The translations under genes and the position numbers were made by a program. A stretch of 54,605 nucleotides of DNA from Promethearchaeota archaeon (lineage in GTDB: Archaea; Asgardarchaeota; Lokiarchaeia; Sigynarchaeales; SOKP01), in assembly GCA_014730295.1 (NCBI GenBank), contig WJIN01000130.1, positions 1-54,605 of the forward strand, given 5' to 3'. The notes under the pieces are model-generated. The model was not told the DNA's origin and did no database searches. It saw only the letters and a program-made list of their open reading frames with translations. Positions within the stretch are counted from its first letter, which is position 1, and every line of letters starts with the position of its first letter. Positions 1-54,605 of this stretch are shown in pieces.

Positions 1-1
1 G

Positions 2-196
2 AATGATTCTTCCTTAGAAACCACCCGTGCCATCCTCAAAAAAGTGAAACCGCGGATCGAAGACGATCTTAAAACGATTGACGTGTATATCACCGCTGAG
101 CAGTTCGATCTTCTTAAGGACTCGCTCCTCGAACGTTTTGAATCCATTATTACCTTCCTCTTTTCCCGCCTTGATGTGTATAAAAAGCCTAAATAA
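2..196 (+). CDS. C-terminal fragment of an unrecognised protein (5' end outside window)
   Basis: An open frame runs in from the left edge and ends at a TAA, giving 64 residues. Its base composition is clearly richer in G+C than the flanking sequence, and the residues alternate charged and hydrophobic in a helical pattern (for example LETTRAILKKVKPRIEDDL). This looks like real coding sequence rather than a chance frame. The C-terminus is moderately basic, ending in YKKPK. I do not recognise a family. The start codon lies outside the window, so total length and domain content are unknown. Confidence 0.6.
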   Translation, partial: NDSSLETTRAILKKVKPRIEDDLKTIDVYITAEQFDLLKDSLLERFESIITFLFSRLDVYKKPK

Positions 197-315
197 TTAA
201 TATTTCATTTATTATTTTTTTTTATCTTCTATTCAAAAACCTTATTATGATCTTGATTTTGATATTCCTTGAACAATGAGACAAGAGTTAGATTTTTAAT
301 TTGATAAAATACAAT

Positions 316-510
316 TTATAACCCGATAAAATATAGTCTCAAATTAACAATTTCCTTAATTAAAGAAATTCCATCATTTATTGTATGATAAATCCAATTA
401 TCATCGAGATCTACCGTATTCCATGGATCTCCTAAGCTCAAGTAAAGGTCTTGGATTTGATCTCTAATATTATTAGCATCTAAAGGATTTTCACATCCAA
501 TCCAAATTCC
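316..510 (-). pseudogene. Possible decayed gene fragment
   Basis: On the minus strand 64 sense codons run between a stop at 511-513 and a TAA at 316-318. The translation looks like real protein (for example IQDLYLSLGDPWNTVDLDDN, then WIYHTINDGISLIKEIV), but no start codon lies near its beginning. The amphipathic pattern and lack of low complexity suggest a remnant of a coding gene whose 5' part is lost or out of frame. No family is recognised. The rest of 197-586 is AT-rich with nothing identifiable. Confidence 0.35.
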
Positions 511-586
511 TTATTAATGCTATTTCAATTTAACTCTTGGATTATCTATTTTAAAAAGAAAATAAAAGAAAAAGTGTTAGGCCTAT

Positions 587-1075
587 TCACTCAGATATGA
601 TTTCAAATACCATCTTCTCGATGATTGGCTTCTTTGTATAGCGCTTGTCATAATACCAGCCGACTAAATGAGCCTTCTGGTCCTTATCCTCGGCTGGCGG
701 AATAACAATAATCATTACTCCGTTCGATAGATATTTTAAGATGCGTTTATCAATGGCATGGAGTTTCTCTCTGCCGCTTGGATGGGTATGGGCTTGCCAT
801 ACTATATCAACCCCCATTTCTTCTTTAAATTTTCGCATGTTATAGATTTTTGATTTTTTATAACGCATCCAACTACGCGGCTTGACATGTTTCTTTGTCG
901 ATTTGATGTCCTTGTTTACAATGAATTTATTGACAATCCCAAAGTTTTCTTTTCGGTCAGCGAAGATCCAATAGTGTTCAACCTTGGGGTATACCTCCGC
1001 AGCCCTCTGAGTAATTTCGTTAAATATACGTTCTGGAATTAAATATCGAAAATCTTCAGCGCTTCCCATTCTCAC
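587..1075 (-). CDS. JAMM/MPN-domain metalloprotease-like protein
   Basis: This 162-residue single-domain protein carries the JAMM zinc signature: a Glu in the usual upstream position (E33, in a 'P-x-E' context), then H96-T-H98-P, then D109 ten residues after the second His. The Ser normally three residues before that Asp is His here, a small departure from consensus. The family includes isopeptidases that remove ubiquitin-like modifiers (Rpn11/AMSH type) and prokaryotic JAB proteins that process sulfur-carrier proteins. Zinc peptidase activity on a ubiquitin-like tail is therefore plausible, but the substrate is unknown. No ubiquitin, E1 or E2 gene is adjacent. M3 is an equally possible start. 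Confidence 0.75.
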   Translation of the reverse strand: MRMGSAEDFRYLIPERIFNEITQRAAEVYPKVEHYWIFADRKENFGIVNKFIVNKDIKSTKKHVKPRSWMRYKKSKIYNMRKFKEEMGVDIVWQAHTHPSGREKLHAIDKRILKYLSNGVMIIVIPPAEDKDQKAHLVGWYYDKRYTKKPIIEKMVFEIISE

Positions 1076-1238
1076 TCACTTATAGGATATAATTCGACAA
1101 AAAATTTTAATTTTATTATATAACTTAAATAGATTTTTTTCTTAATATCTTGAATATTGTGAATATTTTAGGAAAAAGAGAAAGGAGAGTTTGAATTAAC
1201 AAAGAAAGAATCAAAATTAAGTTGGAATTTAAAAATCT

Positions 1239-2660
1239 TTATAATAAATTTGGTCTTTTATCTTGCCAAGGGGCAATATTTTCGAATGCTTTTGCAACTT
1301 GCAAAACTTTAAGATCCTCAAAGCGATTTCCAACGATTTGCATTCCAATAGGGGTATGTTCTTTGCTCCAACCGCAAGGAATCGATGCAGCGGGATGTCC
1401 TGTTAGGTTAAACGGGAAAGTGAACGCTGTAAAGGTTGTAGGTGGGACACTCTTTCCATTTATAACCATAGGAGGTTCTTCTTCTTTATTAAATGCAGGA
1501 ATTGCGGTGGTGGGTGTAATTAAAATATCATAATCCTTGAAATATTGCGCGACTCTTTCATACAAATTACTTCTTATGTCTAAAGCTTTCATATAATCGA
1601 TTGCATTAAAGCTTAATCCTGCTTCTATCATTCGAACTAAGGAAGGGGTCATTCTATCTTTCCATTCTTTTAAAAGAGGTGCAAATTCATATGCAAAATA
1701 TGTGGTGTAGATAATATTGAATGCAAATTCGGGTTTTCTAAGCTTAATTTTTACTTTCTCAATATTATAATCCAATTCTTCGAATTTATAAACTGACTCA
1801 ATCACCATTTTCTCAACTTCGGGATCCAATGCCTTCACGAAACCTAAATCTAATGAGTATCCGATTTTTAAATTCTTCTGGATCTCATCCACATGATCAA
1901 AATAACTAATATTTTGTGTAGGTAAGCTAAATTTATCAAATTCATACGGTCCCTTCAAAATATCAAGCATTAAAGCTGCGTCTTTTACATTTCGCGCAAG
2001 CGGTCCATATTGATCGAGCAAAGTATCCGCGAGAGTTGAATTTTCGGGGTGGACAGGAACTCTTCCTTGAGTGGCTTTTATTCCAAATAATCCACAAAAA
2101 GAGCATGGTGCACGAATGGATCCTCCCCCATCCGCTCCTAATCCTAACGGTCCCAATCCGCTTGCGATTGCTGCGGCTGCTCCTCCTGAGGATCCTCCAG
2201 TTGCTTTATTTGTATTCCATGGATTTACAGTTTCTCCAAATACTAAATTTCTTGTATATCCGTGATGACCAAATTCTGGCATATTTGTCTTTCCAAGAAT
2301 GACAACGTCTTCCTTCTTTAATCGTTTAACAGTAATTTCATCTTCTTCGGCGATGTTATTCTCAAAAATTTTCGAGCCATAAGTAGTTCTTACACCTTTT
2401 ATTCGCATTTCATCTTTAATTGAGATAGGGACACCTGCAATTTTCCCAACCTTTTCATTATTGCGTATTCTATTATCAATTTGCTTTGCTTTTTTCAGAG
2501 CGGAATCAAAGGTTGGAATACAATACGCATTAATTATGGGATTTACCTTTTTGATACGTTCTATTATTGCTTGTGTTATTTCTAGTGATGTAAATTCTTG
2601 ATTTTTTATTTTCTCTGCCATTTTCCATGCTGGCATAAAAAAAATATCATTATTACTCAT
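1239..2660 (-). CDS. Amidase signature family hydrolase
   Basis: A 473-residue amidase-signature enzyme. The Ser-cisSer-Lys catalytic set is visible: Lys82 in SIKDE, the GGSSGG loop at about 155-160, and the nucleophile Ser181 in GADGGGSIRAP. Such enzymes hydrolyse carboxamides to acid and ammonia in the cytoplasm. The length fits, but the motif has GGGS where GatA has DTGGS. No gatB or gatC is adjacent, so I call it a general amidase rather than the GatA subunit of the amidotransferase. It is monocistronic, facing away from the tRNA genes. Substrate cannot be told from sequence. Confidence 0.85.
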   Translation of the reverse strand: MSNNDIFFMPAWKMAEKIKNQEFTSLEITQAIIERIKKVNPIINAYCIPTFDSALKKAKQIDNRIRNNEKVGKIAGVPISIKDEMRIKGVRTTYGSKIFENNIAEEDEITVKRLKKEDVVILGKTNMPEFGHHGYTRNLVFGETVNPWNTNKATGGSSGGAAAAIASGLGPLGLGADGGGSIRAPCSFCGLFGIKATQGRVPVHPENSTLADTLLDQYGPLARNVKDAALMLDILKGPYEFDKFSLPTQNISYFDHVDEIQKNLKIGYSLDLGFVKALDPEVEKMVIESVYKFEELDYNIEKVKIKLRKPEFAFNIIYTTYFAYEFAPLLKEWKDRMTPSLVRMIEAGLSFNAIDYMKALDIRSNLYERVAQYFKDYDILITPTTAIPAFNKEEEPPMVINGKSVPPTTFTAFTFPFNLTGHPAASIPCGWSKEHTPIGMQIVGNRFEDLKVLQVAKAFENIAPWQDKRPNLL

Positions 2661-2871
2661 ATTTTTTTCCCTCTTACTTACCTTAAGTAGATTAAATAAT
2701 TGTAGACGTTAATATATTTATTTGTTCCTTAATCAATATAATAAAAGATTATTAGATCCAAAAAAGATAAAATAAGCTTTAGAAGGACTAATCATAAAAA
2801 TAATATAGAAGAATTAATTTTTTTAATCTACAAGAAAAGAAAAAATAAAGTCAAAACTACTACTATTTTAA

Positions 2872-2974
2872 GCAGGTGTAGTCTAGCCTGGTAAGGCGCT
2901 GGCCTTGAGTGCTGAAAAAGCCGAGTGAGCCAGTGCGCGTAATGCGTTCGGGGGTTCGAATCCCTCCACCTGCG
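2872..2974 (+). tRNA. tRNA-Ser (anticodon UGA) with an 18-nt BHB intron
   Basis: Acceptor stem GCAGGTG/CACCTGC, D stem GTCT/AGGC, anticodon stem CTGGC/GCCAG, a class II variable arm with a four-pair stem (GCGC/GCGT) and T arm GGGGG-TTCGAAT-CCCTC all fold. Discriminator is G2974 and CCA is not encoded. The anticodon is TGA at 2906-2908. The long variable arm, G73 and UGA anticodon together identify serine. The anticodon loop has 25 nt instead of 7 because of an intron between tRNA positions 37 and 38. Confidence 0.93.
2910..2927 (+). other. Canonical BHB intron in tRNA-Ser
   Basis: The pre-tRNA folds as a textbook bulge-helix-bulge. The outer helix is the anticodon stem. The 4-bp central helix pairs exon CUUG with intron CGAG. 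The 5' bulge is AGU, cut AG|U, and the 3' bulge is UGA, cut UG|A. The intron closes as GCU-GAAAA-AGC. Removing 18 nt leaves a seven-nucleotide loop C-U-U-G-A-G-A. Confidence 0.9.
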
Positions 2975-3164
2975 CTATTCTGTTTACTCCTTTTTTTCTT
3001 TTCTGGGTATTCTTTAAATGGATCTGAAACGATTCCTTCGAAAACTCCACTTAGATCTGATAATGAGGTAGTTTATTGGAAAAATTATTATTTAAGTATG
3101 GATTTACCATTATATAATTTAGAATTCAAATATCGTTTTTGAATTTTAAAACAAAAAAAACCAT

Positions 3165-3268
3165 GGGCCATTAGCGCAGGCAGGTAGCGCAGCAGGCTCT
3201 TAACCTGAAAGTTAGCTGTGATCCCGCTGACTGGGGAAAGGTCGTGGGTTCGAATCCCACATGGCCCG
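3165..3268 (+). tRNA. tRNA-Lys (anticodon CUU) with a 30-nt non-canonical intron
   Basis: Acceptor GGGCCAT/ATGGCCC, D stem GCGC/GCGC, anticodon loop CTCTTAA with anticodon CTT at 3199-3201, T arm GTGGG-TTCGAAT-CCCAC and discriminator G3268 match archaeal tRNA-Lys. The gene is 104 nt. Removing a 30-nt intron gives a normal 74-nt tRNA with variable loop AGGTC. The anticodon stem then has one G27-A43 mismatch. CCA is not encoded. Confidence 0.9.
3209..3238 (+). other. BHB-type intron in tRNA-Lys at position 43/44
   Basis: A perfect 7-bp stem, AGUUAGC with GCUGACU, forms the intron hairpin. It is flanked by a 5' bulge GAA (cut GA|A) and a 3' bulge AAA (cut AA|A), with a short central helix CCU/GGG. 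The exact cut is inferred from this geometry and from the need for a five-nucleotide variable loop. An offset of one nucleotide cannot be excluded. Confidence 0.75.
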
Positions 3269-3333
3269 CTTATTTTCATAATATAAACTAAAAAAACCGT
3301 ACAAGATAACAATTTGAGATATCTTTATCTTAA

Positions 3334-4314
3334 TCAATTTAAGTATTTAAACAGCGGTTTAAAGTCAGAAAAGTCAAACGGTTTCAAAATGTAGCCGTCT
3401 GCTTTTATATCATTGAGTTTTTTCTGCACTTCTGAGCCTGGAATTGCAGTCAACAAATATACGGGGATATCGTGTAATTTTTTATCAGATTTAATCATCT
3501 TGCATAAATCATATCCACTTAAATCGGGCAGAATAATATCTAATAGAATCAGTTTAGGTTGCGCGTGTTTTAATTCCTCAATACCCTTTGTTCCGCTTAT
3601 AACCCCTTTACAGGTAAATCCTTTACTCTCAAAATAACTGGTTAATAAGCGAATAGTTGCTAAATCATCTTCAATAAGTAAAATATCGTATTGGGACCCT
3701 TCCACGGTAATATCATCCAAAATATTTTTAATCTTCGTCTCGAGCAGTAGACTTTGTTCGAATATATTCTCAATTTTCGAAAGAACTTCGGGACGTAATT
3801 CATCCTTATTATTTTCAAGGAGCAACTGAGAAAAACCTTTTATTGTGGTTAGCGGTTCCTTTAATGCGTGAGAGATATTAGAAATAGCTTCGATATTCAT
3901 CCTAAAATTTCCGTTAGTGATGGCGCTCGTCTGGTCATCGATATAATAATTGACGCTTTCTCTGATAAGTTTTGAGATAGTGGAATAACTTTCTTCTTTA
4001 ATAAATTGTTGCCACTTGTCTTTCGTCTTTTCAGATACATAGAGAGAAATTCGTTCCTTATCTCTGTCATATATCTTGCCTCCCATCAAGTATGTTTTAA
4101 ATCCTTCAGTGATTTGACCTCTCCAAACCGCATATTTTCCCGTCTCATCCTCATATTGCTTCATCAATTTGTTAACTTCTTGTGAAACATTTCCCTCATT
4201 GTGTTCTTCAACGATTTGATCAATCTCGTCTTCGGAAAATGTTCTACGGCTTTCTTTTACTTCCGACTTACTTTCCGGGTTTTGTGTGCTCTTTTGCTCG
4301 GTAATTACACTCAC
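3334..4314 (-). CDS. RHH - histidine-phosphotransfer-like - receiver protein, copy 1
   Basis: A 326-residue signalling protein of unusual build. Residues about 88-127 resemble a ribbon-helix-helix DNA-binding fold (ERISLYVSE followed by two helices). Residues about 140-200 match the dimerisation/phosphoacceptor helices of a histidine kinase, with His149 in SHALKEPL. Residues 208-326 are a complete CheY-like receiver: acidic pocket IEDD at 215-217, phosphoacceptor Asp259 in LLDIILPD and Lys311 in LKPF. There is no HATPase domain, so it cannot autophosphorylate alone. I infer a DNA-binding output protein fed by a separate kinase. A paralogue is the next gene downstream in coordinates (4654-5586), same strand. 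Confidence 0.8.
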   Translation of the reverse strand: MSVITEQKSTQNPESKSEVKESRRTFSEDEIDQIVEEHNEGNVSQEVNKLMKQYEDETGKYAVWRGQITEGFKTYLMGGKIYDRDKERISLYVSEKTKDKWQQFIKEESYSTISKLIRESVNYYIDDQTSAITNGNFRMNIEAISNISHALKEPLTTIKGFSQLLLENNKDELRPEVLSKIENIFEQSLLLETKIKNILDDITVEGSQYDILLIEDDLATIRLLTSYFESKGFTCKGVISGTKGIEELKHAQPKLILLDIILPDLSGYDLCKMIKSDKKLHDIPVYLLTAIPGSEVQKKLNDIKADGYILKPFDFSDFKPLFKYLN

Positions 4315-4482
4315 CTTTTATTTATAATCGGATAAAATTTTTTACAACACTTGGATATATTTTTAACTATTTTGATACATATTTAAATATTATTGGTACT
4401 TTATGTAGTTTTTGGTAATTTTTAAAAATATATGGGTTTTTTTTACCAATTTTTTATTGATATTTTCGCCTATCCTTGCGTG

Positions 4483-4605
4483 ATGGAATTTGAATTAGAT
4501 TATTTTCTCTGTCCATATGGGTTCTTAGTATTACATCAAATTTATTCAGAGGGTGTAAACATAAGTGAGATTTTGAAATTATGTGAAATTATACGTGTTT
4601 TATAG
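4483..4605 (+). CDS. Possible 40-residue small ORF
   Basis: An ATG-started 40-codon frame lies in the 340-bp gap between the two receiver-protein genes, on the opposite strand. Its translation is balanced rather than low-complexity (it begins MEFELDYFLCPYGFLVLHQI). No clear ribosome-binding site precedes it and I know no family. Otherwise the gap 4315-4653 is very AT-rich and probably holds the promoter of the 3334-4314 gene. Confidence 0.2.
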   Translation: MEFELDYFLCPYGFLVLHQIYSEGVNISEILKLCEIIRVL

Positions 4606-4653
4606 ATGAAATGAAATAATAGAAGTCAGTTATATATCAATAAATATTTAATA

Positions 4654-5586
4654 TTAATTGAGATTGTCGGATTTGTTCTCTAATAGGCGAAAAATCTGAT
4701 TAAAATCGCTAAAATTAAAGGGTTTTAAAATATAACCGTCCGCTTCCGTGTCTTCTAAGTTCTTTTCTACTTCAGATCCTGCAATAGCCGTCAAAAAATA
4801 CACAGGAATATCGTTATACCTACGATTCTGTTTGATCTCCTTACAAATATCATACCCATTGATATCGGGTAAAATTATATCTAAAAGCACGAGTTTTGGC
4901 GTGGAGTTTTTTAATTCTTCTAACCCTTTTGAACCGCTTACTACTCCTTTACAGATATAGCCTTTACTTTCAAAATATGAGGTTATTAATCGAATGGTGG
5001 CTAAATCATCTTCGATTAGCAGAATATCATATTGATTATTAGGTGTTTTAATGTTATCTAAGAATTTGATGATTTTATTCTCAAGCAAAATACTCTGATC
5101 AAAGATGTTTTTTATTGTGGTATTGATTTGATCTGAGAGCTCTTCTTGATAATTTTCTAAAATAAGCTGTGCGTATCCTTTAATTGTGGTGAGAGGCTCT
5201 TTTAAGGCATGTGAAATCTTCGAGACTGTTTGAGGATTAATTTTTGAAAATTCCCCGCCCGCATTTGTTAATTGATCATCAATAAACTTATTGACGCTTT
5301 CTCTGATTAATTTTGAGAGGGTAGAGAGATTGTTTTCCTCTAAAAAGGTTTGCCATTCATCCTTGGTCTCTTCTGACACATAAAGCGAAATCCGCTCTTT
5401 ATTACGATCATATATTTTTTCTCCTCGTAGCCACCGTTTAAACCCTTCTGTAACTACTCCGCGCCAAATTGCATACTTTCCTGTTTCCTTCTCATAGTCT
5501 ATCATCTCTTTTGTTTTTTCTATCTTTGGCGCTTTCTCTAACCGCTGAAGGTAGTCCTCAACTGATTCGTTATCTCGTTTTTTCAT
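4654..5586 (-). CDS. RHH - histidine-phosphotransfer-like - receiver protein, copy 2
   Basis: Paralogue of the 3334-4314 product, 310 residues with the same domain order. The RHH-like segment is at about 63-105 (ERISLYVSEETKDEW). The H-box is SHALKEPL with His126. The receiver starts near residue 185 with IEDD, phosphoacceptor Asp236 in LLDIILPD and the conserved Lys near the C-terminus in ILKPF. The HATPase domain is again absent, so the loss is a property of the family and not damage to one gene. A segment just before the RHH (KETGKYAIWRG) is also shared and may be a further small domain. Tandem duplication is the simplest origin; a separate kinase must supply phosphate if the phosphorelay is active. 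Confidence 0.8.
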   Translation of the reverse strand: MKKRDNESVEDYLQRLEKAPKIEKTKEMIDYEKETGKYAIWRGVVTEGFKRWLRGEKIYDRNKERISLYVSEETKDEWQTFLEENNLSTLSKLIRESVNKFIDDQLTNAGGEFSKINPQTVSKISHALKEPLTTIKGYAQLILENYQEELSDQINTTIKNIFDQSILLENKIIKFLDNIKTPNNQYDILLIEDDLATIRLITSYFESKGYICKGVVSGSKGLEELKNSTPKLVLLDIILPDINGYDICKEIKQNRRYNDIPVYFLTAIAGSEVEKNLEDTEADGYILKPFNFSDFNQIFRLLENKSDNLN

Positions 5587-5852
5587 AAAGGATTCCCGAG
5601 GATATTATTTCATAAGAGGGTATTTAGGTTTTTTTATATTTTTTTACCACAAGTTCATCGTCGTACCTAGTGTCTTTATAATAAAAATGGTTTAATTTAA
5701 ATTTATGCACATCGCAAATAAATAAAAAATAAAAATTTTATTCCCAATAATTTTTTACACAAAAAAAAAGACTAATCATATGAATAAATTATTCCATAAT
5801 AATCAAATTGATATAATTCACTTGAAAACAAGATGTTTTCTTGAAAGGGGTA

Positions 5853-6371
5853 TTATGTAAACCTGTCGTCTAAAGTTTCACCGCAATTAGGACAAAATTT
5901 CGTGATTAGAGTTTGTTTTTCCCCGGAAATAATTTTTGTTAATTTTTCCTCTAGGTGCGTATAAATATCCTTGAGCATCCAATCTTCTATTGAGATTAAA
6001 TTTAAGCCCCCTTTTTGATATAGCTTGAGTTTTTCTCGTTTACGTTCAAAATAATCTTTCCCAAAATAACCCCAATATTCTATATAAGTATCATAATCTG
6101 GCAGATACCAATCATATTTAATGGTATGCCCTGCAACCTTAATCGTATTCTCATAATCATGTGTAATATTGAGCCGAGTCAGGTGATTATCAATAATTAC
6201 TTCTGCTTTTGATCGCGTGATATGCCCATCAAGACATCTAAAGGAGGTTGCGCGCTGCGGAATATATTTTTCTCGAATTTTTTTCCAATAAAGCTGAATT
6301 ATGTAATAAACAACTGAAACGATACTGACAAATAGTATTCCCCCGAGAAAAAATGATGCTAAACCGCTCAT
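5853..6371 (-). CDS. Membrane-anchored PD-(D/E)XK nuclease-like protein with zinc-finger tail
   Basis: The 172-residue product starts with one transmembrane helix (about 5-28) followed by a basic stretch. The middle (about 50-150) follows the restriction-endonuclease-fold pattern: SKAEVIIDNHL helix, then strand YDWYLPD with a candidate catalytic Asp, then YIEYWG with a candidate Glu, then helix and a final LISIED strand. The C-terminus has a single CPNCG knuckle, half of a zinc ribbon. Anchoring a nuclease fold to the membrane is odd; foreign-DNA processing or a non-catalytic role are both open. Standalone gene with a 266-bp AT-rich leader on its 3' side (5587-5852). Confidence 0.55.
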   Translation of the reverse strand: MSGLASFFLGGILFVSIVSVVYYIIQLYWKKIREKYIPQRATSFRCLDGHITRSKAEVIIDNHLTRLNITHDYENTIKVAGHTIKYDWYLPDYDTYIEYWGYFGKDYFERKREKLKLYQKGGLNLISIEDWMLKDIYTHLEEKLTKIISGEKQTLITKFCPNCGETLDDRFT

Positions 6372-6459
6372 GTTTTTCTATAATAAAGACTAAATTTGTT
6401 CCTATTTAAATAGACCCACTGTCCAATTTTTCTGAATTTCAAATCTTCAGAATCAGTAT

Positions 6460-7317
6460 CTATTTTTCCGTTTTCAAGAGGAGGAATTGATTCAATAGGA
6501 ACATATCTAGATTGAGGTCTCTTAGTAGATCCACCTTATTTAGTATATAGGGATAAATTCCTTCTTCATGAAAATATTTCAAACATTTACTCGTTCCTTT
6601 TTCAGATTCAATACTGTTTATAAAAATAGATAGAATTGATTTTAAATATTCGATGACTAATTTTTTATCGCAATCTAATAGATTTGAATCCACAATTGTA
6701 ATCCATTCTTCAGTTGAATAAGAAATATGTTCAAATTCATGTTTGTTTTGGAATCTTTCTGAAGAATTTATATCCTCCACAGATTTTTCGATTTTTTCAA
6801 AGATATTCTGCCGTGATTTTGAATACATTTTTTGTTCAATAATATTACGTAATGCGATGAAGATATTTTGAAAAATGCCTAAAACATCGAAAAAATCGGC
6901 GAGAGGGATAAGCGATTCTACTTTTTCCCATTGTGTATAGTAATTTTTTATAGTATCCAGGAAAGGTGTAAAAATAGTAATATCTCCGTCCCAGCTGTGG
7001 TTTCGCTTTTTCCATACATAAGTATATTCTTTAATAAAGGCATTCTTAATCACTTTTAGACGATTCCTCATTATTTTAGTGGGATTTTGTTTGTTATCAG
7101 CGGCGATGAACAAGAGTTTATAGCTAGATTCAATGATATAGATCCATCGCAAGCCACCCAATTCGATGGATTCAATCTCCTCTCGAAATTCGACCATAAA
7201 AAATTGCCGAAAGACGGTTAAAAACCCCGAAGAAATGTCACTATCGATTTTAGCATCCCTTAAAGATGCATATAAGAGTTTGACGCCAGATTCACTGTCA
7301 AGTATCCAAATCAGCAT
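6460..7317 (-). CDS. Longin-like domain protein
   Basis: The N-terminal ~110 residues of this 285-residue protein read as a longin/roadblock-like alpha-beta fold. It opens with a strand (MLIWILDSESG), then DSDISSGFLTVFRQF, WIYIIESSYKLLFIAADNK, a helix and a SWDGD turn. The same order of elements appears in the 52019-52744 product (SGFLTAL, then VTAAADKNDD, then NWSGDVRIF), so the two are paralogous over this domain. The C-terminal ~170 residues are helical and not recognised. In Asgard archaea such domains commonly accompany small GTPases, but no GTPase gene is nearby. Expected to be cytosolic. Confidence 0.55.
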   Translation of the reverse strand: MLIWILDSESGVKLLYASLRDAKIDSDISSGFLTVFRQFFMVEFREEIESIELGGLRWIYIIESSYKLLFIAADNKQNPTKIMRNRLKVIKNAFIKEYTYVWKKRNHSWDGDITIFTPFLDTIKNYYTQWEKVESLIPLADFFDVLGIFQNIFIALRNIIEQKMYSKSRQNIFEKIEKSVEDINSSERFQNKHEFEHISYSTEEWITIVDSNLLDCDKKLVIEYLKSILSIFINSIESEKGTSKCLKYFHEEGIYPYILNKVDLLRDLNLDMFLLNQFLLLKTEK

Positions 7318-8330
7318 AAGGCAATCGCACTTGAATTTCGTTGATAGATAAATATTACTGTCAAGAAAATAAGTTTTTGCTAAGACACAGAGATTGTAAT
7401 ACTTAATATAGGTAATTATGAAATAACTTAGAAAAGTTTTCTAAGCTTTTTCCTAAATTCAACAACATTTAACCTGGAAAATGGAAAAGATCTTATATGA
7501 ACAAGCTAAATTCGCCCCAAAGATACCGCAAAAACCTTCTTAGAGGCTCATTCAACACATCTTTGTAGCATTTTAGTATTGCAGATAATGTCTTTCTTAG
7601 GAATTTATACTGTCATCTTTACCGCGGTTTCCATATGAAAGATTTATTAGGGTAATATATAACAATAAATCAAAACACTGATCAATTTCTAATTAATACT
7701 CTCTTATTTATACGATAATGAGAGAAGCTCAATATGTTGTCTACGCTGGGCGAAAATATTATTTACAAAATAAAAATCTGGTAAATAAACCACCAAAATC
7801 TGAATTCTGTGTTAGAAAGACCTATCATGAACGGTTTGAAAAAATCATGGCTTTATTTATAGAGGAGATTTCACAAAGGTACACAGGGGATAATTTAAAA
7901 AATAAAGACCTTTTTAGAATGGATTGAATGATTTGTGTGTAAAAATAAATACTATCAGATCCCTCTCCCTGCTTCCTAATTGGAATCTCATGATATAAAG
8001 CTGTGATGTATCCGTGTTTTCCCGTAATTCCGAGTCTTTGATGATCATTTTTGTACAAAAAATAGATGACATAATATGAATAATCTCACAAACCTTTTTA
8101 CATTCAAATCCTTATGAAATATGAATCTAATAATGCTTCTTGACATTCGTGTCATATCCCGCAGATCTGGGATCTCTCTCGCTCTTATACCCAATTTCGT
8201 ATTCATCAGCTCTCACCCTCTCCTTATGCAAAAATCAAAATAACGCTTGACTATTTTTATAAAATATCCAAATTTTACACGAAGGTGTGATAACAAAACA
8301 TTTCTGTCGATCTATGTTTTTACAACAAAA

Positions 8331-8343
8331 AGATTTAAATATG
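8331..8343 (+). promoter_or_regulatory. Probable TATA box of the TFIIB gene
   Basis: AGATTTAAATATG, preceded by the purine-rich CAACAAAA that would act as BRE, lies about 120 bases before the ATG. This implies a leader of roughly 95 bases, long for an archaeon, containing the repeat described at 8369-8410. An A/G-rich AAGGGGAA at 8446-8453 is a plausible ribosome-binding site. Confidence 0.4.
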
Positions 8344-8368
8344 TAATTATCATATAGTGAATATAACA

Positions 8369-8410
8369 CAAAAAGTTTTTTTGGTTATAAAAAAGAACTT
8401 TTTGGTAAAA
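8369..8410. repeat. Inverted/direct repeat in the TFIIB leader
   Basis: Two arms, AAAAAGTTTTTT and AAAAAAGAACTTTTT, can pair around a TTAT centre. The motif TTTTTGGT also recurs as a direct repeat. It sits between TATA box and start codon, where an operator or RNA hairpin could act. The low complexity makes chance occurrence possible. Confidence 0.3.
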
Positions 8411-8460
8411 AAAATAAAGAAGAGACGATTTTTCTAATACCAGTTAAGGGGAACACAAAA

Positions 8461-9354
8461 ATGGTTGAAACACATGATGTATCGAACTATGATCTATCAA
8501 ATCTATGTCCGGAATGCGGGGGGAGTATCATCTCAATAGATGAGAGCGGGGATACAGTCTGCAAACAATGCGGACTGGTCGTAGGCGAGCGTTCACTTGA
8601 CATTGGCCACAGCGGTATCAGGGCATATACGAAGCGGGAAAAGGATAAGAAAGAACGTACAGGGTGTCCGATTTCCGTGTTAATGCCCGATATCGGCTTA
8701 TCTACGGTTATTGATCGTTCAAAAATCAAAAATCCCGATTTACGCCGCGCGGCGAAATGGAACACGCATTTATCGTGGGAAAAGCGAAATATGCTAATTG
8801 CGATTACCGAATTAAAGCGAATCGGTAGTAATTTAAATTTTCCCGAGCGCGTGAAAAAAGCGGCGGTCAAGCTCTATAAGAAAGTCTATAAAAAAAACCT
8901 ATTACGTGGCAGATCCATTAATGGAATGATTGCGGCATGCGCATACTACAAATGTAAAGAGGAGCGCGTCCCAATAACATTGCAAGAGATCTTGGATGAA
9001 GCTTCTATCAGCGATAACATTGTAAAGAAATGCTACAAGATCTTAGTGCGAGAGCTCCACTTAAAATCACCGAACATTGATCCAATCTCTCTAATTCCAA
9101 GATATTGTGCGGATTTAGGGCTCTCAATCGATATCGAGAAGAACTCCATCAAAATTTTACGAAGTTTTATGAAGCAATTCCCGATTTGCGGTAAGGATCC
9201 AAAAGGGTTATGTGCGGGCGCGATCTATTTGGTCTCAAAATTGAAGAACAAGAAGGTCTCGCAGAAGGAGATTTCAAATATCGTGGGAGTGACCGAGGTA
9301 ACTCTCCGTTCGCGATATAAAGAGCTCCAGAAGATAATCTCGAATTTAATTTAG
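8461..9354 (+). CDS. tfb: Transcription initiation factor IIB (TFB)
   Basis: A 297-residue TFIIB, the factor that bridges TBP-bound promoter DNA and RNA polymerase. The N-terminal zinc ribbon has C16-P-E-C19 and C34-K-Q-C37. The B-reader/linker follows with SGIRAYTKREKDKKERTGCP. Two cyclin-like repeats fill residues about 105-297 (each with the RSINGMIAACAYY / GLCAGAIYL type helix). The length matches archaeal TFBs. The start at 8461 places the zinc ribbon at the usual distance and follows an AAGGGGAA sequence. Transcribed alone, with a hairpin terminator after the stop. Asgard genomes often carry several TFBs; whether this is the main one is unknown. Confidence 0.96.
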   Translation: MVETHDVSNYDLSNLCPECGGSIISIDESGDTVCKQCGLVVGERSLDIGHSGIRAYTKREKDKKERTGCPISVLMPDIGLSTVIDRSKIKNPDLRRAAKWNTHLSWEKRNMLIAITELKRIGSNLNFPERVKKAAVKLYKKVYKKNLLRGRSINGMIAACAYYKCKEERVPITLQEILDEASISDNIVKKCYKILVRELHLKSPNIDPISLIPRYCADLGLSIDIEKNSIKILRSFMKQFPICGKDPKGLCAGAIYLVSKLKNKKVSQKEISNIVGVTEVTLRSRYKELQKIISNLI

Positions 9355-9378
9355 ATACTATATAAGATGTAGAATCAA

Positions 9379-9407
9379 CTCTCCACAGGAGAGGCATAGA
9401 TTTTTTT
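9379..9407 (+). terminator. Hairpin plus T-run terminator after TFIIB
   Basis: A perfect 6-bp stem CTCTCC-ACA-GGAGAG (9379-9393) is followed within eight bases by seven consecutive T, 25 bases after the TFIIB stop. Archaeal termination needs mainly the T-run; the stem is a bonus. Confidence 0.6.
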
Positions 9408-9556
9408 ACTCTTTTATTCTTTCTTTTACTTTTGTTGTTTTTGCTTATCTGTTTTTATCTCCTTTAATTAATATTATGTTTAAAAGGAAGAAAATAAATT
9501 GTGGAAATATTTAAAGAATAACAAAAATGAGTGAGAACTTGTGGTGTATATATAAA

Positions 9557-10312
9557 TTATTTTCTATGTCCAGTCCTTCGTGCCGCAATTTGCCCCACCT
9601 TTCGACCGGGTGGCGCATTACGATCAATCGTGGTTGGTTTGTGGGGAGACTGTTTTGCACCGCCTCCGAATGGATGAGAACAAGCGTTCATTGTTACTCC
9701 ACGCACCACAGGCCATTTTTTGGCCTTGGATCGCACATAATAGAATTTATTACCCGCTTTCAAGAAGGGTTTATCGGTCCGACCACCACCCGCAACTACG
9801 CCGATGGTACATAGACAATTTTCATTGAGCCATTTCACTTTTTTCGATCGGAATTTGACCGCGACCTTGTGGCCAGATTTCTCACTTATGATTGCCGATA
9901 CTCCTGAAGCACGTGCAAATTTCCCTCCATCGTTAGGGGTGCTTTCGATGTTACATATAATAGTTCCGAGCGGTACATCTTTCAGGGGTACAACATTTCC
10001 GACATTTATCATAGCTTTTTTAGCCTTGATGGTCTTTTTTCTATCGATGTCTTTTCGGGTTTGCACCCGGGTGTCACCCACATATATGCCCTCGGGAGGT
10101 AAATAGAGGCCTTTCACCCCATCTTCATAGCGAATTTTGGCAACGGGAGCCCCACGACCCGGTGAGTGAATAAAATCGACAATTTCAAAGTCATATTTCA
10201 TCTCTCCTTCCTTGAATGGTCGATATTTTACCGCACCGATATGTCGATGTCCAGGACTGCGAGCCCAAGTATGTCCATAGCCTTTTCTCTGTGCTAAGAT
10301 ACGTTTTCCCAT
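9557..10312 (-). CDS. rpl2: 50S ribosomal protein uL2
   Basis: The 251-residue product is archaeal/eukaryotic-type uL2, the large-subunit protein beside the peptidyl-transferase centre. It starts MGKRILAQRKGYG as in archaeal L2. The C-terminus contains RGVTMNACSHPFGGG, with the conserved His near the catalytic centre, and ends in the basic PPGRKVGQIAARRTG. Length matches the family. It is not within the S10 ribosomal operon, where rpl2 usually follows rpl23 and precedes rps19: its neighbours are TFIIB and GatD, each more than 100 bases away. Convergent with TFIIB. Confidence 0.97.
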   Translation of the reverse strand: MGKRILAQRKGYGHTWARSPGHRHIGAVKYRPFKEGEMKYDFEIVDFIHSPGRGAPVAKIRYEDGVKGLYLPPEGIYVGDTRVQTRKDIDRKKTIKAKKAMINVGNVVPLKDVPLGTIICNIESTPNDGGKFARASGVSAIISEKSGHKVAVKFRSKKVKWLNENCLCTIGVVAGGGRTDKPFLKAGNKFYYVRSKAKKWPVVRGVTMNACSHPFGGGAKQSPHKPTTIDRNAPPGRKVGQIAARRTGHRK

Positions 10313-10427
10313 TTAAATCACATAAATTTTTATTTCGTAAACCAACTAATATAGAGAAATTAATGCTTAAAACTTTAAATTTTTTATTGTTTTTGCGGTA
10401 ATACAAACCATAAAATAGAAGTTGAAA

Positions 10428-11792
10428 TTAAAGCAAATCATCCTTGAGTAATTGGTCGATATCGTAATTGAATGCTATGGGGACTTCTCTATCTAAAAAT
10501 TCTCCGGCAATGTTTGTCATGAGTAGTTTTTTGGCATCCTCGAGATTATCAGTTTGCCCAAGTACCCATCCAAGTTTTACATAACCAACTTCCGGCATCA
10601 TATTTTTTCCGGGGAGGACTCCCATATCAAGCAGTTCCCGTCCAGTGGAATATACGTTCATGCCTACAAATCCATGAAGTGTTTGGGAGGTCATCAATAC
10701 TAGTATATCCTCTTCGATGGCACGCTCAATCGAGTCATAAATCCGTGTAGCGACGTGTCCTAAGCCCGTTCCCGCCAGCAAAAGTCCTTTATATCTTTTA
10801 TCAATATAATAGTGAATCATTTCGCTGGTTAATCCAGGATAAAAATAGACGAATCCAATTTTCTCTTCGAAATCGGTAAGGGCAGTAGTCTCTCGTCTTT
10901 TTTTATCTTTTTTATGGTAGTCATCTGTAAACATGCGAATAGTTCTATTCTGAACCATACCCATTGGAATATCATCAATAGTCCGAAAGGTATGTCGATA
11001 TGAGGTATGCATTTTTCGTACTAAAGTCCCTCGATGGATGAGTCCGTAATCGTGTGAGGAGGATCCAAGCATAACAAGCGTCACTTCTGCGATATTGGAA
11101 GTGGCAACGGTGGCGGCATTGATGAGATTCATCGCAGCATCTGATGATGGTCGATCCGAACTTCGTTGACTTCCGACTACCACCACGGGAATTGAGAGAT
11201 CTTTAAGCATAAAGGAAAGCGCCGCCGAGGTATATCCCATTGTATCAGTACCATGGGGGATGATTATCCCGTCCTTTCCTGAATTAGCAAGCGTTTCGAT
11301 TTGTTGGGCTAACTGTTGCCAATGGGTCGCTTGCATATTTTCGGAAAAGATCTTAAACGCAATTTCGGTCTCGAGATTACAAATCTCCGCCAATTCAGGT
11401 ACTGCACTAAATAATTCTCCAGGACTGAATGCTGGAATAACGGCTCCCGTGGTATAGTCAAGTCTGGAAGCCACAGTACCTCCCGTCCCTAAGAGCGTGA
11501 TCTCGGGAAATCCTTCCGTTTTCGGAAATTCTTTTTCTGGGATTTTATATTTAGCTTCTTTTTCACCTATTTTTTCAATCTTTGTGATGTCATCAACGTT
11601 TATCCCAATATTATAATTATTTTCCAATTTTATTTCTATAAATCCTGCTTTCGAATATTCATATCGGGGCAAGAGAATTCCTTCATATTTAGTAGTCTTA
11701 GTTTTCACTTTTACGATATCCCATAGTTCTAAATTATGTTTATTTAAGAACTCTTTCGCGTCCTCCCTATAACCTTTTAAATTCTCACTCAT
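10428..11792 (-). CDS. gatD: Glutamyl-tRNA(Gln) amidotransferase subunit D
   Basis: GatD, 454 residues, is the asparaginase-like subunit that releases ammonia from glutamine or asparagine for the archaeal GatDE enzyme. An N-terminal ~75-residue beta domain precedes the asparaginase fold. Catalytic Thr motifs are visible: LLGTGGTVASRLDYTTGAV and IIPHGTDTMGYT, plus a downstream VVVVGSQRSSDRPSSDA segment. Length is normal. It begins one base after the gatE stop on the same strand, so the two subunits are co-transcribed and probably translationally coupled. This implies that Gln-tRNA(Gln) is made indirectly by transamidation. Confidence 0.96.
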   Translation of the reverse strand: MSENLKGYREDAKEFLNKHNLELWDIVKVKTKTTKYEGILLPRYEYSKAGFIEIKLENNYNIGINVDDITKIEKIGEKEAKYKIPEKEFPKTEGFPEITLLGTGGTVASRLDYTTGAVIPAFSPGELFSAVPELAEICNLETEIAFKIFSENMQATHWQQLAQQIETLANSGKDGIIIPHGTDTMGYTSAALSFMLKDLSIPVVVVGSQRSSDRPSSDAAMNLINAATVATSNIAEVTLVMLGSSSHDYGLIHRGTLVRKMHTSYRHTFRTIDDIPMGMVQNRTIRMFTDDYHKKDKKRRETTALTDFEEKIGFVYFYPGLTSEMIHYYIDKRYKGLLLAGTGLGHVATRIYDSIERAIEEDILVLMTSQTLHGFVGMNVYSTGRELLDMGVLPGKNMMPEVGYVKLGWVLGQTDNLEDAKKLLMTNIAGEFLDREVPIAFNYDIDQLLKDDLL

Positions 11793-11793
11793 A

Positions 11794-13722
11794 TTATTCC
11801 ATCTCCTTTATCTTTTTTTGAAGTGCTGTTTGTAATTTTTTAGATACAATTGCCCCATCGATTTTCCCTCTCAATTTTTTCATCGCATCCCCCATAAGGG
11901 GTCCCATAGCGCGCATTTTTTGATCTTTAATTAATTTCTTATTTTTGCTGATAATCCTCTCAACGATTTCTGTCAACTCATCTTCCGAGACTTTTTCTAT
12001 ATTTAATTTCTCCTTTATTTCTAGAATGGAGAGAGAAGGGTTATCAGTTTTCGCAGCCATTAGGTCTTCGATCGCCTCTTTTCCAATCTCCTTTAAGGCT
12101 AATAATTCAAAGATTTCTTTATAATCTTCTTCTGTTATATTGGAAATATCCTTACCATCTCGTTTAAGGGCAGTGGTAGTTTCCAGTAAGGTAGTAAGGA
12201 TAAGAGTGGGATTGTCCGGATAAGTTTTAAGAAGAGAGTCAAATAAATCTAATGAGCCGTTGAAAATGAGCTCTTTAATGATTCTCTCCTCTGTATCGTA
12301 TTTCTTTGAATACTGTTGTATGATTTCCCAAGGATATTCGGGTAATTGCTCTTGAACAGATGCGACTTCCTTATCCGTATTCAATATTGCTTGAGAATCC
12401 GTGTCGGGATAAAGTCGTGCGCCTCCGTGTAATTCTCTTAGGAATTCTGTGTTACCATTTTCGAGGGCTCTTCTGGTTTCAGGTGGGACACCTTTAAAAC
12501 TAAATTTAACCCTATCGATGATAACATTCATCGCTTTCTGAATTTGATTTTTTTCTCCGAGTATTAACACAAGACAATCTCCCTCCTCAAATTCTAATGA
12601 GTCTTTGAGGGTTTGAATATCATTGCTAGAGAAACCATAGGATGTTAAATCCTCATCTGAGTGAATCAAGCCCTTTAAACCAGAGATTGATTGAACTTTA
12701 CTGCTGACTTCTGTTCCAAATCGGTAATCGGGCATTAATTCCATTCCAAAAACGCCTTCAAACTGTTTGAAATTGATTCCGATTAGTGTTTTACCTTTTT
12801 TAATACCATTTGCGATAAATTTGCATTTTGTTGAGGATAATTTTTCTGAAATATCGATGGTTTCTCCGATTGATTGTTGTGTGTTTAATCCTAAATCCTC
12901 TAATTTTTGTTTAATTTTTAGAAGATTGAGCTGTCGTGAGATTTCATGATTGATCAAAAGCGGAATCCAGTCCAATTTTTGGACACCTTTAATCTCAATC
13001 CTCGTGCCTCCTTTAATGCTTACATTAATATCTTGTCTTATAGAGCCGAGTACTTTTTTGACATTTGTAGACCATAATAAGAGACCTAAGCGTTCGGCAC
13101 ATTCTCTACATTCATCGGGATCATTGATATCGGGTTTAGTAGTCACCTCCACCAAGGGTATTCCTAATCTGTCCAATCTGAAGTAATTGGTTTTCTCGAT
13201 GGTATCGATTCTACGTGCCGCATCTTCCTCCAAACAGATGATATCGATACCGATTTTCTTTCCATTTTCCAGTTCTACATATCCCCCGTTTGCTAGAATC
13301 ATAGTCCTCTGAAAACCACAGGGAACACTTCCATCAAGATAATTTTTTCGGCATACATGCATTTCTTTGATGATATTAGAGTTTAGGAGGAGCGCGATCT
13401 CTATTGCGATTTTTTTCGCTTCTCTATTACAATCAAAGGGAGGTGTCTCATCAATTTCATAAGTACACATCACATCATTATAGCATTCATAGACAATTTT
13501 CATCTCTTTTTCATATTCAGTCAACATCGCCTCATCGTACGTTCCCATCTCCCCTAAGACAGGTCTCATCTCTCTAATTAGAGTAAAATCGGGCTCTCTC
13601 GTTCCTTGTAGATTGTTTGGGCATCGGCAAAAAAGTTTCGTTTCCGAATCCAGCTGCTGATGGATCTCTAAACCACACTTTAAGCCTAGTTGTTCGTAAT
13701 CATAATCTTCCATATTTATCAT
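11794..13722 (-). CDS. gatE: Glutamyl-tRNA(Gln) amidotransferase subunit E
   Basis: GatE, 642 residues, binds Glu-tRNA(Gln), phosphorylates the glutamyl group and amidates it with ammonia from GatD. The GatB/E catalytic cradle starts with KCGLEIHQQLDSETKLFCRC, including its Cys pair. A GAD (AspRS-like insertion) domain follows in the middle, including HGGARLYPDTD on its far side. The helical YqeY-like tail ends with MRAMGPLMGDAMKKLRGKID, which recognises tRNA. Upstream gene of the gatE-gatD pair. The fourth residue is also Met (13713) and equally possible as start. Confidence 0.96.
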   Translation of the reverse strand: MINMEDYDYEQLGLKCGLEIHQQLDSETKLFCRCPNNLQGTREPDFTLIREMRPVLGEMGTYDEAMLTEYEKEMKIVYECYNDVMCTYEIDETPPFDCNREAKKIAIEIALLLNSNIIKEMHVCRKNYLDGSVPCGFQRTMILANGGYVELENGKKIGIDIICLEEDAARRIDTIEKTNYFRLDRLGIPLVEVTTKPDINDPDECRECAERLGLLLWSTNVKKVLGSIRQDINVSIKGGTRIEIKGVQKLDWIPLLINHEISRQLNLLKIKQKLEDLGLNTQQSIGETIDISEKLSSTKCKFIANGIKKGKTLIGINFKQFEGVFGMELMPDYRFGTEVSSKVQSISGLKGLIHSDEDLTSYGFSSNDIQTLKDSLEFEEGDCLVLILGEKNQIQKAMNVIIDRVKFSFKGVPPETRRALENGNTEFLRELHGGARLYPDTDSQAILNTDKEVASVQEQLPEYPWEIIQQYSKKYDTEERIIKELIFNGSLDLFDSLLKTYPDNPTLILTTLLETTTALKRDGKDISNITEEDYKEIFELLALKEIGKEAIEDLMAAKTDNPSLSILEIKEKLNIEKVSEDELTEIVERIISKNKKLIKDQKMRAMGPLMGDAMKKLRGKIDGAIVSKKLQTALQKKIKEME

Positions 13723-13817
13723 AAATTCTCTCTATTATATTATTTTTTTTGCCATAAAATATGTAAATTCGAAAAAAAAATCTAAAAAATAAGAAAGCAA
13801 TTAGCTAATAAATTAGA

Positions 13818-14912
13818 CTATAGATAAAATTTTCCGTTGTGTTCCTTAATCTCTGTAATTTTGGAGAAATTGTCTAAAAGAAATGCTCTCTGCTCCTTAT
13901 TATTCTGCGGTAGCCGAATTCTGAAGATAATAGGATTTTCATTTTCAATATCAATCCAATGGAGTCTCTCGAAAAAGTATAGGAGAGTAAGTATTTGATC
14001 TCCTTTTTGTCCATAATGTTCAATATCCTTCTGTATTCTCTCAAGCCATCTTTGTTTAGAAAAATCATCAGCAAAATCTACTATAACATCTTTATCTTCT
14101 GCCATTTTCATCCACAAATAATAATCTTCATCTTTAAGTAATCTCTGATATTGCGTAAAATAATTGAGATTGTGTTCTAAGAGTGTCATAAATTTTCGTT
14201 TTAAGAATTTATTTTCAAAAAAGAGATCGGTCGCCTGTGCATCAATTCGATAATAAGAATCTTTTTCTGAATAAATAAAATCCTCAATTTTAATACCTAA
14301 TAATCCAAATATAGCGCTAAAAAATTTTATATTTTCATAAATGATATTTTTATAGATACTCACTGCCTCAATTCGAAAACGCGGATATGTTGAATCCTCA
14401 TGAGTAATAAGTTCAAAATTAAGATAAGAGCAGATTTTATTTTGGCTGAAATAATTTTTAATTCGTTTAAGAAAGGTCTCGATTTTATTGATATCTCTTT
14501 TTTTTAAGAATCTCTTGAAAAAATCATGCATTTGAGAGAAAAAGTGAATGGTCCTCTCATAATCGATTTTTGTATATTTATTCGTCTCTACAACCATTTC
14601 ATATAAAGGGATTAATGCTTTAAATGAAAACTCATCATAAAAGGAATAAACTTCTTGATCAACAAATCTATCAAAGTCCTCAAGAGTCTTTCCCTCTTCA
14701 AAAGCATTTAAGACATTTTCCATAACACTCGTATAAAATGCAGATATACTTTTATATCTCTTATCTTCTGGATTTTCCTTGTTTTTTTTGGATACATACC
14801 TTTGGATCCAGTCTTTTAGGGCAGGAGAGATCGAAATACATTGTTGAGATGTCTTTTTTCTGGAAAGATATTTCTTAGATGTCATAATGATAAATATGGA
14901 TTGCTTATTCAA
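13818..14912 (-). CDS. Unrecognised protein with an RHH-like N-terminus
   Basis: This 364-residue protein has a short N-terminal segment that may be a ribbon-helix-helix element: a strand (QQCISISPALKDWIQRYV) then two helices (KRYKSISAFYTSVMENVLNA). Its layout recalls the RHH segments of the 3334-5586 proteins, but sequence identity is low. The remaining ~290 residues are helix-rich, aromatic and without known motifs. Two Met choices exist (M1 and M10, the latter beginning MTSKKYL); the second fits better since the preceding residues are hydrophobic and unrelated to the fold. Monocistronic. A DNA-binding regulator with a helical sensory part is a guess only. Confidence 0.6.
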   Translation of the reverse strand: MNKQSIFIIMTSKKYLSRKKTSQQCISISPALKDWIQRYVSKKNKENPEDKRYKSISAFYTSVMENVLNAFEEGKTLEDFDRFVDQEVYSFYDEFSFKALIPLYEMVVETNKYTKIDYERTIHFFSQMHDFFKRFLKKRDINKIETFLKRIKNYFSQNKICSYLNFELITHEDSTYPRFRIEAVSIYKNIIYENIKFFSAIFGLLGIKIEDFIYSEKDSYYRIDAQATDLFFENKFLKRKFMTLLEHNLNYFTQYQRLLKDEDYYLWMKMAEDKDVIVDFADDFSKQRWLERIQKDIEHYGQKGDQILTLLYFFERLHWIDIENENPIIFRIRLPQNNKEQRAFLLDNFSKITEIKEHNGKFYL

Positions 14913-15225
14913 ATATATTAGAATATAATATATGGAATTACCATATTAAAATAAATTTTATTAATAAAGAACGGAAGAGATAAAAGATAATATATAATTA
15001 AAAATACATTTTTCTCTATATCAATTATAATCTTAAGTATGAAAGAAATATCAATCTGCACTACTTACAGACTACTTTTTTCCCAAAATAAATCCTAATA
15101 TATCTATTTTAAATGGAAAAGTGATATAATATTATAAAGACATAGGGAACCTCTCAGGAGCGGGAGGGATTTTCTAAATAAAGGTTAGTTTGATTTTCAA
15201 TATTTTGGAGATTTTAATATAAAAA
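14913..15225. other. AT-rich intergenic region, nothing identified
   Basis: No open frame of note. It contains the promoter of the 13818-14912 gene and the 3' flank of Elp3. A short G/C cluster near 15148-15172 (CCTCTCAGGAGCGGGAGG) could fold into a small hairpin and stands out from its AT-rich surroundings, but I cannot assign it. Confidence 0.3.
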
Positions 15226-16869
15226 TCAGAGATGTTTGGAAACATAGGGTCCATCTAATGTGTAATCTAAATCATAAAACCAATCCCGTACCCCAATACC
15301 TGAAATCACGGTAATTTTTTTTGCATCAAACTCTTCTTTGGCAATTCGTTCAGCTTCTTCCAATAGAGAAGTTCCATATCCCCTATGTTGTAATTGATTT
15401 TCAGCATATGGTTGAGTATCCTTTGCTACTAATTCTCCCACAACTTTTATTTCTCTCACAATTAAGGTATGCCCATCATTCAATTCAGGTCTATGAGCAA
15501 ATTCAGAAGGTTTTCGAAGTCTGAGGTAGCCGATTAAATAATCCTCCTTTTGATTCTCATATGAAAGAAAGATCTCATTCCCTTTCGAAGCATTATAATC
15601 AAAGCGGGAGAGTTGAATATTTTCCAGAATAGAGCCATCAATTTCTGCACTCCGGTTTTTAATTCCGATTTCTCTGCATCGAATACAATTACAACTCACA
15701 TTCATATCATTCATTCTATTCTTTACTAATTGTCTTAAATTACTCTTTTTGCATCCCGCCTCAATTAATGGAGCAGGAATATCTCGCATTATCCTCTGGA
15801 TACGGACATAGCGAGGGATCTGTTGCTTCCAGTTGGCAATGAGCTCGGTCAATTTATCCAGTGAATATGGTGTATATTTCCCCCTCTTCCATAATCTAAA
15901 TAACTCGGTCCCCTTAATCACCAAACAAGGGTAAATTTTAAGCATATCAGGTCTATAATCGGGATCAACGAATAATTTTTCAAACATTTTAACGTCTTTT
16001 TGATAGGTACTGCCGGGTAAGTCGGGCATTATATGAGCATTTATCTTTAATCCTGCGTCTTTAGCTATTCTTATTGCCTCTTTACTATCTTCCGTGGAAT
16101 GGCCTCTATTAACTAATTTATATATCTCATCATAAATGGTTTGAATCCCAATTTCAACTCGTGTAGTGCCATATTCAAGCATTCTATCAACATGTGGTTC
16201 TTTACAATAATCGGGTCTCGTTTCGATGGTAATACCAATTACTCTTCGTTTAGAAGATTCGGCAAGTTTAATCGCCTCTTCTAAGGAATCTGTGCGATTA
16301 TCTATAATTGCTTCAAGAGCTCCTTTTACAAATGTTCTTTGATATGAAATATCAGCAGAGAGGAATGTACCCCCCATTATTATAAGTTCAATCTTGTCCA
16401 CCGTATGCCCGATTGCCTCAAGATCCTCAATTCTACTTCTCACTTGTTTATAAGGATCATATCCATAATGTATAGATCTCATCGCAGCGGGCTCTCTACC
16501 AGTATAGGATTGTGCAGCTTTTTGATCGGGTTGAGATTCTGTCCCTGGGCAATAGATACAATTCCCTGGACATTCAAGTGGATAGGTCATGATAGCGATT
16601 ACAGACACCCCAGAAATACTTCGCGTAGTCCTTCTTCTTAGTTTCTTATTAAGAAATCTCCTCTCTTTTTGTGTAAGTTCCAAATCATTAAGATAATCAA
16701 GGACAGTCGCATTCTTAATAACTCCATCATATTGAAATTTCTTAGCAAACCTTCCTTTAATATTTGTTATTTTGGAACGTGGAGTTTCAGGATTATCTAA
16801 TAAGTAATGAATAGTCTCATATGCAATATTCTTGATCTTATCTTTATCCTTAGAAGTGATTGAGTTCAT
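15226..16869 (-). CDS. elp3: Archaeal Elp3, tRNA U34 carboxymethyl synthase (radical SAM/GNAT)
   Basis: The 547-residue protein is archaeal Elp3. It acts without the other Elongator subunits and makes the carboxymethyl group on wobble uridine (cm5U34) of tRNA from acetyl-CoA and SAM. The radical SAM cluster is C100-x3-C104-x2-C107 in TYPLECPGNCIYCPG. A segment with four Cys (SCNCIRCRE) follows, and a GNAT acetyltransferase domain ends the protein with HRGYGTSLLEEAERIAKEEF. Length and domain order match the family. It is alone on its strand, about 120 bases from pyrK, and is not obviously part of an operon. Confidence 0.95.
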   Translation of the reverse strand: MNSITSKDKDKIKNIAYETIHYLLDNPETPRSKITNIKGRFAKKFQYDGVIKNATVLDYLNDLELTQKERRFLNKKLRRRTTRSISGVSVIAIMTYPLECPGNCIYCPGTESQPDQKAAQSYTGREPAAMRSIHYGYDPYKQVRSRIEDLEAIGHTVDKIELIIMGGTFLSADISYQRTFVKGALEAIIDNRTDSLEEAIKLAESSKRRVIGITIETRPDYCKEPHVDRMLEYGTTRVEIGIQTIYDEIYKLVNRGHSTEDSKEAIRIAKDAGLKINAHIMPDLPGSTYQKDVKMFEKLFVDPDYRPDMLKIYPCLVIKGTELFRLWKRGKYTPYSLDKLTELIANWKQQIPRYVRIQRIMRDIPAPLIEAGCKKSNLRQLVKNRMNDMNVSCNCIRCREIGIKNRSAEIDGSILENIQLSRFDYNASKGNEIFLSYENQKEDYLIGYLRLRKPSEFAHRPELNDGHTLIVREIKVVGELVAKDTQPYAENQLQHRGYGTSLLEEAERIAKEEFDAKKITVISGIGVRDWFYDLDYTLDGPYVSKHL

Positions 16870-16986
16870 TTTCCTCTTAGCATTTACCAGAAATTTAGAG
16901 TCACTATAGATATTGAAGGAAAAAACAAATATTTTATCTTAATTTTGAAGGTATAAGCAGAATATATCATTTCAAATAATTTTTGT

Positions 16987-17835
16987 TCAAAAGGATATTT
17001 TTCTTCCAGTAATATCTCTTTTATATTTCCCAAAATCATCAATTTGTCGCAAGATTTCAGAATGAAATACTGGTCCATCTTTACAGACTAATAAGCCCAA
17101 AGGATCTAAAGAACATAATCCGCATAAACCGCAACCGCATCTCATCATTCTCTCAAGACTCGCCTCAAGAGGTATACTATGTTCTTCGCATATTCGAAAG
17201 ACTTCTCTCATCATTAATTCTGGACCACAAGTGTATGCTAATGCATTTGAAAGCTTTTGTTGAGAGTAGTTATCAAGTTCTTCTCGAAATATTGTAGATG
17301 CGTACCCCTCGGAACCAAAACTTCCATCATCCGTACAATATATCAAGTTAGAAAGATCTGTTTGAAATGTTCCAAACTGGCTAATAAAGATAAGATCCGC
17401 TTCCCTCTTTGCTCCTTGAATCAACGTTAAATTAAAGTCATTGCTCTTCAATTTCTCTGCTAAAAATTTTAGAGGAGCGATACCCGTCCCACCACCAATT
17501 AGAAAAACTAGTTTTGAATTATCCTCGGGTATCGTAAAATAATTCCCTAATGGACCTCTAACACCAATATAATCCCCTACAGAAAGGTTACATAAAGCTT
17601 TTGTACATTCACCAACATCTTTTACTGTAATTGTCCAATTACCTTCAAGATCTGCCCCAGAAAGAGACATTGGCACCTCGTCGACTCCAGGTACCCAAAC
17701 CATTATAAATTGCCCTGCTTTCGGAAGAATGTTGTAATCTTTTACATCTTTCATATTAAAACTAATATTTACTATTCCATCACATTCTTTTTCCATCTTA
17801 TCCACTCTTACCGTTTTGATTTGATTATTAATCAA
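16987..17835 (-). CDS. pyrK: Dihydroorotate dehydrogenase electron-transfer subunit PyrK
   Basis: A 282-residue FAD and [2Fe-2S] protein that passes electrons from the PyrD FMN to NAD+. The N-terminal beta-barrel has the FAD contact VPMSLSGAD, the NAD-binding part has FLIGGGTGIAPLKFLAEKL, and the 2Fe-2S site is MRCGCGLCGLCSLDPLGLLVC near the C-terminus. Its ATG overlaps the pyrD stop by four bases (ATGA), so the two are translationally coupled. This supports a class 1B (PyrDB-PyrK) enzyme in pyrimidine biosynthesis. Confidence 0.95.
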   Translation of the reverse strand: MINNQIKTVRVDKMEKECDGIVNISFNMKDVKDYNILPKAGQFIMVWVPGVDEVPMSLSGADLEGNWTITVKDVGECTKALCNLSVGDYIGVRGPLGNYFTIPEDNSKLVFLIGGGTGIAPLKFLAEKLKSNDFNLTLIQGAKREADLIFISQFGTFQTDLSNLIYCTDDGSFGSEGYASTIFREELDNYSQQKLSNALAYTCGPELMMREVFRICEEHSIPLEASLERMMRCGCGLCGLCSLDPLGLLVCKDGPVFHSEILRQIDDFGKYKRDITGRKISF

Positions 17836-18755
17836 AAATCAGGCACCTCCTGAAGTTCAAATTTATGAGCTCCTCCAATTAAATCAGAGAGTGAGCTATA
17901 ATCATTTTCAATTAAGAAGTATTCTAAATCTTTATTAATTGTCTTTAAGAGCTGCACACCATTATAGAACGCTGTACCGATTTGCACCGCACTCGCACCC
18001 GCTAATATAAATTCTATAACATCTTCCCAACTGAATATTCCTCCGCATCCAATAATCGGAATATGTAGCGCTTCATAAAGATCATAGACTTTTTTTACCG
18101 CAATCGGATGGATTGCTTGACCAGATAACCCTCCACTGCCGTGGGATAAAATAGGTCTTTTTGTATTAACGTCAATTGCCATAGCTGCTATTGTATTAAT
18201 CGCAACCACGGCATCGGCACCTCCTTTTTCGGCGGCAAGTCCAATTTCCGTAATGTCGGTCACATTAGGATTAAGTTTTACAAAAAGCGGTATAGATATT
18301 TCTCTTTTTAGCGATTTCACCAAGGAGCTAGTAAGATCTGGATTTATTCCGATTGAAGAAACTTTAGCGTGTGGACAAGAAATATTTATTTCTATCGCGT
18401 CGCATCCATAATTTTCCGCTTTTAGCGCTACTTCAATATATGATTCAATTGTATCTCCAAAAATACTTACAATCAAAGGGAAATCGAACTGTTTAATTTT
18501 CTCGATTTCCTCTTGAAATTCATTTATTCCTGGATTCGCCAATCCTACACTGTTTATGAATGTTTTTGAGAACAACTCAAAAATGGATGGATTTTTATAG
18601 CCTTTTCTTGGTCTTGGTCCAATCGATTTAGAGGTTATTGCTCCCGCCCCAGCATCCATCACTCTCTTCATAGAAGAATATGAGACACCTAATATCCCAG
18701 ATGCTAAAATTAAAGGTGATTTTAATTTTAGTCCGCAAATGTTTGTGTCCAGCAT
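17832..18755 (-). CDS. pyrD: Dihydroorotate dehydrogenase, class 1B catalytic subunit
   Basis: A 307-residue FMN TIM-barrel enzyme that oxidises dihydroorotate to orotate. Hallmarks are the N-terminal LKSPLILASGILG, SVGLANPGI, the catalytic-loop INISCPHAKVSS (Cys base of class 1B), KLNPNVTDI and the FMN phosphate site GCGGIFSWEDVIEFILAGASAV. Class 1B is supported by the downstream, overlapping pyrK. It shares a 63-bp intergenic region with the divergent nop5 gene. Confidence 0.95.
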   Translation of the reverse strand: MLDTNICGLKLKSPLILASGILGVSYSSMKRVMDAGAGAITSKSIGPRPRKGYKNPSIFELFSKTFINSVGLANPGINEFQEEIEKIKQFDFPLIVSIFGDTIESYIEVALKAENYGCDAIEINISCPHAKVSSIGINPDLTSSLVKSLKREISIPLFVKLNPNVTDITEIGLAAEKGGADAVVAINTIAAMAIDVNTKRPILSHGSGGLSGQAIHPIAVKKVYDLYEALHIPIIGCGGIFSWEDVIEFILAGASAVQIGTAFYNGVQLLKTINKDLEYFLIENDYSSLSDLIGGAHKFELQEVPDF

Positions 18756-18818
18756 TATTATTATTTAAGCATCAAACATTAATAATATTACAAGTCTATA
18801 TATAAGAGCGGCTATAAA
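18756..18818. promoter_or_regulatory. Divergent pyrD / nop5 promoter region
   Basis: Only 63 bases separate two divergent operons. A strong TATA element TCTATATATAAG at 18795-18806 lies 13-24 bases before the nop5 ATG, leaving almost no leader, so nop5 mRNA is probably leaderless. On the other strand an AT-rich element near 18775-18790 would serve pyrD. Confidence 0.5.
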
Positions 18819-20000
18819 ATGGAATGCTATATTATTGATACCTTAATTGGGATTTTTGCTCTAGATAACGGAGGGAATCTTTTGAATTACAGGGATTTTA
18901 ATACTAATCTACAAAAATCAATAAACTTCTTTAATAATCTTGATCAAGGAGAATTATCAGAAGAATATCTAAGCCTATTAAACGAGCTTAAAAACTCTGG
19001 GTTTGATGTATTTATATATGATAATGAAAATCTGGCAAATATCACAACGGATAAAATAGATATGACTATTAAATTGGATACATCTTCATTAGAATTTAAA
19101 AATTTTCGTTTATCCCTAATTGAGAGATTAAAATCAATCGGATTGACTTATTCGGAAGACGAAATTTCGAAAAGATATAAAGAGATTAGCGAAGAATTAA
19201 TCCGACAAAAAGTTAGAGAAGCGGGGGAAAAGAAGGATAAATCCATTATTCAAGTAATCGAAACATTAGATACTCTCAAAGACACAATAAGTCAATTTTC
19301 AAGCCGACTAAGAGAATGGTACGGATTACATTTCCCGGAACTTACAGACAAAATTATCGAAGATAATATAGCGTTAGCCAAAATTGTTGCGAAAATAGGA
19401 AACAGAAAGAATTATAATAAAAAGAGATTCCAAGAAGAGTTTGAATTTCCCCAACAGCTTATAGAAAAGTTAATAAATATGTCTAAGAAATCAATGGGCG
19501 CTAAAATAGACCTAAAGATGGTGAAAGAGTTCGCCAACCAGATACTTTTAATGGATGAATATAGAATATCATTGGAATTGCACTTAGAAAACTTAATGGA
19601 AGCTACTGCGCCGAATATTCAAGCAATTGTGGGTTCACTAATAGGTGCTAAATTAATTGCAAAAGCTGGTAATCTTCGAAAATTAGCGTTTATGCCGGCT
19701 TCAAGAATTCAGTTATTAGGTGCCGAAACTGCGTTATATCGACATCTAAAAACGGGACAAAAGCTTCCAAAGCATGGAATTATATTTCAATGGCAACAAA
19801 TCAGGGGAAATCCCCCATGGGTTAGGGGAAATATAGCACGATTAATCGCGGGAAAATTGGGTTTAGCAGCAAAAGTAGACTACTTTTCTGGCGATTTTAT
19901 TGGTGACCAATATGCCCAAGAAATTGAAGAAAAAATAGAAGAGATAAAAGAAAAGTATCCCACCCCCCCAGAAAGAAAACCAAAGAAAAAACGAAAATAG
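18819..20000 (+). CDS. nop5: Nop5 (Nop56/58), C/D box RNP core protein
   Basis: The 393-residue scaffold protein of the archaeal box C/D RNA 2'-O-methylation complex. It holds fibrillarin through its N-terminal domain, dimerises by a central coiled coil (about 130-220) and binds L7Ae-RNA with the Nop domain, recognisable as ATAPNIQAIVGSLIGAKLIA and GAETALYRHL. The C-terminus is a basic KPKKKRK tail. Length and layout match archaeal Nop5. First gene of a two-gene operon, 17 bases before fibrillarin, as in most archaea. Confidence 0.96.
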   Translation: MECYIIDTLIGIFALDNGGNLLNYRDFNTNLQKSINFFNNLDQGELSEEYLSLLNELKNSGFDVFIYDNENLANITTDKIDMTIKLDTSSLEFKNFRLSLIERLKSIGLTYSEDEISKRYKEISEELIRQKVREAGEKKDKSIIQVIETLDTLKDTISQFSSRLREWYGLHFPELTDKIIEDNIALAKIVAKIGNRKNYNKKRFQEEFEFPQQLIEKLINMSKKSMGAKIDLKMVKEFANQILLMDEYRISLELHLENLMEATAPNIQAIVGSLIGAKLIAKAGNLRKLAFMPASRIQLLGAETALYRHLKTGQKLPKHGIIFQWQQIRGNPPWVRGNIARLIAGKLGLAAKVDYFSGDFIGDQYAQEIEEKIEEIKEKYPTPPERKPKKKRK

Positions 20001-20017
20001 CGAGTTGATTTATAATA

Positions 20018-20707
20018 ATGAACAATATTAAAATCCGAAAACATCCAAAAATTTATAACGTTTTCATATCGGGTCCATTAAGCAATCCACGTTTATATAC
20101 AAGGAATTTAGTTCCAGGAAGGAAAATATACGATGAAAAATTAATCAAGAGTGAGGGTATAGAATATAGAAGTTGGGATCCGGAACGCAGTAAACTCGCA
20201 GCGATTTTTATAAATGATCCATCAACAAATTTTTTGAAAAAGGGGATTAAATGTCTTTATTTAGGTGCCGCCTCTGGAACTACTGTTTCTCATCTCAGCG
20301 ATATATTACCAAATGGAATCATATATGCTGTGGAGTTTGCCGAACGGAGTATGCGTCAATTAATTCAAAACACTTCTGATAGAAAGAATATCATTCCAAT
20401 TTTGGCCGACGCTCGACATCCTGTAGAATTTGCAAACACTATATTCACAGATATAGATTTAATATACCAAGATGTAGCTCAACCGACGCAAGCAGAAATA
20501 AGTGTAAAAAATGGAGATTATTATCTAAAAGAAAAGGGAAAGTTAATATTGGTTATTAAATCTCAATCTATTGACAGTGTCTCTAAGTCCGAACAAGTAT
20601 ATAAAGAAGAGAAAAAATTCCTAGAGGAATCGGGATATTCAATTCAAGAAAGCATCAATATTCACAATTTTGCAAAAAATCACATCGTATTAATCTCAGA
20701 GAAATGA
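20018..20707 (+). CDS. flpA: Fibrillarin-like rRNA/tRNA 2'-O-methyltransferase
   Basis: A 229-residue SAM-dependent methyltransferase, the catalytic component of box C/D RNPs. The family motifs are present: YRSWDPERSKLAA near the N-terminus, the SAM loop YLGAASGTTVSHLSDI, and IYQDVAQPTQ with the catalytic Asp. Lys in LVIKSQSID completes the usual set. It directly follows nop5, its structural partner. The length is normal for archaeal fibrillarin, which lacks the eukaryotic GAR domain. Confidence 0.96.
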   Translation: MNNIKIRKHPKIYNVFISGPLSNPRLYTRNLVPGRKIYDEKLIKSEGIEYRSWDPERSKLAAIFINDPSTNFLKKGIKCLYLGAASGTTVSHLSDILPNGIIYAVEFAERSMRQLIQNTSDRKNIIPILADARHPVEFANTIFTDIDLIYQDVAQPTQAEISVKNGDYYLKEKGKLILVIKSQSIDSVSKSEQVYKEEKKFLEESGYSIQESINIHNFAKNHIVLISEK

Positions 20708-20765
20708 TTTGTTTAAAGATTGCGTAGTGTTTACTAGGTTAGATATCTAATCGAATTCCTATATT

Positions 20766-21485
20766 TCACTCAAAATATTGAGTTATTTTTTTATTATATA
20801 GTTCTAAGTCTAACATTTTTTTTGTCGTTTCCCATGTTTTTCTTGCAAAGGGAGGTGCTTTTTTTTCTGATCGTATCCATTCTCTCAAAAACTTTGTAGT
20901 TTTTTTATCTGATGGATATCCTGATCCCAAATCTGAATATCCTAAATTAAGATATTTTTCCCTTAGATTATCGATGATTACATCTCGTTTATGTTTTGCG
21001 ATTATGGAAGCTGCAGAAACAATAGGATATTTCTCATCCGCTTTATGTTCTGAGATTATCTTATGAGGTATATAATTTAACTTCTCGACGATAAACTCTC
21101 TGAATCTTTCTTCGCTCGTGTCTGCGGCATCCATATAAATAATATCAGGTTTTAAATCATTGATAATTTGTGCGAATTTGTTTATTTCAAGCATATTCAA
21201 GTTAATAGCCTTCTCAATTCTTTGGTCTATTTCTTGAGTTGATACAATCAGTTCTTTATAACACACACACTGAGTCTTTATTAATTTTGAAAACGTGATT
21301 CGCTTTTTTTTACTTAATTGTTTTGAATCTTTTACATTTATCTCCTCTAAATATTTCAAATTCGACTCAGTAAAACAGACACCACATACCACTAGCGGAC
21401 CTAAGACGGGACCTTTCGGGTGGATGAACGATATGTTCTATAAACTCCCGGCCTCATCAATCCCGCACACTAAATAATTTTTCAT
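20766..21485 (-). CDS. rnhB: Ribonuclease HII interrupted by a 30-nt putative BHB intron
   Basis: The gene reads as join of exon 1 (21485-21445) and exon 2 (21414-20766), 690 bases, 229 residues. RNase HII cleaves RNA in RNA/DNA hybrids. Exon 1 gives MKNYLVCGIDEAG, with the first catalytic acids D10-E11. Exon 2 continues with GPVLGPLVVCGV, a YMDAADTSEERF segment and SAASIIAKHKRD. Without excision the ATG frame hits a TAG three codons after GIDEAG. With it, the universally conserved DEAGRGP motif is restored exactly, Arg14 being split AG|A. A naive reading would start at GTG 21392 and give 208 residues lacking the catalytic DE, so that start is rejected. The gene is convergent with fibrillarin. 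Confidence 0.85.
21415..21444 (-). other. Putative BHB intron in the rnhB mRNA
   Basis: Reading the minus strand, exon 1 ends GCCGGGAG and exon 2 starts AGGTCCCG. The central helix pairs exon CGGG with intron CCCG (4 bp). It is flanked by a 5' bulge AGU, cut AG|U, and a 3' bulge AAA, cut AA|A, the same geometry as the tRNA introns in this window. Outside, GAUGAGGC can pair with GUCCCGUC with one mismatch and one extra G. Inside, the intron closes as GAAC-AUAUC-GUUC after an asymmetric internal loop, so the intron-side helix is relaxed. The intron carries an in-frame TAG. Length is a multiple of three, so only the stop and the 10 extra codons, not a frameshift, disrupt the frame. Confidence 0.75.
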
Positions 21486-21644
21486 AACCTATATTATTCT
21501 CAGATATATGATACAATAATGTTTAAATCTAATTATTTGAAATTTATAAAAGCACTATATCTGAATTGAAGAAAATTTACTAATACTAAAAAGAATAATT
21601 TTCCAATAAAAGGGGAAAAAGATTTTTAAATTTCAAGAATGATT

Positions 21645-22658
21645 CTATGATGCTGGTTTTTCTGAACCTTGAATAAATTCAATAAATTCATTCTCATCAT
21701 CTATTTTTTCTAATTTTTTAATCTTAATAACGGGGATCTGTTCTTTTTTAAGAAGTTGCGGGATTTTTATATCATCATTAATAATCCAGAGTGAGTGTTT
21801 GTGAAATAATTTAGCAAATATTCGAAGATAACTTAAATTAATCTTTCTGAGATGCTCTTTTATATGGGAAATTTCGGAAAAGAGGGGATAAAAATTACTT
21901 TCACAATCAAGTTCTAAATCTTTTGAAGAGATAATCATTTCAAATGGAAATCTCCCCTTTTTGTAAAAATATGATCTGATACCGATATCCCTAATAACGT
22001 TTTGTATATGTTCTTCAAAAGGATTAAGGTCTTGGTTCTTTTCTACACCCTCTTCCTTAAAATCGAATTTAAATCTCCAATTTAAAACGTTGATATTTCG
22101 TAAGAATGTATCGGTTCCTAATACGGCCTCTAATTTCTCGGCAACTTCCATAGAAGGGCGCATATTTTCACTTTCATATGAACAGATGGTGCGTTTTGTC
22201 ACACCAATTCTTTCTGACAATTCTTTTCTCGAGATTTTTTGCTCTTCTCTTACTTCTTTCATAAGTTCTCCGTCAAGAAAAACAACGCCACCACCTCTCC
22301 GAGCCAATATAAATGGGAAAAGTTGATATTTCAATATGTTTTCTAAAGTATCGATCGTGATGAAGGGAAGATCTTCTCGTAAATAAATTGTATTATCTTC
22401 AAGATTTTGATATCTGTTTCTAACTCCAATTAGAAGAGGTTTTGATTTGAGGATCTTGGAGAGAATCTTGATGCCTCTCAGCATATCGATATCAATATTA
22501 TCGATGTTAGAAAAAGCTTTTACAATAAAGACTAAATCATTTTTTTTCACAATGAAATCGTAACAATAATTTTGTCGCTTGGAATCGAAATTAAAGGTAA
22601 AAATTTCAAAATTTGCTTTCTTCAGTAATTCTTCAATCTTTTGTAAAATTTTTTCCAT
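21645..22658 (-). CDS. Archaeal HTH transcriptional regulator (COG1395-like)
   Basis: A 337-residue protein with an N-terminal alpha/beta domain (residues about 1-110) resembling a nuclease fold (YDFIVKKNDLVFIVKAFSN). A Cro/XRE-type helix-turn-helix follows at about 130-190: ELMKEVREEQKISRKELSER, then GVTKRTICSYESENMRPS. The C-terminal ~140 residues are unassigned alpha/beta. This arrangement is the archaeal family of putative HTH regulators with an N-terminal nuclease-like domain. Target genes are unknown. Monocistronic, followed on the same strand by another regulator-like gene (22723-23538) with its own start. Confidence 0.8.
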   Translation of the reverse strand: MEKILQKIEELLKKANFEIFTFNFDSKRQNYCYDFIVKKNDLVFIVKAFSNIDNIDIDMLRGIKILSKILKSKPLLIGVRNRYQNLEDNTIYLREDLPFITIDTLENILKYQLFPFILARRGGGVVFLDGELMKEVREEQKISRKELSERIGVTKRTICSYESENMRPSMEVAEKLEAVLGTDTFLRNINVLNWRFKFDFKEEGVEKNQDLNPFEEHIQNVIRDIGIRSYFYKKGRFPFEMIISSKDLELDCESNFYPLFSEISHIKEHLRKINLSYLRIFAKLFHKHSLWIINDDIKIPQLLKKEQIPVIKIKKLEKIDDENEFIEFIQGSEKPAS

Positions 22659-22722
22659 ATCCTATTTATATTATGATAATGCTTTTTAAAAATTTTTTTT
22701 GTTATCAGAAATAAGAGGTGGT

Positions 22723-23538
22723 TCAGAAGTAATATTTGAATATATTGAGAATTTCTTTACCCGTATCAGTGATAAAAATTTTCTTATTTCTTTTATCTTT
22801 TGACACGTTAATGTAGTTTAATTCAGAATTTAGTCGATTCAGATATTTCTTACTCTTCATATATTTGCTTGCTTGAAGCTTTCTCTCGTCTTTATTTTTG
22901 CTCTTTAGTGTGAGAATATTTTCCGTATATAAACTTTCTACCAAATTCTTTTTAAAAATGTATTTTTGTCTTGAATCGTCATATTGTTTGTCTTTATACC
23001 GCTCAGTAATCATTCGTTCAATCAATCTCAAGATATCTACATAAATTTTTTTTGGTTTTTTTATTGGGAAGGTTAATGGTTCTTTAATTATCATTTCACC
23101 TTTATGTTCTGGACCTTCCCCCATAGGGTCATATTTTGTAGAGTAAACATAGTAAATATCACAATTCCATAATTCTGAAGCTTCTACAGATGCGATTGCG
23201 GTGACCTTCGATCCGGATCCAACATTGATATAAATCTTACAATTTTGGTTTTCTTCCCGTTCTTTTTTGATGATTTTAGAAAGCTCTTGCATAACTTCAA
23301 TATAATCTGTATAGTCAACCTCCTTTTGAATTATCTCTAATTGTGGTAGATTTTCCTTTAGTAAACTGAGATTTTTTTCTAAATACTCCAAATTCTCATC
23401 CTTTTGGCCCGTTTCACGAATAATTGCGGTAAAATAATACATGGTGTTTGGTGGATGGTTTAGTAACGGATTAGTTATACGGTGGGTCTCTCGGGAATTG
23501 AATACTATATGAACTTGTTTAATGAACATAATAATCAC
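22723..23538 (-). CDS. CARF-like domain plus winged helix (HFX_2341/DUF6293-like)
   Basis: The 271-residue product has an N-terminal Rossmann-like domain with KIYINVGSGSKVTAIASVEAS near residues 100-120, the loop expected of CARF-type domains that bind cyclic oligoadenylates or other nucleotides. A KKPKKIYVDILR linker leads to a winged-helix tail (about 190-271). The order matches archaeal HFX_2341-type regulators. No CRISPR array or cas gene is in the window, so this is likely a nucleotide-sensing regulator used elsewhere. M4 (MFIKQVHIVF) is the more likely start, since the family begins at the first strand. Confidence 0.65.
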   Translation of the reverse strand: MIIMFIKQVHIVFNSRETHRITNPLLNHPPNTMYYFTAIIRETGQKDENLEYLEKNLSLLKENLPQLEIIQKEVDYTDYIEVMQELSKIIKKEREENQNCKIYINVGSGSKVTAIASVEASELWNCDIYYVYSTKYDPMGEGPEHKGEMIIKEPLTFPIKKPKKIYVDILRLIERMITERYKDKQYDDSRQKYIFKKNLVESLYTENILTLKSKNKDERKLQASKYMKSKKYLNRLNSELNYINVSKDKRNKKIFITDTGKEILNIFKYYF

Positions 23539-23758
23539 TTCTTATAAATAGTGTTAAATGAAAGGTATTAATAAGTTTAATTAAAAATCGTTTAGTAATA
23601 TTATTTCCCTAACAAATCCCAACGAATAAAAAAGGTAATAATGACGTCTAGATATTTATACTTTTTTTAAAAGGTTGATGATCAAATCTTACGATCAAAA
23701 AATGGTCTCCTTAAATTTAAAAATATTTGATTCTAACTTTTCTCTAAGGTAGATAATT

Positions 23759-24232
23759 ATGAATGTATATATAATGTACGACACCCAGTTTGGAAATGGA
23801 AAGATCTTAGCGGAGGCATTCAAAAAGGAATTATCTGGTGAATATGAAGTCAAAACGGGGGATGTAAAAGATATAGACCCCCAAAAAGTCGCAAATGATA
23901 ACCCAGACGTGTTGATATTAGGTGGAGCCATCCGGATGTTTCGAGGAGCAACAAAATCAAAAAAATGGCTAAAAAAGTTAGACAAAGAATTAAGTTCTAA
24001 AGGATATAATATTAAATATGCTACAGAGTTCTTGACCCATGGATTGCCCACTGATAAAGTACAAGGATTCAAAAAAAGGTATCATAAAAAGCTCGAAAAG
24101 GCATCTAGTATTAAAAATATATATCCAGAAATATTGACCGCTCGAGTAAAGGAACAAGAGGGTCCTATATTAGATTCAGAGATGGAAAAAGCTCAGAATT
24201 ACATTCAAGAATTTATAAAGTGGATAAAATAA
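23759..24232 (+). CDS. Flavodoxin-like protein
   Basis: A 157-residue flavodoxin fold, probably an FMN-binding electron carrier. The first strand and phosphate loop are MNVYIMYDTQFGNGKILAEA; the T/S-x-T-G-x-T loop is altered to TQFGNG, keeping the spacing. The third strand DVLILGGAIRMFRGA and the later KYATEFLTHGLPTDK fit the flavin-contact loops. It is short, as in flavodoxin and the flavodoxin-domain FldA/protoporphyrinogen-oxidase group. Monocistronic, AT-rich 190-bp gap before metK. Whether it still binds FMN is unproven given the changed loop. Confidence 0.75.
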   Translation: MNVYIMYDTQFGNGKILAEAFKKELSGEYEVKTGDVKDIDPQKVANDNPDVLILGGAIRMFRGATKSKKWLKKLDKELSSKGYNIKYATEFLTHGLPTDKVQGFKKRYHKKLEKASSIKNIYPEILTARVKEQEGPILDSEMEKAQNYIQEFIKWIK

Positions 24233-24423
24233 TTAGATCGTTCTTCTCCAATTTTTGTTTGAAATATTTCATACACTTTTTTTTTATTTATTATTTATTT
24301 GATCTTTCTTGTAATTCTTGATATTCATGTAAAAAGCAAAGATTAAACACATTGAGATAATCAAAAGGTTTTTTTTAAATCCTTCAAATATAAAATCATT
24401 CAAGTTATCATAAATGATGTTAA

Positions 24424-25653
24424 ATGCTAAAAATAGATGAAGCAAAATTTACCGAAATCGAGAAGTCAGATTTTCCCGAGTTGTGTGAACGAAAGGGAGT
24501 CGGACATCCGGATTCTGTCTGTGATGCGGCAGCCGATCTAAGCTCTCGGATGCTTTGCAAATATTATTTCGAAAACTTTGGACGATATTATCACCATAAT
24601 GTCGATAAAGCGGCTTTAGTCGGAGGAATAGCCAAACCAGAATTTGGTGGAGGCAAAATTTTAGAACCACAATATTTTCTCATCGTAGGAAGAGCAATCA
24701 ACCAAATATTCAGAGACGATAAATTGGAATATATTCCTGTCGCAACAATTGTTCTTGATGCGTGCCGACAAGTAGTATCAGATGTATTTAGAAATTTAGA
24801 TTTAACCTCACAAATTCAATTTGATTATGCGGTAAAACCAGGTTCAATCGATCTTACTGGAGTTTTTGAAGAATCGGATGTAATGGAACAGATTCCTTTG
24901 GCAAATGATACGAGTTTTGGTGTGGGATTTGCTCCATTATCTGACTGTGAAAGGATCACCTTAGAGACGGAGCGCTTACTTAATTCCGACAAATTTAAGG
25001 ATAAATGTCCCGGTTCAGGGGAGGATATTAAAGTAATGTCCACTAGAACGGGAAATAAAGTAGACATCACCATAGCGAATGCGATGGTAAGTAAATATAT
25101 TCTAGATAAAGGAGAATACAGTAATTATATCGATCAAATAAGAGATTCTACCCTCGATTTGGCTAATGAATTAATTCCTGAAAGAGATGTGAATGTCTCG
25201 GTAAATGTTGGAGATAATATTGATCAAGATATTATGTATCTTACAATTACAGGAACGAGTGCGGAAGCAGGAGATGATGGCGAAGTTGGCCGTGGAAATC
25301 GAGCGAATGGATTAATCACTCCATGTCGAACTATGTCACTTGAAGCCGTCTGCGGAAAGAATCCTATCAACCATGTAGGAAAAATATACAACGTCCTCGC
25401 CAATAATATGGCAAAAAGAATATATGAAAAGGGAGAAGGCGATATTAAAGAAGTACATGTAAAATTATTGTCCCAGATCGGTCGCCCAATTACCGATCCC
25501 TGGGTAAATTCGATATCTTTGATCCCCGCTGATAACGTTTCCTTTTCAAGTATTGAAAAAGTTGCCAAAGAAGTCTCTGATGAATTATTGACCAAAGAAA
25601 ACATTATAAATCTCAGAGAACGTCTGATAGCCGGAAAAGAACAAGTATTTTAA
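24424..25653 (+). CDS. mat: S-adenosylmethionine synthetase, archaeal type
   Basis: A 409-residue methionine adenosyltransferase of the archaeal class, distinct from bacterial MetK. It makes SAM from ATP and methionine. Recognisable blocks are ERKGVGHPDSVCDAAAD near residue 22, KAALVGGIAKPEFGGGKI, FGVGFAPLSDCERITLE and TGTSAEAGDDGEVGRGNRAN. The length is as expected. Its product serves the radical SAM enzymes and the fibrillarin methyltransferase encoded in this window, but it is not cotranscribed with them. The TATA-like ATATAAAATC upstream gives a short leader. Confidence 0.97.
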   Translation: MLKIDEAKFTEIEKSDFPELCERKGVGHPDSVCDAAADLSSRMLCKYYFENFGRYYHHNVDKAALVGGIAKPEFGGGKILEPQYFLIVGRAINQIFRDDKLEYIPVATIVLDACRQVVSDVFRNLDLTSQIQFDYAVKPGSIDLTGVFEESDVMEQIPLANDTSFGVGFAPLSDCERITLETERLLNSDKFKDKCPGSGEDIKVMSTRTGNKVDITIANAMVSKYILDKGEYSNYIDQIRDSTLDLANELIPERDVNVSVNVGDNIDQDIMYLTITGTSAEAGDDGEVGRGNRANGLITPCRTMSLEAVCGKNPINHVGKIYNVLANNMAKRIYEKGEGDIKEVHVKLLSQIGRPITDPWVNSISLIPADNVSFSSIEKVAKEVSDELLTKENIINLRERLIAGKEQVF

Positions 25654-25817
25654 TACATATATTAGATAAGTGATCAATCCTTATTTTTATTCTTTTTTTC
25701 AAAATTTCATATCCCTATATTGTATTTGTGAGGAGTTTTAAGGGAAAAATCTTTAAAATTATAAATGAAGATCTTAATTATATTATAATTTGATATGGTT
25801 TCGAAATAGAGACTAAC

Positions 25818-26087
25818 ATGAGTTTAGATAAATGGATTAAGTCGGATGAGAAGAAGGAAGAGAAAGAGGAGAAACCAGAAAAAAAGAGACTAGAGACTGA
25901 AGTTATCAAAAAACCTAAAGATGAGAAATCGAAAAAACAAGAAGAACCTCCGAAATTAAAAAAATTTGTGCTCATATGTTCAAATTCTAAGTGCAATTAT
26001 CAAAAGACATTGATGAAACGAGAGCTCTCAGATAGAGATAAGATATGCCCTCGATGTAAGAAGGAGATGAAAGTGAAAGAAGCATAA
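25818..26087 (+). CDS. Small zinc-ribbon protein with charged N-terminus
   Basis: An 89-residue protein. The first ~48 residues are almost all Lys/Glu (likely disordered or helical). The C-terminal part is a zinc-ribbon of C54-x4-C59 and C77-P-R-C80 type (LICSNSKCNYQK and KICPRCKK). I do not recognise a family; a nucleic-acid or protein-binding role is plausible. It converges on the 26100-26336 gene, leaving only 12 bases between stop codons. Confidence 0.7.
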   Translation: MSLDKWIKSDEKKEEKEEKPEKKRLETEVIKKPKDEKSKKQEEPPKLKKFVLICSNSKCNYQKTLMKRELSDRDKICPRCKKEMKVKEA

Positions 26088-26099
26088 ATTATGATTATA

Positions 26100-26336
26100 T
26101 TATGGCGGTGCTTTGAGTGGTGTTTCGAGATTAAGTTTCCGTTCACAATATGGGCATGTGTCTTTCTTTTTCTTATATTTCAAAATGAGGTAAATTATAT
26201 AGCCAAGACCGAAAGTTAAACACACAAAAAAGAAGATGAGTTCATGATACTTATGATCAAAATTTTTTCTGCGTGGTAGAACCATACGTTCGCAAGTTGG
26301 ACAGTACACTTTTTTATCTTTCACTTTACTCAACAA
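26100..26336 (-). CDS. Small membrane protein with two CxxC knuckles (LITAF-like layout)
   Basis: This 78-residue protein has C12-P-T-C15, a hydrophobic stretch of about 20 residues (33-52), then C61-P-Y-C64. A zinc ribbon split by a membrane-inserted hydrophobic segment is the layout of the eukaryotic LITAF domain. The intervening Gly/Pro spacing is not that of LITAF, so the comparison is structural and tentative. Positively charged residues on both sides of the hydrophobic segment (PRRKN, KYKKKK) suggest either a hairpin or a single span. Confidence 0.65.
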   Translation of the reverse strand: MLSKVKDKKVYCPTCERMVLPRRKNFDHKYHELIFFFVCLTFGLGYIIYLILKYKKKKDTCPYCERKLNLETPLKAPP

Positions 26337-26426
26337 TTAGAATAATGTAGGATATAATATATAATTAAAAAAGCTTTTTAAAAATTAAAACCTCTCTTTA
26401 TTTTTTTAAAGCACGTAGAAAATTTG

Positions 26427-27164
26427 TTAATTGATGTTCTTTTGGATTTGTTTCAGCTTTCTTGCGGGGCGACCCACGTAAATCCATCCTTTTTCAAGTA
26501 TTTGATTAATCTGAGTATAACTTCCCATACCAAGGATACTTCCCTCTTCGACATAGGTTCCAGGTGCAACAACGCTATATGCACCAATAGTCGCACGGTC
26601 TCGAATGATCGTTTTTTTAATTAATAATCTATCATCTAAAATTAAGGAACTTAATATTATAGCACCTTCGCCTAGGATTGATTCTTCTCCCAAATCAATA
26701 AAATCAGTATCAATATAGCTGTCAAGAACCCCTGCGCTCGAGGGCATAGTGAGATTGAAGAATTTGAGGGGGAATATTTTTGCCCATGGAAGTGGAAAAT
26801 AATCATAGATTTTCATAATAAATTCTTTAATGGTTTTTCTCATACAATAGAAGAAATAATCTCTATTTTTTATCGAACGCTTAAACTGACCTTCTTTCGG
26901 AAGGTGAAGTAGATTAATAAGTACTAAATATAATTTCCCAAAGAAAAACAGTGTCAGAATCAAGATACCGAAATAAAGGAGAAGATGACCAGGTAAGAAA
27001 ATGAGAAGGATGGGCAAAGTAAAAAGATGATACAGCAATTCAAAATAGGATAAAAAATTGATGGATGTAAAAAATATAGCTGGCCATATCATCAAAAACT
27101 TCAGAATAAAGAATCTATTTTCCTTCAGATTGTTTCCTTCGATAATTGTAAAATCGTCTGACAT
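26427..27164 (-). CDS. Membrane-anchored left-handed beta-helix acyltransferase-like protein (one module)
   Basis: The 245-residue product has two to three N-terminal transmembrane helices (about 20-95), then HLPKEGQFKRSIKNRDYFFYC, then a hexapeptide left-handed beta-helix repeat region (IDLGEESILGEGAIIL, TIGAYSVVAPGTYVEEGSIL). Each of the two modules of the upstream gene (27186-28796) repeats this order. The three modules together resemble the six-TM, three-tandem-domain C-terminal half of bacterial poly-lysine synthetase (Pls). No adenylation or carrier domain is in sight. Function could be amide-bond formation or acyl transfer at the membrane. Confidence 0.6.
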   Translation of the reverse strand: MSDDFTIIEGNNLKENRFFILKFLMIWPAIFFTSINFLSYFELLYHLFTLPILLIFLPGHLLLYFGILILTLFFFGKLYLVLINLLHLPKEGQFKRSIKNRDYFFYCMRKTIKEFIMKIYDYFPLPWAKIFPLKFFNLTMPSSAGVLDSYIDTDFIDLGEESILGEGAIILSSLILDDRLLIKKTIIRDRATIGAYSVVAPGTYVEEGSILGMGSYTQINQILEKGWIYVGRPARKLKQIQKNIN

Positions 27165-27185
27165 AATAATATAATAATTTAGTTT

Positions 27186-28796
27186 TTATATGGGCTTAAA
27201 ATTAAGAATTTTTATTAATTCTTCTTCTGTTTTAATTTTTTTTACAGTAGCATCGAAATATACCGAATTTGAATCTAATACATCATTTTTAGAAGTTATA
27301 GAGAATGGCAGAACTGTAGTATTTTTTTTAATATGTGTTCCAGGACCAATACAACAGCCATCACTCACAACTACCCCATCTTCTATTTTTACTCCTTTTA
27401 CGGTTAATTCTTTATCCCATAACTGGTTTGTAAGTAGTATTTTTCCTAAATATGCGTTTTCTCCCACATTTATAAATTCTTTTGCTAAATACATATCTTC
27501 TATTACACAATCTTTTCCAATATGACAATTTCCGATAAAATTAAAAACACTTTTAATGAGCCATGGATATGGACCTCTTTGAATTTTCCATTTAATATAT
27601 CGCAGCAGAAAAGAGCGAAGAAAATAAAAATCATAATCTGCAGATTTATCTTTCCAATGGAATACACCTTCCTTTGGGGTATTGATTTTACAAATTATAT
27701 AATAACAAATTTTAGTGATGAGCACAGTGAGAAAGATATTGCTCAGATGTAAGGTCAAAATTACGGGAGGTGTGAAAGTCAGGACCAACATAGAAAAATT
27801 ATTAAGAAAAAAACTAGAAGCCGAAGGTTTAGCGATTACCAGAGGATAAAAAATTTTACTTGTGTAAAAATATATTGCTATTAATATCGGCATATAGGCA
27901 AAAAAATACAACAATAGGAAGAGTCCTACATAAGTTGGAATCTTTTTGATAAATTTTCCCGTTGGTTTTGAAGACTCAATCGATTGATTTAGATTTTCTG
28001 ACGGTTCCAAGTGAGAATATGACAGATTTAAATTTGAAAGCTTATCCACGTAGTTTACTAAGTCACTTTTTTTACACTGTTTTATGGCAGGATATCCTGA
28101 ATAAACAGAATCCATTTCTAAAGTCTGATGATATTGAGTCATGGAAAGTGTATTTAGCACGGTATTTTTTTGTAGGATTGTTCCCGGAGATATGTAACTA
28201 TGGGGCCCGATCACCACATTATCTTCAATAATAATTTTTTTAATAACCAAGTAATCTCCAAAAACCATGCAAGATTTGATAAAAGAACCCTTTCCTAGAG
28301 TGATATTTTTACCGAATTCAATAAATTCTGTATCCATATTTGCATTATTTATACTATTTGAAAAAGATGTTTTGACTCCAAATAACGTGAGAGTAAGATT
28401 ATTTAGAACAGAGGAGGGGAGAAGACTAATAATCCAAATCGGCCACTTTTTTATAACAGATCGAAAGCTCCAAAAATAAAAATCTCGGTCTTCCCTTGTT
28501 CGTTTGAAGATTCCTTCTTTTGGTGGATGAATTAAATTTATTAAGATGAGTAATAACTTCGCGGTAAATAAAGCGGAAAATACCAATATAAAATAACCGA
28601 TAAAAACTTGAATTGGAAAGGTCAAAAAGAGAAGAATTATACTATGTTTTGTTAAATTGAAAAATAGCAAGGATTCAATGATGAGAATATAAAAGCTTAT
28701 CCAAATATTAATTCCATAAACAATTAAAAAGGAACGTGAAACTATAGTATTAGAAGAGTAGGGGCCATCGTGAGTAGATACGGGAAAACTGGTCAT
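27186..28796 (-). CDS. Membrane protein with two TM / beta-helix acyltransferase-like modules
   Basis: A 536-residue protein made of two copies of the module found alone in 26427-27164. Module 1: TM helices (about 20-90), HPPKEGIFKRTREDRDFYFW, beta-helix (ITLGKGSFIKSCMV, VVIGPHSYISPGTILQKNTVL). Module 2 starts after a linker near residue 280: TM helices, NTPKEGVFHW, then HIGKDCVIED, GENAYLGKIL and VVVSDGCCIGPGTHIKKNTTV. The genes are 21 bases apart and the 536-residue gene comes first, so three modules are made from one transcript. Their sum parallels the Pls C-terminal region. Substrate unknown. Confidence 0.6.
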   Translation of the reverse strand: MTSFPVSTHDGPYSSNTIVSRSFLIVYGINIWISFYILIIESLLFFNLTKHSIILLFLTFPIQVFIGYFILVFSALFTAKLLLILINLIHPPKEGIFKRTREDRDFYFWSFRSVIKKWPIWIISLLPSSVLNNLTLTLFGVKTSFSNSINNANMDTEFIEFGKNITLGKGSFIKSCMVFGDYLVIKKIIIEDNVVIGPHSYISPGTILQKNTVLNTLSMTQYHQTLEMDSVYSGYPAIKQCKKSDLVNYVDKLSNLNLSYSHLEPSENLNQSIESSKPTGKFIKKIPTYVGLFLLLYFFAYMPILIAIYFYTSKIFYPLVIAKPSASSFFLNNFSMLVLTFTPPVILTLHLSNIFLTVLITKICYYIICKINTPKEGVFHWKDKSADYDFYFLRSFLLRYIKWKIQRGPYPWLIKSVFNFIGNCHIGKDCVIEDMYLAKEFINVGENAYLGKILLTNQLWDKELTVKGVKIEDGVVVSDGCCIGPGTHIKKNTTVLPFSITSKNDVLDSNSVYFDATVKKIKTEEELIKILNFKPI

Positions 28797-28892
28797 ATGG
28801 ATTTTACTCTAACATTGGAATTGTAATATTCTTATGAAACTAATAGAATATTTTTAAATAAATATTATGTTAAAAAAAAATGATAACCAGAT

Positions 28893-29021
28893 TTACTCAT
28901 CTTCTTCTTTCTTTTTTTCACTTAGAAGATTAAAGGTAGATTTTGCTCCCATTTTATCAAGTCTATCTCGTTCTTTTTTCAGATTGTCTTTATCGTAGTC
29001 CTTATCATCATCGTCTGACAT
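28893..29021 (-). CDS. Small acidic/basic 42-residue protein
   Basis: ATG at 29021 to TAA at 28893. The protein is 42 residues, starting MSDDDDKDYDKDNLKKERDR, then LDKMGAKSTFNLL, with a KKKEEDE tail. Residues alternate in charged blocks with a short hydrophobic centre, so it looks translated rather than random. No family is recognised. The rest of the gap 28797-29209 shows only AT-rich promoter-like sequence for the AN1-M50 gene. Confidence 0.55.
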   Translation of the reverse strand: MSDDDDKDYDKDNLKKERDRLDKMGAKSTFNLLSEKKKEEDE

Positions 29022-29209
29022 CTTATTTTACATAACCCTTTTTTATTTTAGTGTTCAATTCTATTATAACTCTAATATAAAATAAATGATTTTCTCATTT
29101 AATAAAATTAACTTTAAGCATCAAAAAAACTTTTATTAAGTAAATCTTGTTTATTCTTTTTAGAAAAAAAATTATATACGAAATATTTATTAGAAGGATC
29201 GATTGAATT

Positions 29210-30253
29210 ATGCCTAAATGTTATCATTGTGGTGAGGAATACGATCAATTATTTCAATGTGAAAAATGTAAGCAAAAGTATTGTCATCTTCATAAGGATC
29301 CAATTGATCATGAATGCAATCTTGTTCGAGAATCTCTGAATCTCCAAGAAACTTCAAACCAATATGGTTATCAACCTGCTGGAGTTCAAGATCGAAACGC
29401 ATTGAATTATAACATAGCTCCGCAAAATTTACCGGATCAATCTCCCTACAACCAAGAAACATATATAGACAATGCGGAAAGACGAGGAACTACCGATGGG
29501 AGCTTTACATGGTATAGGAGAGAATCGAACATTCCTGAAAATGCTTTTGATCCCAACTCTGGTATTGAATTTAAAGGAATACTTTTTCCCTATAAATCCG
29601 AATTCTTGCATCTACTTATTGGGTCGATTTTAATTTTTCTTATTGGACTTCTTGGATTTTATAACCCGGATAATCAGGAAATATTAAATGCGATGGGGTA
29701 TGGTTGGGTTATATTTATGGTAGCAGGATTTTACACCACAGCATTCCTTTTTCACGAATTTGGACATCGACAGGTAGCACTTCATTTTGGACTCCAAACA
29801 AAATTCCGTTTACTAAAGTTTGGGATGATAATAACCTTATTTGGTTTAGCGATGGGTGTTATCTCTCTAGTCACAAAATCACCTTCATTACCCGCATTAG
29901 CATTACCTGGGGCTGTAGTCGTACTCGGATTGGATAAAGTTGATCGGACGACGGGATTATGCAAAGCTGCGGGGCCTACTATTAATTTAATCTATGGGAC
30001 CATTTTATTTATCGCATCCTTTCTAGTGCCAATTTATCCAATCAATTTATTTATAGGAATTTCTGCCTCATTAAATTTTATGCTGGGACTCTTTAATCTT
30101 ATCCCGGTGGGTATATTAGATGGAGAAAATATTTTTAAGTGGAATAAAAAGGTGTATTTCTTTCTGGTAATTTCGATGCTTGTTTTAATCATTATCAATT
30201 ATATCTGTATTTATGCACCTTCAGATGTGAATCCCTATTACAATGTGTTGTAA
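29210..30253 (+). CDS. AN1 zinc finger fused to M50 site-2-protease-like membrane domain
   Basis: A 347-residue protein. The N-terminal AN1-type zinc finger is C4-x2-C7 ... C17, C20, C25-x2-H28 ... H34-E-C36. A ~90-residue polar linker follows, then six or so transmembrane helices carrying HEFGH (H182, E183, H186) and the second metal-site motif NLIPVGILDG (N296, D304). These are the catalytic elements of intramembrane zinc metalloproteases. So regulated intramembrane proteolysis with a zinc-finger adaptor is likely. The following gene shares the same N-terminal AN1 finger, suggesting paired function. The AN1 partner (a ubiquitin-like or ribosomal ligand) is unknown. Confidence 0.85.
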   Translation: MPKCYHCGEEYDQLFQCEKCKQKYCHLHKDPIDHECNLVRESLNLQETSNQYGYQPAGVQDRNALNYNIAPQNLPDQSPYNQETYIDNAERRGTTDGSFTWYRRESNIPENAFDPNSGIEFKGILFPYKSEFLHLLIGSILIFLIGLLGFYNPDNQEILNAMGYGWVIFMVAGFYTTAFLFHEFGHRQVALHFGLQTKFRLLKFGMIITLFGLAMGVISLVTKSPSLPALALPGAVVVLGLDKVDRTTGLCKAAGPTINLIYGTILFIASFLVPIYPINLFIGISASLNFMLGLFNLIPVGILDGENIFKWNKKVYFFLVISMLVLIIINYICIYAPSDVNPYYNVL

Positions 30254-30374
30254 AATTAAAGTAAAAAAAAATATGAATGATACTACTTTTTAATACCTAA
30301 TTATCCTAGATTGCATTAAATTAAAGTCGGATAACAAAACCAAATTAGAAACAAATAAAAGGTTCAAGTGAAAA

Positions 30375-31289
30375 ATGCCATTTTGCGAATTCTGCGGAAA
30401 AGAGATTGGATATTTACCATTTCGATGCAAATACTGTGGTAACCAATACTGTAAAGACCATCGTTTGCCAGAAAATCATGAATGTACGTTCGAGAGAAAA
30501 CATACACCGTCTGTCCCAACATCCCGGAGGGGTGAAAAGCGAGAACGAGAACGGTATCGTTTTGTCTCATCAGGAACAGAGTCGAAAAAGGCCAAGAAAT
30601 TCTTGCGAAAGCAGGAAAAGCAGAGAAATAGAGCAAGAAAAATGTTTGAAAGCTCTTCAATGGGTCTTGGAGGCTCCTCAATCACTCTTTATCTCATTAT
30701 CGCTATCTTTATTATATCTATTGTAGGATCGATTGTTCCAGAATATGTGGGATTAAGTCGTCTAAGTTTCTTCAATTTTTATATCTGGACATTTTTCACA
30801 GCCCCTTTCTTTAACTATTCAGAAGGCTTGTTTGGGATTTTCTTCTTATTTATTATAATTTTACTTTTCTATAATATTATCAAAATTATTGAGTTGCGGT
30901 TTGGATCGAAATTTTTAGTAACCTTGTATTTGTTTTCCACCTTCATTACCGGGTTAATTTATATAGCAATATGGCTCCCGTTAGACCTCGCGAGTCCAGG
31001 AGAGATTGTTTTACCGATTGGGTTAGCATTTGGGGGATTATTAGGGGTAATTTCCTTTATAATCTATTTCAGCTTCGATCGGGAGATGACATTTCTTTTA
31101 ATGTTTATTCCGATAAGAATGAAGGGTAAAATAATTCTATTGTTATTAGTCCTTCTTAGATTAGTACCAGGACTTTTACTCTACTTATTTTATTTAGATC
31201 CTATTGTCCTTGCGTGGTACCTACCAGATCTAGGAGGATTGATTGCCTCATATATCCTTTTTCGTCGTAAATTTCAATATTTCACTTAA
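30375..31289 (+). CDS. AN1 zinc finger fused to an inactive rhomboid/derlin-like membrane domain
   Basis: A 304-residue protein beginning with an AN1 finger (MPFCEFCGKE, RCKYCGNQYCKDH, ENHEC) very like that of the previous gene. A basic linker (about 40-95) leads to six transmembrane helices. Rhomboid landmarks are present by position but not by residue: GLAFGGLLGV takes the place of the catalytic GxSG loop with no Ser, and DLGGLIASYIL occupies the place of the H-x-x-G helix with Asp for His. That suggests a derlin/pseudorhomboid role in handling membrane proteins, not proteolysis. It is 121 bases after the M50 gene on the same strand. Confidence 0.75.
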   Translation: MPFCEFCGKEIGYLPFRCKYCGNQYCKDHRLPENHECTFERKHTPSVPTSRRGEKRERERYRFVSSGTESKKAKKFLRKQEKQRNRARKMFESSSMGLGGSSITLYLIIAIFIISIVGSIVPEYVGLSRLSFFNFYIWTFFTAPFFNYSEGLFGIFFLFIIILLFYNIIKIIELRFGSKFLVTLYLFSTFITGLIYIAIWLPLDLASPGEIVLPIGLAFGGLLGVISFIIYFSFDREMTFLLMFIPIRMKGKIILLLLVLLRLVPGLLLYLFYLDPIVLAWYLPDLGGLIASYILFRRKFQYFT

Positions 31290-31390
31290 ATTTTTCTACA
31301 CTATTTCATATATCCAAAGGATTCTAAACCAAAATTTTTTCTTTTTTAGAGATTTATATATGCTTAAAGAGTGCTAAGTTATTCGAGAAA

Positions 31391-32056
31391 ATGCCCGAGA
31401 ATAAAAACAACACGATAGCAAAAATTATTGAACTCAATGAAGATCTTATCCGAAATAATGATATGTTAGCAGCCCAAAATAAGGAAATTTTTGAAAATTA
31501 TAATATCAAGTCGTTCGATATTGTGGGAGCGATTGGGGCGGGAAAAACCGCTCTATTGGAACAGATCGCTAAAGAACTTTCGAGCACATATCGCGTATTA
31601 GTAATCAACGGGGATGTTGCGACGCGAGTTGATGCGGATAGGATTGAAAAAGTGGGAGCAAAAGCAATCCAGATTAATACTGGTCGGGAATGCGCATTGA
31701 ATTCCTATCATATTTCCCAAGTTATTAAAAACATTGATTTAAGCGAGTATGATGTCGTATTTATTGAAAATGTAGGAAATCTCATTTGTCCATCCGATTT
31801 TATATTAGGAGTATCAAAACGGGTTGTAGTTGTCTCAATCACAGAAGGTCCATGGGTAATTGAAAAACATCCGCTATTATTTAAGATGTCCGATATTGCC
31901 GTGATCAACAAAATCGATTTATTAGATGTAATCGATGTGGATCTGAATGCTATGATTAATGATGCGAAGGAGATAAATCCTAGTCTAAAGATATTCACAA
32001 CAAGTTGTAAAACTGGAGAGAATATTGAACACCTCATACAGGCATTATTAGAATAA
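31391..32056 (+). CDS. hypB: Hydrogenase/urease nickel-insertion GTPase HypB
   Basis: A 221-residue SIMIBI GTPase that loads nickel during [NiFe]-hydrogenase maturation. The P-loop is DIVGAIGAGKTALLEQIAKE; the switch and metal loops show NGDVATRVDADRIEK and QINTGRECALNSYHI, with a Cys in the expected nickel-site position. The base-recognition motif is VINKIDLLD. Length is typical, with no N-terminal His stretch. No hypA or hydrogenase structural gene is nearby; this orphan location implies the maturation set is scattered. It starts 38 bases before the Sm-like gene on the same strand and may share its transcript. Confidence 0.92.
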   Translation: MPENKNNTIAKIIELNEDLIRNNDMLAAQNKEIFENYNIKSFDIVGAIGAGKTALLEQIAKELSSTYRVLVINGDVATRVDADRIEKVGAKAIQINTGRECALNSYHISQVIKNIDLSEYDVVFIENVGNLICPSDFILGVSKRVVVVSITEGPWVIEKHPLLFKMSDIAVINKIDLLDVIDVDLNAMINDAKEINPSLKIFTTSCKTGENIEHLIQALLE

Positions 32057-32093
32057 TTTACCTAAATATTTTAACAAAATTGAGTGAATTAGT

Positions 32094-32510
32094 ATGTCAA
32101 TTGCCAGAGAATATAATTCTGAACTGCAAAAATTCATTGATAAAATTGTAAAGGTCTATATTGATAATGATCGGTTTTTTGTAGGAACCCTTAAGGGAAT
32201 TTCTCAAGAAGCAAATTTAATTTTAAGTAGTGTGAGAAACGAGAAAAATAAAGCCTTTCCTGAAGTACTCATTAATAATACGTTTTATAATTATGTAACC
32301 GTTGAAGAGGAACCATTTCCCATGGAAGCGTTAGCAGAACGGATTTCTAAGATTTTTAGTAAAGGACATGTTCAATATATTGATGATCAGAACATAATTT
32401 CTATCTTGGGGGGAAAAATAATCGTGGATGAGAATGGCGTTAGAGGGAGCGGTCCAAGTGCTGAAAGAGTTCAAAAAATTTACGATCAATTTAAAATGGA
32501 TTTAGAATAA
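32094..32510 (+). CDS. Sm-like protein with C-terminal extension (SmAP3-like)
   Basis: The 138-residue product has an Sm1-like segment (about 15-50: KVYIDNDRFFVGTLKGISQEANLIL) and a C-terminal domain of about 60 residues (FPMEALAERISKIF through GSGPSAERVQKIYDQF). Archaeal SmAP3 proteins combine the Sm fold with such an extension. They bind RNA and form rings. The Sm2 motif is not clear by eye. It follows HypB and converges with the last gene of the 32542-41365 cluster (31 bases between stops). Confidence 0.7.
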   Translation: MSIAREYNSELQKFIDKIVKVYIDNDRFFVGTLKGISQEANLILSSVRNEKNKAFPEVLINNTFYNYVTVEEEPFPMEALAERISKIFSKGHVQYIDDQNIISILGGKIIVDENGVRGSGPSAERVQKIYDQFKMDLE

Positions 32511-32541
32511 TATTATTTTTTAAAAAAACCTTAATTTTCAT

Positions 32542-33045
32542 TTATTCTTTTTTAAACACATCAAGGAGGGTTTTCAAATTAATGTTTTGAATGACATTCT
32601 TGAGTAATGCTTTTCCTAATGGTGTCATTTTCAGAATTTCTGTACTTCTAATGGAAATCTTTCTAATGAAATCCTTTTCAATTAATAATTCCACATTATC
32701 CCACACCTCAGAAAAAATATTTTTCATATCTGAGTATTTTAGATTTTCATCTACTTCCTTACTGAGAGCAAGAAACATTGCGAGGATACCGTATTGGGTA
32801 GGGGTTATATCATCATCCTTACCCTCGGAGGTTAAGATGTAATACTTTTGATCTAAAAAAGTACTTGTTATCAATTCAAATCCCATTTCTATAAGATTTT
32901 GATATGTATGGTTAATAGCTTGATCAAAATTTATTGATTCAGGACAGAGTTGGATTAAATCCTCTTCCCGAACCATCTTGTGCTCATTTATTAAGATCAT
33001 TTTTGAAATCTTTCTAACAGTATCTTCAAAAGTTTGTTCTGACAT
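32542..33045 (-). CDS. Cluster gene 8: tandem winged-helix-like small protein
   Basis: The last gene of the eight-gene cluster encodes 167 residues. Helical segments with short beta pairs recur twice (about 10-70 and 80-145: VREEDLIQLCPES, YYILTSEG, then YGILAMFLALSKEV, ILKMTPLGKALLKNV), as in two winged helices. Small tandem winged-helix subunits (ScpB, MukE, Nse3, 'KITE') accompany SMC proteins, so the pairing with the coiled-coil gene next to it is suggestive. I see no sequence signature that proves it. The start follows the stop of 33062-34630 by 16 bases. Confidence 0.7.
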   Translation of the reverse strand: MSEQTFEDTVRKISKMILINEHKMVREEDLIQLCPESINFDQAINHTYQNLIEMGFELITSTFLDQKYYILTSEGKDDDITPTQYGILAMFLALSKEVDENLKYSDMKNIFSEVWDNVELLIEKDFIRKISIRSTEILKMTPLGKALLKNVIQNINLKTLLDVFKKE

Positions 33046-33061
33046 ATTGTTTTATTCTCTT

Positions 33062-34630
33062 TTAGAGTTTTATAATATTCATATTTTCGATTGGACGCTT
33101 CATTTCTAAATTTGATATAGCAAAAGTTAATTCGATATCCTTTAGATTCTTATTTTGTTGAAAAATAGGTATAACTTTTCTAAGAGTTCGAAATAGAGAA
33201 CCTCTTTTGTTAAAATTTTCATTAAGATAGAGATTTGAGAAAAGGACTTTCCTCACATCTAAAGAGATATTGATTGTGATGAAGAGGTTTATAACTACAA
33301 AAACTTTTTCAGGAGTGGTAAGTTGGTTAAATCCTAAAGTTTCCTTTTCATTTCTAGTAAATTTAGGTTTAATAAAGAATTCTTTATTACCAAAATCAAT
33401 ATAAGTTTCTAAGCTTAACTCCAAATTGATTTGTCCAATCATTATATTCATAAGGTCTTCAACCTCTTTTAAATATAGTTCAAATTCTCGTAGATTATCA
33501 ACTAAAGAGTTTACAGTATTTATATTTATATCGTAAATCAAATCTTCTTTTTGTTCGGAGAGAAAGGCTTTAAATTCGGTAAGTCTTTGTCCTAATTTGT
33601 CAAAATCCTGTATTTCTTTATCTTTAAAATATTCATTCTTTTCTATCATCGTATCAATTTTATTATCTATTTTATTAATTTCTTGTTTAATCGTATCATA
33701 ATCTCTAATATTACTCAAATCACTAATGTTCATTTCAGAAAGGTTTTTTAAATCAGACTTTCGTGTTAACTCTTCGATTTCAGCCTTCTGTTGTTTAATT
33801 TGATTCTCCTGTCTATCAATAGTTGATTTTAAAGAATCAAAATCTTTTTTATATGATTGATATTTGGGTAGAAACGAATCTAAGTTTTTCTTTGCGTTTT
33901 CTAATTCTGACTTATATTTTCTGATTTTGTAATGAATCTCTTTTGCTTCTTTTCTTAATTTTTGAATTCTTTCTGCATTAGATAGTCCAGCAACTGGAGG
34001 GATCTCAGATTTTTTTTTTGGTGCCTCCATAGATCGCGTTATTTTGTTAACTTCTTGAAATTTTGCTTTTCTTTCTTGATTTAGCTTTCTTATAGTTTGT
34101 TCTAACTTGTTTATCCTTTCTTCTAATTGCTCCTTTTTATTATTTATCTGGAAAAAATCTTCCTCTAAATATTTTAAATCTTGTCGATTCTTTTTGATTT
34201 GTTCATTTAAATTATTTAAAAGGTTAGTTTTCGCAGAGAGTGTACTGGATTTTTCTTTTAATTGAGATAATTCCAATTCTTTTTTTAGCCTTCTCTTTTT
34301 TGACAATGTTAAATTAAAGTCAATGACGGTAAAAAGCAATTCAAGAATTTCCAAATATTTGCTAATGACTGAGATATTTAAAGATGAAACCTCCTGAAAT
34401 TTATTTAAATATTTAATAAGTGAATTTAGATTATCAAATTCTACTTTTGAAGAATCGATATTCTTAATATATTTTAAAAATTTTTTTAAAGGAATTATGT
34501 TGAAATCTTCAAACTGCTTGTATTTGAAATTTTTTTCATTAGCTTTCAATTCTTCTCCTTGAAAATCTCCCAGAATTAGGTTAAGCCTATCTTTAAGTGG
34601 AATTTTTTGATTATTGATTTGTATCTCCAT
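33062..34630 (-). CDS. Cluster gene 7: long coiled-coil protein, possible degenerate SMC/Rad50-like
   Basis: A 522-residue protein, coiled coil from about 105 to 330 with a proline-containing break near 210-220 (SEIPPVAG). The ends look head-like. The N-terminus has MEIQINNQKIPLKDRLNLIL followed by GDFQGEEL, in the position of an SMC P-loop strand but with no GxxGxGKS. The C-terminus has LTTPEKVFVVINLFITINIS, then VLFSNLYLNENFN and LTFAISNLEM, parallel to LSGGEK-Walker B-H-loop. If real, this is an ATPase-dead relative. It might equally be a plain coiled-coil scaffold. Its neighbours are a winged-helix-like protein and a second coiled-coil protein. Confidence 0.65.
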   Translation of the reverse strand: MEIQINNQKIPLKDRLNLILGDFQGEELKANEKNFKYKQFEDFNIIPLKKFLKYIKNIDSSKVEFDNLNSLIKYLNKFQEVSSLNISVISKYLEILELLFTVIDFNLTLSKKRRLKKELELSQLKEKSSTLSAKTNLLNNLNEQIKKNRQDLKYLEEDFFQINNKKEQLEERINKLEQTIRKLNQERKAKFQEVNKITRSMEAPKKKSEIPPVAGLSNAERIQKLRKEAKEIHYKIRKYKSELENAKKNLDSFLPKYQSYKKDFDSLKSTIDRQENQIKQQKAEIEELTRKSDLKNLSEMNISDLSNIRDYDTIKQEINKIDNKIDTMIEKNEYFKDKEIQDFDKLGQRLTEFKAFLSEQKEDLIYDININTVNSLVDNLREFELYLKEVEDLMNIMIGQINLELSLETYIDFGNKEFFIKPKFTRNEKETLGFNQLTTPEKVFVVINLFITINISLDVRKVLFSNLYLNENFNKRGSLFRTLRKVIPIFQQNKNLKDIELTFAISNLEMKRPIENMNIIKL

Positions 34631-34642
34631 AATTGACTAATC

Positions 34643-35698
34643 TTAATCCTTTTTATTTGAATTGTCCTTAAATTTTTTAAGGTATTTTTGATATTCTTCT
34701 TCCTTTTTTTTCTTTCGAGTTCTTACAATATTTCTGGGATCGGTAGTCTCATCTTTTTGGATTAAATATTTATCTTCGAAGGAGTTTTCAAATTTAGATT
34801 TAAACTTTTTTATTTTCTCCTCAACATCTTCACTGATTCCTTCTTGGTTTTTTGGTTTTTGAGCAATTTCAGATAATTTTTCTCTTTTTTCTTTCCTCCT
34901 TCTGCGTTCAAATTCTCTATCTGAATATTTTAGATAATCCTCATATAATTTTCTCTGTTCTTCTTGTTTTTTTTTTAAATCTTTTAACTCGTCCTTTTTC
35001 TTTGCCTCTTGGATTGATTCTCCCTTTTTTTCGATTTCTCGTTTAATTTGCTCTTGTTGAATATTTCGAATATATCTTTCGAATGTTAAATCAGAATTTT
35101 TCCAGAAGGCGATTTTATAATCCTCTATGAGATTTTTATCAAAATCATCGGGAATTTTTGAGATTTCTTGTGCTAATTTTCTTTCAAGTATTTTTTCATA
35201 ATACGTTTCAATATCCTCAATTATCGAGATGAATAATGAATTATTTCTAAGATAATCCAATAAATCCATCCAATCATCTATTTCAATGGAGGGTGTATAT
35301 GAGGCTTTATTTATAATCTTCGCAGTCTTTTTGTTTCCGATAAGAGATAATCCTACTTGTTTCATATCTTCTTGATTAATATCTAATTTCTCAAGACGAT
35401 CGATATTAAGTTGTTTATATTTGGAGACCAGTATATCTTGAAAGGTGAGAAATGTTTCGAGGTTTTTTTGGTTGATTTGCACTAGATTTTCGTTTATTGT
35501 ATTTATCGTCTCATAAAGCTTTCTTAATTGGACAGAAAGACGTTCTTGACTTAGTTCATTATCTAATTTTTCACTTAATTTATTAAATTGTGAAAATTTT
35601 GAATCCAGTCGATCCAGTTTTCCCTCCAAATTATCTATGGGTGTAAAAAAATTTTGTAAAAAGGTTAGATCAAAGGTTTTTTGCTCCAATTCAATCAT
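34643..35698 (-). CDS. Cluster gene 6: coiled-coil, highly charged protein
   Basis: 351 residues. An N-terminal helical domain (about 1-200) with heptads is followed by a very charged Lys/Glu coiled coil from about 205 to 345 (for example KKKDELKDLKKKQEEQRKLY), ending in a basic tail. Not recognised. Low-complexity charged helices complicate homology detection. It lies between the AAA ATPase and the coiled-coil cluster gene 7 with 13- and 12-base gaps, so it is probably translated with both. Confidence 0.7.
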   Translation of the reverse strand: MIELEQKTFDLTFLQNFFTPIDNLEGKLDRLDSKFSQFNKLSEKLDNELSQERLSVQLRKLYETINTINENLVQINQKNLETFLTFQDILVSKYKQLNIDRLEKLDINQEDMKQVGLSLIGNKKTAKIINKASYTPSIEIDDWMDLLDYLRNNSLFISIIEDIETYYEKILERKLAQEISKIPDDFDKNLIEDYKIAFWKNSDLTFERYIRNIQQEQIKREIEKKGESIQEAKKKDELKDLKKKQEEQRKLYEDYLKYSDREFERRRRKEKREKLSEIAQKPKNQEGISEDVEEKIKKFKSKFENSFEDKYLIQKDETTDPRNIVRTRKKKKEEEYQKYLKKFKDNSNKKD

Positions 35699-35711
35699 CT
35701 CATATCATTAT

Positions 35712-36782
35712 TTATATTTCTGGTGGTCCTGAGGTAGGGGGTCGACTTGCGCTATATTTTTCTTTTTCTCTAGTTTGTTTTGAATGACTTAATATATCTT
35801 GTCTTTCTACATGAACAGCTGTTCCACCTACCAATTTCAAAGAATCATAAAAAATATCATAGGTCAGTACACCCGTTTGAATAACTTTGAAAAGGGCAAC
35901 TCTAGTCCCTCTTTCGATATCAGATCCCGAATAACCAATAGTAAGTCTGAGGAAACCTTGAACATCTGTTTTTTTTTCTATTTCATTCCAAAGGAGATTG
36001 TCTTCAAATTCACTTATTTCCCTTCCCAATTTTGCCTCAAGGTTCTTATGAATTTCTCTTATTTTTGCATATTCTTGATCAAGTCTTTTATAGATGGTGT
36101 CATCAACACCAATATTCGCATTTTTTATTTTATCCAGATAAGATTCAATTATTTCTTTTCTTAATTCGTAATTTGGAAAATCAAATTTAAGATGAAAGGT
36201 AAATCGCCTCCAAATTGCAGAATCTAATTGATGTTGATGATTGGTTGCTCCAAAAATAGCCAGTGGTGTTCCTTCATAGTTTACTTTGTCAATCACTTGT
36301 AAAAATGAGATAACTGCTCGTTTAATCTCTCCAACTTCGTGTATATTCGATCTCTCGGAACCAATTGCATCAATTTCATCAAAAAATAATAAAAAGGCGC
36401 CATTCTCTTTTGCGATATCTGCGGCTAATTCCACTACGTTTCTTATATTTTTTATTGTATCTCCTAATAAGGGGGAGACTAATCTATCTGACTCAACAAC
36501 ACACATTGCGATATCATATTCCTTGGTATAAGCCCGAGTAAGAGAAGTTTTTCCCGTTCCAGGGGGACCAAATAGAAGTAAAGTTAAACTGGGCGAGAGC
36601 TTCGTTTTTTTAAGTTGTTCGGAAATATCTTCATATTTTTTCAAACCCTTAAAAAAATCATCTAGTCGATCCTTTTTATCTTCATTACCTTTTATATCAT
36701 CAATATCTTCTTTGATATCTTCGGGCAAATACACTGCACCATATTTGCTTAGGCGTTCTCTTATTTCTTCGTCAGTATACAT
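35712..36782 (-). CDS. Cluster gene 5: AAA ATPase
   Basis: A 356-residue single-AAA-domain ATPase. An N-terminal ~60 residues leads to Walker A GPPGTGKT (72-79), Walker B LLFFDEID (131-138), sensor 1 GATNH with Asn181, and arginine fingers IWRRF (R192, R193). The AAA small helical domain follows, with KIREIHKNLEAKLGREISEF in an expanded segment. The C-terminal ~30 residues are a flexible Pro/Ser tail (SASRPPTSGPPEI). It is a remodelling ATPase whose substrate is probably a cluster partner. It lacks the N-terminal MIT domain of Vps4, and no ESCRT-III gene is near, so I do not call it Vps4. Confidence 0.9.
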   Translation of the reverse strand: MYTDEEIRERLSKYGAVYLPEDIKEDIDDIKGNEDKKDRLDDFFKGLKKYEDISEQLKKTKLSPSLTLLLFGPPGTGKTSLTRAYTKEYDIAMCVVESDRLVSPLLGDTIKNIRNVVELAADIAKENGAFLLFFDEIDAIGSERSNIHEVGEIKRAVISFLQVIDKVNYEGTPLAIFGATNHQHQLDSAIWRRFTFHLKFDFPNYELRKEIIESYLDKIKNANIGVDDTIYKRLDQEYAKIREIHKNLEAKLGREISEFEDNLLWNEIEKKTDVQGFLRLTIGYSGSDIERGTRVALFKVIQTGVLTYDIFYDSLKLVGGTAVHVERQDILSHSKQTREKEKYSASRPPTSGPPEI

Positions 36783-36802
36783 TTTTTTACCTTTTTTATA
36801 TT

Positions 36803-38068
36803 TTATTTATTATTTCCTTCCTTTTCAATTTTCTCACAATATTCTCCAAGATTTTCAATCAGTTGTTCTAAATTATCAATCTGAGCTCCTATAAAATTAA
36901 ATATCTCCTTCCTATATTGTGGACTGTCTCTAATCTTGGTTTTATCCAGTCCCAAATAATTAGGAAAGCATATCAACTTCATTAAGTAAGGCAATACTTT
37001 TTCGTTTGTTTGAAGATCTTTAAATATGGAATAAAAGATATTTTCATCGGTGAGCTTCCATTTCAATATTCCCATATACACTAAAAACGCAAAATTCATT
37101 GCGATCCAATTTATCAGTTCTTTGGATAAAAATCCCCTTCTTCTTGATGCGAATGCTAAATAATATAAAAAAAGTGTCTCATTGCTAAATTGTGGGACAT
37201 ATCGCACCGTCCCATCCGATTGCTTATTTTTGCGGAAAAAATTATTATCTATAAATAAATCAATAGTCTCTTCTTTAGGAGCTAGAAATATACCGTCCAT
37301 AACCCTTAAACCAATTCTCTCCGCGATATTGTTGATTGCTTCTTCTTCGGCATTTGCAATAGAATCAATATAAGGTAAAAATACATCTTTTATTAATATC
37401 ATCGGAATTTCTTGATTTTCTCGTTCTGGAAACGCACCATAGCTTGGATCTAAGTTGAAAAAAGACGTGACATTATTTATAATTTGATAGACTTTCGGAG
37501 AGATGCCCGGAATGGTAAAGAAATCGGGATGTTCTAAGTCTTCTCGATAATAAGTATGCGTCATGAGAATATGCCTCTGGGATTCATAGAAATCGGGTAC
37601 ATATTCTAATAGAGCTTCATAAATCTCTTTTATACTCCCTCTGCGTGGAAATAGAATTCTTTCAAGATATTTTACTAAGCGATACAGATATGTATTTTCT
37701 AAATTTCGTTCATCGGGATTTGTGATATTTCGTAATATGGTTAATGCTTTGACAGATTCTTGAAGAAAATCTATAATATAGTCCTTAATATCTATTAGAG
37801 GGATGCGATCTCTATACTTAATAATAAAATCTTTCATGATTTCATATACATTAGAACGATACATAGCAGAAAACTCTGTCAAGGCACGTACCTTGCGAAC
37901 GTTTCTTTTTTCTTCCTCGTGTCTAATCTTATCTAATACTTCTGTATCATAGAGAAGGTCGGGATCTAATCCTTCTATAATTCTGCGCGTTTCCCTAAGG
38001 ATAGGTTTCATGTGACTAATAAACGTCTGATATCTAGGCAATATATCTGTCCATTTTTCTCTGACCAC
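36803..38068 (-). CDS. Cluster gene 4: all-helical protein of unknown function
   Basis: 421 residues with almost no glycine-rich loops, predicted mostly helical (for example LIDIKDYIIDFLQESVKALT, LYYLAFASRRRGFLSKELIN). No transmembrane span or metal motif. The last ~40 residues are charged (EYCEKIEKEGNNK). I do not recognise it. It starts 46 bases after cluster gene 3 and ends 20 before the AAA ATPase. As with the other helical members it may be a structural subunit. Confidence 0.7.
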   Translation of the reverse strand: MVREKWTDILPRYQTFISHMKPILRETRRIIEGLDPDLLYDTEVLDKIRHEEEKRNVRKVRALTEFSAMYRSNVYEIMKDFIIKYRDRIPLIDIKDYIIDFLQESVKALTILRNITNPDERNLENTYLYRLVKYLERILFPRRGSIKEIYEALLEYVPDFYESQRHILMTHTYYREDLEHPDFFTIPGISPKVYQIINNVTSFFNLDPSYGAFPERENQEIPMILIKDVFLPYIDSIANAEEEAINNIAERIGLRVMDGIFLAPKEETIDLFIDNNFFRKNKQSDGTVRYVPQFSNETLFLYYLAFASRRRGFLSKELINWIAMNFAFLVYMGILKWKLTDENIFYSIFKDLQTNEKVLPYLMKLICFPNYLGLDKTKIRDSPQYRKEIFNFIGAQIDNLEQLIENLGEYCEKIEKEGNNK

Positions 38069-38114
38069 GTTTTAATTACACCTATTTGTTTAATAATATT
38101 TTAAATTGAGTCCT

Positions 38115-39254
38115 TTATTCTCGTTCAGTACCAACCATGATTTCTTGGAATATATTTGAAATCTCAACAAATATTGGTACTTCCACGCGAACTAACTCTC
38201 CGAGGATCCATCTATTCACATCCTTTATCAAAAATCTTATTTGGTTATGGATTTTTTTATTCACTTCCGAATCAATAACACTAGAAAGCCAAAGACCACC
38301 ACCGATTCTATAAGCAACCACTTTTATAAGGGGTTCGAATAATGGGTCTAAAACTTGTTTCATCATCCATGATTTCGGAATAACGCTCATATTTTCTTCA
38401 TTGTAGGTTGGGTCCCGGAGGATGGGATTATCTTCGCTTACGGAGACCTTAGGCATAAAGCTTAATAGAAGAATTAAAGCAAAGATGGCACAAATACCAT
38501 TCACCGTATATTCTCCACCAATTTTTTCTAAATTATCCCAATTGACGGAAATATTGGCTAAAAACATACAAATAAACACGTTTCGATCAAATTCCTCACT
38601 CACATACGCATACCCTAGTTCCTCATCAATGACAATATACTTTTCTTCTAAAATCGCCAATATCTCATCGGGGAATGTATAAAAGGTATAGACCTTTCTC
38701 TCGCTTTTCCTCACATCTTTCTCCACAACTAATTCTTTCGATACCAACCCGAATAGATTTACCAGCTCCTCTAATTGATCCTTTACATATTTCCGGGGTT
38801 TGTTTGGATCCCCGAATAATGCGTAAAATTGATGATCTACTATATGAAAATCATTGCGTGTTGAGAATGCCTCCACCAATCGGTCAATTACAGGTACTTG
38901 AGTTCCAGAAGCAATTGCTTTGGCTCGGGAAGTTACAAAACCATTGATAAGTTCATTAATAATATAGTCTTGTTCATGAGTACGTGATTGGAGAATCTTT
39001 TCAAAAGCATCAGAAAAATCGCGAGTACTAGGAAAAAATGAATCTTGAATCTTGTCATTTATGGCTTTTTTAAAGATGTCTCCATTATTTTTTGGAAAGT
39101 GGGTTTTCATATCATTTAGACGCCGTAACAGAGCTTCTCTAGCACCGGGTATTCGTTCGATGTCCCTCTCTTCTAAATGTTGAATAGACTTATCCACTCC
39201 CTCGATAAATGAGTTAAGTAAATCATTCCATGTAGGATCTTGTTGTTCAGACAT
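38115..39254 (-). CDS. Cluster gene 3: helical protein with winged-helix-like middle
   Basis: 379 residues. The N-terminal half is helical (LLNSFIEGVDKSIQHLEERD). Around residues 165-210 a LVVEKDVRKSERKVYTFYTF strand pair follows a helix, as in a winged helix. Near 245-265 a GICAIFALILLLSFMPK hydrophobic stretch is long enough for a membrane segment or a buried helix. The C-terminal part is helical. No family recognised. Gaps of 14 and 46 bases to its neighbours show it belongs to the cluster. Confidence 0.7.
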   Translation of the reverse strand: MSEQQDPTWNDLLNSFIEGVDKSIQHLEERDIERIPGAREALLRRLNDMKTHFPKNNGDIFKKAINDKIQDSFFPSTRDFSDAFEKILQSRTHEQDYIINELINGFVTSRAKAIASGTQVPVIDRLVEAFSTRNDFHIVDHQFYALFGDPNKPRKYVKDQLEELVNLFGLVSKELVVEKDVRKSERKVYTFYTFPDEILAILEEKYIVIDEELGYAYVSEEFDRNVFICMFLANISVNWDNLEKIGGEYTVNGICAIFALILLLSFMPKVSVSEDNPILRDPTYNEENMSVIPKSWMMKQVLDPLFEPLIKVVAYRIGGGLWLSSVIDSEVNKKIHNQIRFLIKDVNRWILGELVRVEVPIFVEISNIFQEIMVGTERE

Positions 39255-39268
39255 AAATTTTCTCCTTT

Positions 39269-40240
39269 CTATTCCTCAACATTCCAATTCATTTCTTTGG
39301 ATATTTTTTTTAATGCTTCGATTAGAGGTTTTATTAAATCTTTATTGTAAAGATTGGTTGTCCCAGCTCCTTTTTTAGCTTTCCAGCCTAATTTAGAACT
39401 TTCCCCAATCTCACGCCTTCCATACTTCATTACATTTTTTAAATCTCGAACCCACCAATAAAATCTAAGCCATTTCTTATTAGGATTTTCTTTTGAATAA
39501 ATAACTACCAAGCTTTTCCACTCACCCATCAACCATTTTATAGTTATACCCGCAACAGGGAGATAAAAGTTTATAGGAAAGCTTGCTTGAAAATTTAATT
39601 TGAGATCGGTTGGGGCGATATTAAACACGGGTTGGTTATAACCTTCCAGAATGACTATTTCTCCACAATGTGGACATTCATAATGCGATTTTTCCTTATC
39701 CATTTTCTTTCCACATTTCGGACACGTTCGATTTTCAATTATCCGATATTTGATAAGGTCTAATTTTTTCTCTCGAATTTTATCCTCTTCTGTGAGAGTT
39801 TTATCTTCTCTAAATTTTCCTTTGAAGGTCCAGAAATCATCGAACTCGTTATCAATTTTTTCTAAGGCGGTGATCAGGTTCTTCATAACATCTTCTTCAT
39901 ATATCTTCATCATCCCCGCATGCCGATAAAATGATTTTTTCCACCATGATAGTCGAACATAACGTTCACTTTCCAGATATGCACTATGACAAATTAGCAC
40001 CGCTAACCATCTGTTTTCAGTCTTATTTACGGTAATTCCGCTTTCGCATATTTCATATTGTCTGTTAATACTTGCATGTCGGTGGAAGTATTCCCCTTCT
40101 TGAAGCTCTCCCTTTCCAATCTTCTTTTCCTCTTCTTGCTCTTCTTCCGTTTTTTGTTTTATGATTTTTCGGCATTTTGGACATTGGAAAATGCCCTCAA
40201 CTAATGCTTTCATTTCTACATCGCATACAGGACATATCAT
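39269..40240 (-). CDS. Cluster gene 2: duplicated zinc-ribbon protein
   Basis: 323 residues built as two repeats. Repeat 1: zinc ribbon C3-P-V-C6 / C20-P-K-C23, linker, then a domain starting NRWLAVLICHSAYLESERYV with LSWWKKSFYRH and LITALEKI. Repeat 2: zinc ribbon TCPKCGKK / ECPHCGE (about 172-193), then a matching domain with WKSLVVIYSKENPNKKWLRF, YWWVRDLK and LIEALKKI. The shared domain, beta strands then a helix, might be a single-strand nucleic-acid or protein binding fold. I cannot name it. The duplication is visible directly. Confidence 0.75.
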   Translation of the reverse strand: MICPVCDVEMKALVEGIFQCPKCRKIIKQKTEEEQEEEKKIGKGELQEGEYFHRHASINRQYEICESGITVNKTENRWLAVLICHSAYLESERYVRLSWWKKSFYRHAGMMKIYEEDVMKNLITALEKIDNEFDDFWTFKGKFREDKTLTEEDKIREKKLDLIKYRIIENRTCPKCGKKMDKEKSHYECPHCGEIVILEGYNQPVFNIAPTDLKLNFQASFPINFYLPVAGITIKWLMGEWKSLVVIYSKENPNKKWLRFYWWVRDLKNVMKYGRREIGESSKLGWKAKKGAGTTNLYNKDLIKPLIEALKKISKEMNWNVEE

Positions 40241-40258
40241 TTTATATATACTCTCACT

Positions 40259-41365
40259 TTACTCTTGCTCAATTAAAAATCGCTCAAAATCTAAATTTAA
40301 AAGCTTTATTTGTTTTTTAGTTAATTCCGAAATAATATCATTTATATCAATAATCTTTTCTCTTAAGGTTATCAGATCATTTCTAATCTTATCTACAATC
40401 CCTTCCTCGTTGAACGAGACCATTTCGATAAATTCTAAATAATTATATTTTTTATCCTTACCAGAATAATATTGTTTAATCTCCTTTATTTGTTTCTCGA
40501 TATTATTCATTTTATAGCGGAAATTTAGGAGCTGAATCAATCGTGAATGCCAATCTTTAAAAATTGATTCACTCTTATCAACTTTATCAAACTTAAATTT
40601 ATCTGATAATGAGATATTCTCATCTTTAAGAAATTGTATAATATCTTTCCCTTGCTCGATTGCTTTATTCGCTTTTTCAGTTGCTTTTTTATTTGTAAGT
40701 CCAGTATCATACAGTTCAATCAGTTCCACAAGCTTCTCATAAATTTCAATAAATCGCTCGGCAAAGCCCTCTACTGTATTTTCTATTTTAATCGTCTGAT
40801 ATATATTTCCAAATTGGTCTAGAATATAATATAAATCATCAGAGATCGTATAATCGTTTTCCCCGATCTGAAAAATGAAGGGGTGAATTGCGCCCGAAAT
40901 TTCACAACGAACGCTTTTTAATCTCGTCAGTGCCAGATTATAGTCCCGGCGATTGACGGATTTGAATTTCTTAGTAATCATAAGATAAAGCGTGTCTGCT
41001 GGTACTGAGATGGTATTACCTTCTATTGTGATGGTCTCTTCACCAAGTTTAACAATAAAATCTTGCTCTTTTTGATCAAATTCTCTTGTTGTTCTGATAT
41101 TCTTAATTAAGCCTAAATCGAGGGCAATTTCGATGAATTCCTCATCCCAGAAGCTTAATAAATTTCCCTTGAAAATCTCATCTAAGATTAAGACTCGATT
41201 ATACGCCTCTATTAGATCCTCATCTGTTAAGTCTCGAAATAGGTCATTGCGAATTATATATAAGAACAAAATAATATAGCGCATATCTACATCATCCAGA
41301 ATCCGATTTATTAAGTCTCTGTCATACTCTAATGATAAATTTTTATGTTCCATCCTACTATCCAC
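40259..41365 (-). CDS. Cluster gene 1: helical protein, first gene of the unit
   Basis: 368 residues. N-terminal ~140 residues mix helices and a beta element (DLYYILDQFGN, EETITIEGNTISVP), perhaps a small folded domain. The C-terminal half is a coiled-coil (about 255-365: KMNNIEKQIKEIKQYY, REKIIDINDIISELTKKQ). Not recognised. It opens the cluster: upstream 41366-41570 carries AT-rich promoter sequence shared with the divergent Elf1-like gene. M5 is an alternative start. No ribosome-binding site is obvious. Confidence 0.7.
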   Translation of the reverse strand: MDSRMEHKNLSLEYDRDLINRILDDVDMRYIILFLYIIRNDLFRDLTDEDLIEAYNRVLILDEIFKGNLLSFWDEEFIEIALDLGLIKNIRTTREFDQKEQDFIVKLGEETITIEGNTISVPADTLYLMITKKFKSVNRRDYNLALTRLKSVRCEISGAIHPFIFQIGENDYTISDDLYYILDQFGNIYQTIKIENTVEGFAERFIEIYEKLVELIELYDTGLTNKKATEKANKAIEQGKDIIQFLKDENISLSDKFKFDKVDKSESIFKDWHSRLIQLLNFRYKMNNIEKQIKEIKQYYSGKDKKYNYLEFIEMVSFNEEGIVDKIRNDLITLREKIIDINDIISELTKKQIKLLNLDFERFLIEQE

Positions 41366-41570
41366 TCTCTCTTTTAGTATTGATTAAGATTTAGCCAAAA
41401 AGAGTATTTTATCTAATACATGATTCCTAAAAAATTTTTCGATACGTTGAGAAAAGGAGCTCGCAGAAACCAAAAAATTTTTTAGCCCCCGATTCCATAT
41501 CTTATTTGATTTAAGGTTCTTTAATATATCAAATTTAAAATATAATTAATTTAATTTTCGAGGAGTTTTT

Positions 41571-42152
41571 ATGGGACGACGTAAAAGAAAGCAAACGAGT
41601 TATAGAAGAGTAAAAAAATTGCCAAAGATTTTCACATGCCCCAGCTGCGGTGAAAAAAGTGTAAAGGTAAAAGATATCAAAAAAGGTGGCGGCTTCGCAA
41701 CGGTAAAATGCGGACATTGTGGACTTGAGAAAGAAGTTTTAATTAACACGATCTCAGAACCAGTCGATGCCTTTGGAGATTTTATCGATATATATTATGC
41801 GGATCAGGAGCTACAGAGATTAGAAAGGCGAGTTAATAAGCTCAAGCAAAAAGAAGAATACGGAGAATTAGCATTTGCCTATTCGATATTAGCCGATCTG
41901 AGTAAGGTTAAGGCTGCCCAATTATTAGAAGAAGATGATGTTGATATGGAAGAGGTAAATGAATGGAAGATGCGATCGGAAAAATACAAGCGTTTAGAGA
42001 AAGATGCTCTACTCAAATTAGAAACTGAAGAGCTTGAGCACGGGATTCAAACGGATGATGATTCCCTATTCAGCGAGCACGACGAGAGCGACATCAAGAA
42101 GGAGCGCGAAATCGAAGATGTATTCGAAGATCCTGGCTTTTTGGAATTCTAA
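41571..42152 (+). CDS. Elf1-like transcription elongation zinc-ribbon protein with C-terminal extension
   Basis: A 193-residue protein whose first ~75 residues match eukaryotic/archaeal Elf1: basic start MGRRKRK, KKLPKIFTCPSCGEKSVKV, KKGGGFATVKCGHCGLEKEV. The four zinc ligands are C23, C26, C47 and C50, followed by PVDAFGDFIDIYY as in the family. The rest (about 85-193) is an acidic, helical extension with no recognised domain. Elf1 assists RNA polymerase through nucleosomes in eukaryotes. The ATG is preceded by AGGAG at 41561-41565. Divergent from the eight-gene cluster. Confidence 0.85.
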   Translation: MGRRKRKQTSYRRVKKLPKIFTCPSCGEKSVKVKDIKKGGGFATVKCGHCGLEKEVLINTISEPVDAFGDFIDIYYADQELQRLERRVNKLKQKEEYGELAFAYSILADLSKVKAAQLLEEDDVDMEEVNEWKMRSEKYKRLEKDALLKLETEELEHGIQTDDDSLFSEHDESDIKKEREIEDVFEDPGFLEF

Positions 42153-42470
42153 AAGGTATATGAATAAGGACTCAGTTTTCTTATTTTTTGAGATCTATTA
42201 ATGCTAGTTTTGACTTCTCCAAATCGCTCTTGTAGTGAATTATTATAGATTGCCGTTAGAGCAGCCAAAAAATTCGGGATCTCTATGTTTTCTAGTCTTT
42301 TCTTCTCAAGGTGAAAAATGTATATCCATAATAATCTGAATTTTTTCTAAACATTTCATTATCCACACTAAACAATTCCAAGGCTGGGAATGTTTTATCA
42401 TCATTTTGATACTACTTCAGAAAAATTTGTAGGTTTTGTTCCAAAAAGGTTTTATCTTTGGAGTTTGTTT
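42149..42470 (-). pseudogene. Frameshifted gene remnant downstream of the 581-residue protein
   Basis: Between two genes lie coding-like segments in two minus-strand frames: one holding KTFPALELFSVDNEMFRKNS then DYYGYTFFT, and, after a +1 shift near the T-run around 42315, one holding LEKKRLENIEIPNFLAALTA then IYNNSLQERFGEVKTSI. A stop also falls inside the first segment. The last part recalls the FLTAL helix of longin-like proteins in this window. There is no intact start. I read it as a decayed gene. Its TAG overlaps the stop of the Elf1-like gene. Confidence 0.45.
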
Positions 42471-42473
42471 CCT

Positions 42474-44219
42474 TTAGACAGAGTTCTCTATTAAATATTC
42501 TTTTACATTTCCAGGGATATGTTTCCAAATGTCCAAACTAAAGATAAAACGAAAGAATTGATGGAGATTCATCTCTTTTTGTGTTATAAGATGAGCCCAA
42601 TTTCTATACGCTAACTTATTAAAGAATTTAATTAGATTTAATCCGAGTATATTATATCGCGAGGTTAAAAATTTTGCTAAATATGCTTTAAAACGCTTTG
42701 TTTGAGGAATGGACTCAGGATATACGGATTCAGATAAAGGTCTGTTAAAAACTTCATAAATCGCGATAATAGGGATTAGTTTTTTAATGTCTGTTTCTAT
42801 TTGCGCCTTGTTTTCCTTACCCTCGGTAGAAAGCCGCGCCACATCATTTAATTTTTTTAGTGCGTATTTAAAATGACGCTCTTTAAAATAAAGCCACATT
42901 TTTGCCATTGTATCTCGGAGATCTTCTAATGCAGCAAGTACTTCGGAATCTGAAAATTCAAACTCTTCTTCTTTTTCATAGGTAGAGATATAGGTAAAAA
43001 AGATCGGTTTTGAGGATTCTATATCATACTCATACCCTTCCAATTGCTCCGCTTTCTTGGAAAATTTGAAAGATTCTTTCACCCTTGATGCATCATGGAC
43101 TGTGTGCGTAAACAAGGGAGTCAACCATAATAATTTCCGTAATTTCTCGATAAGATGTTTATGTTTATGGTATTTCTCTATTTCCGCATATTTTGGTGGA
43201 AGGTGTTGGCCTGGTAGGGAGAGTTTTTTCGAAATCTGTAGCCAGAATTTAATTTGATCAAAAAATGGCAGATCGTTTATAAGTTCTTTACGTTTTTTAC
43301 GGTAATATTGGATTTTTTTTGTTAATAATTTGTTGACCGCCATAAGATTCTTAATATAGCCATAAAAATCGACCTCATAACGCTTCTTGATTAAATCATG
43401 ATTAATTAAAGGGACATCGAGAGTTTGATAGTGCGGTTTATCTTTCTTCACTTCAATGGCATGGTCACCGATTCGGTAACAAAACATGGTATCCTCTAAG
43501 ACTTCTTGAAAAGAGGGATATTGTCCGAGCGTTTTCGGTGCGTCTGTAAAATACCCATGAAAAAGGGTGTTCACAACTTTATAGATATTATTATTGTATT
43601 TTGAAATTATGACCGATTCAAATTCTCCCGGATGATGCCGTTTTGAATGAAAGTGTTTTTCTAATTTAAAAATTGCAATATTGAGAACATGGCATATCTT
43701 ATAGATCCATTTAAAGAGGGGATTTAAATATTTAAGGAATTTAGGAGAATATAAATAAAATTCGGGGGAGAATTGGATAGGAAATGCTAACCCCCGGGAT
43801 GTGGAAAAGATAAATTGAAAGATGTGACGTGTTTGTTCTCCTTTTAAAAATCCTGGAAATTTAAAGTGTAAGGCAACTTGAGGATATAAACTTGTAATTC
43901 CCAAATTCATCCATACTTCAAAGAGAATGATACTGTCTGGAAAGCGGAAGGAATCATTTTTACTAATAAAATCTTCGCTGATTTTTTCTAAGACCGAAGG
44001 AATCGCAAATAACCAATCTTGATTTTGTTTGATCGTACTCAGCTCTTCCCTAAATTGTCGTAGTATTTGCGGGCGGATCTGCTCTTGTACCTTTTTTTTC
44101 TTGTAATAATAATTATTGATTACGCGAGCTAAGGAAAGTACCTCTAAGATTTGTCGCTTAAAATCATGAGATACCTTCACTTGTTTGTCGGTCTCGAAGA
44201 TCGGTCTAAGACTTCTCAC
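42474..44219 (-). CDS. Large hypothetical protein (581 aa)
   Basis: 581 residues, predominantly helical and rich in Lys, Phe, Tyr and His (for example FKLEKHFHSKRHHPGEF). No transmembrane segment, coiled coil or metal motif stands out. Not recognised. Codon use matches its neighbours, so this is not obviously foreign. It stands alone, with an AT-rich promoter region at 44220-44300 and a remnant gene on its 3' side. Confidence 0.6.
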   Translation of the reverse strand: MRSLRPIFETDKQVKVSHDFKRQILEVLSLARVINNYYYKKKKVQEQIRPQILRQFREELSTIKQNQDWLFAIPSVLEKISEDFISKNDSFRFPDSIILFEVWMNLGITSLYPQVALHFKFPGFLKGEQTRHIFQFIFSTSRGLAFPIQFSPEFYLYSPKFLKYLNPLFKWIYKICHVLNIAIFKLEKHFHSKRHHPGEFESVIISKYNNNIYKVVNTLFHGYFTDAPKTLGQYPSFQEVLEDTMFCYRIGDHAIEVKKDKPHYQTLDVPLINHDLIKKRYEVDFYGYIKNLMAVNKLLTKKIQYYRKKRKELINDLPFFDQIKFWLQISKKLSLPGQHLPPKYAEIEKYHKHKHLIEKLRKLLWLTPLFTHTVHDASRVKESFKFSKKAEQLEGYEYDIESSKPIFFTYISTYEKEEEFEFSDSEVLAALEDLRDTMAKMWLYFKERHFKYALKKLNDVARLSTEGKENKAQIETDIKKLIPIIAIYEVFNRPLSESVYPESIPQTKRFKAYLAKFLTSRYNILGLNLIKFFNKLAYRNWAHLITQKEMNLHQFFRFIFSLDIWKHIPGNVKEYLIENSV

Positions 44220-44434
44220 AAATGTCCCTCATTTTGTCCCGTATAATAGATTATAAGTATTTTCGTTTTTAAATCTTGATATAAGTGCTTGGGGTAAGTA
44301 ATTGAAGTAGAAATTAAAAATTTATTTTAGAACTCATACTCTTAAAAGTATTTCTTCCCCAGAAAGATATATGAACCTATATATAAAAAATGCCAGCTAA
44401 AATAAGATAAGGAAAAAATTGGGGCGCTACTAAC

Positions 44435-44887
44435 CTACTTTCGGTTTTTCTTTTGAAAAAGCTCTTTAAGCTCGCCCATAATCGCGCCTCTAAGAGATAC
44501 TGGGTTTGCGGGCTTTGATCCCCCTCCCGGTCCTCCAGGTGGTCCTCCAGGCGCTCCGCCAGATGGTTTTGACGGTCCTGGGGGCGGTCCTCCAGGTGTT
44601 TTCCCCGGTGGTCCTCCAGATGCTGGACCAGAACTAGAACCTCCAGACGCTGCAGCACCTGAGCTCACTTGACTTTTTAAGGACGAAATTTCACTATTCA
44701 TATTATTGACTTTTGATTCCAAGCCTGAAATTTTTTGATTAATAGTTGCGATGGATTGATCGACTAAATCTGGGATACGGAGTACAATACTCATGATCTT
44801 CTCTACGATCTCGCCGAATTGGTTAACCTTTTCCTCTAAAGGCTCTTTTTTCGCTGACGCAAGAAAACTACTAAATTCCTCTGCCAT
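44435..44887 (-). CDS. Coiled-coil protein with Gly/Pro-rich tail
   Basis: 150 residues: helical start (about 1-75) with a heptad segment (INQKISGLESKVNNMNSEIS), then a Gly/Pro-rich stretch (about 82-128, PGKTPGGPPPGPSKPSGG), then a short amphipathic end SLRGAIMGELKELFQKKNRK. The layout of coiled coil, proline-rich segment and terminal helix is reminiscent of actin-nucleation adaptors and of profilin-binding proteins. Asgard archaea have profilins, but I see no WH2 consensus and can only suggest this. The proline codons are G+C-rich, unlike the neighbours. Confidence 0.65.
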   Translation of the reverse strand: MAEEFSSFLASAKKEPLEEKVNQFGEIVEKIMSIVLRIPDLVDQSIATINQKISGLESKVNNMNSEISSLKSQVSSGAAASGGSSSGPASGGPPGKTPGGPPPGPSKPSGGAPGGPPGGPGGGSKPANPVSLRGAIMGELKELFQKKNRK

Positions 44888-45069
44888 TTTTACTCCTTTT
44901 TCTCTTTTTCGTTATTATATCTGATAAAATTTCTATCTAATTCACTATATAACATATTATTTCAGATTTATTAAGTTTGAGCTAATTTTTCTATAGCGTT
45001 CTAAGGCAGAGAAAAATGAGAATATGATTAAAAAATGAGAAAAAAAGTGAAAAAAAATAGTATTAAATC

Positions 45070-45702
45070 TTAACTTAATTCAGTTGTACTTTGTTCTAAT
45101 TTAAGCCACAGTTCATTTATTTCTTTGCGAACGTCTAAAAATTGCTCGATTTTTTTGAGCAAGATATCACGCGCTCTGTCGAATTCTCGTTGAATATCGT
45201 TAAGTTCTTGATCAAGGCGATTTAGTTTATCCCCTTCGATCATTTTATTTTTAGCTTTCTCTACGTCAAGAGCTTTCTTTATTACAACTTCTCTTTTTTC
45301 AGCTACTTGATCTAAAGCTTCTGCGAATTCCTTTTTCTTTTCAACGAGATAATCTTTTCGCACAGCTAAATCTTTCATAGCATTTAAATATTTATCATTG
45401 GCTTCTATATATTTATCGTTTTGTCGGATGAGTTCTTCCATTAGATTTACATCCTCTTCCTTTACGTTAGATCTATGTTCGCGCGCTAGCATCTGCATTT
45501 GTTTAAAGACGTCTCTCATCGTTCTATTTAACGCTTTTCGAGAGATATTCATATCAGTAATTCTCTCAGCCAATTTTTTCTGCGCTTTTATTACCTTACT
45601 CTGCTCTTTCGCATGGTCTTCAAGTTTATCCACAAGCTCATCTTCAAGCCGAGAAAGGTCAAGTTCATCTTCATGGGTTATAATAGGCAAGCTTATCACC
45701 AT
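45070..45702 (-). CDS. Helical coiled-coil protein (210 aa)
   Basis: 210 residues, nearly all helix from about 15 to 205 with continuous heptads (LEDELVDKLEDHAKEQSKVI, KKKEFAEALDQVAEKREVVI). It has no hydrophobic anchor, and the first 15 residues are hydrophobic (MVISLPIITHEDELD). Long antiparallel helical proteins of this size can be BAR-like or scaffold proteins. I cannot decide. Its neighbours do not clarify a role. Confidence 0.65.
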   Translation of the reverse strand: MVISLPIITHEDELDLSRLEDELVDKLEDHAKEQSKVIKAQKKLAERITDMNISRKALNRTMRDVFKQMQMLAREHRSNVKEEDVNLMEELIRQNDKYIEANDKYLNAMKDLAVRKDYLVEKKKEFAEALDQVAEKREVVIKKALDVEKAKNKMIEGDKLNRLDQELNDIQREFDRARDILLKKIEQFLDVRKEINELWLKLEQSTTELS

Positions 45703-45787
45703 TAACTATTATTGATGGTAAATCACGATTGAATTAATCTATGAATACAATAAGATAAAATACCCTATTATAATTTTTTCACATCAC

Positions 45788-46819
45788 CTAGTATGGAAGA
45801 TAGGCGGTGATGATACTATCATATTGAGATGATTTTAAAACCTTTACATTAATATTTTTTCCGAGAAGCGTGTCCGAATATTCGAGTGGACTGTTTAATA
45901 AGACCTTAACAGCGGAGAGATCGTTTATCACCCCAATACATTCATTTTTCCATCGTCCAGGAGCTTTTATAGTAATGGGAAGTATCTCTCCTTTATTGAT
46001 ATCCAGAGAATAGAGCAAACGATCGTGAATATTAAAATCTTGAGGGCCTAATTTAAGTTTTATATTATATTTCTCTTCTAAATTCCCGAGTTGTTGGTAA
46101 AAATAGCCCCAAGTTTTTGGTCGGATTTTCTTAAGCTTTCTACCGGTTTTATAAATTAAATATTTTTGAATTCCGAGTTGGATATTGAGATTGGAAAACC
46201 CTGTGGTGCGTAATTCAGCGACAAATTTAATAATATCCTCGATGTCCTCATCATTCATACCAGGAAACCACACAGGGGCAATTAAAACATCAATATGTGA
46301 TTCTAACAACAATTTGACATTCTCCATAAGAGCGTTGATGTCATAGCTCTTACAACCCGATAGATATCGAGCTAATTCCTCATTAAGAGTGTTAATACTG
46401 ATATTTAAACGCGTGACATTTACAGATTCCAGTGATTTTATGAGCGTATGTGTAAGTAAAAGACCATTCGTTTGAATGGAAATGGTGGTGATACTTTCGA
46501 GTTGCCACAATAATTTGATGAGCATAAGGAGATCTTTATAGAGAAAGATCTCTCCATAGGGTGCTATATGAATTTCAATATCATATGCTCCTTTAAGATC
46601 AATAAGGGTTTGAATACCCTCCAAGAAATAGGTAGGATCAACGATAAAATTGGTTCGATATTCTCCCGCACTTACAAAACAATATCTACATTTTATATTA
46701 CATAATGTGAGCGGCTTCAATTCGATGATATTTGTACCTCTATCAATGATCCCAATAAAATCTAATCCAAAGAGAGGGATTCCAGATTCTTGGTCAATAT
46801 AAATAATTTTTTCTGTCAT
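45788..46819 (-). CDS. Radical SAM protein (COG2100-like)
   Basis: A 343-residue radical SAM enzyme with the cluster motif C40-N-I-K-C44-R-Y-C47. A conserved TNGLLLT strand and SINTLNE follow as expected for the SAM barrel. The C-terminal ~80 residues (ILPITIKAPGRWKNECIGVI onward) are beta-rich, possibly a small TRAM-like RNA-binding domain. The substrate is not known. The gene ends 20 bases after the pelA stop on the same strand, so it may be co-transcribed with pelA. Confidence 0.8.
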   Translation of the reverse strand: MTEKIIYIDQESGIPLFGLDFIGIIDRGTNIIELKPLTLCNIKCRYCFVSAGEYRTNFIVDPTYFLEGIQTLIDLKGAYDIEIHIAPYGEIFLYKDLLMLIKLLWQLESITTISIQTNGLLLTHTLIKSLESVNVTRLNISINTLNEELARYLSGCKSYDINALMENVKLLLESHIDVLIAPVWFPGMNDEDIEDIIKFVAELRTTGFSNLNIQLGIQKYLIYKTGRKLKKIRPKTWGYFYQQLGNLEEKYNIKLKLGPQDFNIHDRLLYSLDINKGEILPITIKAPGRWKNECIGVINDLSAVKVLLNSPLEYSDTLLGKNINVKVLKSSQYDSIITAYLPY

Positions 46820-46839
46820 TATATAATCTTTGAGGGAAT

Positions 46840-47910
46840 TCAGAACTTATATCGCAAAATCGCAATAAGCGAGCCCAGATCAGTTAGTTGTTCTCCTGCT
46901 GGGTGTTTTGTATTAAGAATATCTATTTTTCCCCCAGTTTGCTCCACATTGGTTATTATTCCTTCTATTTCCAGTTTTTTAGACTTAGCTGCACCTCGAA
47001 TGACCGTGTCGGCGACAAGTAATTGTTCTACTGCTCCCATTTGAGCTGCCCTTGCCACTTCAACTACGCCAATCGCAATTAAATCCGCATCTTTTCCCAA
47101 TTGTGTTAAGACTTGTTCTATTTTTTCGGTTTCTTGTAAAATTTTGATATTTTTTTTTAATTTTGCTAGATCTTGTGATTTGAGCGTCTCATAAATTGCA
47201 CTTTCCGTTCCAGAACTCGCATGGATACTTCTAATATTATCAAACTCTTGACTTGAATTTTCTTTTAACCATCGAATAAACTGATCCTTGACCGTCCCCG
47301 GACCGCAGATAATTATGAGGTTAATATCTCTCGTTTCCGTGTTCGATTCGATTACCCGCTGCACATCCTCAAAAAAATCATGCAAGAACTTTTTTCGAAA
47401 AGATTGTTCATATCGCTTTCCGGGAATGGTTTTAGTAATCGTTGCGATATTATTATGACTGTAATTGGTAATAAGCGCTACATTTGCTAATCCTGTTTCC
47501 ATCGCAATAATAAGCATGACAAAATTCGTAGATAATTTTGACGATTCTTTCAATCTTATTAAGTCTTGACGCATCCATTCCTCTTTGATAATAGTAATTT
47601 TCTGGTTAATTTCTAAATTAAAGGTGTGATAGGAGCCAAAACTTACAAAATCATCGGGCCCTTCCATTATCGTGCCTTTTATCCTTAAACGATTGCTGAA
47701 TTCATGAAACGCGACATCTTCAACCTTTAACGTAAGCCGCATCACCTTTCGCTCCCCGCTGCTCCCTTCTTTCATTACAACTCGCCTCTGTGTTAATGAT
47801 GTAACTGTATCTCCTTTTGAAATGATATTGTAGAGCGTCCATAAATCATTTAAATCTTGCACTCTTACCGTGATTTCGCCTTTTTTCTTATCTTGTTCTA
47901 GGATTTTCAC
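46840..47910 (-). CDS. pelA: Pelota (Dom34), ribosome rescue factor
   Basis: 356 residues, the archaeal Pelota that splits stalled ribosomes together with aEF1A/Hbs1-like GTPase and ABCE1. The N-terminal domain starts MKILEQDKKKGEITVRVQDL with the DLNDLWTLYNII signature and a basic KEGSSGERK loop. The central domain has NLIIICGPGTVKDQFIRWLK and the C-terminal eRF1-like domain includes LIAIGVVEVARAAQMGAVEQ. The GGQ motif of release factors is absent, as expected. The length is normal. First gene of the pelA-radical SAM pair. Confidence 0.96.
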   Translation of the reverse strand: MKILEQDKKKGEITVRVQDLNDLWTLYNIISKGDTVTSLTQRRVVMKEGSSGERKVMRLTLKVEDVAFHEFSNRLRIKGTIMEGPDDFVSFGSYHTFNLEINQKITIIKEEWMRQDLIRLKESSKLSTNFVMLIIAMETGLANVALITNYSHNNIATITKTIPGKRYEQSFRKKFLHDFFEDVQRVIESNTETRDINLIIICGPGTVKDQFIRWLKENSSQEFDNIRSIHASSGTESAIYETLKSQDLAKLKKNIKILQETEKIEQVLTQLGKDADLIAIGVVEVARAAQMGAVEQLLVADTVIRGAAKSKKLEIEGIITNVEQTGGKIDILNTKHPAGEQLTDLGSLIAILRYKF

Positions 47911-48052
47911 GAAAATATCTCCATAAGATTCGATATATTATCTCTAAAGAGTATTTGGTATAAGATAAGATTAATTCTCGATCCTTATATGGACTTTCTA
48001 AATTTTATAAAAAAAGAAAAAATAAAATATAAGTGCAAAAAAAGTGATTTGA

Positions 48053-48214
48053 TTAGTCTTGGGCTTGTTCTTCAAGTTTTTTCTTTACTTCTTCGAGTTC
48101 TTGTTGTCGTTTCTTTCTCTCTTCCTCGATTTTCTTCTTTTCTTCTTCGCTTAATTTCTCTAATTTTACGCCTTTTTTGATTTCATTTTTGAGTTCATCA
48201 TCTAACTGGGGCAT
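48053..48214 (-). CDS. Small charged coiled-coil protein (53 aa)
   Basis: ATG at 48214 to TAA at 48053 gives 53 residues, MPQLDDELKNEIKKGVKLEK then LSEEEKKKIEEERKKRQQEL. Nearly all Lys/Glu with hydrophobic residues at heptad positions, likely a single helix. Antisense to a plus-strand frame of low complexity (47989-48180), which I reject. Located between pelA and the acetyltransferase gene. Function unknown. Confidence 0.55.
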   Translation of the reverse strand: MPQLDDELKNEIKKGVKLEKLSEEEKKKIEEERKKRQQELEEVKKKLEEQAQD

Positions 48215-48408
48215 CTTTTTTCAAACTCCTTAAAACATTAATTAATCTTTTTTATATTCTTACTATCAAAAGTAACTAAATTTTTATATATAAGTTCTTG
48301 GGTTTATCAGAAAATAAAAGGAGAGCAGTTTTAAGTCAATAATGTATGTATTAATTTCATAGATATTTTAATTTTAAATCATAAAGGTCGGTTATATGAA
48401 TTTCCGGC

Positions 48409-48864
48409 CTATAGATTTAGTTCCATTAAATATGCCGCATCTTCATTCTGATAATATTTTTCTATTTTTTTAACGATATGAAAGTCATATTTTTCATATA
48501 GACGGATTGCTCTGCGATTGTCTGTTTTCACATTAAGAATTATTTTTTTTATTACGGAATGATTCGAGCGGAGCCATTCGAGGCTATTCTTCAGGAGGAA
48601 TGTACCGAATCCTCTCCCTTGGTATTTGGGCTTAATTGCAAAGTTAATGAGATTAGCTCGGTCCTTCATATCCTTGATTAAAATAATAAATCCAATTAGT
48701 TTTGTAAACAAATTATTTGTTTCTAGTTTGTGAAATAGTAGGCTCTGATCCAAAAGTTCTTTCATTAAGATTTTGGAAAACGCTTGATCTTGAAATACTT
48801 TCTTCTCTACCTTGGTAATTTTGCGTAAATCTCTTTTTTTAACGGCTCTAATCTTCATTTTCAT
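48409..48864 (-). CDS. GNAT-family N-acetyltransferase (RimI-like)
   Basis: About 150 residues of GNAT fold. The acetyl-CoA loop is KYQGRGFGTFLLKNSLEWLR; later elements NRRAIRLYEKYDFHIVKK and NEDAAYLMEL match RimI/Naa10-type protein N-terminal acetyltransferases. The frame is open from 48885, but the family begins near MKIRAVKKRDL, so a start at 48864 or 48858 fits better and overlaps the upstream radical SAM gene by about 11-17 bases. Likely co-translated with that gene. Confidence 0.8.
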   Translation of the reverse strand: MKMKIRAVKKRDLRKITKVEKKVFQDQAFSKILMKELLDQSLLFHKLETNNLFTKLIGFIILIKDMKDRANLINFAIKPKYQGRGFGTFLLKNSLEWLRSNHSVIKKIILNVKTDNRRAIRLYEKYDFHIVKKIEKYYQNEDAAYLMELNL

Positions 48865-49999
48865 ATAGTTCTTCTTTAAATACATAAATAGGGGTTTTTT
48901 CGGTTATTTGACGATATCTCTCCCTCCGAAAGGGAAGCGTTTCAACTATAAACCCTTCCAAATTAAATTGATTAAAAAATTCCAAAAACTCATCATCTAT
49001 TAAGAGATAATACGGTAAAAAGATCATATCTTTAGCGAATTCGATGAAATTTAGAGGTAATTGAGACTCGTATCTCAGTTCATCATATAAATCGACTAAT
49101 TCATTCCTTTCACCTTCGATTTGTCCGTAGATTAATAAACCCTCCTCTGTAATTTCCTCATAGGGTTGTTTGATATGTTTTGCCCGTCGATAATAGCGAT
49201 TTTTTAGTTGATAATAATCTTTAGCCCGAATCGAGCAAAAATGCATTTTCAGTGAGACATTAGATTTCATTTGTTCCATAAATTTATATGCTTCCTCTCT
49301 GCTGTTCTGGACAGATGCAATCGAGCCTTCTTTAAGTAGATACCCTTTTTCCTTTAATGAGCGACTGTTTGGAAAACAATATTCAAATTCATTCAAATTA
49401 ATAAACTCGGCGTCGATTTGATCTAGATAGACTACCAATTCTTTTAATTCCGCAAGGTATACTGAGTTAGGAATGAGAGGAACTTCTGCACCTACAGTTA
49501 TTCCTTTCTTCAGTGCTTTTTTAATGTTTGTACATGTATCTTGGGAAGGATGAAATCGTATTTCGTCTAATCCTATTTCAGAGAGTTTATTCGCTATTGT
49601 TTCTGTAAAGCCAATTCCATTTGTATAGAGGTGAATATGAAACTCCTCTCCAAACTCGTTCTTAAGAAGATTAATATATCTCAAGGTTTTTTGTGGGTTT
49701 TGCCCAAAGAACGGTTCTCCTCCCGTAATACTGATACCTTGGGACCCTGATTTATCTATTTCTTCTATTAATTCGGCATTATCAGTAATTTGGATTTCAT
49801 TTATAAATGTGTTGTTTTTATTTCGTCTCTCCTCTGAAAGCGGGCAATACCATGCGCATTTTTCAGGTTTTTGACACAGTCCATTGAGGAATAAAACAGA
49901 TTTTAATCCCTTTAAGCATAGTTGACACCCTTTCGGGATCCCTCTTGCTTTTATACAATAATTTGATTCTTTTGTTTCATTAATCTTCGCGTTTGACAT
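48848..49999 (-). CDS. Radical SAM protein with an atypical cluster spacing (COG2108-like)
   Basis: 383 residues. The N-terminus has GCQLCLKGLKSVLFLNGLCQ then KPEKCAWYCPLS: C25, C28 plus C42-x5-C48-x3-C52 instead of the usual CxxxCxxC. A GGEPFF motif (ISITGGEPFFGQNPQ) and downstream HPSQD confirm the radical SAM fold. This matches the archaeal COG2108 group, related to pyruvate-formate-lyase activases, whose function is not known. Tight gap of one base to the downstream nucleotidyltransferase gene (50001-50699) on the same strand, and overlap with the acetyltransferase gene. Confidence 0.75.
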   Translation of the reverse strand: MSNAKINETKESNYCIKARGIPKGCQLCLKGLKSVLFLNGLCQKPEKCAWYCPLSEERRNKNNTFINEIQITDNAELIEEIDKSGSQGISITGGEPFFGQNPQKTLRYINLLKNEFGEEFHIHLYTNGIGFTETIANKLSEIGLDEIRFHPSQDTCTNIKKALKKGITVGAEVPLIPNSVYLAELKELVVYLDQIDAEFINLNEFEYCFPNSRSLKEKGYLLKEGSIASVQNSREEAYKFMEQMKSNVSLKMHFCSIRAKDYYQLKNRYYRRAKHIKQPYEEITEEGLLIYGQIEGERNELVDLYDELRYESQLPLNFIEFAKDMIFLPYYLLIDDEFLEFFNQFNLEGFIVETLPFRRERYRQITEKTPIYVFKEELYENED

Positions 50000-50000
50000 G

Positions 50001-50699
50001 CTAGTATATTTTTTTTCTAATAATTGGATTTTTTCTTGCTAGGGTTTCAAGGACTCCTTCGGGTGTTTCTTGTTTTGATAGTTCTCTTTTGAGAAATACT
50101 CCCGTTCTGCCATATTTTTCCCTTCGAAGGAGTACTCTCTCTCTTTCATATATTGTTTCGATAGCGACTCCCACCTCTTTAGCAGCAATATTTTCTTGAT
50201 TAATCACAGAGCGTTCCTCATGGCCATAGGATTGGGGTGTAATCAGAACCAAACGTTTATCAATTCCGGGAACCCGTTTATTCTCTCTAATTCCCTTATA
50301 ATCAATTTTTCCTCCAAAATCATAAAATTCCAGCGAGGTTTTACTTAGTTTCGTAAGGGGGAGTGTAATTGCGATCAATTCATTCAAATAAATATATAAT
50401 TTAACCGCATCGCCAGGGGTTGCCATTATTATCTCTCGTCTATAATTTTGATACCCCTTTTGGTTGAGGAGAAATTCAATTTTATAGGTGGGTAAACGAT
50501 ACAAGAAAGCAAGATCAATATCGCTATTTTTATGAACATCCCCTCTTGCGAGACTTCCATAAAGATACGCAGAAAGATTGTGTTTATTAAATATTTCTAA
50601 CACCTCCATTGCTTGCGCTCTTTTTTGTTTCAATAACGCCCATTGCATTTGGGAATATTCTACCTTTCGATATAATGCTCTCTGGATACGTTCAGACAT
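50001..50699 (-). CDS. Nucleotidyltransferase-fold protein
   Basis: 232 residues with the pol beta-type nucleotidyltransferase signature AYLYGSLARGDVHKNSDIDL (G-S then D-x-D) around residues 44-63. The remaining domain is not recognised, but YGHEERSVINQENIAAKEVG and GRTGVFLKREL look conserved. Archaeal predicted nucleotidyltransferases of this kind often modify proteins or RNA; the substrate is unknown. It begins inside the end of the 50692-51504 gene (eight-base overlap) and is one base from the radical SAM gene. Confidence 0.75.
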   Translation of the reverse strand: MSERIQRALYRKVEYSQMQWALLKQKRAQAMEVLEIFNKHNLSAYLYGSLARGDVHKNSDIDLAFLYRLPTYKIEFLLNQKGYQNYRREIIMATPGDAVKLYIYLNELIAITLPLTKLSKTSLEFYDFGGKIDYKGIRENKRVPGIDKRLVLITPQSYGHEERSVINQENIAAKEVGVAIETIYERERVLLRREKYGRTGVFLKRELSKQETPEGVLETLARKNPIIRKKIY

Positions 50700-51504
50700 T
50701 TTGCTCGACTATGTGGATAATTTCTCCCAATAAAATGGTTTCGTAATTACGAAATGAATATCGCGCATTTTTTACGGATACTATCTTAACTTTATCTGGG
50801 ATTCCATCTGGAAGGTGGGTTACTAAGCGTCTTTGATATTTATTTTTAAAGCGTAAATATGAATATCGGCTAAATATGCAATACCATTCATTATGGGTAC
50901 GCTCAGATAGAATCTTAGGTAACTTAGATAAGGAAGATTTAGTAATTTTTGGGTTAATTGATATAAGTGCTAACACTGTGGGATCGGAAAAAAGACTCTT
51001 GAAATACACTTCTGTTCCTGTCGTATCTATAAAATAATATTTCTCACAATTCATATACTCATTTTGATTAAGACATGATATAAGAGTAGAGATTGCTTCC
51101 TTTAAACTCGATTGTGCTGATTTGCTCTTCTGTGTGTAAATGAAACGAGGGAGGAGGGTCAGAGAAATCACTTGATGTCCATATGTGCAAAGAGCTTCGA
51201 TCAAAATCTTCTGGAGTTTTTGAAACCAATAATCCCCAATGATGATAAACAAGGAAGATTCTGATTGATCGTTTATGCTCCCTTTCCTATTCGTGTTTTT
51301 GGCAAAAATGATGGTAGAAAATCGCCTTAAAGAGAGTATTTTTGATTTTAATTCTGTAAGGTTTTTGGTCTCTATTGCTCTATGTGAAATAAATCCACGC
51401 CATCTGGAAAAGTGTTTGTATAATTTCACAGAAATCAGTAAAACAAGCAGAAGAATAATAACAACAGAGCTAATTGCAATCCAGTCTAAATGAAATATAT
51501 TCAT
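50692..51504 (-). CDS. Membrane-anchored protein of unknown function
   Basis: 270 residues: an N-terminal transmembrane helix (about 8-28, WIAISSVVIILLLVLLISVK) then a soluble alpha/beta region. No catalytic motif recognised. The strand pattern FIIIGDYWFQKLQKILIEAL, QVISLTLLPRF and KYYFIDTTGTEVYF resembles a Rossmann-like or hydrolase-like fold, but nothing more. It is the first gene of the overlapping set running to the acetyltransferase gene, so its product may act with the nucleotidyltransferase and radical SAM proteins. Confidence 0.65.
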   Translation of the reverse strand: MNIFHLDWIAISSVVIILLLVLLISVKLYKHFSRWRGFISHRAIETKNLTELKSKILSLRRFSTIIFAKNTNRKGSINDQSESSLFIIIGDYWFQKLQKILIEALCTYGHQVISLTLLPRFIYTQKSKSAQSSLKEAISTLISCLNQNEYMNCEKYYFIDTTGTEVYFKSLFSDPTVLALISINPKITKSSLSKLPKILSERTHNEWYCIFSRYSYLRFKNKYQRRLVTHLPDGIPDKVKIVSVKNARYSFRNYETILLGEIIHIVEQNV

Positions 51505-51525
51505 AGAATTTAACTCTTTATTTTA

Positions 51526-51846
51526 TTAGGTATCCCTTGTGGAATCTTCTATCCATCTTAAATATGGTTTCGAGCCCGCATCAATTTTCCATCCGATACA
51601 TTCTGGAGTCTCGTAACTATGAAGTTCCTCTATGGTTCGGATCAATAGGGATTTTTTCTCTTTAGCGGTCTTCATTACTAATAAGAATTCGTTATCCTCT
51701 TCAATCTCGCCTTTCCATCGATAAATCGAATGGATATCGTGTATAATATTCACGCACGCAACAATTTTCTGTTCTACAAGGTGTTTGGCGATCTTTTCTC
51801 CCTCTTCTTTAGAAGGAACTGTTACGAAAAATACGAATTGACTCAT
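51526..51846 (-). CDS. cutA: CutA1 divalent-cation tolerance protein
   Basis: A 106-residue CutA1, trimeric ferredoxin-like fold. It shows the family strands FVFFVTVPSKEEGEKIAKHL, VACVNIIHDIHSIYRWKGEI with the SIYRWKG loop, and PETPECIGWKID near the C-terminus. Length is standard. Role in metal tolerance is known from bacteria, though the exact function in archaea is unclear. Monocistronic; a 170-base AT-rich region separates it from the divergent longin gene. Confidence 0.93.
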   Translation of the reverse strand: MSQFVFFVTVPSKEEGEKIAKHLVEQKIVACVNIIHDIHSIYRWKGEIEEDNEFLLVMKTAKEKKSLLIRTIEELHSYETPECIGWKIDAGSKPYLRWIEDSTRDT

Positions 51847-52018
51847 AATTATATAAAAATAGTAAATAGATAAAAAAGCTACACAAAAGATCAGACTCAG
51901 TTTACTATAAATACTTGAATTATTTATGGAGATTAAACGAAAAGAAATTTAAATAATTGGAATTTTATTAGATATCTATAATAAAAAAACGTTAGTAAAA
52001 ATTTTTTGAGGTGTCATT

Positions 52019-52744
52019 TTGATACATAATGTTTATATAATTGACCAAAAAACCGGAATCTGTCTATTACATCGTAAATACGGTTCAATAGAGTTCAATC
52101 AAGACCTGGTAAGTGGTTTTTTAACCGCGTTAAAGGATTTTAGCATCGAATTTTCAAAGGGTTCGGGAGAACTGAAGGTTATCGATATGCAAGTGTTCTA
52201 TTTGATGCTAGTATTTAGGGAGGGTGTGTTGGTAACGGCTGCCGCAGATAAAAACGATGATGCAAAAATCACTCATAAGGCATTAAATAATATTATCGAT
52301 AAATTTATTGCCCAGTTCGGGAATATTCTTGATAATTGGTCCGGAGATGTACGTATTTTCCGTGCTTTTGCGGAGCAGGTTGATGAAATTTTAGAGAACG
52401 GCAGGGTTGCGGAAGTCCCAATTCGAATACCGATATTAAAAATTTATAAAAATGACTTTAAAAAATCCCAATCACGCTTGCAAAAGAAAGGACTAACACT
52501 TTCTGAGGATGATTTACGTACTGTATCTGATACCAAACCAGGATGGACCTCAAAAAGACTTCCAAAGCAAGTTATTACTCAAGGATTTTTAAATGAGAGA
52601 CAGTATGAAATTGCCCATCTCGCAGACGGATTTCATACCGTCACTGATATTGCCGAGGATGTTGGGCTTCCAGAATCAAAAATACAAGTCATTATTGATA
52701 ATCTTGACAATCTTGGATTGCTTAAGTTCATAGAAATAAAATAA
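52019..52744 (+). CDS. Longin-like domain plus winged helix
   Basis: 241 residues. The N-terminal domain (about 1-125) is the same longin-like fold as the 6460-7317 protein (MIHNVYIIDQKTGI, then DLVSGFLTALKDFSIEF, LVTAAADKND and NWSGDVRIFRAFAEQVDEI). The C-terminal ~70 residues form a winged helix (FHTVTDIAEDVGLPESKIQV). The start is TTG at 52019, supported by GAGGTG at 52008-52013 just before it; a normal ATG is not available. An archaeal-type DNA-binding or complex-assembly role is an inference. It precedes rtcB by 149 bases on the same strand. Confidence 0.65.
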   Translation: MIHNVYIIDQKTGICLLHRKYGSIEFNQDLVSGFLTALKDFSIEFSKGSGELKVIDMQVFYLMLVFREGVLVTAAADKNDDAKITHKALNNIIDKFIAQFGNILDNWSGDVRIFRAFAEQVDEILENGRVAEVPIRIPILKIYKNDFKKSQSRLQKKGLTLSEDDLRTVSDTKPGWTSKRLPKQVITQGFLNERQYEIAHLADGFHTVTDIAEDVGLPESKIQVIIDNLDNLGLLKFIEIK

Positions 52745-52893
52745 TTAGAAGACCTTTAGACTCTTTTTTGATAAAATTCATACTTACTACAAGGGGAGTA
52801 TAAAATTTTTTTATATATAGATTTACAAAATATTTTAAAATCACAGTTGAAAATACCAAATTTTTTGTTAGCAGCAACCCTTTCTTAACTGAT

Positions 52894-54372
52894 ATGAGCA
52901 TGAATGTAAATAAAATCGACGAGTATATTTATGAAATTCCGCCAAAAAGACTGATGGCCAGAGTTTCAGGGACGATTGAAAGTTTTAAGATGAAAGTTCC
53001 TGTTCATATCTATGCAAATGAGGAAATTTTATCAAAGATTCAAGAAGATAGAACATTGGAGCAGATTAGCAATGTAGCATGTTTAGATGGAGTAGAAAAG
53101 CATGTGGTTGCGCTTTCTGATGCTCATCAGGGGTATGGGTTCTGTATAGGAGCGGTTTGTGGGACAAATTCGGAAGATGGGATGATCTCCCCTGGCGGTG
53201 TAGGGTATGATATAAATTGCGGGGTGAGACTATTAAGGACTGATATGTGCTATGCAGATATTCAAACAAAGCTTCCAACTTTATTGACTTATATATTTAA
53301 TCGGATACCGTCCGGTTTGGGCTCAAGAGGGAGGCTGAAGATAGATTATAATCAATTGAATTCGGTGCTTGATATGGGTGTGGAATGGGCACGCGATCAT
53401 GAATTTGCAACGGACGAGGATATTGAATTTTGTGAGGAAAACGGTAGATTAGAAGATGCAGATCATAATCTTATATCAAAGCGTGCAAAACAGCGGGGTA
53501 TTAGACAGTTAGGAAGCTTAGGAAGCGGAAATCATTTCCTCGAAGTGCAAAAAGTAGATAAAATCTATAATAAAAAGATAGCAAAAGAATTAGGGATTTC
53601 GCAGAAAGACCAAATCACGGTAATGATTCATACCGGTAGCAGAGCTTTGGGGCATCAAGTTTGCACAGAATCAGTGCGAGAGTTTGAAAAAGCCATGAAA
53701 CGATATAACATTAAAATTCCAGACAGAGAATTATCATGCGTACCTGCAAATACTGAAGAAGCTCAAAAATATTTTAAAGAGATGGCTTGTGCGGCAAATT
53801 TTGGATTTTGTAATAGACAGCTCATTACCTTTTGGATTAGAGAATCCTTTAAAGAAGTTTTTGGAAACGAGAGCCAAGAGTATGAATTGCGATTAATCTA
53901 TGATTTATGTCATAATATTCTTAAAAAGGAAACACATCTAGTTGACGGGAAGAATATGGAACTCAATATTCACAGGAAAGGAGCAACACGAGCATTTCCT
54001 CCGAATCATCCTGTACTGCCTAAAAACTATAAATCAATAGGACAGCCCGTATTAATACCAGGAACCATGGGTTCCGCCTCATATTTATGTGTGGGCAAGA
54101 ACAATTCCATGAATCTCACATTTGGTTCAACCGCACACGGTTCGGGGAGGATAATGTCAAGATCTCGGGCAAAGAATGCCTATTGGGGAGAGGATGTCGA
54201 AAAAGGGCTAGAGAAAAAGGGAATTCTTGTGAAAGCAAAATCACAGAAAGTTATTGCAGAGGAGGCTCCAGGCGCATATAAAGACATAAATCAAGTGATC
54301 AAAATCCAATCGCATCTTAATCTAATAGAGAAAGTTGCAAGAATGCATCCTATTGGTGTTGTCAAAGGATAA
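52894..54372 (+). CDS. rtcB: tRNA-splicing RNA ligase RtcB
   Basis: The 492-residue RNA ligase joins 2',3'-cyclic phosphate and 5'-OH ends, the step that seals exons after the BHB endonuclease cuts. Motifs in order are LSDAHQGYGFCIGAVCGTNS, the metal site DINCGVRLLRTD, SLGSGNHFLEVQKV, MIHTGSRALGHQVC, CAANFGFCNRQ and the GMP-accepting His in HRKGATRAFPP, then TAHGSGRIMSR. Length is normal and no intein is present. It ends 21 bases before the right end of a TnpB element. Its presence fits the three BHB-like introns in this window. Confidence 0.97.
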   Translation: MSMNVNKIDEYIYEIPPKRLMARVSGTIESFKMKVPVHIYANEEILSKIQEDRTLEQISNVACLDGVEKHVVALSDAHQGYGFCIGAVCGTNSEDGMISPGGVGYDINCGVRLLRTDMCYADIQTKLPTLLTYIFNRIPSGLGSRGRLKIDYNQLNSVLDMGVEWARDHEFATDEDIEFCEENGRLEDADHNLISKRAKQRGIRQLGSLGSGNHFLEVQKVDKIYNKKIAKELGISQKDQITVMIHTGSRALGHQVCTESVREFEKAMKRYNIKIPDRELSCVPANTEEAQKYFKEMACAANFGFCNRQLITFWIRESFKEVFGNESQEYELRLIYDLCHNILKKETHLVDGKNMELNIHRKGATRAFPPNHPVLPKNYKSIGQPVLIPGTMGSASYLCVGKNNSMNLTFGSTAHGSGRIMSRSRAKNAYWGEDVEKGLEKKGILVKAKSQKVIAEEAPGAYKDINQVIKIQSHLNLIEKVARMHPIGVVKG

Positions 54373-54393
54373 AGGAACGTAAGTGTACACGAT

Positions 54394-54503
54394 TGAACTA
54401 CCAGCCCCTAAAGGAGCTGGATTCTTGCTTCCTTGACCACCGCGCCTAAATGACGTCTTACACGATCTCCACAAGCGTAACTTCCCGTGGTCCCCACGGT
54501 AGG
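54394..54503 (-). ncRNA. Omega RNA (reRNA) scaffold at the right end of a TnpB element
   Basis: Immediately after the tnpB stop (minus strand), the sequence shows GACCAC pairing with GTGGTC, an inner TTAC/GTAA stem, then GAAGCAAGAATCC and the terminal hairpin CCAGCTCCTTTAGGGGCTGG followed by TAGTTCAA. This is the conserved right-end structure of IS200/IS605 elements that yields the TnpB guide RNA. The element appears to end near 54394. The next ~20 nt (complement of about 54374-54393) would be the guide, falling just downstream of the rtcB stop codon. Confidence 0.8.
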
Positions 54504-54605
54504 TCATGAAATGACTGGGATGCCTCTCTCTTCTAAGAGGCGTATTCCTTCTTTCTTAATATTAGCAGACGCGTTTTTATCTCGATGATGATGAGTGCCA
54601 CATTC
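54504..54605 (-). CDS. tnpB: TnpB (IS200/IS605) RNA-guided nuclease, C-terminal fragment
   Basis: 33 residues before a TGA at 54506-54504, reading in from the right edge. It contains ECGTHHHRDKNASANI: the last zinc-finger Cys and the RuvC-III motif with its catalytic Asp, followed by a helical tail EGIRLLEERGIPVIS. It identifies TnpB, the transposon-encoded guide-RNA nuclease, here intact at its 3' end. The rest lies outside the window, so activity cannot be judged. A different frame covering 54322-54507 is a shadow of the guide-RNA region. Confidence 0.85.
   Translation of the reverse strand, partial: ECGTHHHRDKNASANIKKEGIRLLEERGIPVIS

Follow-up and report, generated by a model that had tools for sequence, protein, structure and literature searches.

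A predicted bulge-helix-bulge pre-mRNA intron in the RNase HII gene of Lokiarchaeal genomes

The rnhB locus and its interrupted frame

The window, meaning the whole stretch of 54,605 nucleotides that was analysed, carries a gene (rnhB) for RNase HII, a DNA-repair enzyme, and the reading frame of that gene is interrupted near its start. The features that matter for this gene are listed here; copies are counted over the window and 35 related genomes, 36 in all.

21485 (ATG) to 20766 (end of stop), minus strand: rnhB, the RNase HII gene, 229 residues after joining
21445..21485, minus strand: rnhB exon 1, codons 1-13 plus AG of an Arg codon, MKNYLVCGIDEAG; DEAG motif in 36/36 copies
21415..21444, minus strand: predicted bulge-helix-bulge (BHB) intron, 30 nt, with an in-frame TAG at 21440-21438; frame-restoring removal and covariation
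20766..21414, minus strand: rnhB exon 2, from the A of the Arg codon to the stop; TIGR00729 match, dN/dS about 0.13 against locus L049
52894..54372, plus strand: RtcB RNA ligase gene, candidate exon joiner; PF01139, E 1.8e-165

Unspliced, the rnhB frame reads MKNYLVCGIDEAGSL*, which is 15 codons followed by a stop. Without 21415-21444 (30 nt) the frame contains DEAGRGPVLGP and encodes an RNase HII of 229 residues, so the recomputed frames bear out the original prediction, which had described a broken ATG frame and its repair by this deletion. Among deletions of 3-89 nt taken from gene positions 30-69, just two regain DEAGRGP: the 30-nt one and a 42-nt one, the latter without VLGP. The joined protein scores 221.7 bits against TIGR00729 (ribonuclease HII; cut-off 123.3), and its best match among solved RNase HII chains is 1eke_A (E 1.3e-47). 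Exon 2 is under purifying selection, with a dN/dS of 0.13 between the window and L049; exon 1 gives 0.53 on four changes in the same comparison and is too short to judge.

According to PMC3025331, the active site of RNase H2 includes the Asp-Glu carboxylates, and recognition of the 2'-OH falls to the GRG motif. Set against these motifs, the insert lies within the Arg codon of GRG, directly behind the catalytic pair, and it does so in phase 2 in all 36 copies.

The cell might instead ignore the broken start and make a shorter enzyme from the longest unspliced frame, which begins with GTG at 21392 and still scores 177.5 bits against TIGR00729. Among the best 120 database relatives, 15 lack DEAG near the N-terminus and several begin PKGPVLGP or similar, as if gene callers had picked such starts. 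This frame enters the profile only at position 18, so its product would be without the Asp-Glu of DEAG, the active-site carboxylates according to PMC3025331, and the end of exon 1 that encodes CG-DEAG is kept in 36/36 copies. We regard a downstream start as extremely unlikely. The database N-termini without DEAG suggest mis-called starts, and a number of Lokiarchaeal genomes probably have RNase HII annotated wrongly.

Distribution of the insert in related genomes

The nearest relative (locus L001) shares with the window a collinear stretch of about 10.7 kb, 88-90% identical in DNA, and has the insert as in the window, with TAA and TAG in frame. The original prediction had named a second intact rnhB as a point that would count against it; the genome of this relative has a single rnhB match.

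An rnhB match was found in 76/83 genomes of the related Lokiarchaeal class. Leaving out the matches of G022, G079 and G080, 73 class loci were read: 35 carry the insert at one nucleotide, 36 are intronless, and two are unjudged (L052, a fragment, and L114, where the motif was not found). Rather than merely sharing a codon, as the original prediction had anticipated for related genomes with and without the insert, all carriers have it at the same nucleotide. It is 30 nt long in 35/36 copies and 28 nt in L072 (G078), where the frame is therefore broken too. This sole rnhB insert of another length has a full 4-bp central helix, AGGG/CCCU.

In every one of the 36 copies one or more stops lie in frame; TAA, TAG and TGA are all used, and the codon positions vary. 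These details bear on stop read-through or reassignment, by which the insert would be retained in the protein, as a length of 30 nt, a multiple of three, would permit. All three stops at differing codons and one 28-nt insert argue against it, as does cbf5: no row listed for the class contains an internal stop, and in each of the 35 rnhB carriers the cbf5 match runs uninterrupted (in G052 and G063 it is cut at contig ends). We give read-through next to no credence.

A pseudogene or an assembly error would also break the frame with a stop. Such an accident is hard to square with a site common to 35 other genomes, a length common to all but one copy, and carrier copies on contigs of 3.3 and 2.3 Mb. 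For a pseudogene in particular, the dN/dS of 0.13, the single rnhB of the nearest relative and the finding that RNase HI (PF00075) was not found in 6/12 carriers tested all point the other way, and the probability of either accident seems negligible. Two carriers, G039 and G048, each have a second weak rnhB match (E ~1e-5) in other long frames.

Within the class, a covariance model of the intron (R1) recovers the 35 carriers and, in addition, weak 27-nt exon-only matches in G028 and G068 (E 0.003-0.004), which are intronless rnhB. Across the phylum, it matches exactly those 35 of 227 Asgard genomes at E <=0.001, once each and at rnhB; the scan ran under the stricter filters of Infernal and scored 24 candidates in each genome, so diverged copies may be missed. 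The absence of the rnhB insert outside the class is this R1 result, and the other rnhB proteins of the phylum are those among the matches listed. In the window, R1 matches 21458-21402 with 62.2 bits, the window itself being among the sequences that make up the model. The idea of a mobile intron was set aside: R1 has no match away from rnhB in the 227 Asgard genomes at E 0.001 under the stricter filters. Also rejected as carriers were G087 and G142 from outside the class: their rnhB matches contain a stop, but DEAGRGP is intact in both. A search of Rfam returned nothing beyond a sub-threshold snoRNA match (E 0.036).

After the intron, 13 carriers read GRGS, not GRGP (L083, L090, L093, L097-L099, L101, L103-L107 and L121), and four intronless loci have GRGC (L092, L094, L095 and L100). 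These changes lie close to the RNase HII active site.

Bulge-helix-bulge structure and covariation

The ends of the insert and the flanking exons can be paired as follows.

21447..21450, minus strand: central helix, 5' side, CGGG; exonic, third base of an Ala codon plus the Gly codon
21417..21420, minus strand: central helix, 3' side, CCCG; intronic
21444..21446, minus strand: 5' bulge AGU, predicted cut between AG and U
21414..21416, minus strand: 3' bulge AAA, predicted cut between AA and A
21426..21438, minus strand: inner hairpin GAAC-AUAUC-GUUC
21451..21453, minus strand: outer helix, 5' side, GGC, partner 21410-21412; RNAalifold gives a variant
21410..21412, minus strand: outer helix, 3' side, GUC; RNAalifold gives a variant

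The CGGG/CCCG helix and the two bulges with their cut sites are as the original prediction described them. It had also called the intron-side helix weak, which is true of the window copy (GAAC/GUUC); the commonest form in the relatives has about 9 bp. BHB cleavage is reported to fall between the second and third bulge bases (PMC2738675), and the cut required by the protein would come after base 2 of each 3-nt bulge, matching that rule. The 5' bulge is AGA in 34 copies and AGU in the window and L049, and the 3' bulge is AAA, ACA or AUA. All four central pairs form in 26/36 copies, the window included, and three of four in the other 10/36.

Covariation was scored on an alignment (A1) of 32 distinct 30-nt copies, in which identical copies count once, the 28-nt copy is excluded and L053 is aligned with a shift. 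For the whole BHB, 88.5% of 511 cells are paired versus 77.9% after shuffling, and the covariation score is 0.395 versus 0.204 (0/500 shuffles); when the partners are slid by 1-3 columns it is at most 0.103. Both sides have changed in 10/16 pairs, versus 5.8 in the shuffles (1/500). The central helix alone has 92.2% of 128 cells paired versus 77.6%, and a covariation of 0.597 versus 0.320 (0/500), with slid versions at most 0.139. On two other measures the central helix alone has no excess over shuffles: the count of pairs in which both sides have changed (2; 271/500) and that of pair types (8; 57/500). The recurrence of the insert in 35 other genomes, together with this base-pair covariation, indicates more than chance.

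The wobble base of the Gly codon and its intron partner form UG in 16 copies, GC in 9, UA in 6 and CG in 5, with no mismatch. A wobble G and a partner C agree in 36/36 rows, with four changes each on the tree. A phylogeny-aware pair test for wobble G has two well-supported contrasts, both agreeing, which are too few for significance; for wobble C there are three contrasts, the partner mostly without difference, and for the Ala base one mixed contrast, both at low power. The exonic side also differs in its codons between the 36 carriers and the 23 intronless relatives of the same clade: Glu is GAG in 36/36 versus 15/23, Gly is GGA in 0/36 versus 6/23, and Ala is GCG in 0/36 versus 11/23, comparisons that are only indicative, the rows being related.

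The results of thermodynamic folding count against the structure. RNAalifold returned the outer helix and the apical hairpin and not the central helix. Folding of single sequences was uninformative, the window copy by itself being no more stable than its shuffles (z -0.25). The BHB form of the window copy has -5.0 versus -13.3 kcal/mol for the minimum-energy fold; over 35 copies the means are -3.1 and -14.3 kcal/mol, and the BHB energy is not below zero in 10/35. In L074 the minimum-energy fold is itself a bulge-helix-bulge, with 3/4 central pairs in common and shifted by one.

The shortness of the gap, its apical hairpin and the early in-frame stop seen in many copies also bring to mind translational bypass, in which ribosomes would hop across the hairpin-containing gap, as they do over the gap in gene 60 of phage T4. 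Bypass elements have matched take-off and landing codons that yield the right protein. Here such matched codons are absent, the flanking triplets differing in 36/36 copies. The gap of the window and L049 is flanked by AGU and AAA, so that a hop cannot yield the conserved Arg, and in the other 34 copies the AGA before the gap is unmatched by the last gap triplet (AAA, ACA or AUA). Bypass also gives no reason for the ends of exon and intron to pair in a BHB register, and we consider it very unlikely.

Evolution of the intron

A tree was made from 72 joined RNase HII proteins, 36 with and 36 without the intron; the latter include L142 and L143 from outside the class, and L052, L114, L117 and L120 are omitted. 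A single clade of 59 rows (support 98/97) contains every one of the 36 carriers, with the 23 intronless rows scattered among them; L070, for example, adjoins L081 (100/99) within a group with L073 (98/90). The intron trait needs eight changes on this tree. The tree itself fits gain or loss, and one gain with several exact losses is the simpler history. The ancestor of this 59-row Lokiarchaeal clade probably had the intron already, and several precise losses would have followed. The cbf5 intron, which likewise lies within the codon of a key active-site residue, is described as an ancestral gain followed by losses in lineages (PMC2738675). By analogy with what has been proposed for cbf5, our guess is that losses from rnhB may have come about by copying of spliced mRNA.

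Splicing machinery and proposed explanation

Genes of the tRNA-splicing machinery were searched in 15 relatives, 12 carriers and 3 non-carriers. The splicing-endonuclease domain PF01974 is present in 15/15, as two paralogues in 13/15 (10/12 carriers); the 2/12 carriers with one paralogue only possibly reflect a MAG gap, as may carrier G025, where no RtcB was found. RtcB is present in the other 14/15 genomes (11/12 carriers). In one pair of endonuclease paralogues, L131, aligned to 3p1z_B, keeps the His and Lys, and L140 is without the His. The chain 3p1z_B is presumably that of Aeropyrum pernix. The L131/L140 pair would fit a heteromeric, (alpha-beta)2 type of enzyme, a heterotetramer with distinct catalytic and structural subunits. 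The heteromeric type is reported to accept relaxed motifs (PMC6379350). Hosts of the cbf5 intron are described as having a hetero-oligomeric endonuclease (PMC2738675), to which the paralogue pair of most rnhB carriers searched may correspond. The RtcB gene lies about 31 kb from rnhB in the window, and about 32 kb away on the same contig in relative G001.

We think it very likely that the insert is a BHB pre-mRNA intron of rnhB, with the tRNA-splicing endonuclease as the predicted cutting enzyme and RtcB as the predicted ligase. The reading of the insert as a BHB intron, first put forward in the original prediction, gains support from sequence comparison: its recurrence, its covariation, and the endonuclease and RtcB genes in relatives. 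The heteromeric tRNA-splicing endonuclease would cut the rnhB mRNA between AG and U and between AA and A, and RtcB would join the exons, restoring the Arg codon of GRG and the reading frame. We infer this cleavage and ligation of the transcript from the genomes. Unspliced mRNA would yield just a short dead peptide, so RNase HII would need splicing.

cbf5 in Asgard genomes

One class member without an rnhB match, G081, has a cbf5 (locus L144) split by a 32-nt insert in the Asp codon of GTLD. Removing it gives GTLDPKVTG and a frame of 392 codons, and the minimum-energy fold is itself a BHB. The nearest named relative of this Cbf5 is that of Jordarchaeum, at 83%, so the gene need not be a crenarchaeal contaminant.

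Among the phylum matches listed, 18 further cbf5 loci were read, and 12 of them, all from genomes other than the rnhB carriers, have a BHB insert of 17-41 nt (L145, L149-L156, L159, L167 and L168; 10 main copies plus second copies in G193 and G168). All 12 lie in phase 1 of the catalytic Asp codon, with 4/4 central pairs and an AGA 5' bulge whose predicted cut is after AG. For the rest, L160 gives a doubtful parse and five loci have none, including the first copies of G193 and G168, which look intact. The insert site in Asgard cbf5 is the one reported for crenarchaeal cbf5. Plausibly, then, Asgard archaea splice mRNA.

In G091, G112, G149, G151 and G165 (L162-L166 with L169-L173) the cbf5 match comes in two halves, divided at about profile position 170. 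About 1.4-1.6 kb separate the two halves, and the open frame reported for each is 836-902 codons long; an intein or other in-frame insertion is possible.

Relation to known BHB introns

The closest known system is the cbf5 pre-mRNA intron of Desulfurococcales and Sulfolobales, where a BHB-like motif in the coding frame is cut between the second and third bulge bases (PMC2738675). The rnhB intron differs from it in its gene, its phase (2, versus 1 in cbf5), its Asgard host, its near-constant 30 nt and its conserved hairpin. Splicing of cbf5 is supported by cDNA in several species (PMC2738675), whereas the rnhB intron is predicted from sequence comparison. With the canonical archaeal tRNA BHB introns it shares 3-nt bulges and a 4-bp central helix (PMC6379350), but it is not in a tRNA and has one central mismatch in 10/36 copies. 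The BHB of HVO_1309 in Haloferax volcanii is also an mRNA substrate of the splicing endonuclease; that one lies in the 5' UTR (PMC7714728), whereas the rnhB insert is within the reading frame.

According to a 2020 paper (PMC7714728), cbf5 was, apart from the UTR case presented there, the sole example reported in mRNA, and introns in other protein genes have been described as predicted and unconfirmed (PMC2738675). A literature search for a BHB intron in rnhB or in Asgard archaea, with most subscription journals and bioRxiv preprints outside its coverage, found no report. We therefore predict rnhB as a new gene for a BHB mRNA intron, in-frame splicing of archaeal mRNA having so far essentially meant cbf5 in Crenarchaeota. 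With a second gene, this one in Asgard archaea, which are regarded as the archaeal group nearest to eukaryotes, and with dozens of natural variants, intronless sisters and built-in covariation, the origin, loss and use of such introns become directly testable.

A bolder idea, which we hold to be unlikely, is that the intron acts as a gate which lets RNase HII be produced only while the tRNA-splicing enzymes are at work, that the excised 30-nt hairpin, which RtcB might circularise, has its own function, and that mRNA splicing is a regular Asgard trait. A role of the hairpin would account for its conservation and the near-constant length, and the cbf5 inserts of other Asgard lineages together with the rnhB intron would make mRNA splicing by tRNA machinery regular in this phylum. 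If the gate were real, the clearing of ribonucleotides and RNA-DNA hybrids from genomic DNA would be tied to the capacity for RNA splicing.

Other genes in the window

Near rnhB, at 22723-23538 on the minus strand, lies a gene for an HFX_2341/DUF6293-type protein with a winged helix and a weak likeness to Csx14. Another, at 27186-28796 on the same strand, encodes 536 residues; its product has two regions of hexapeptide repeats and a weak likeness to an NRPS terminal domain and to EIF2B epsilon.
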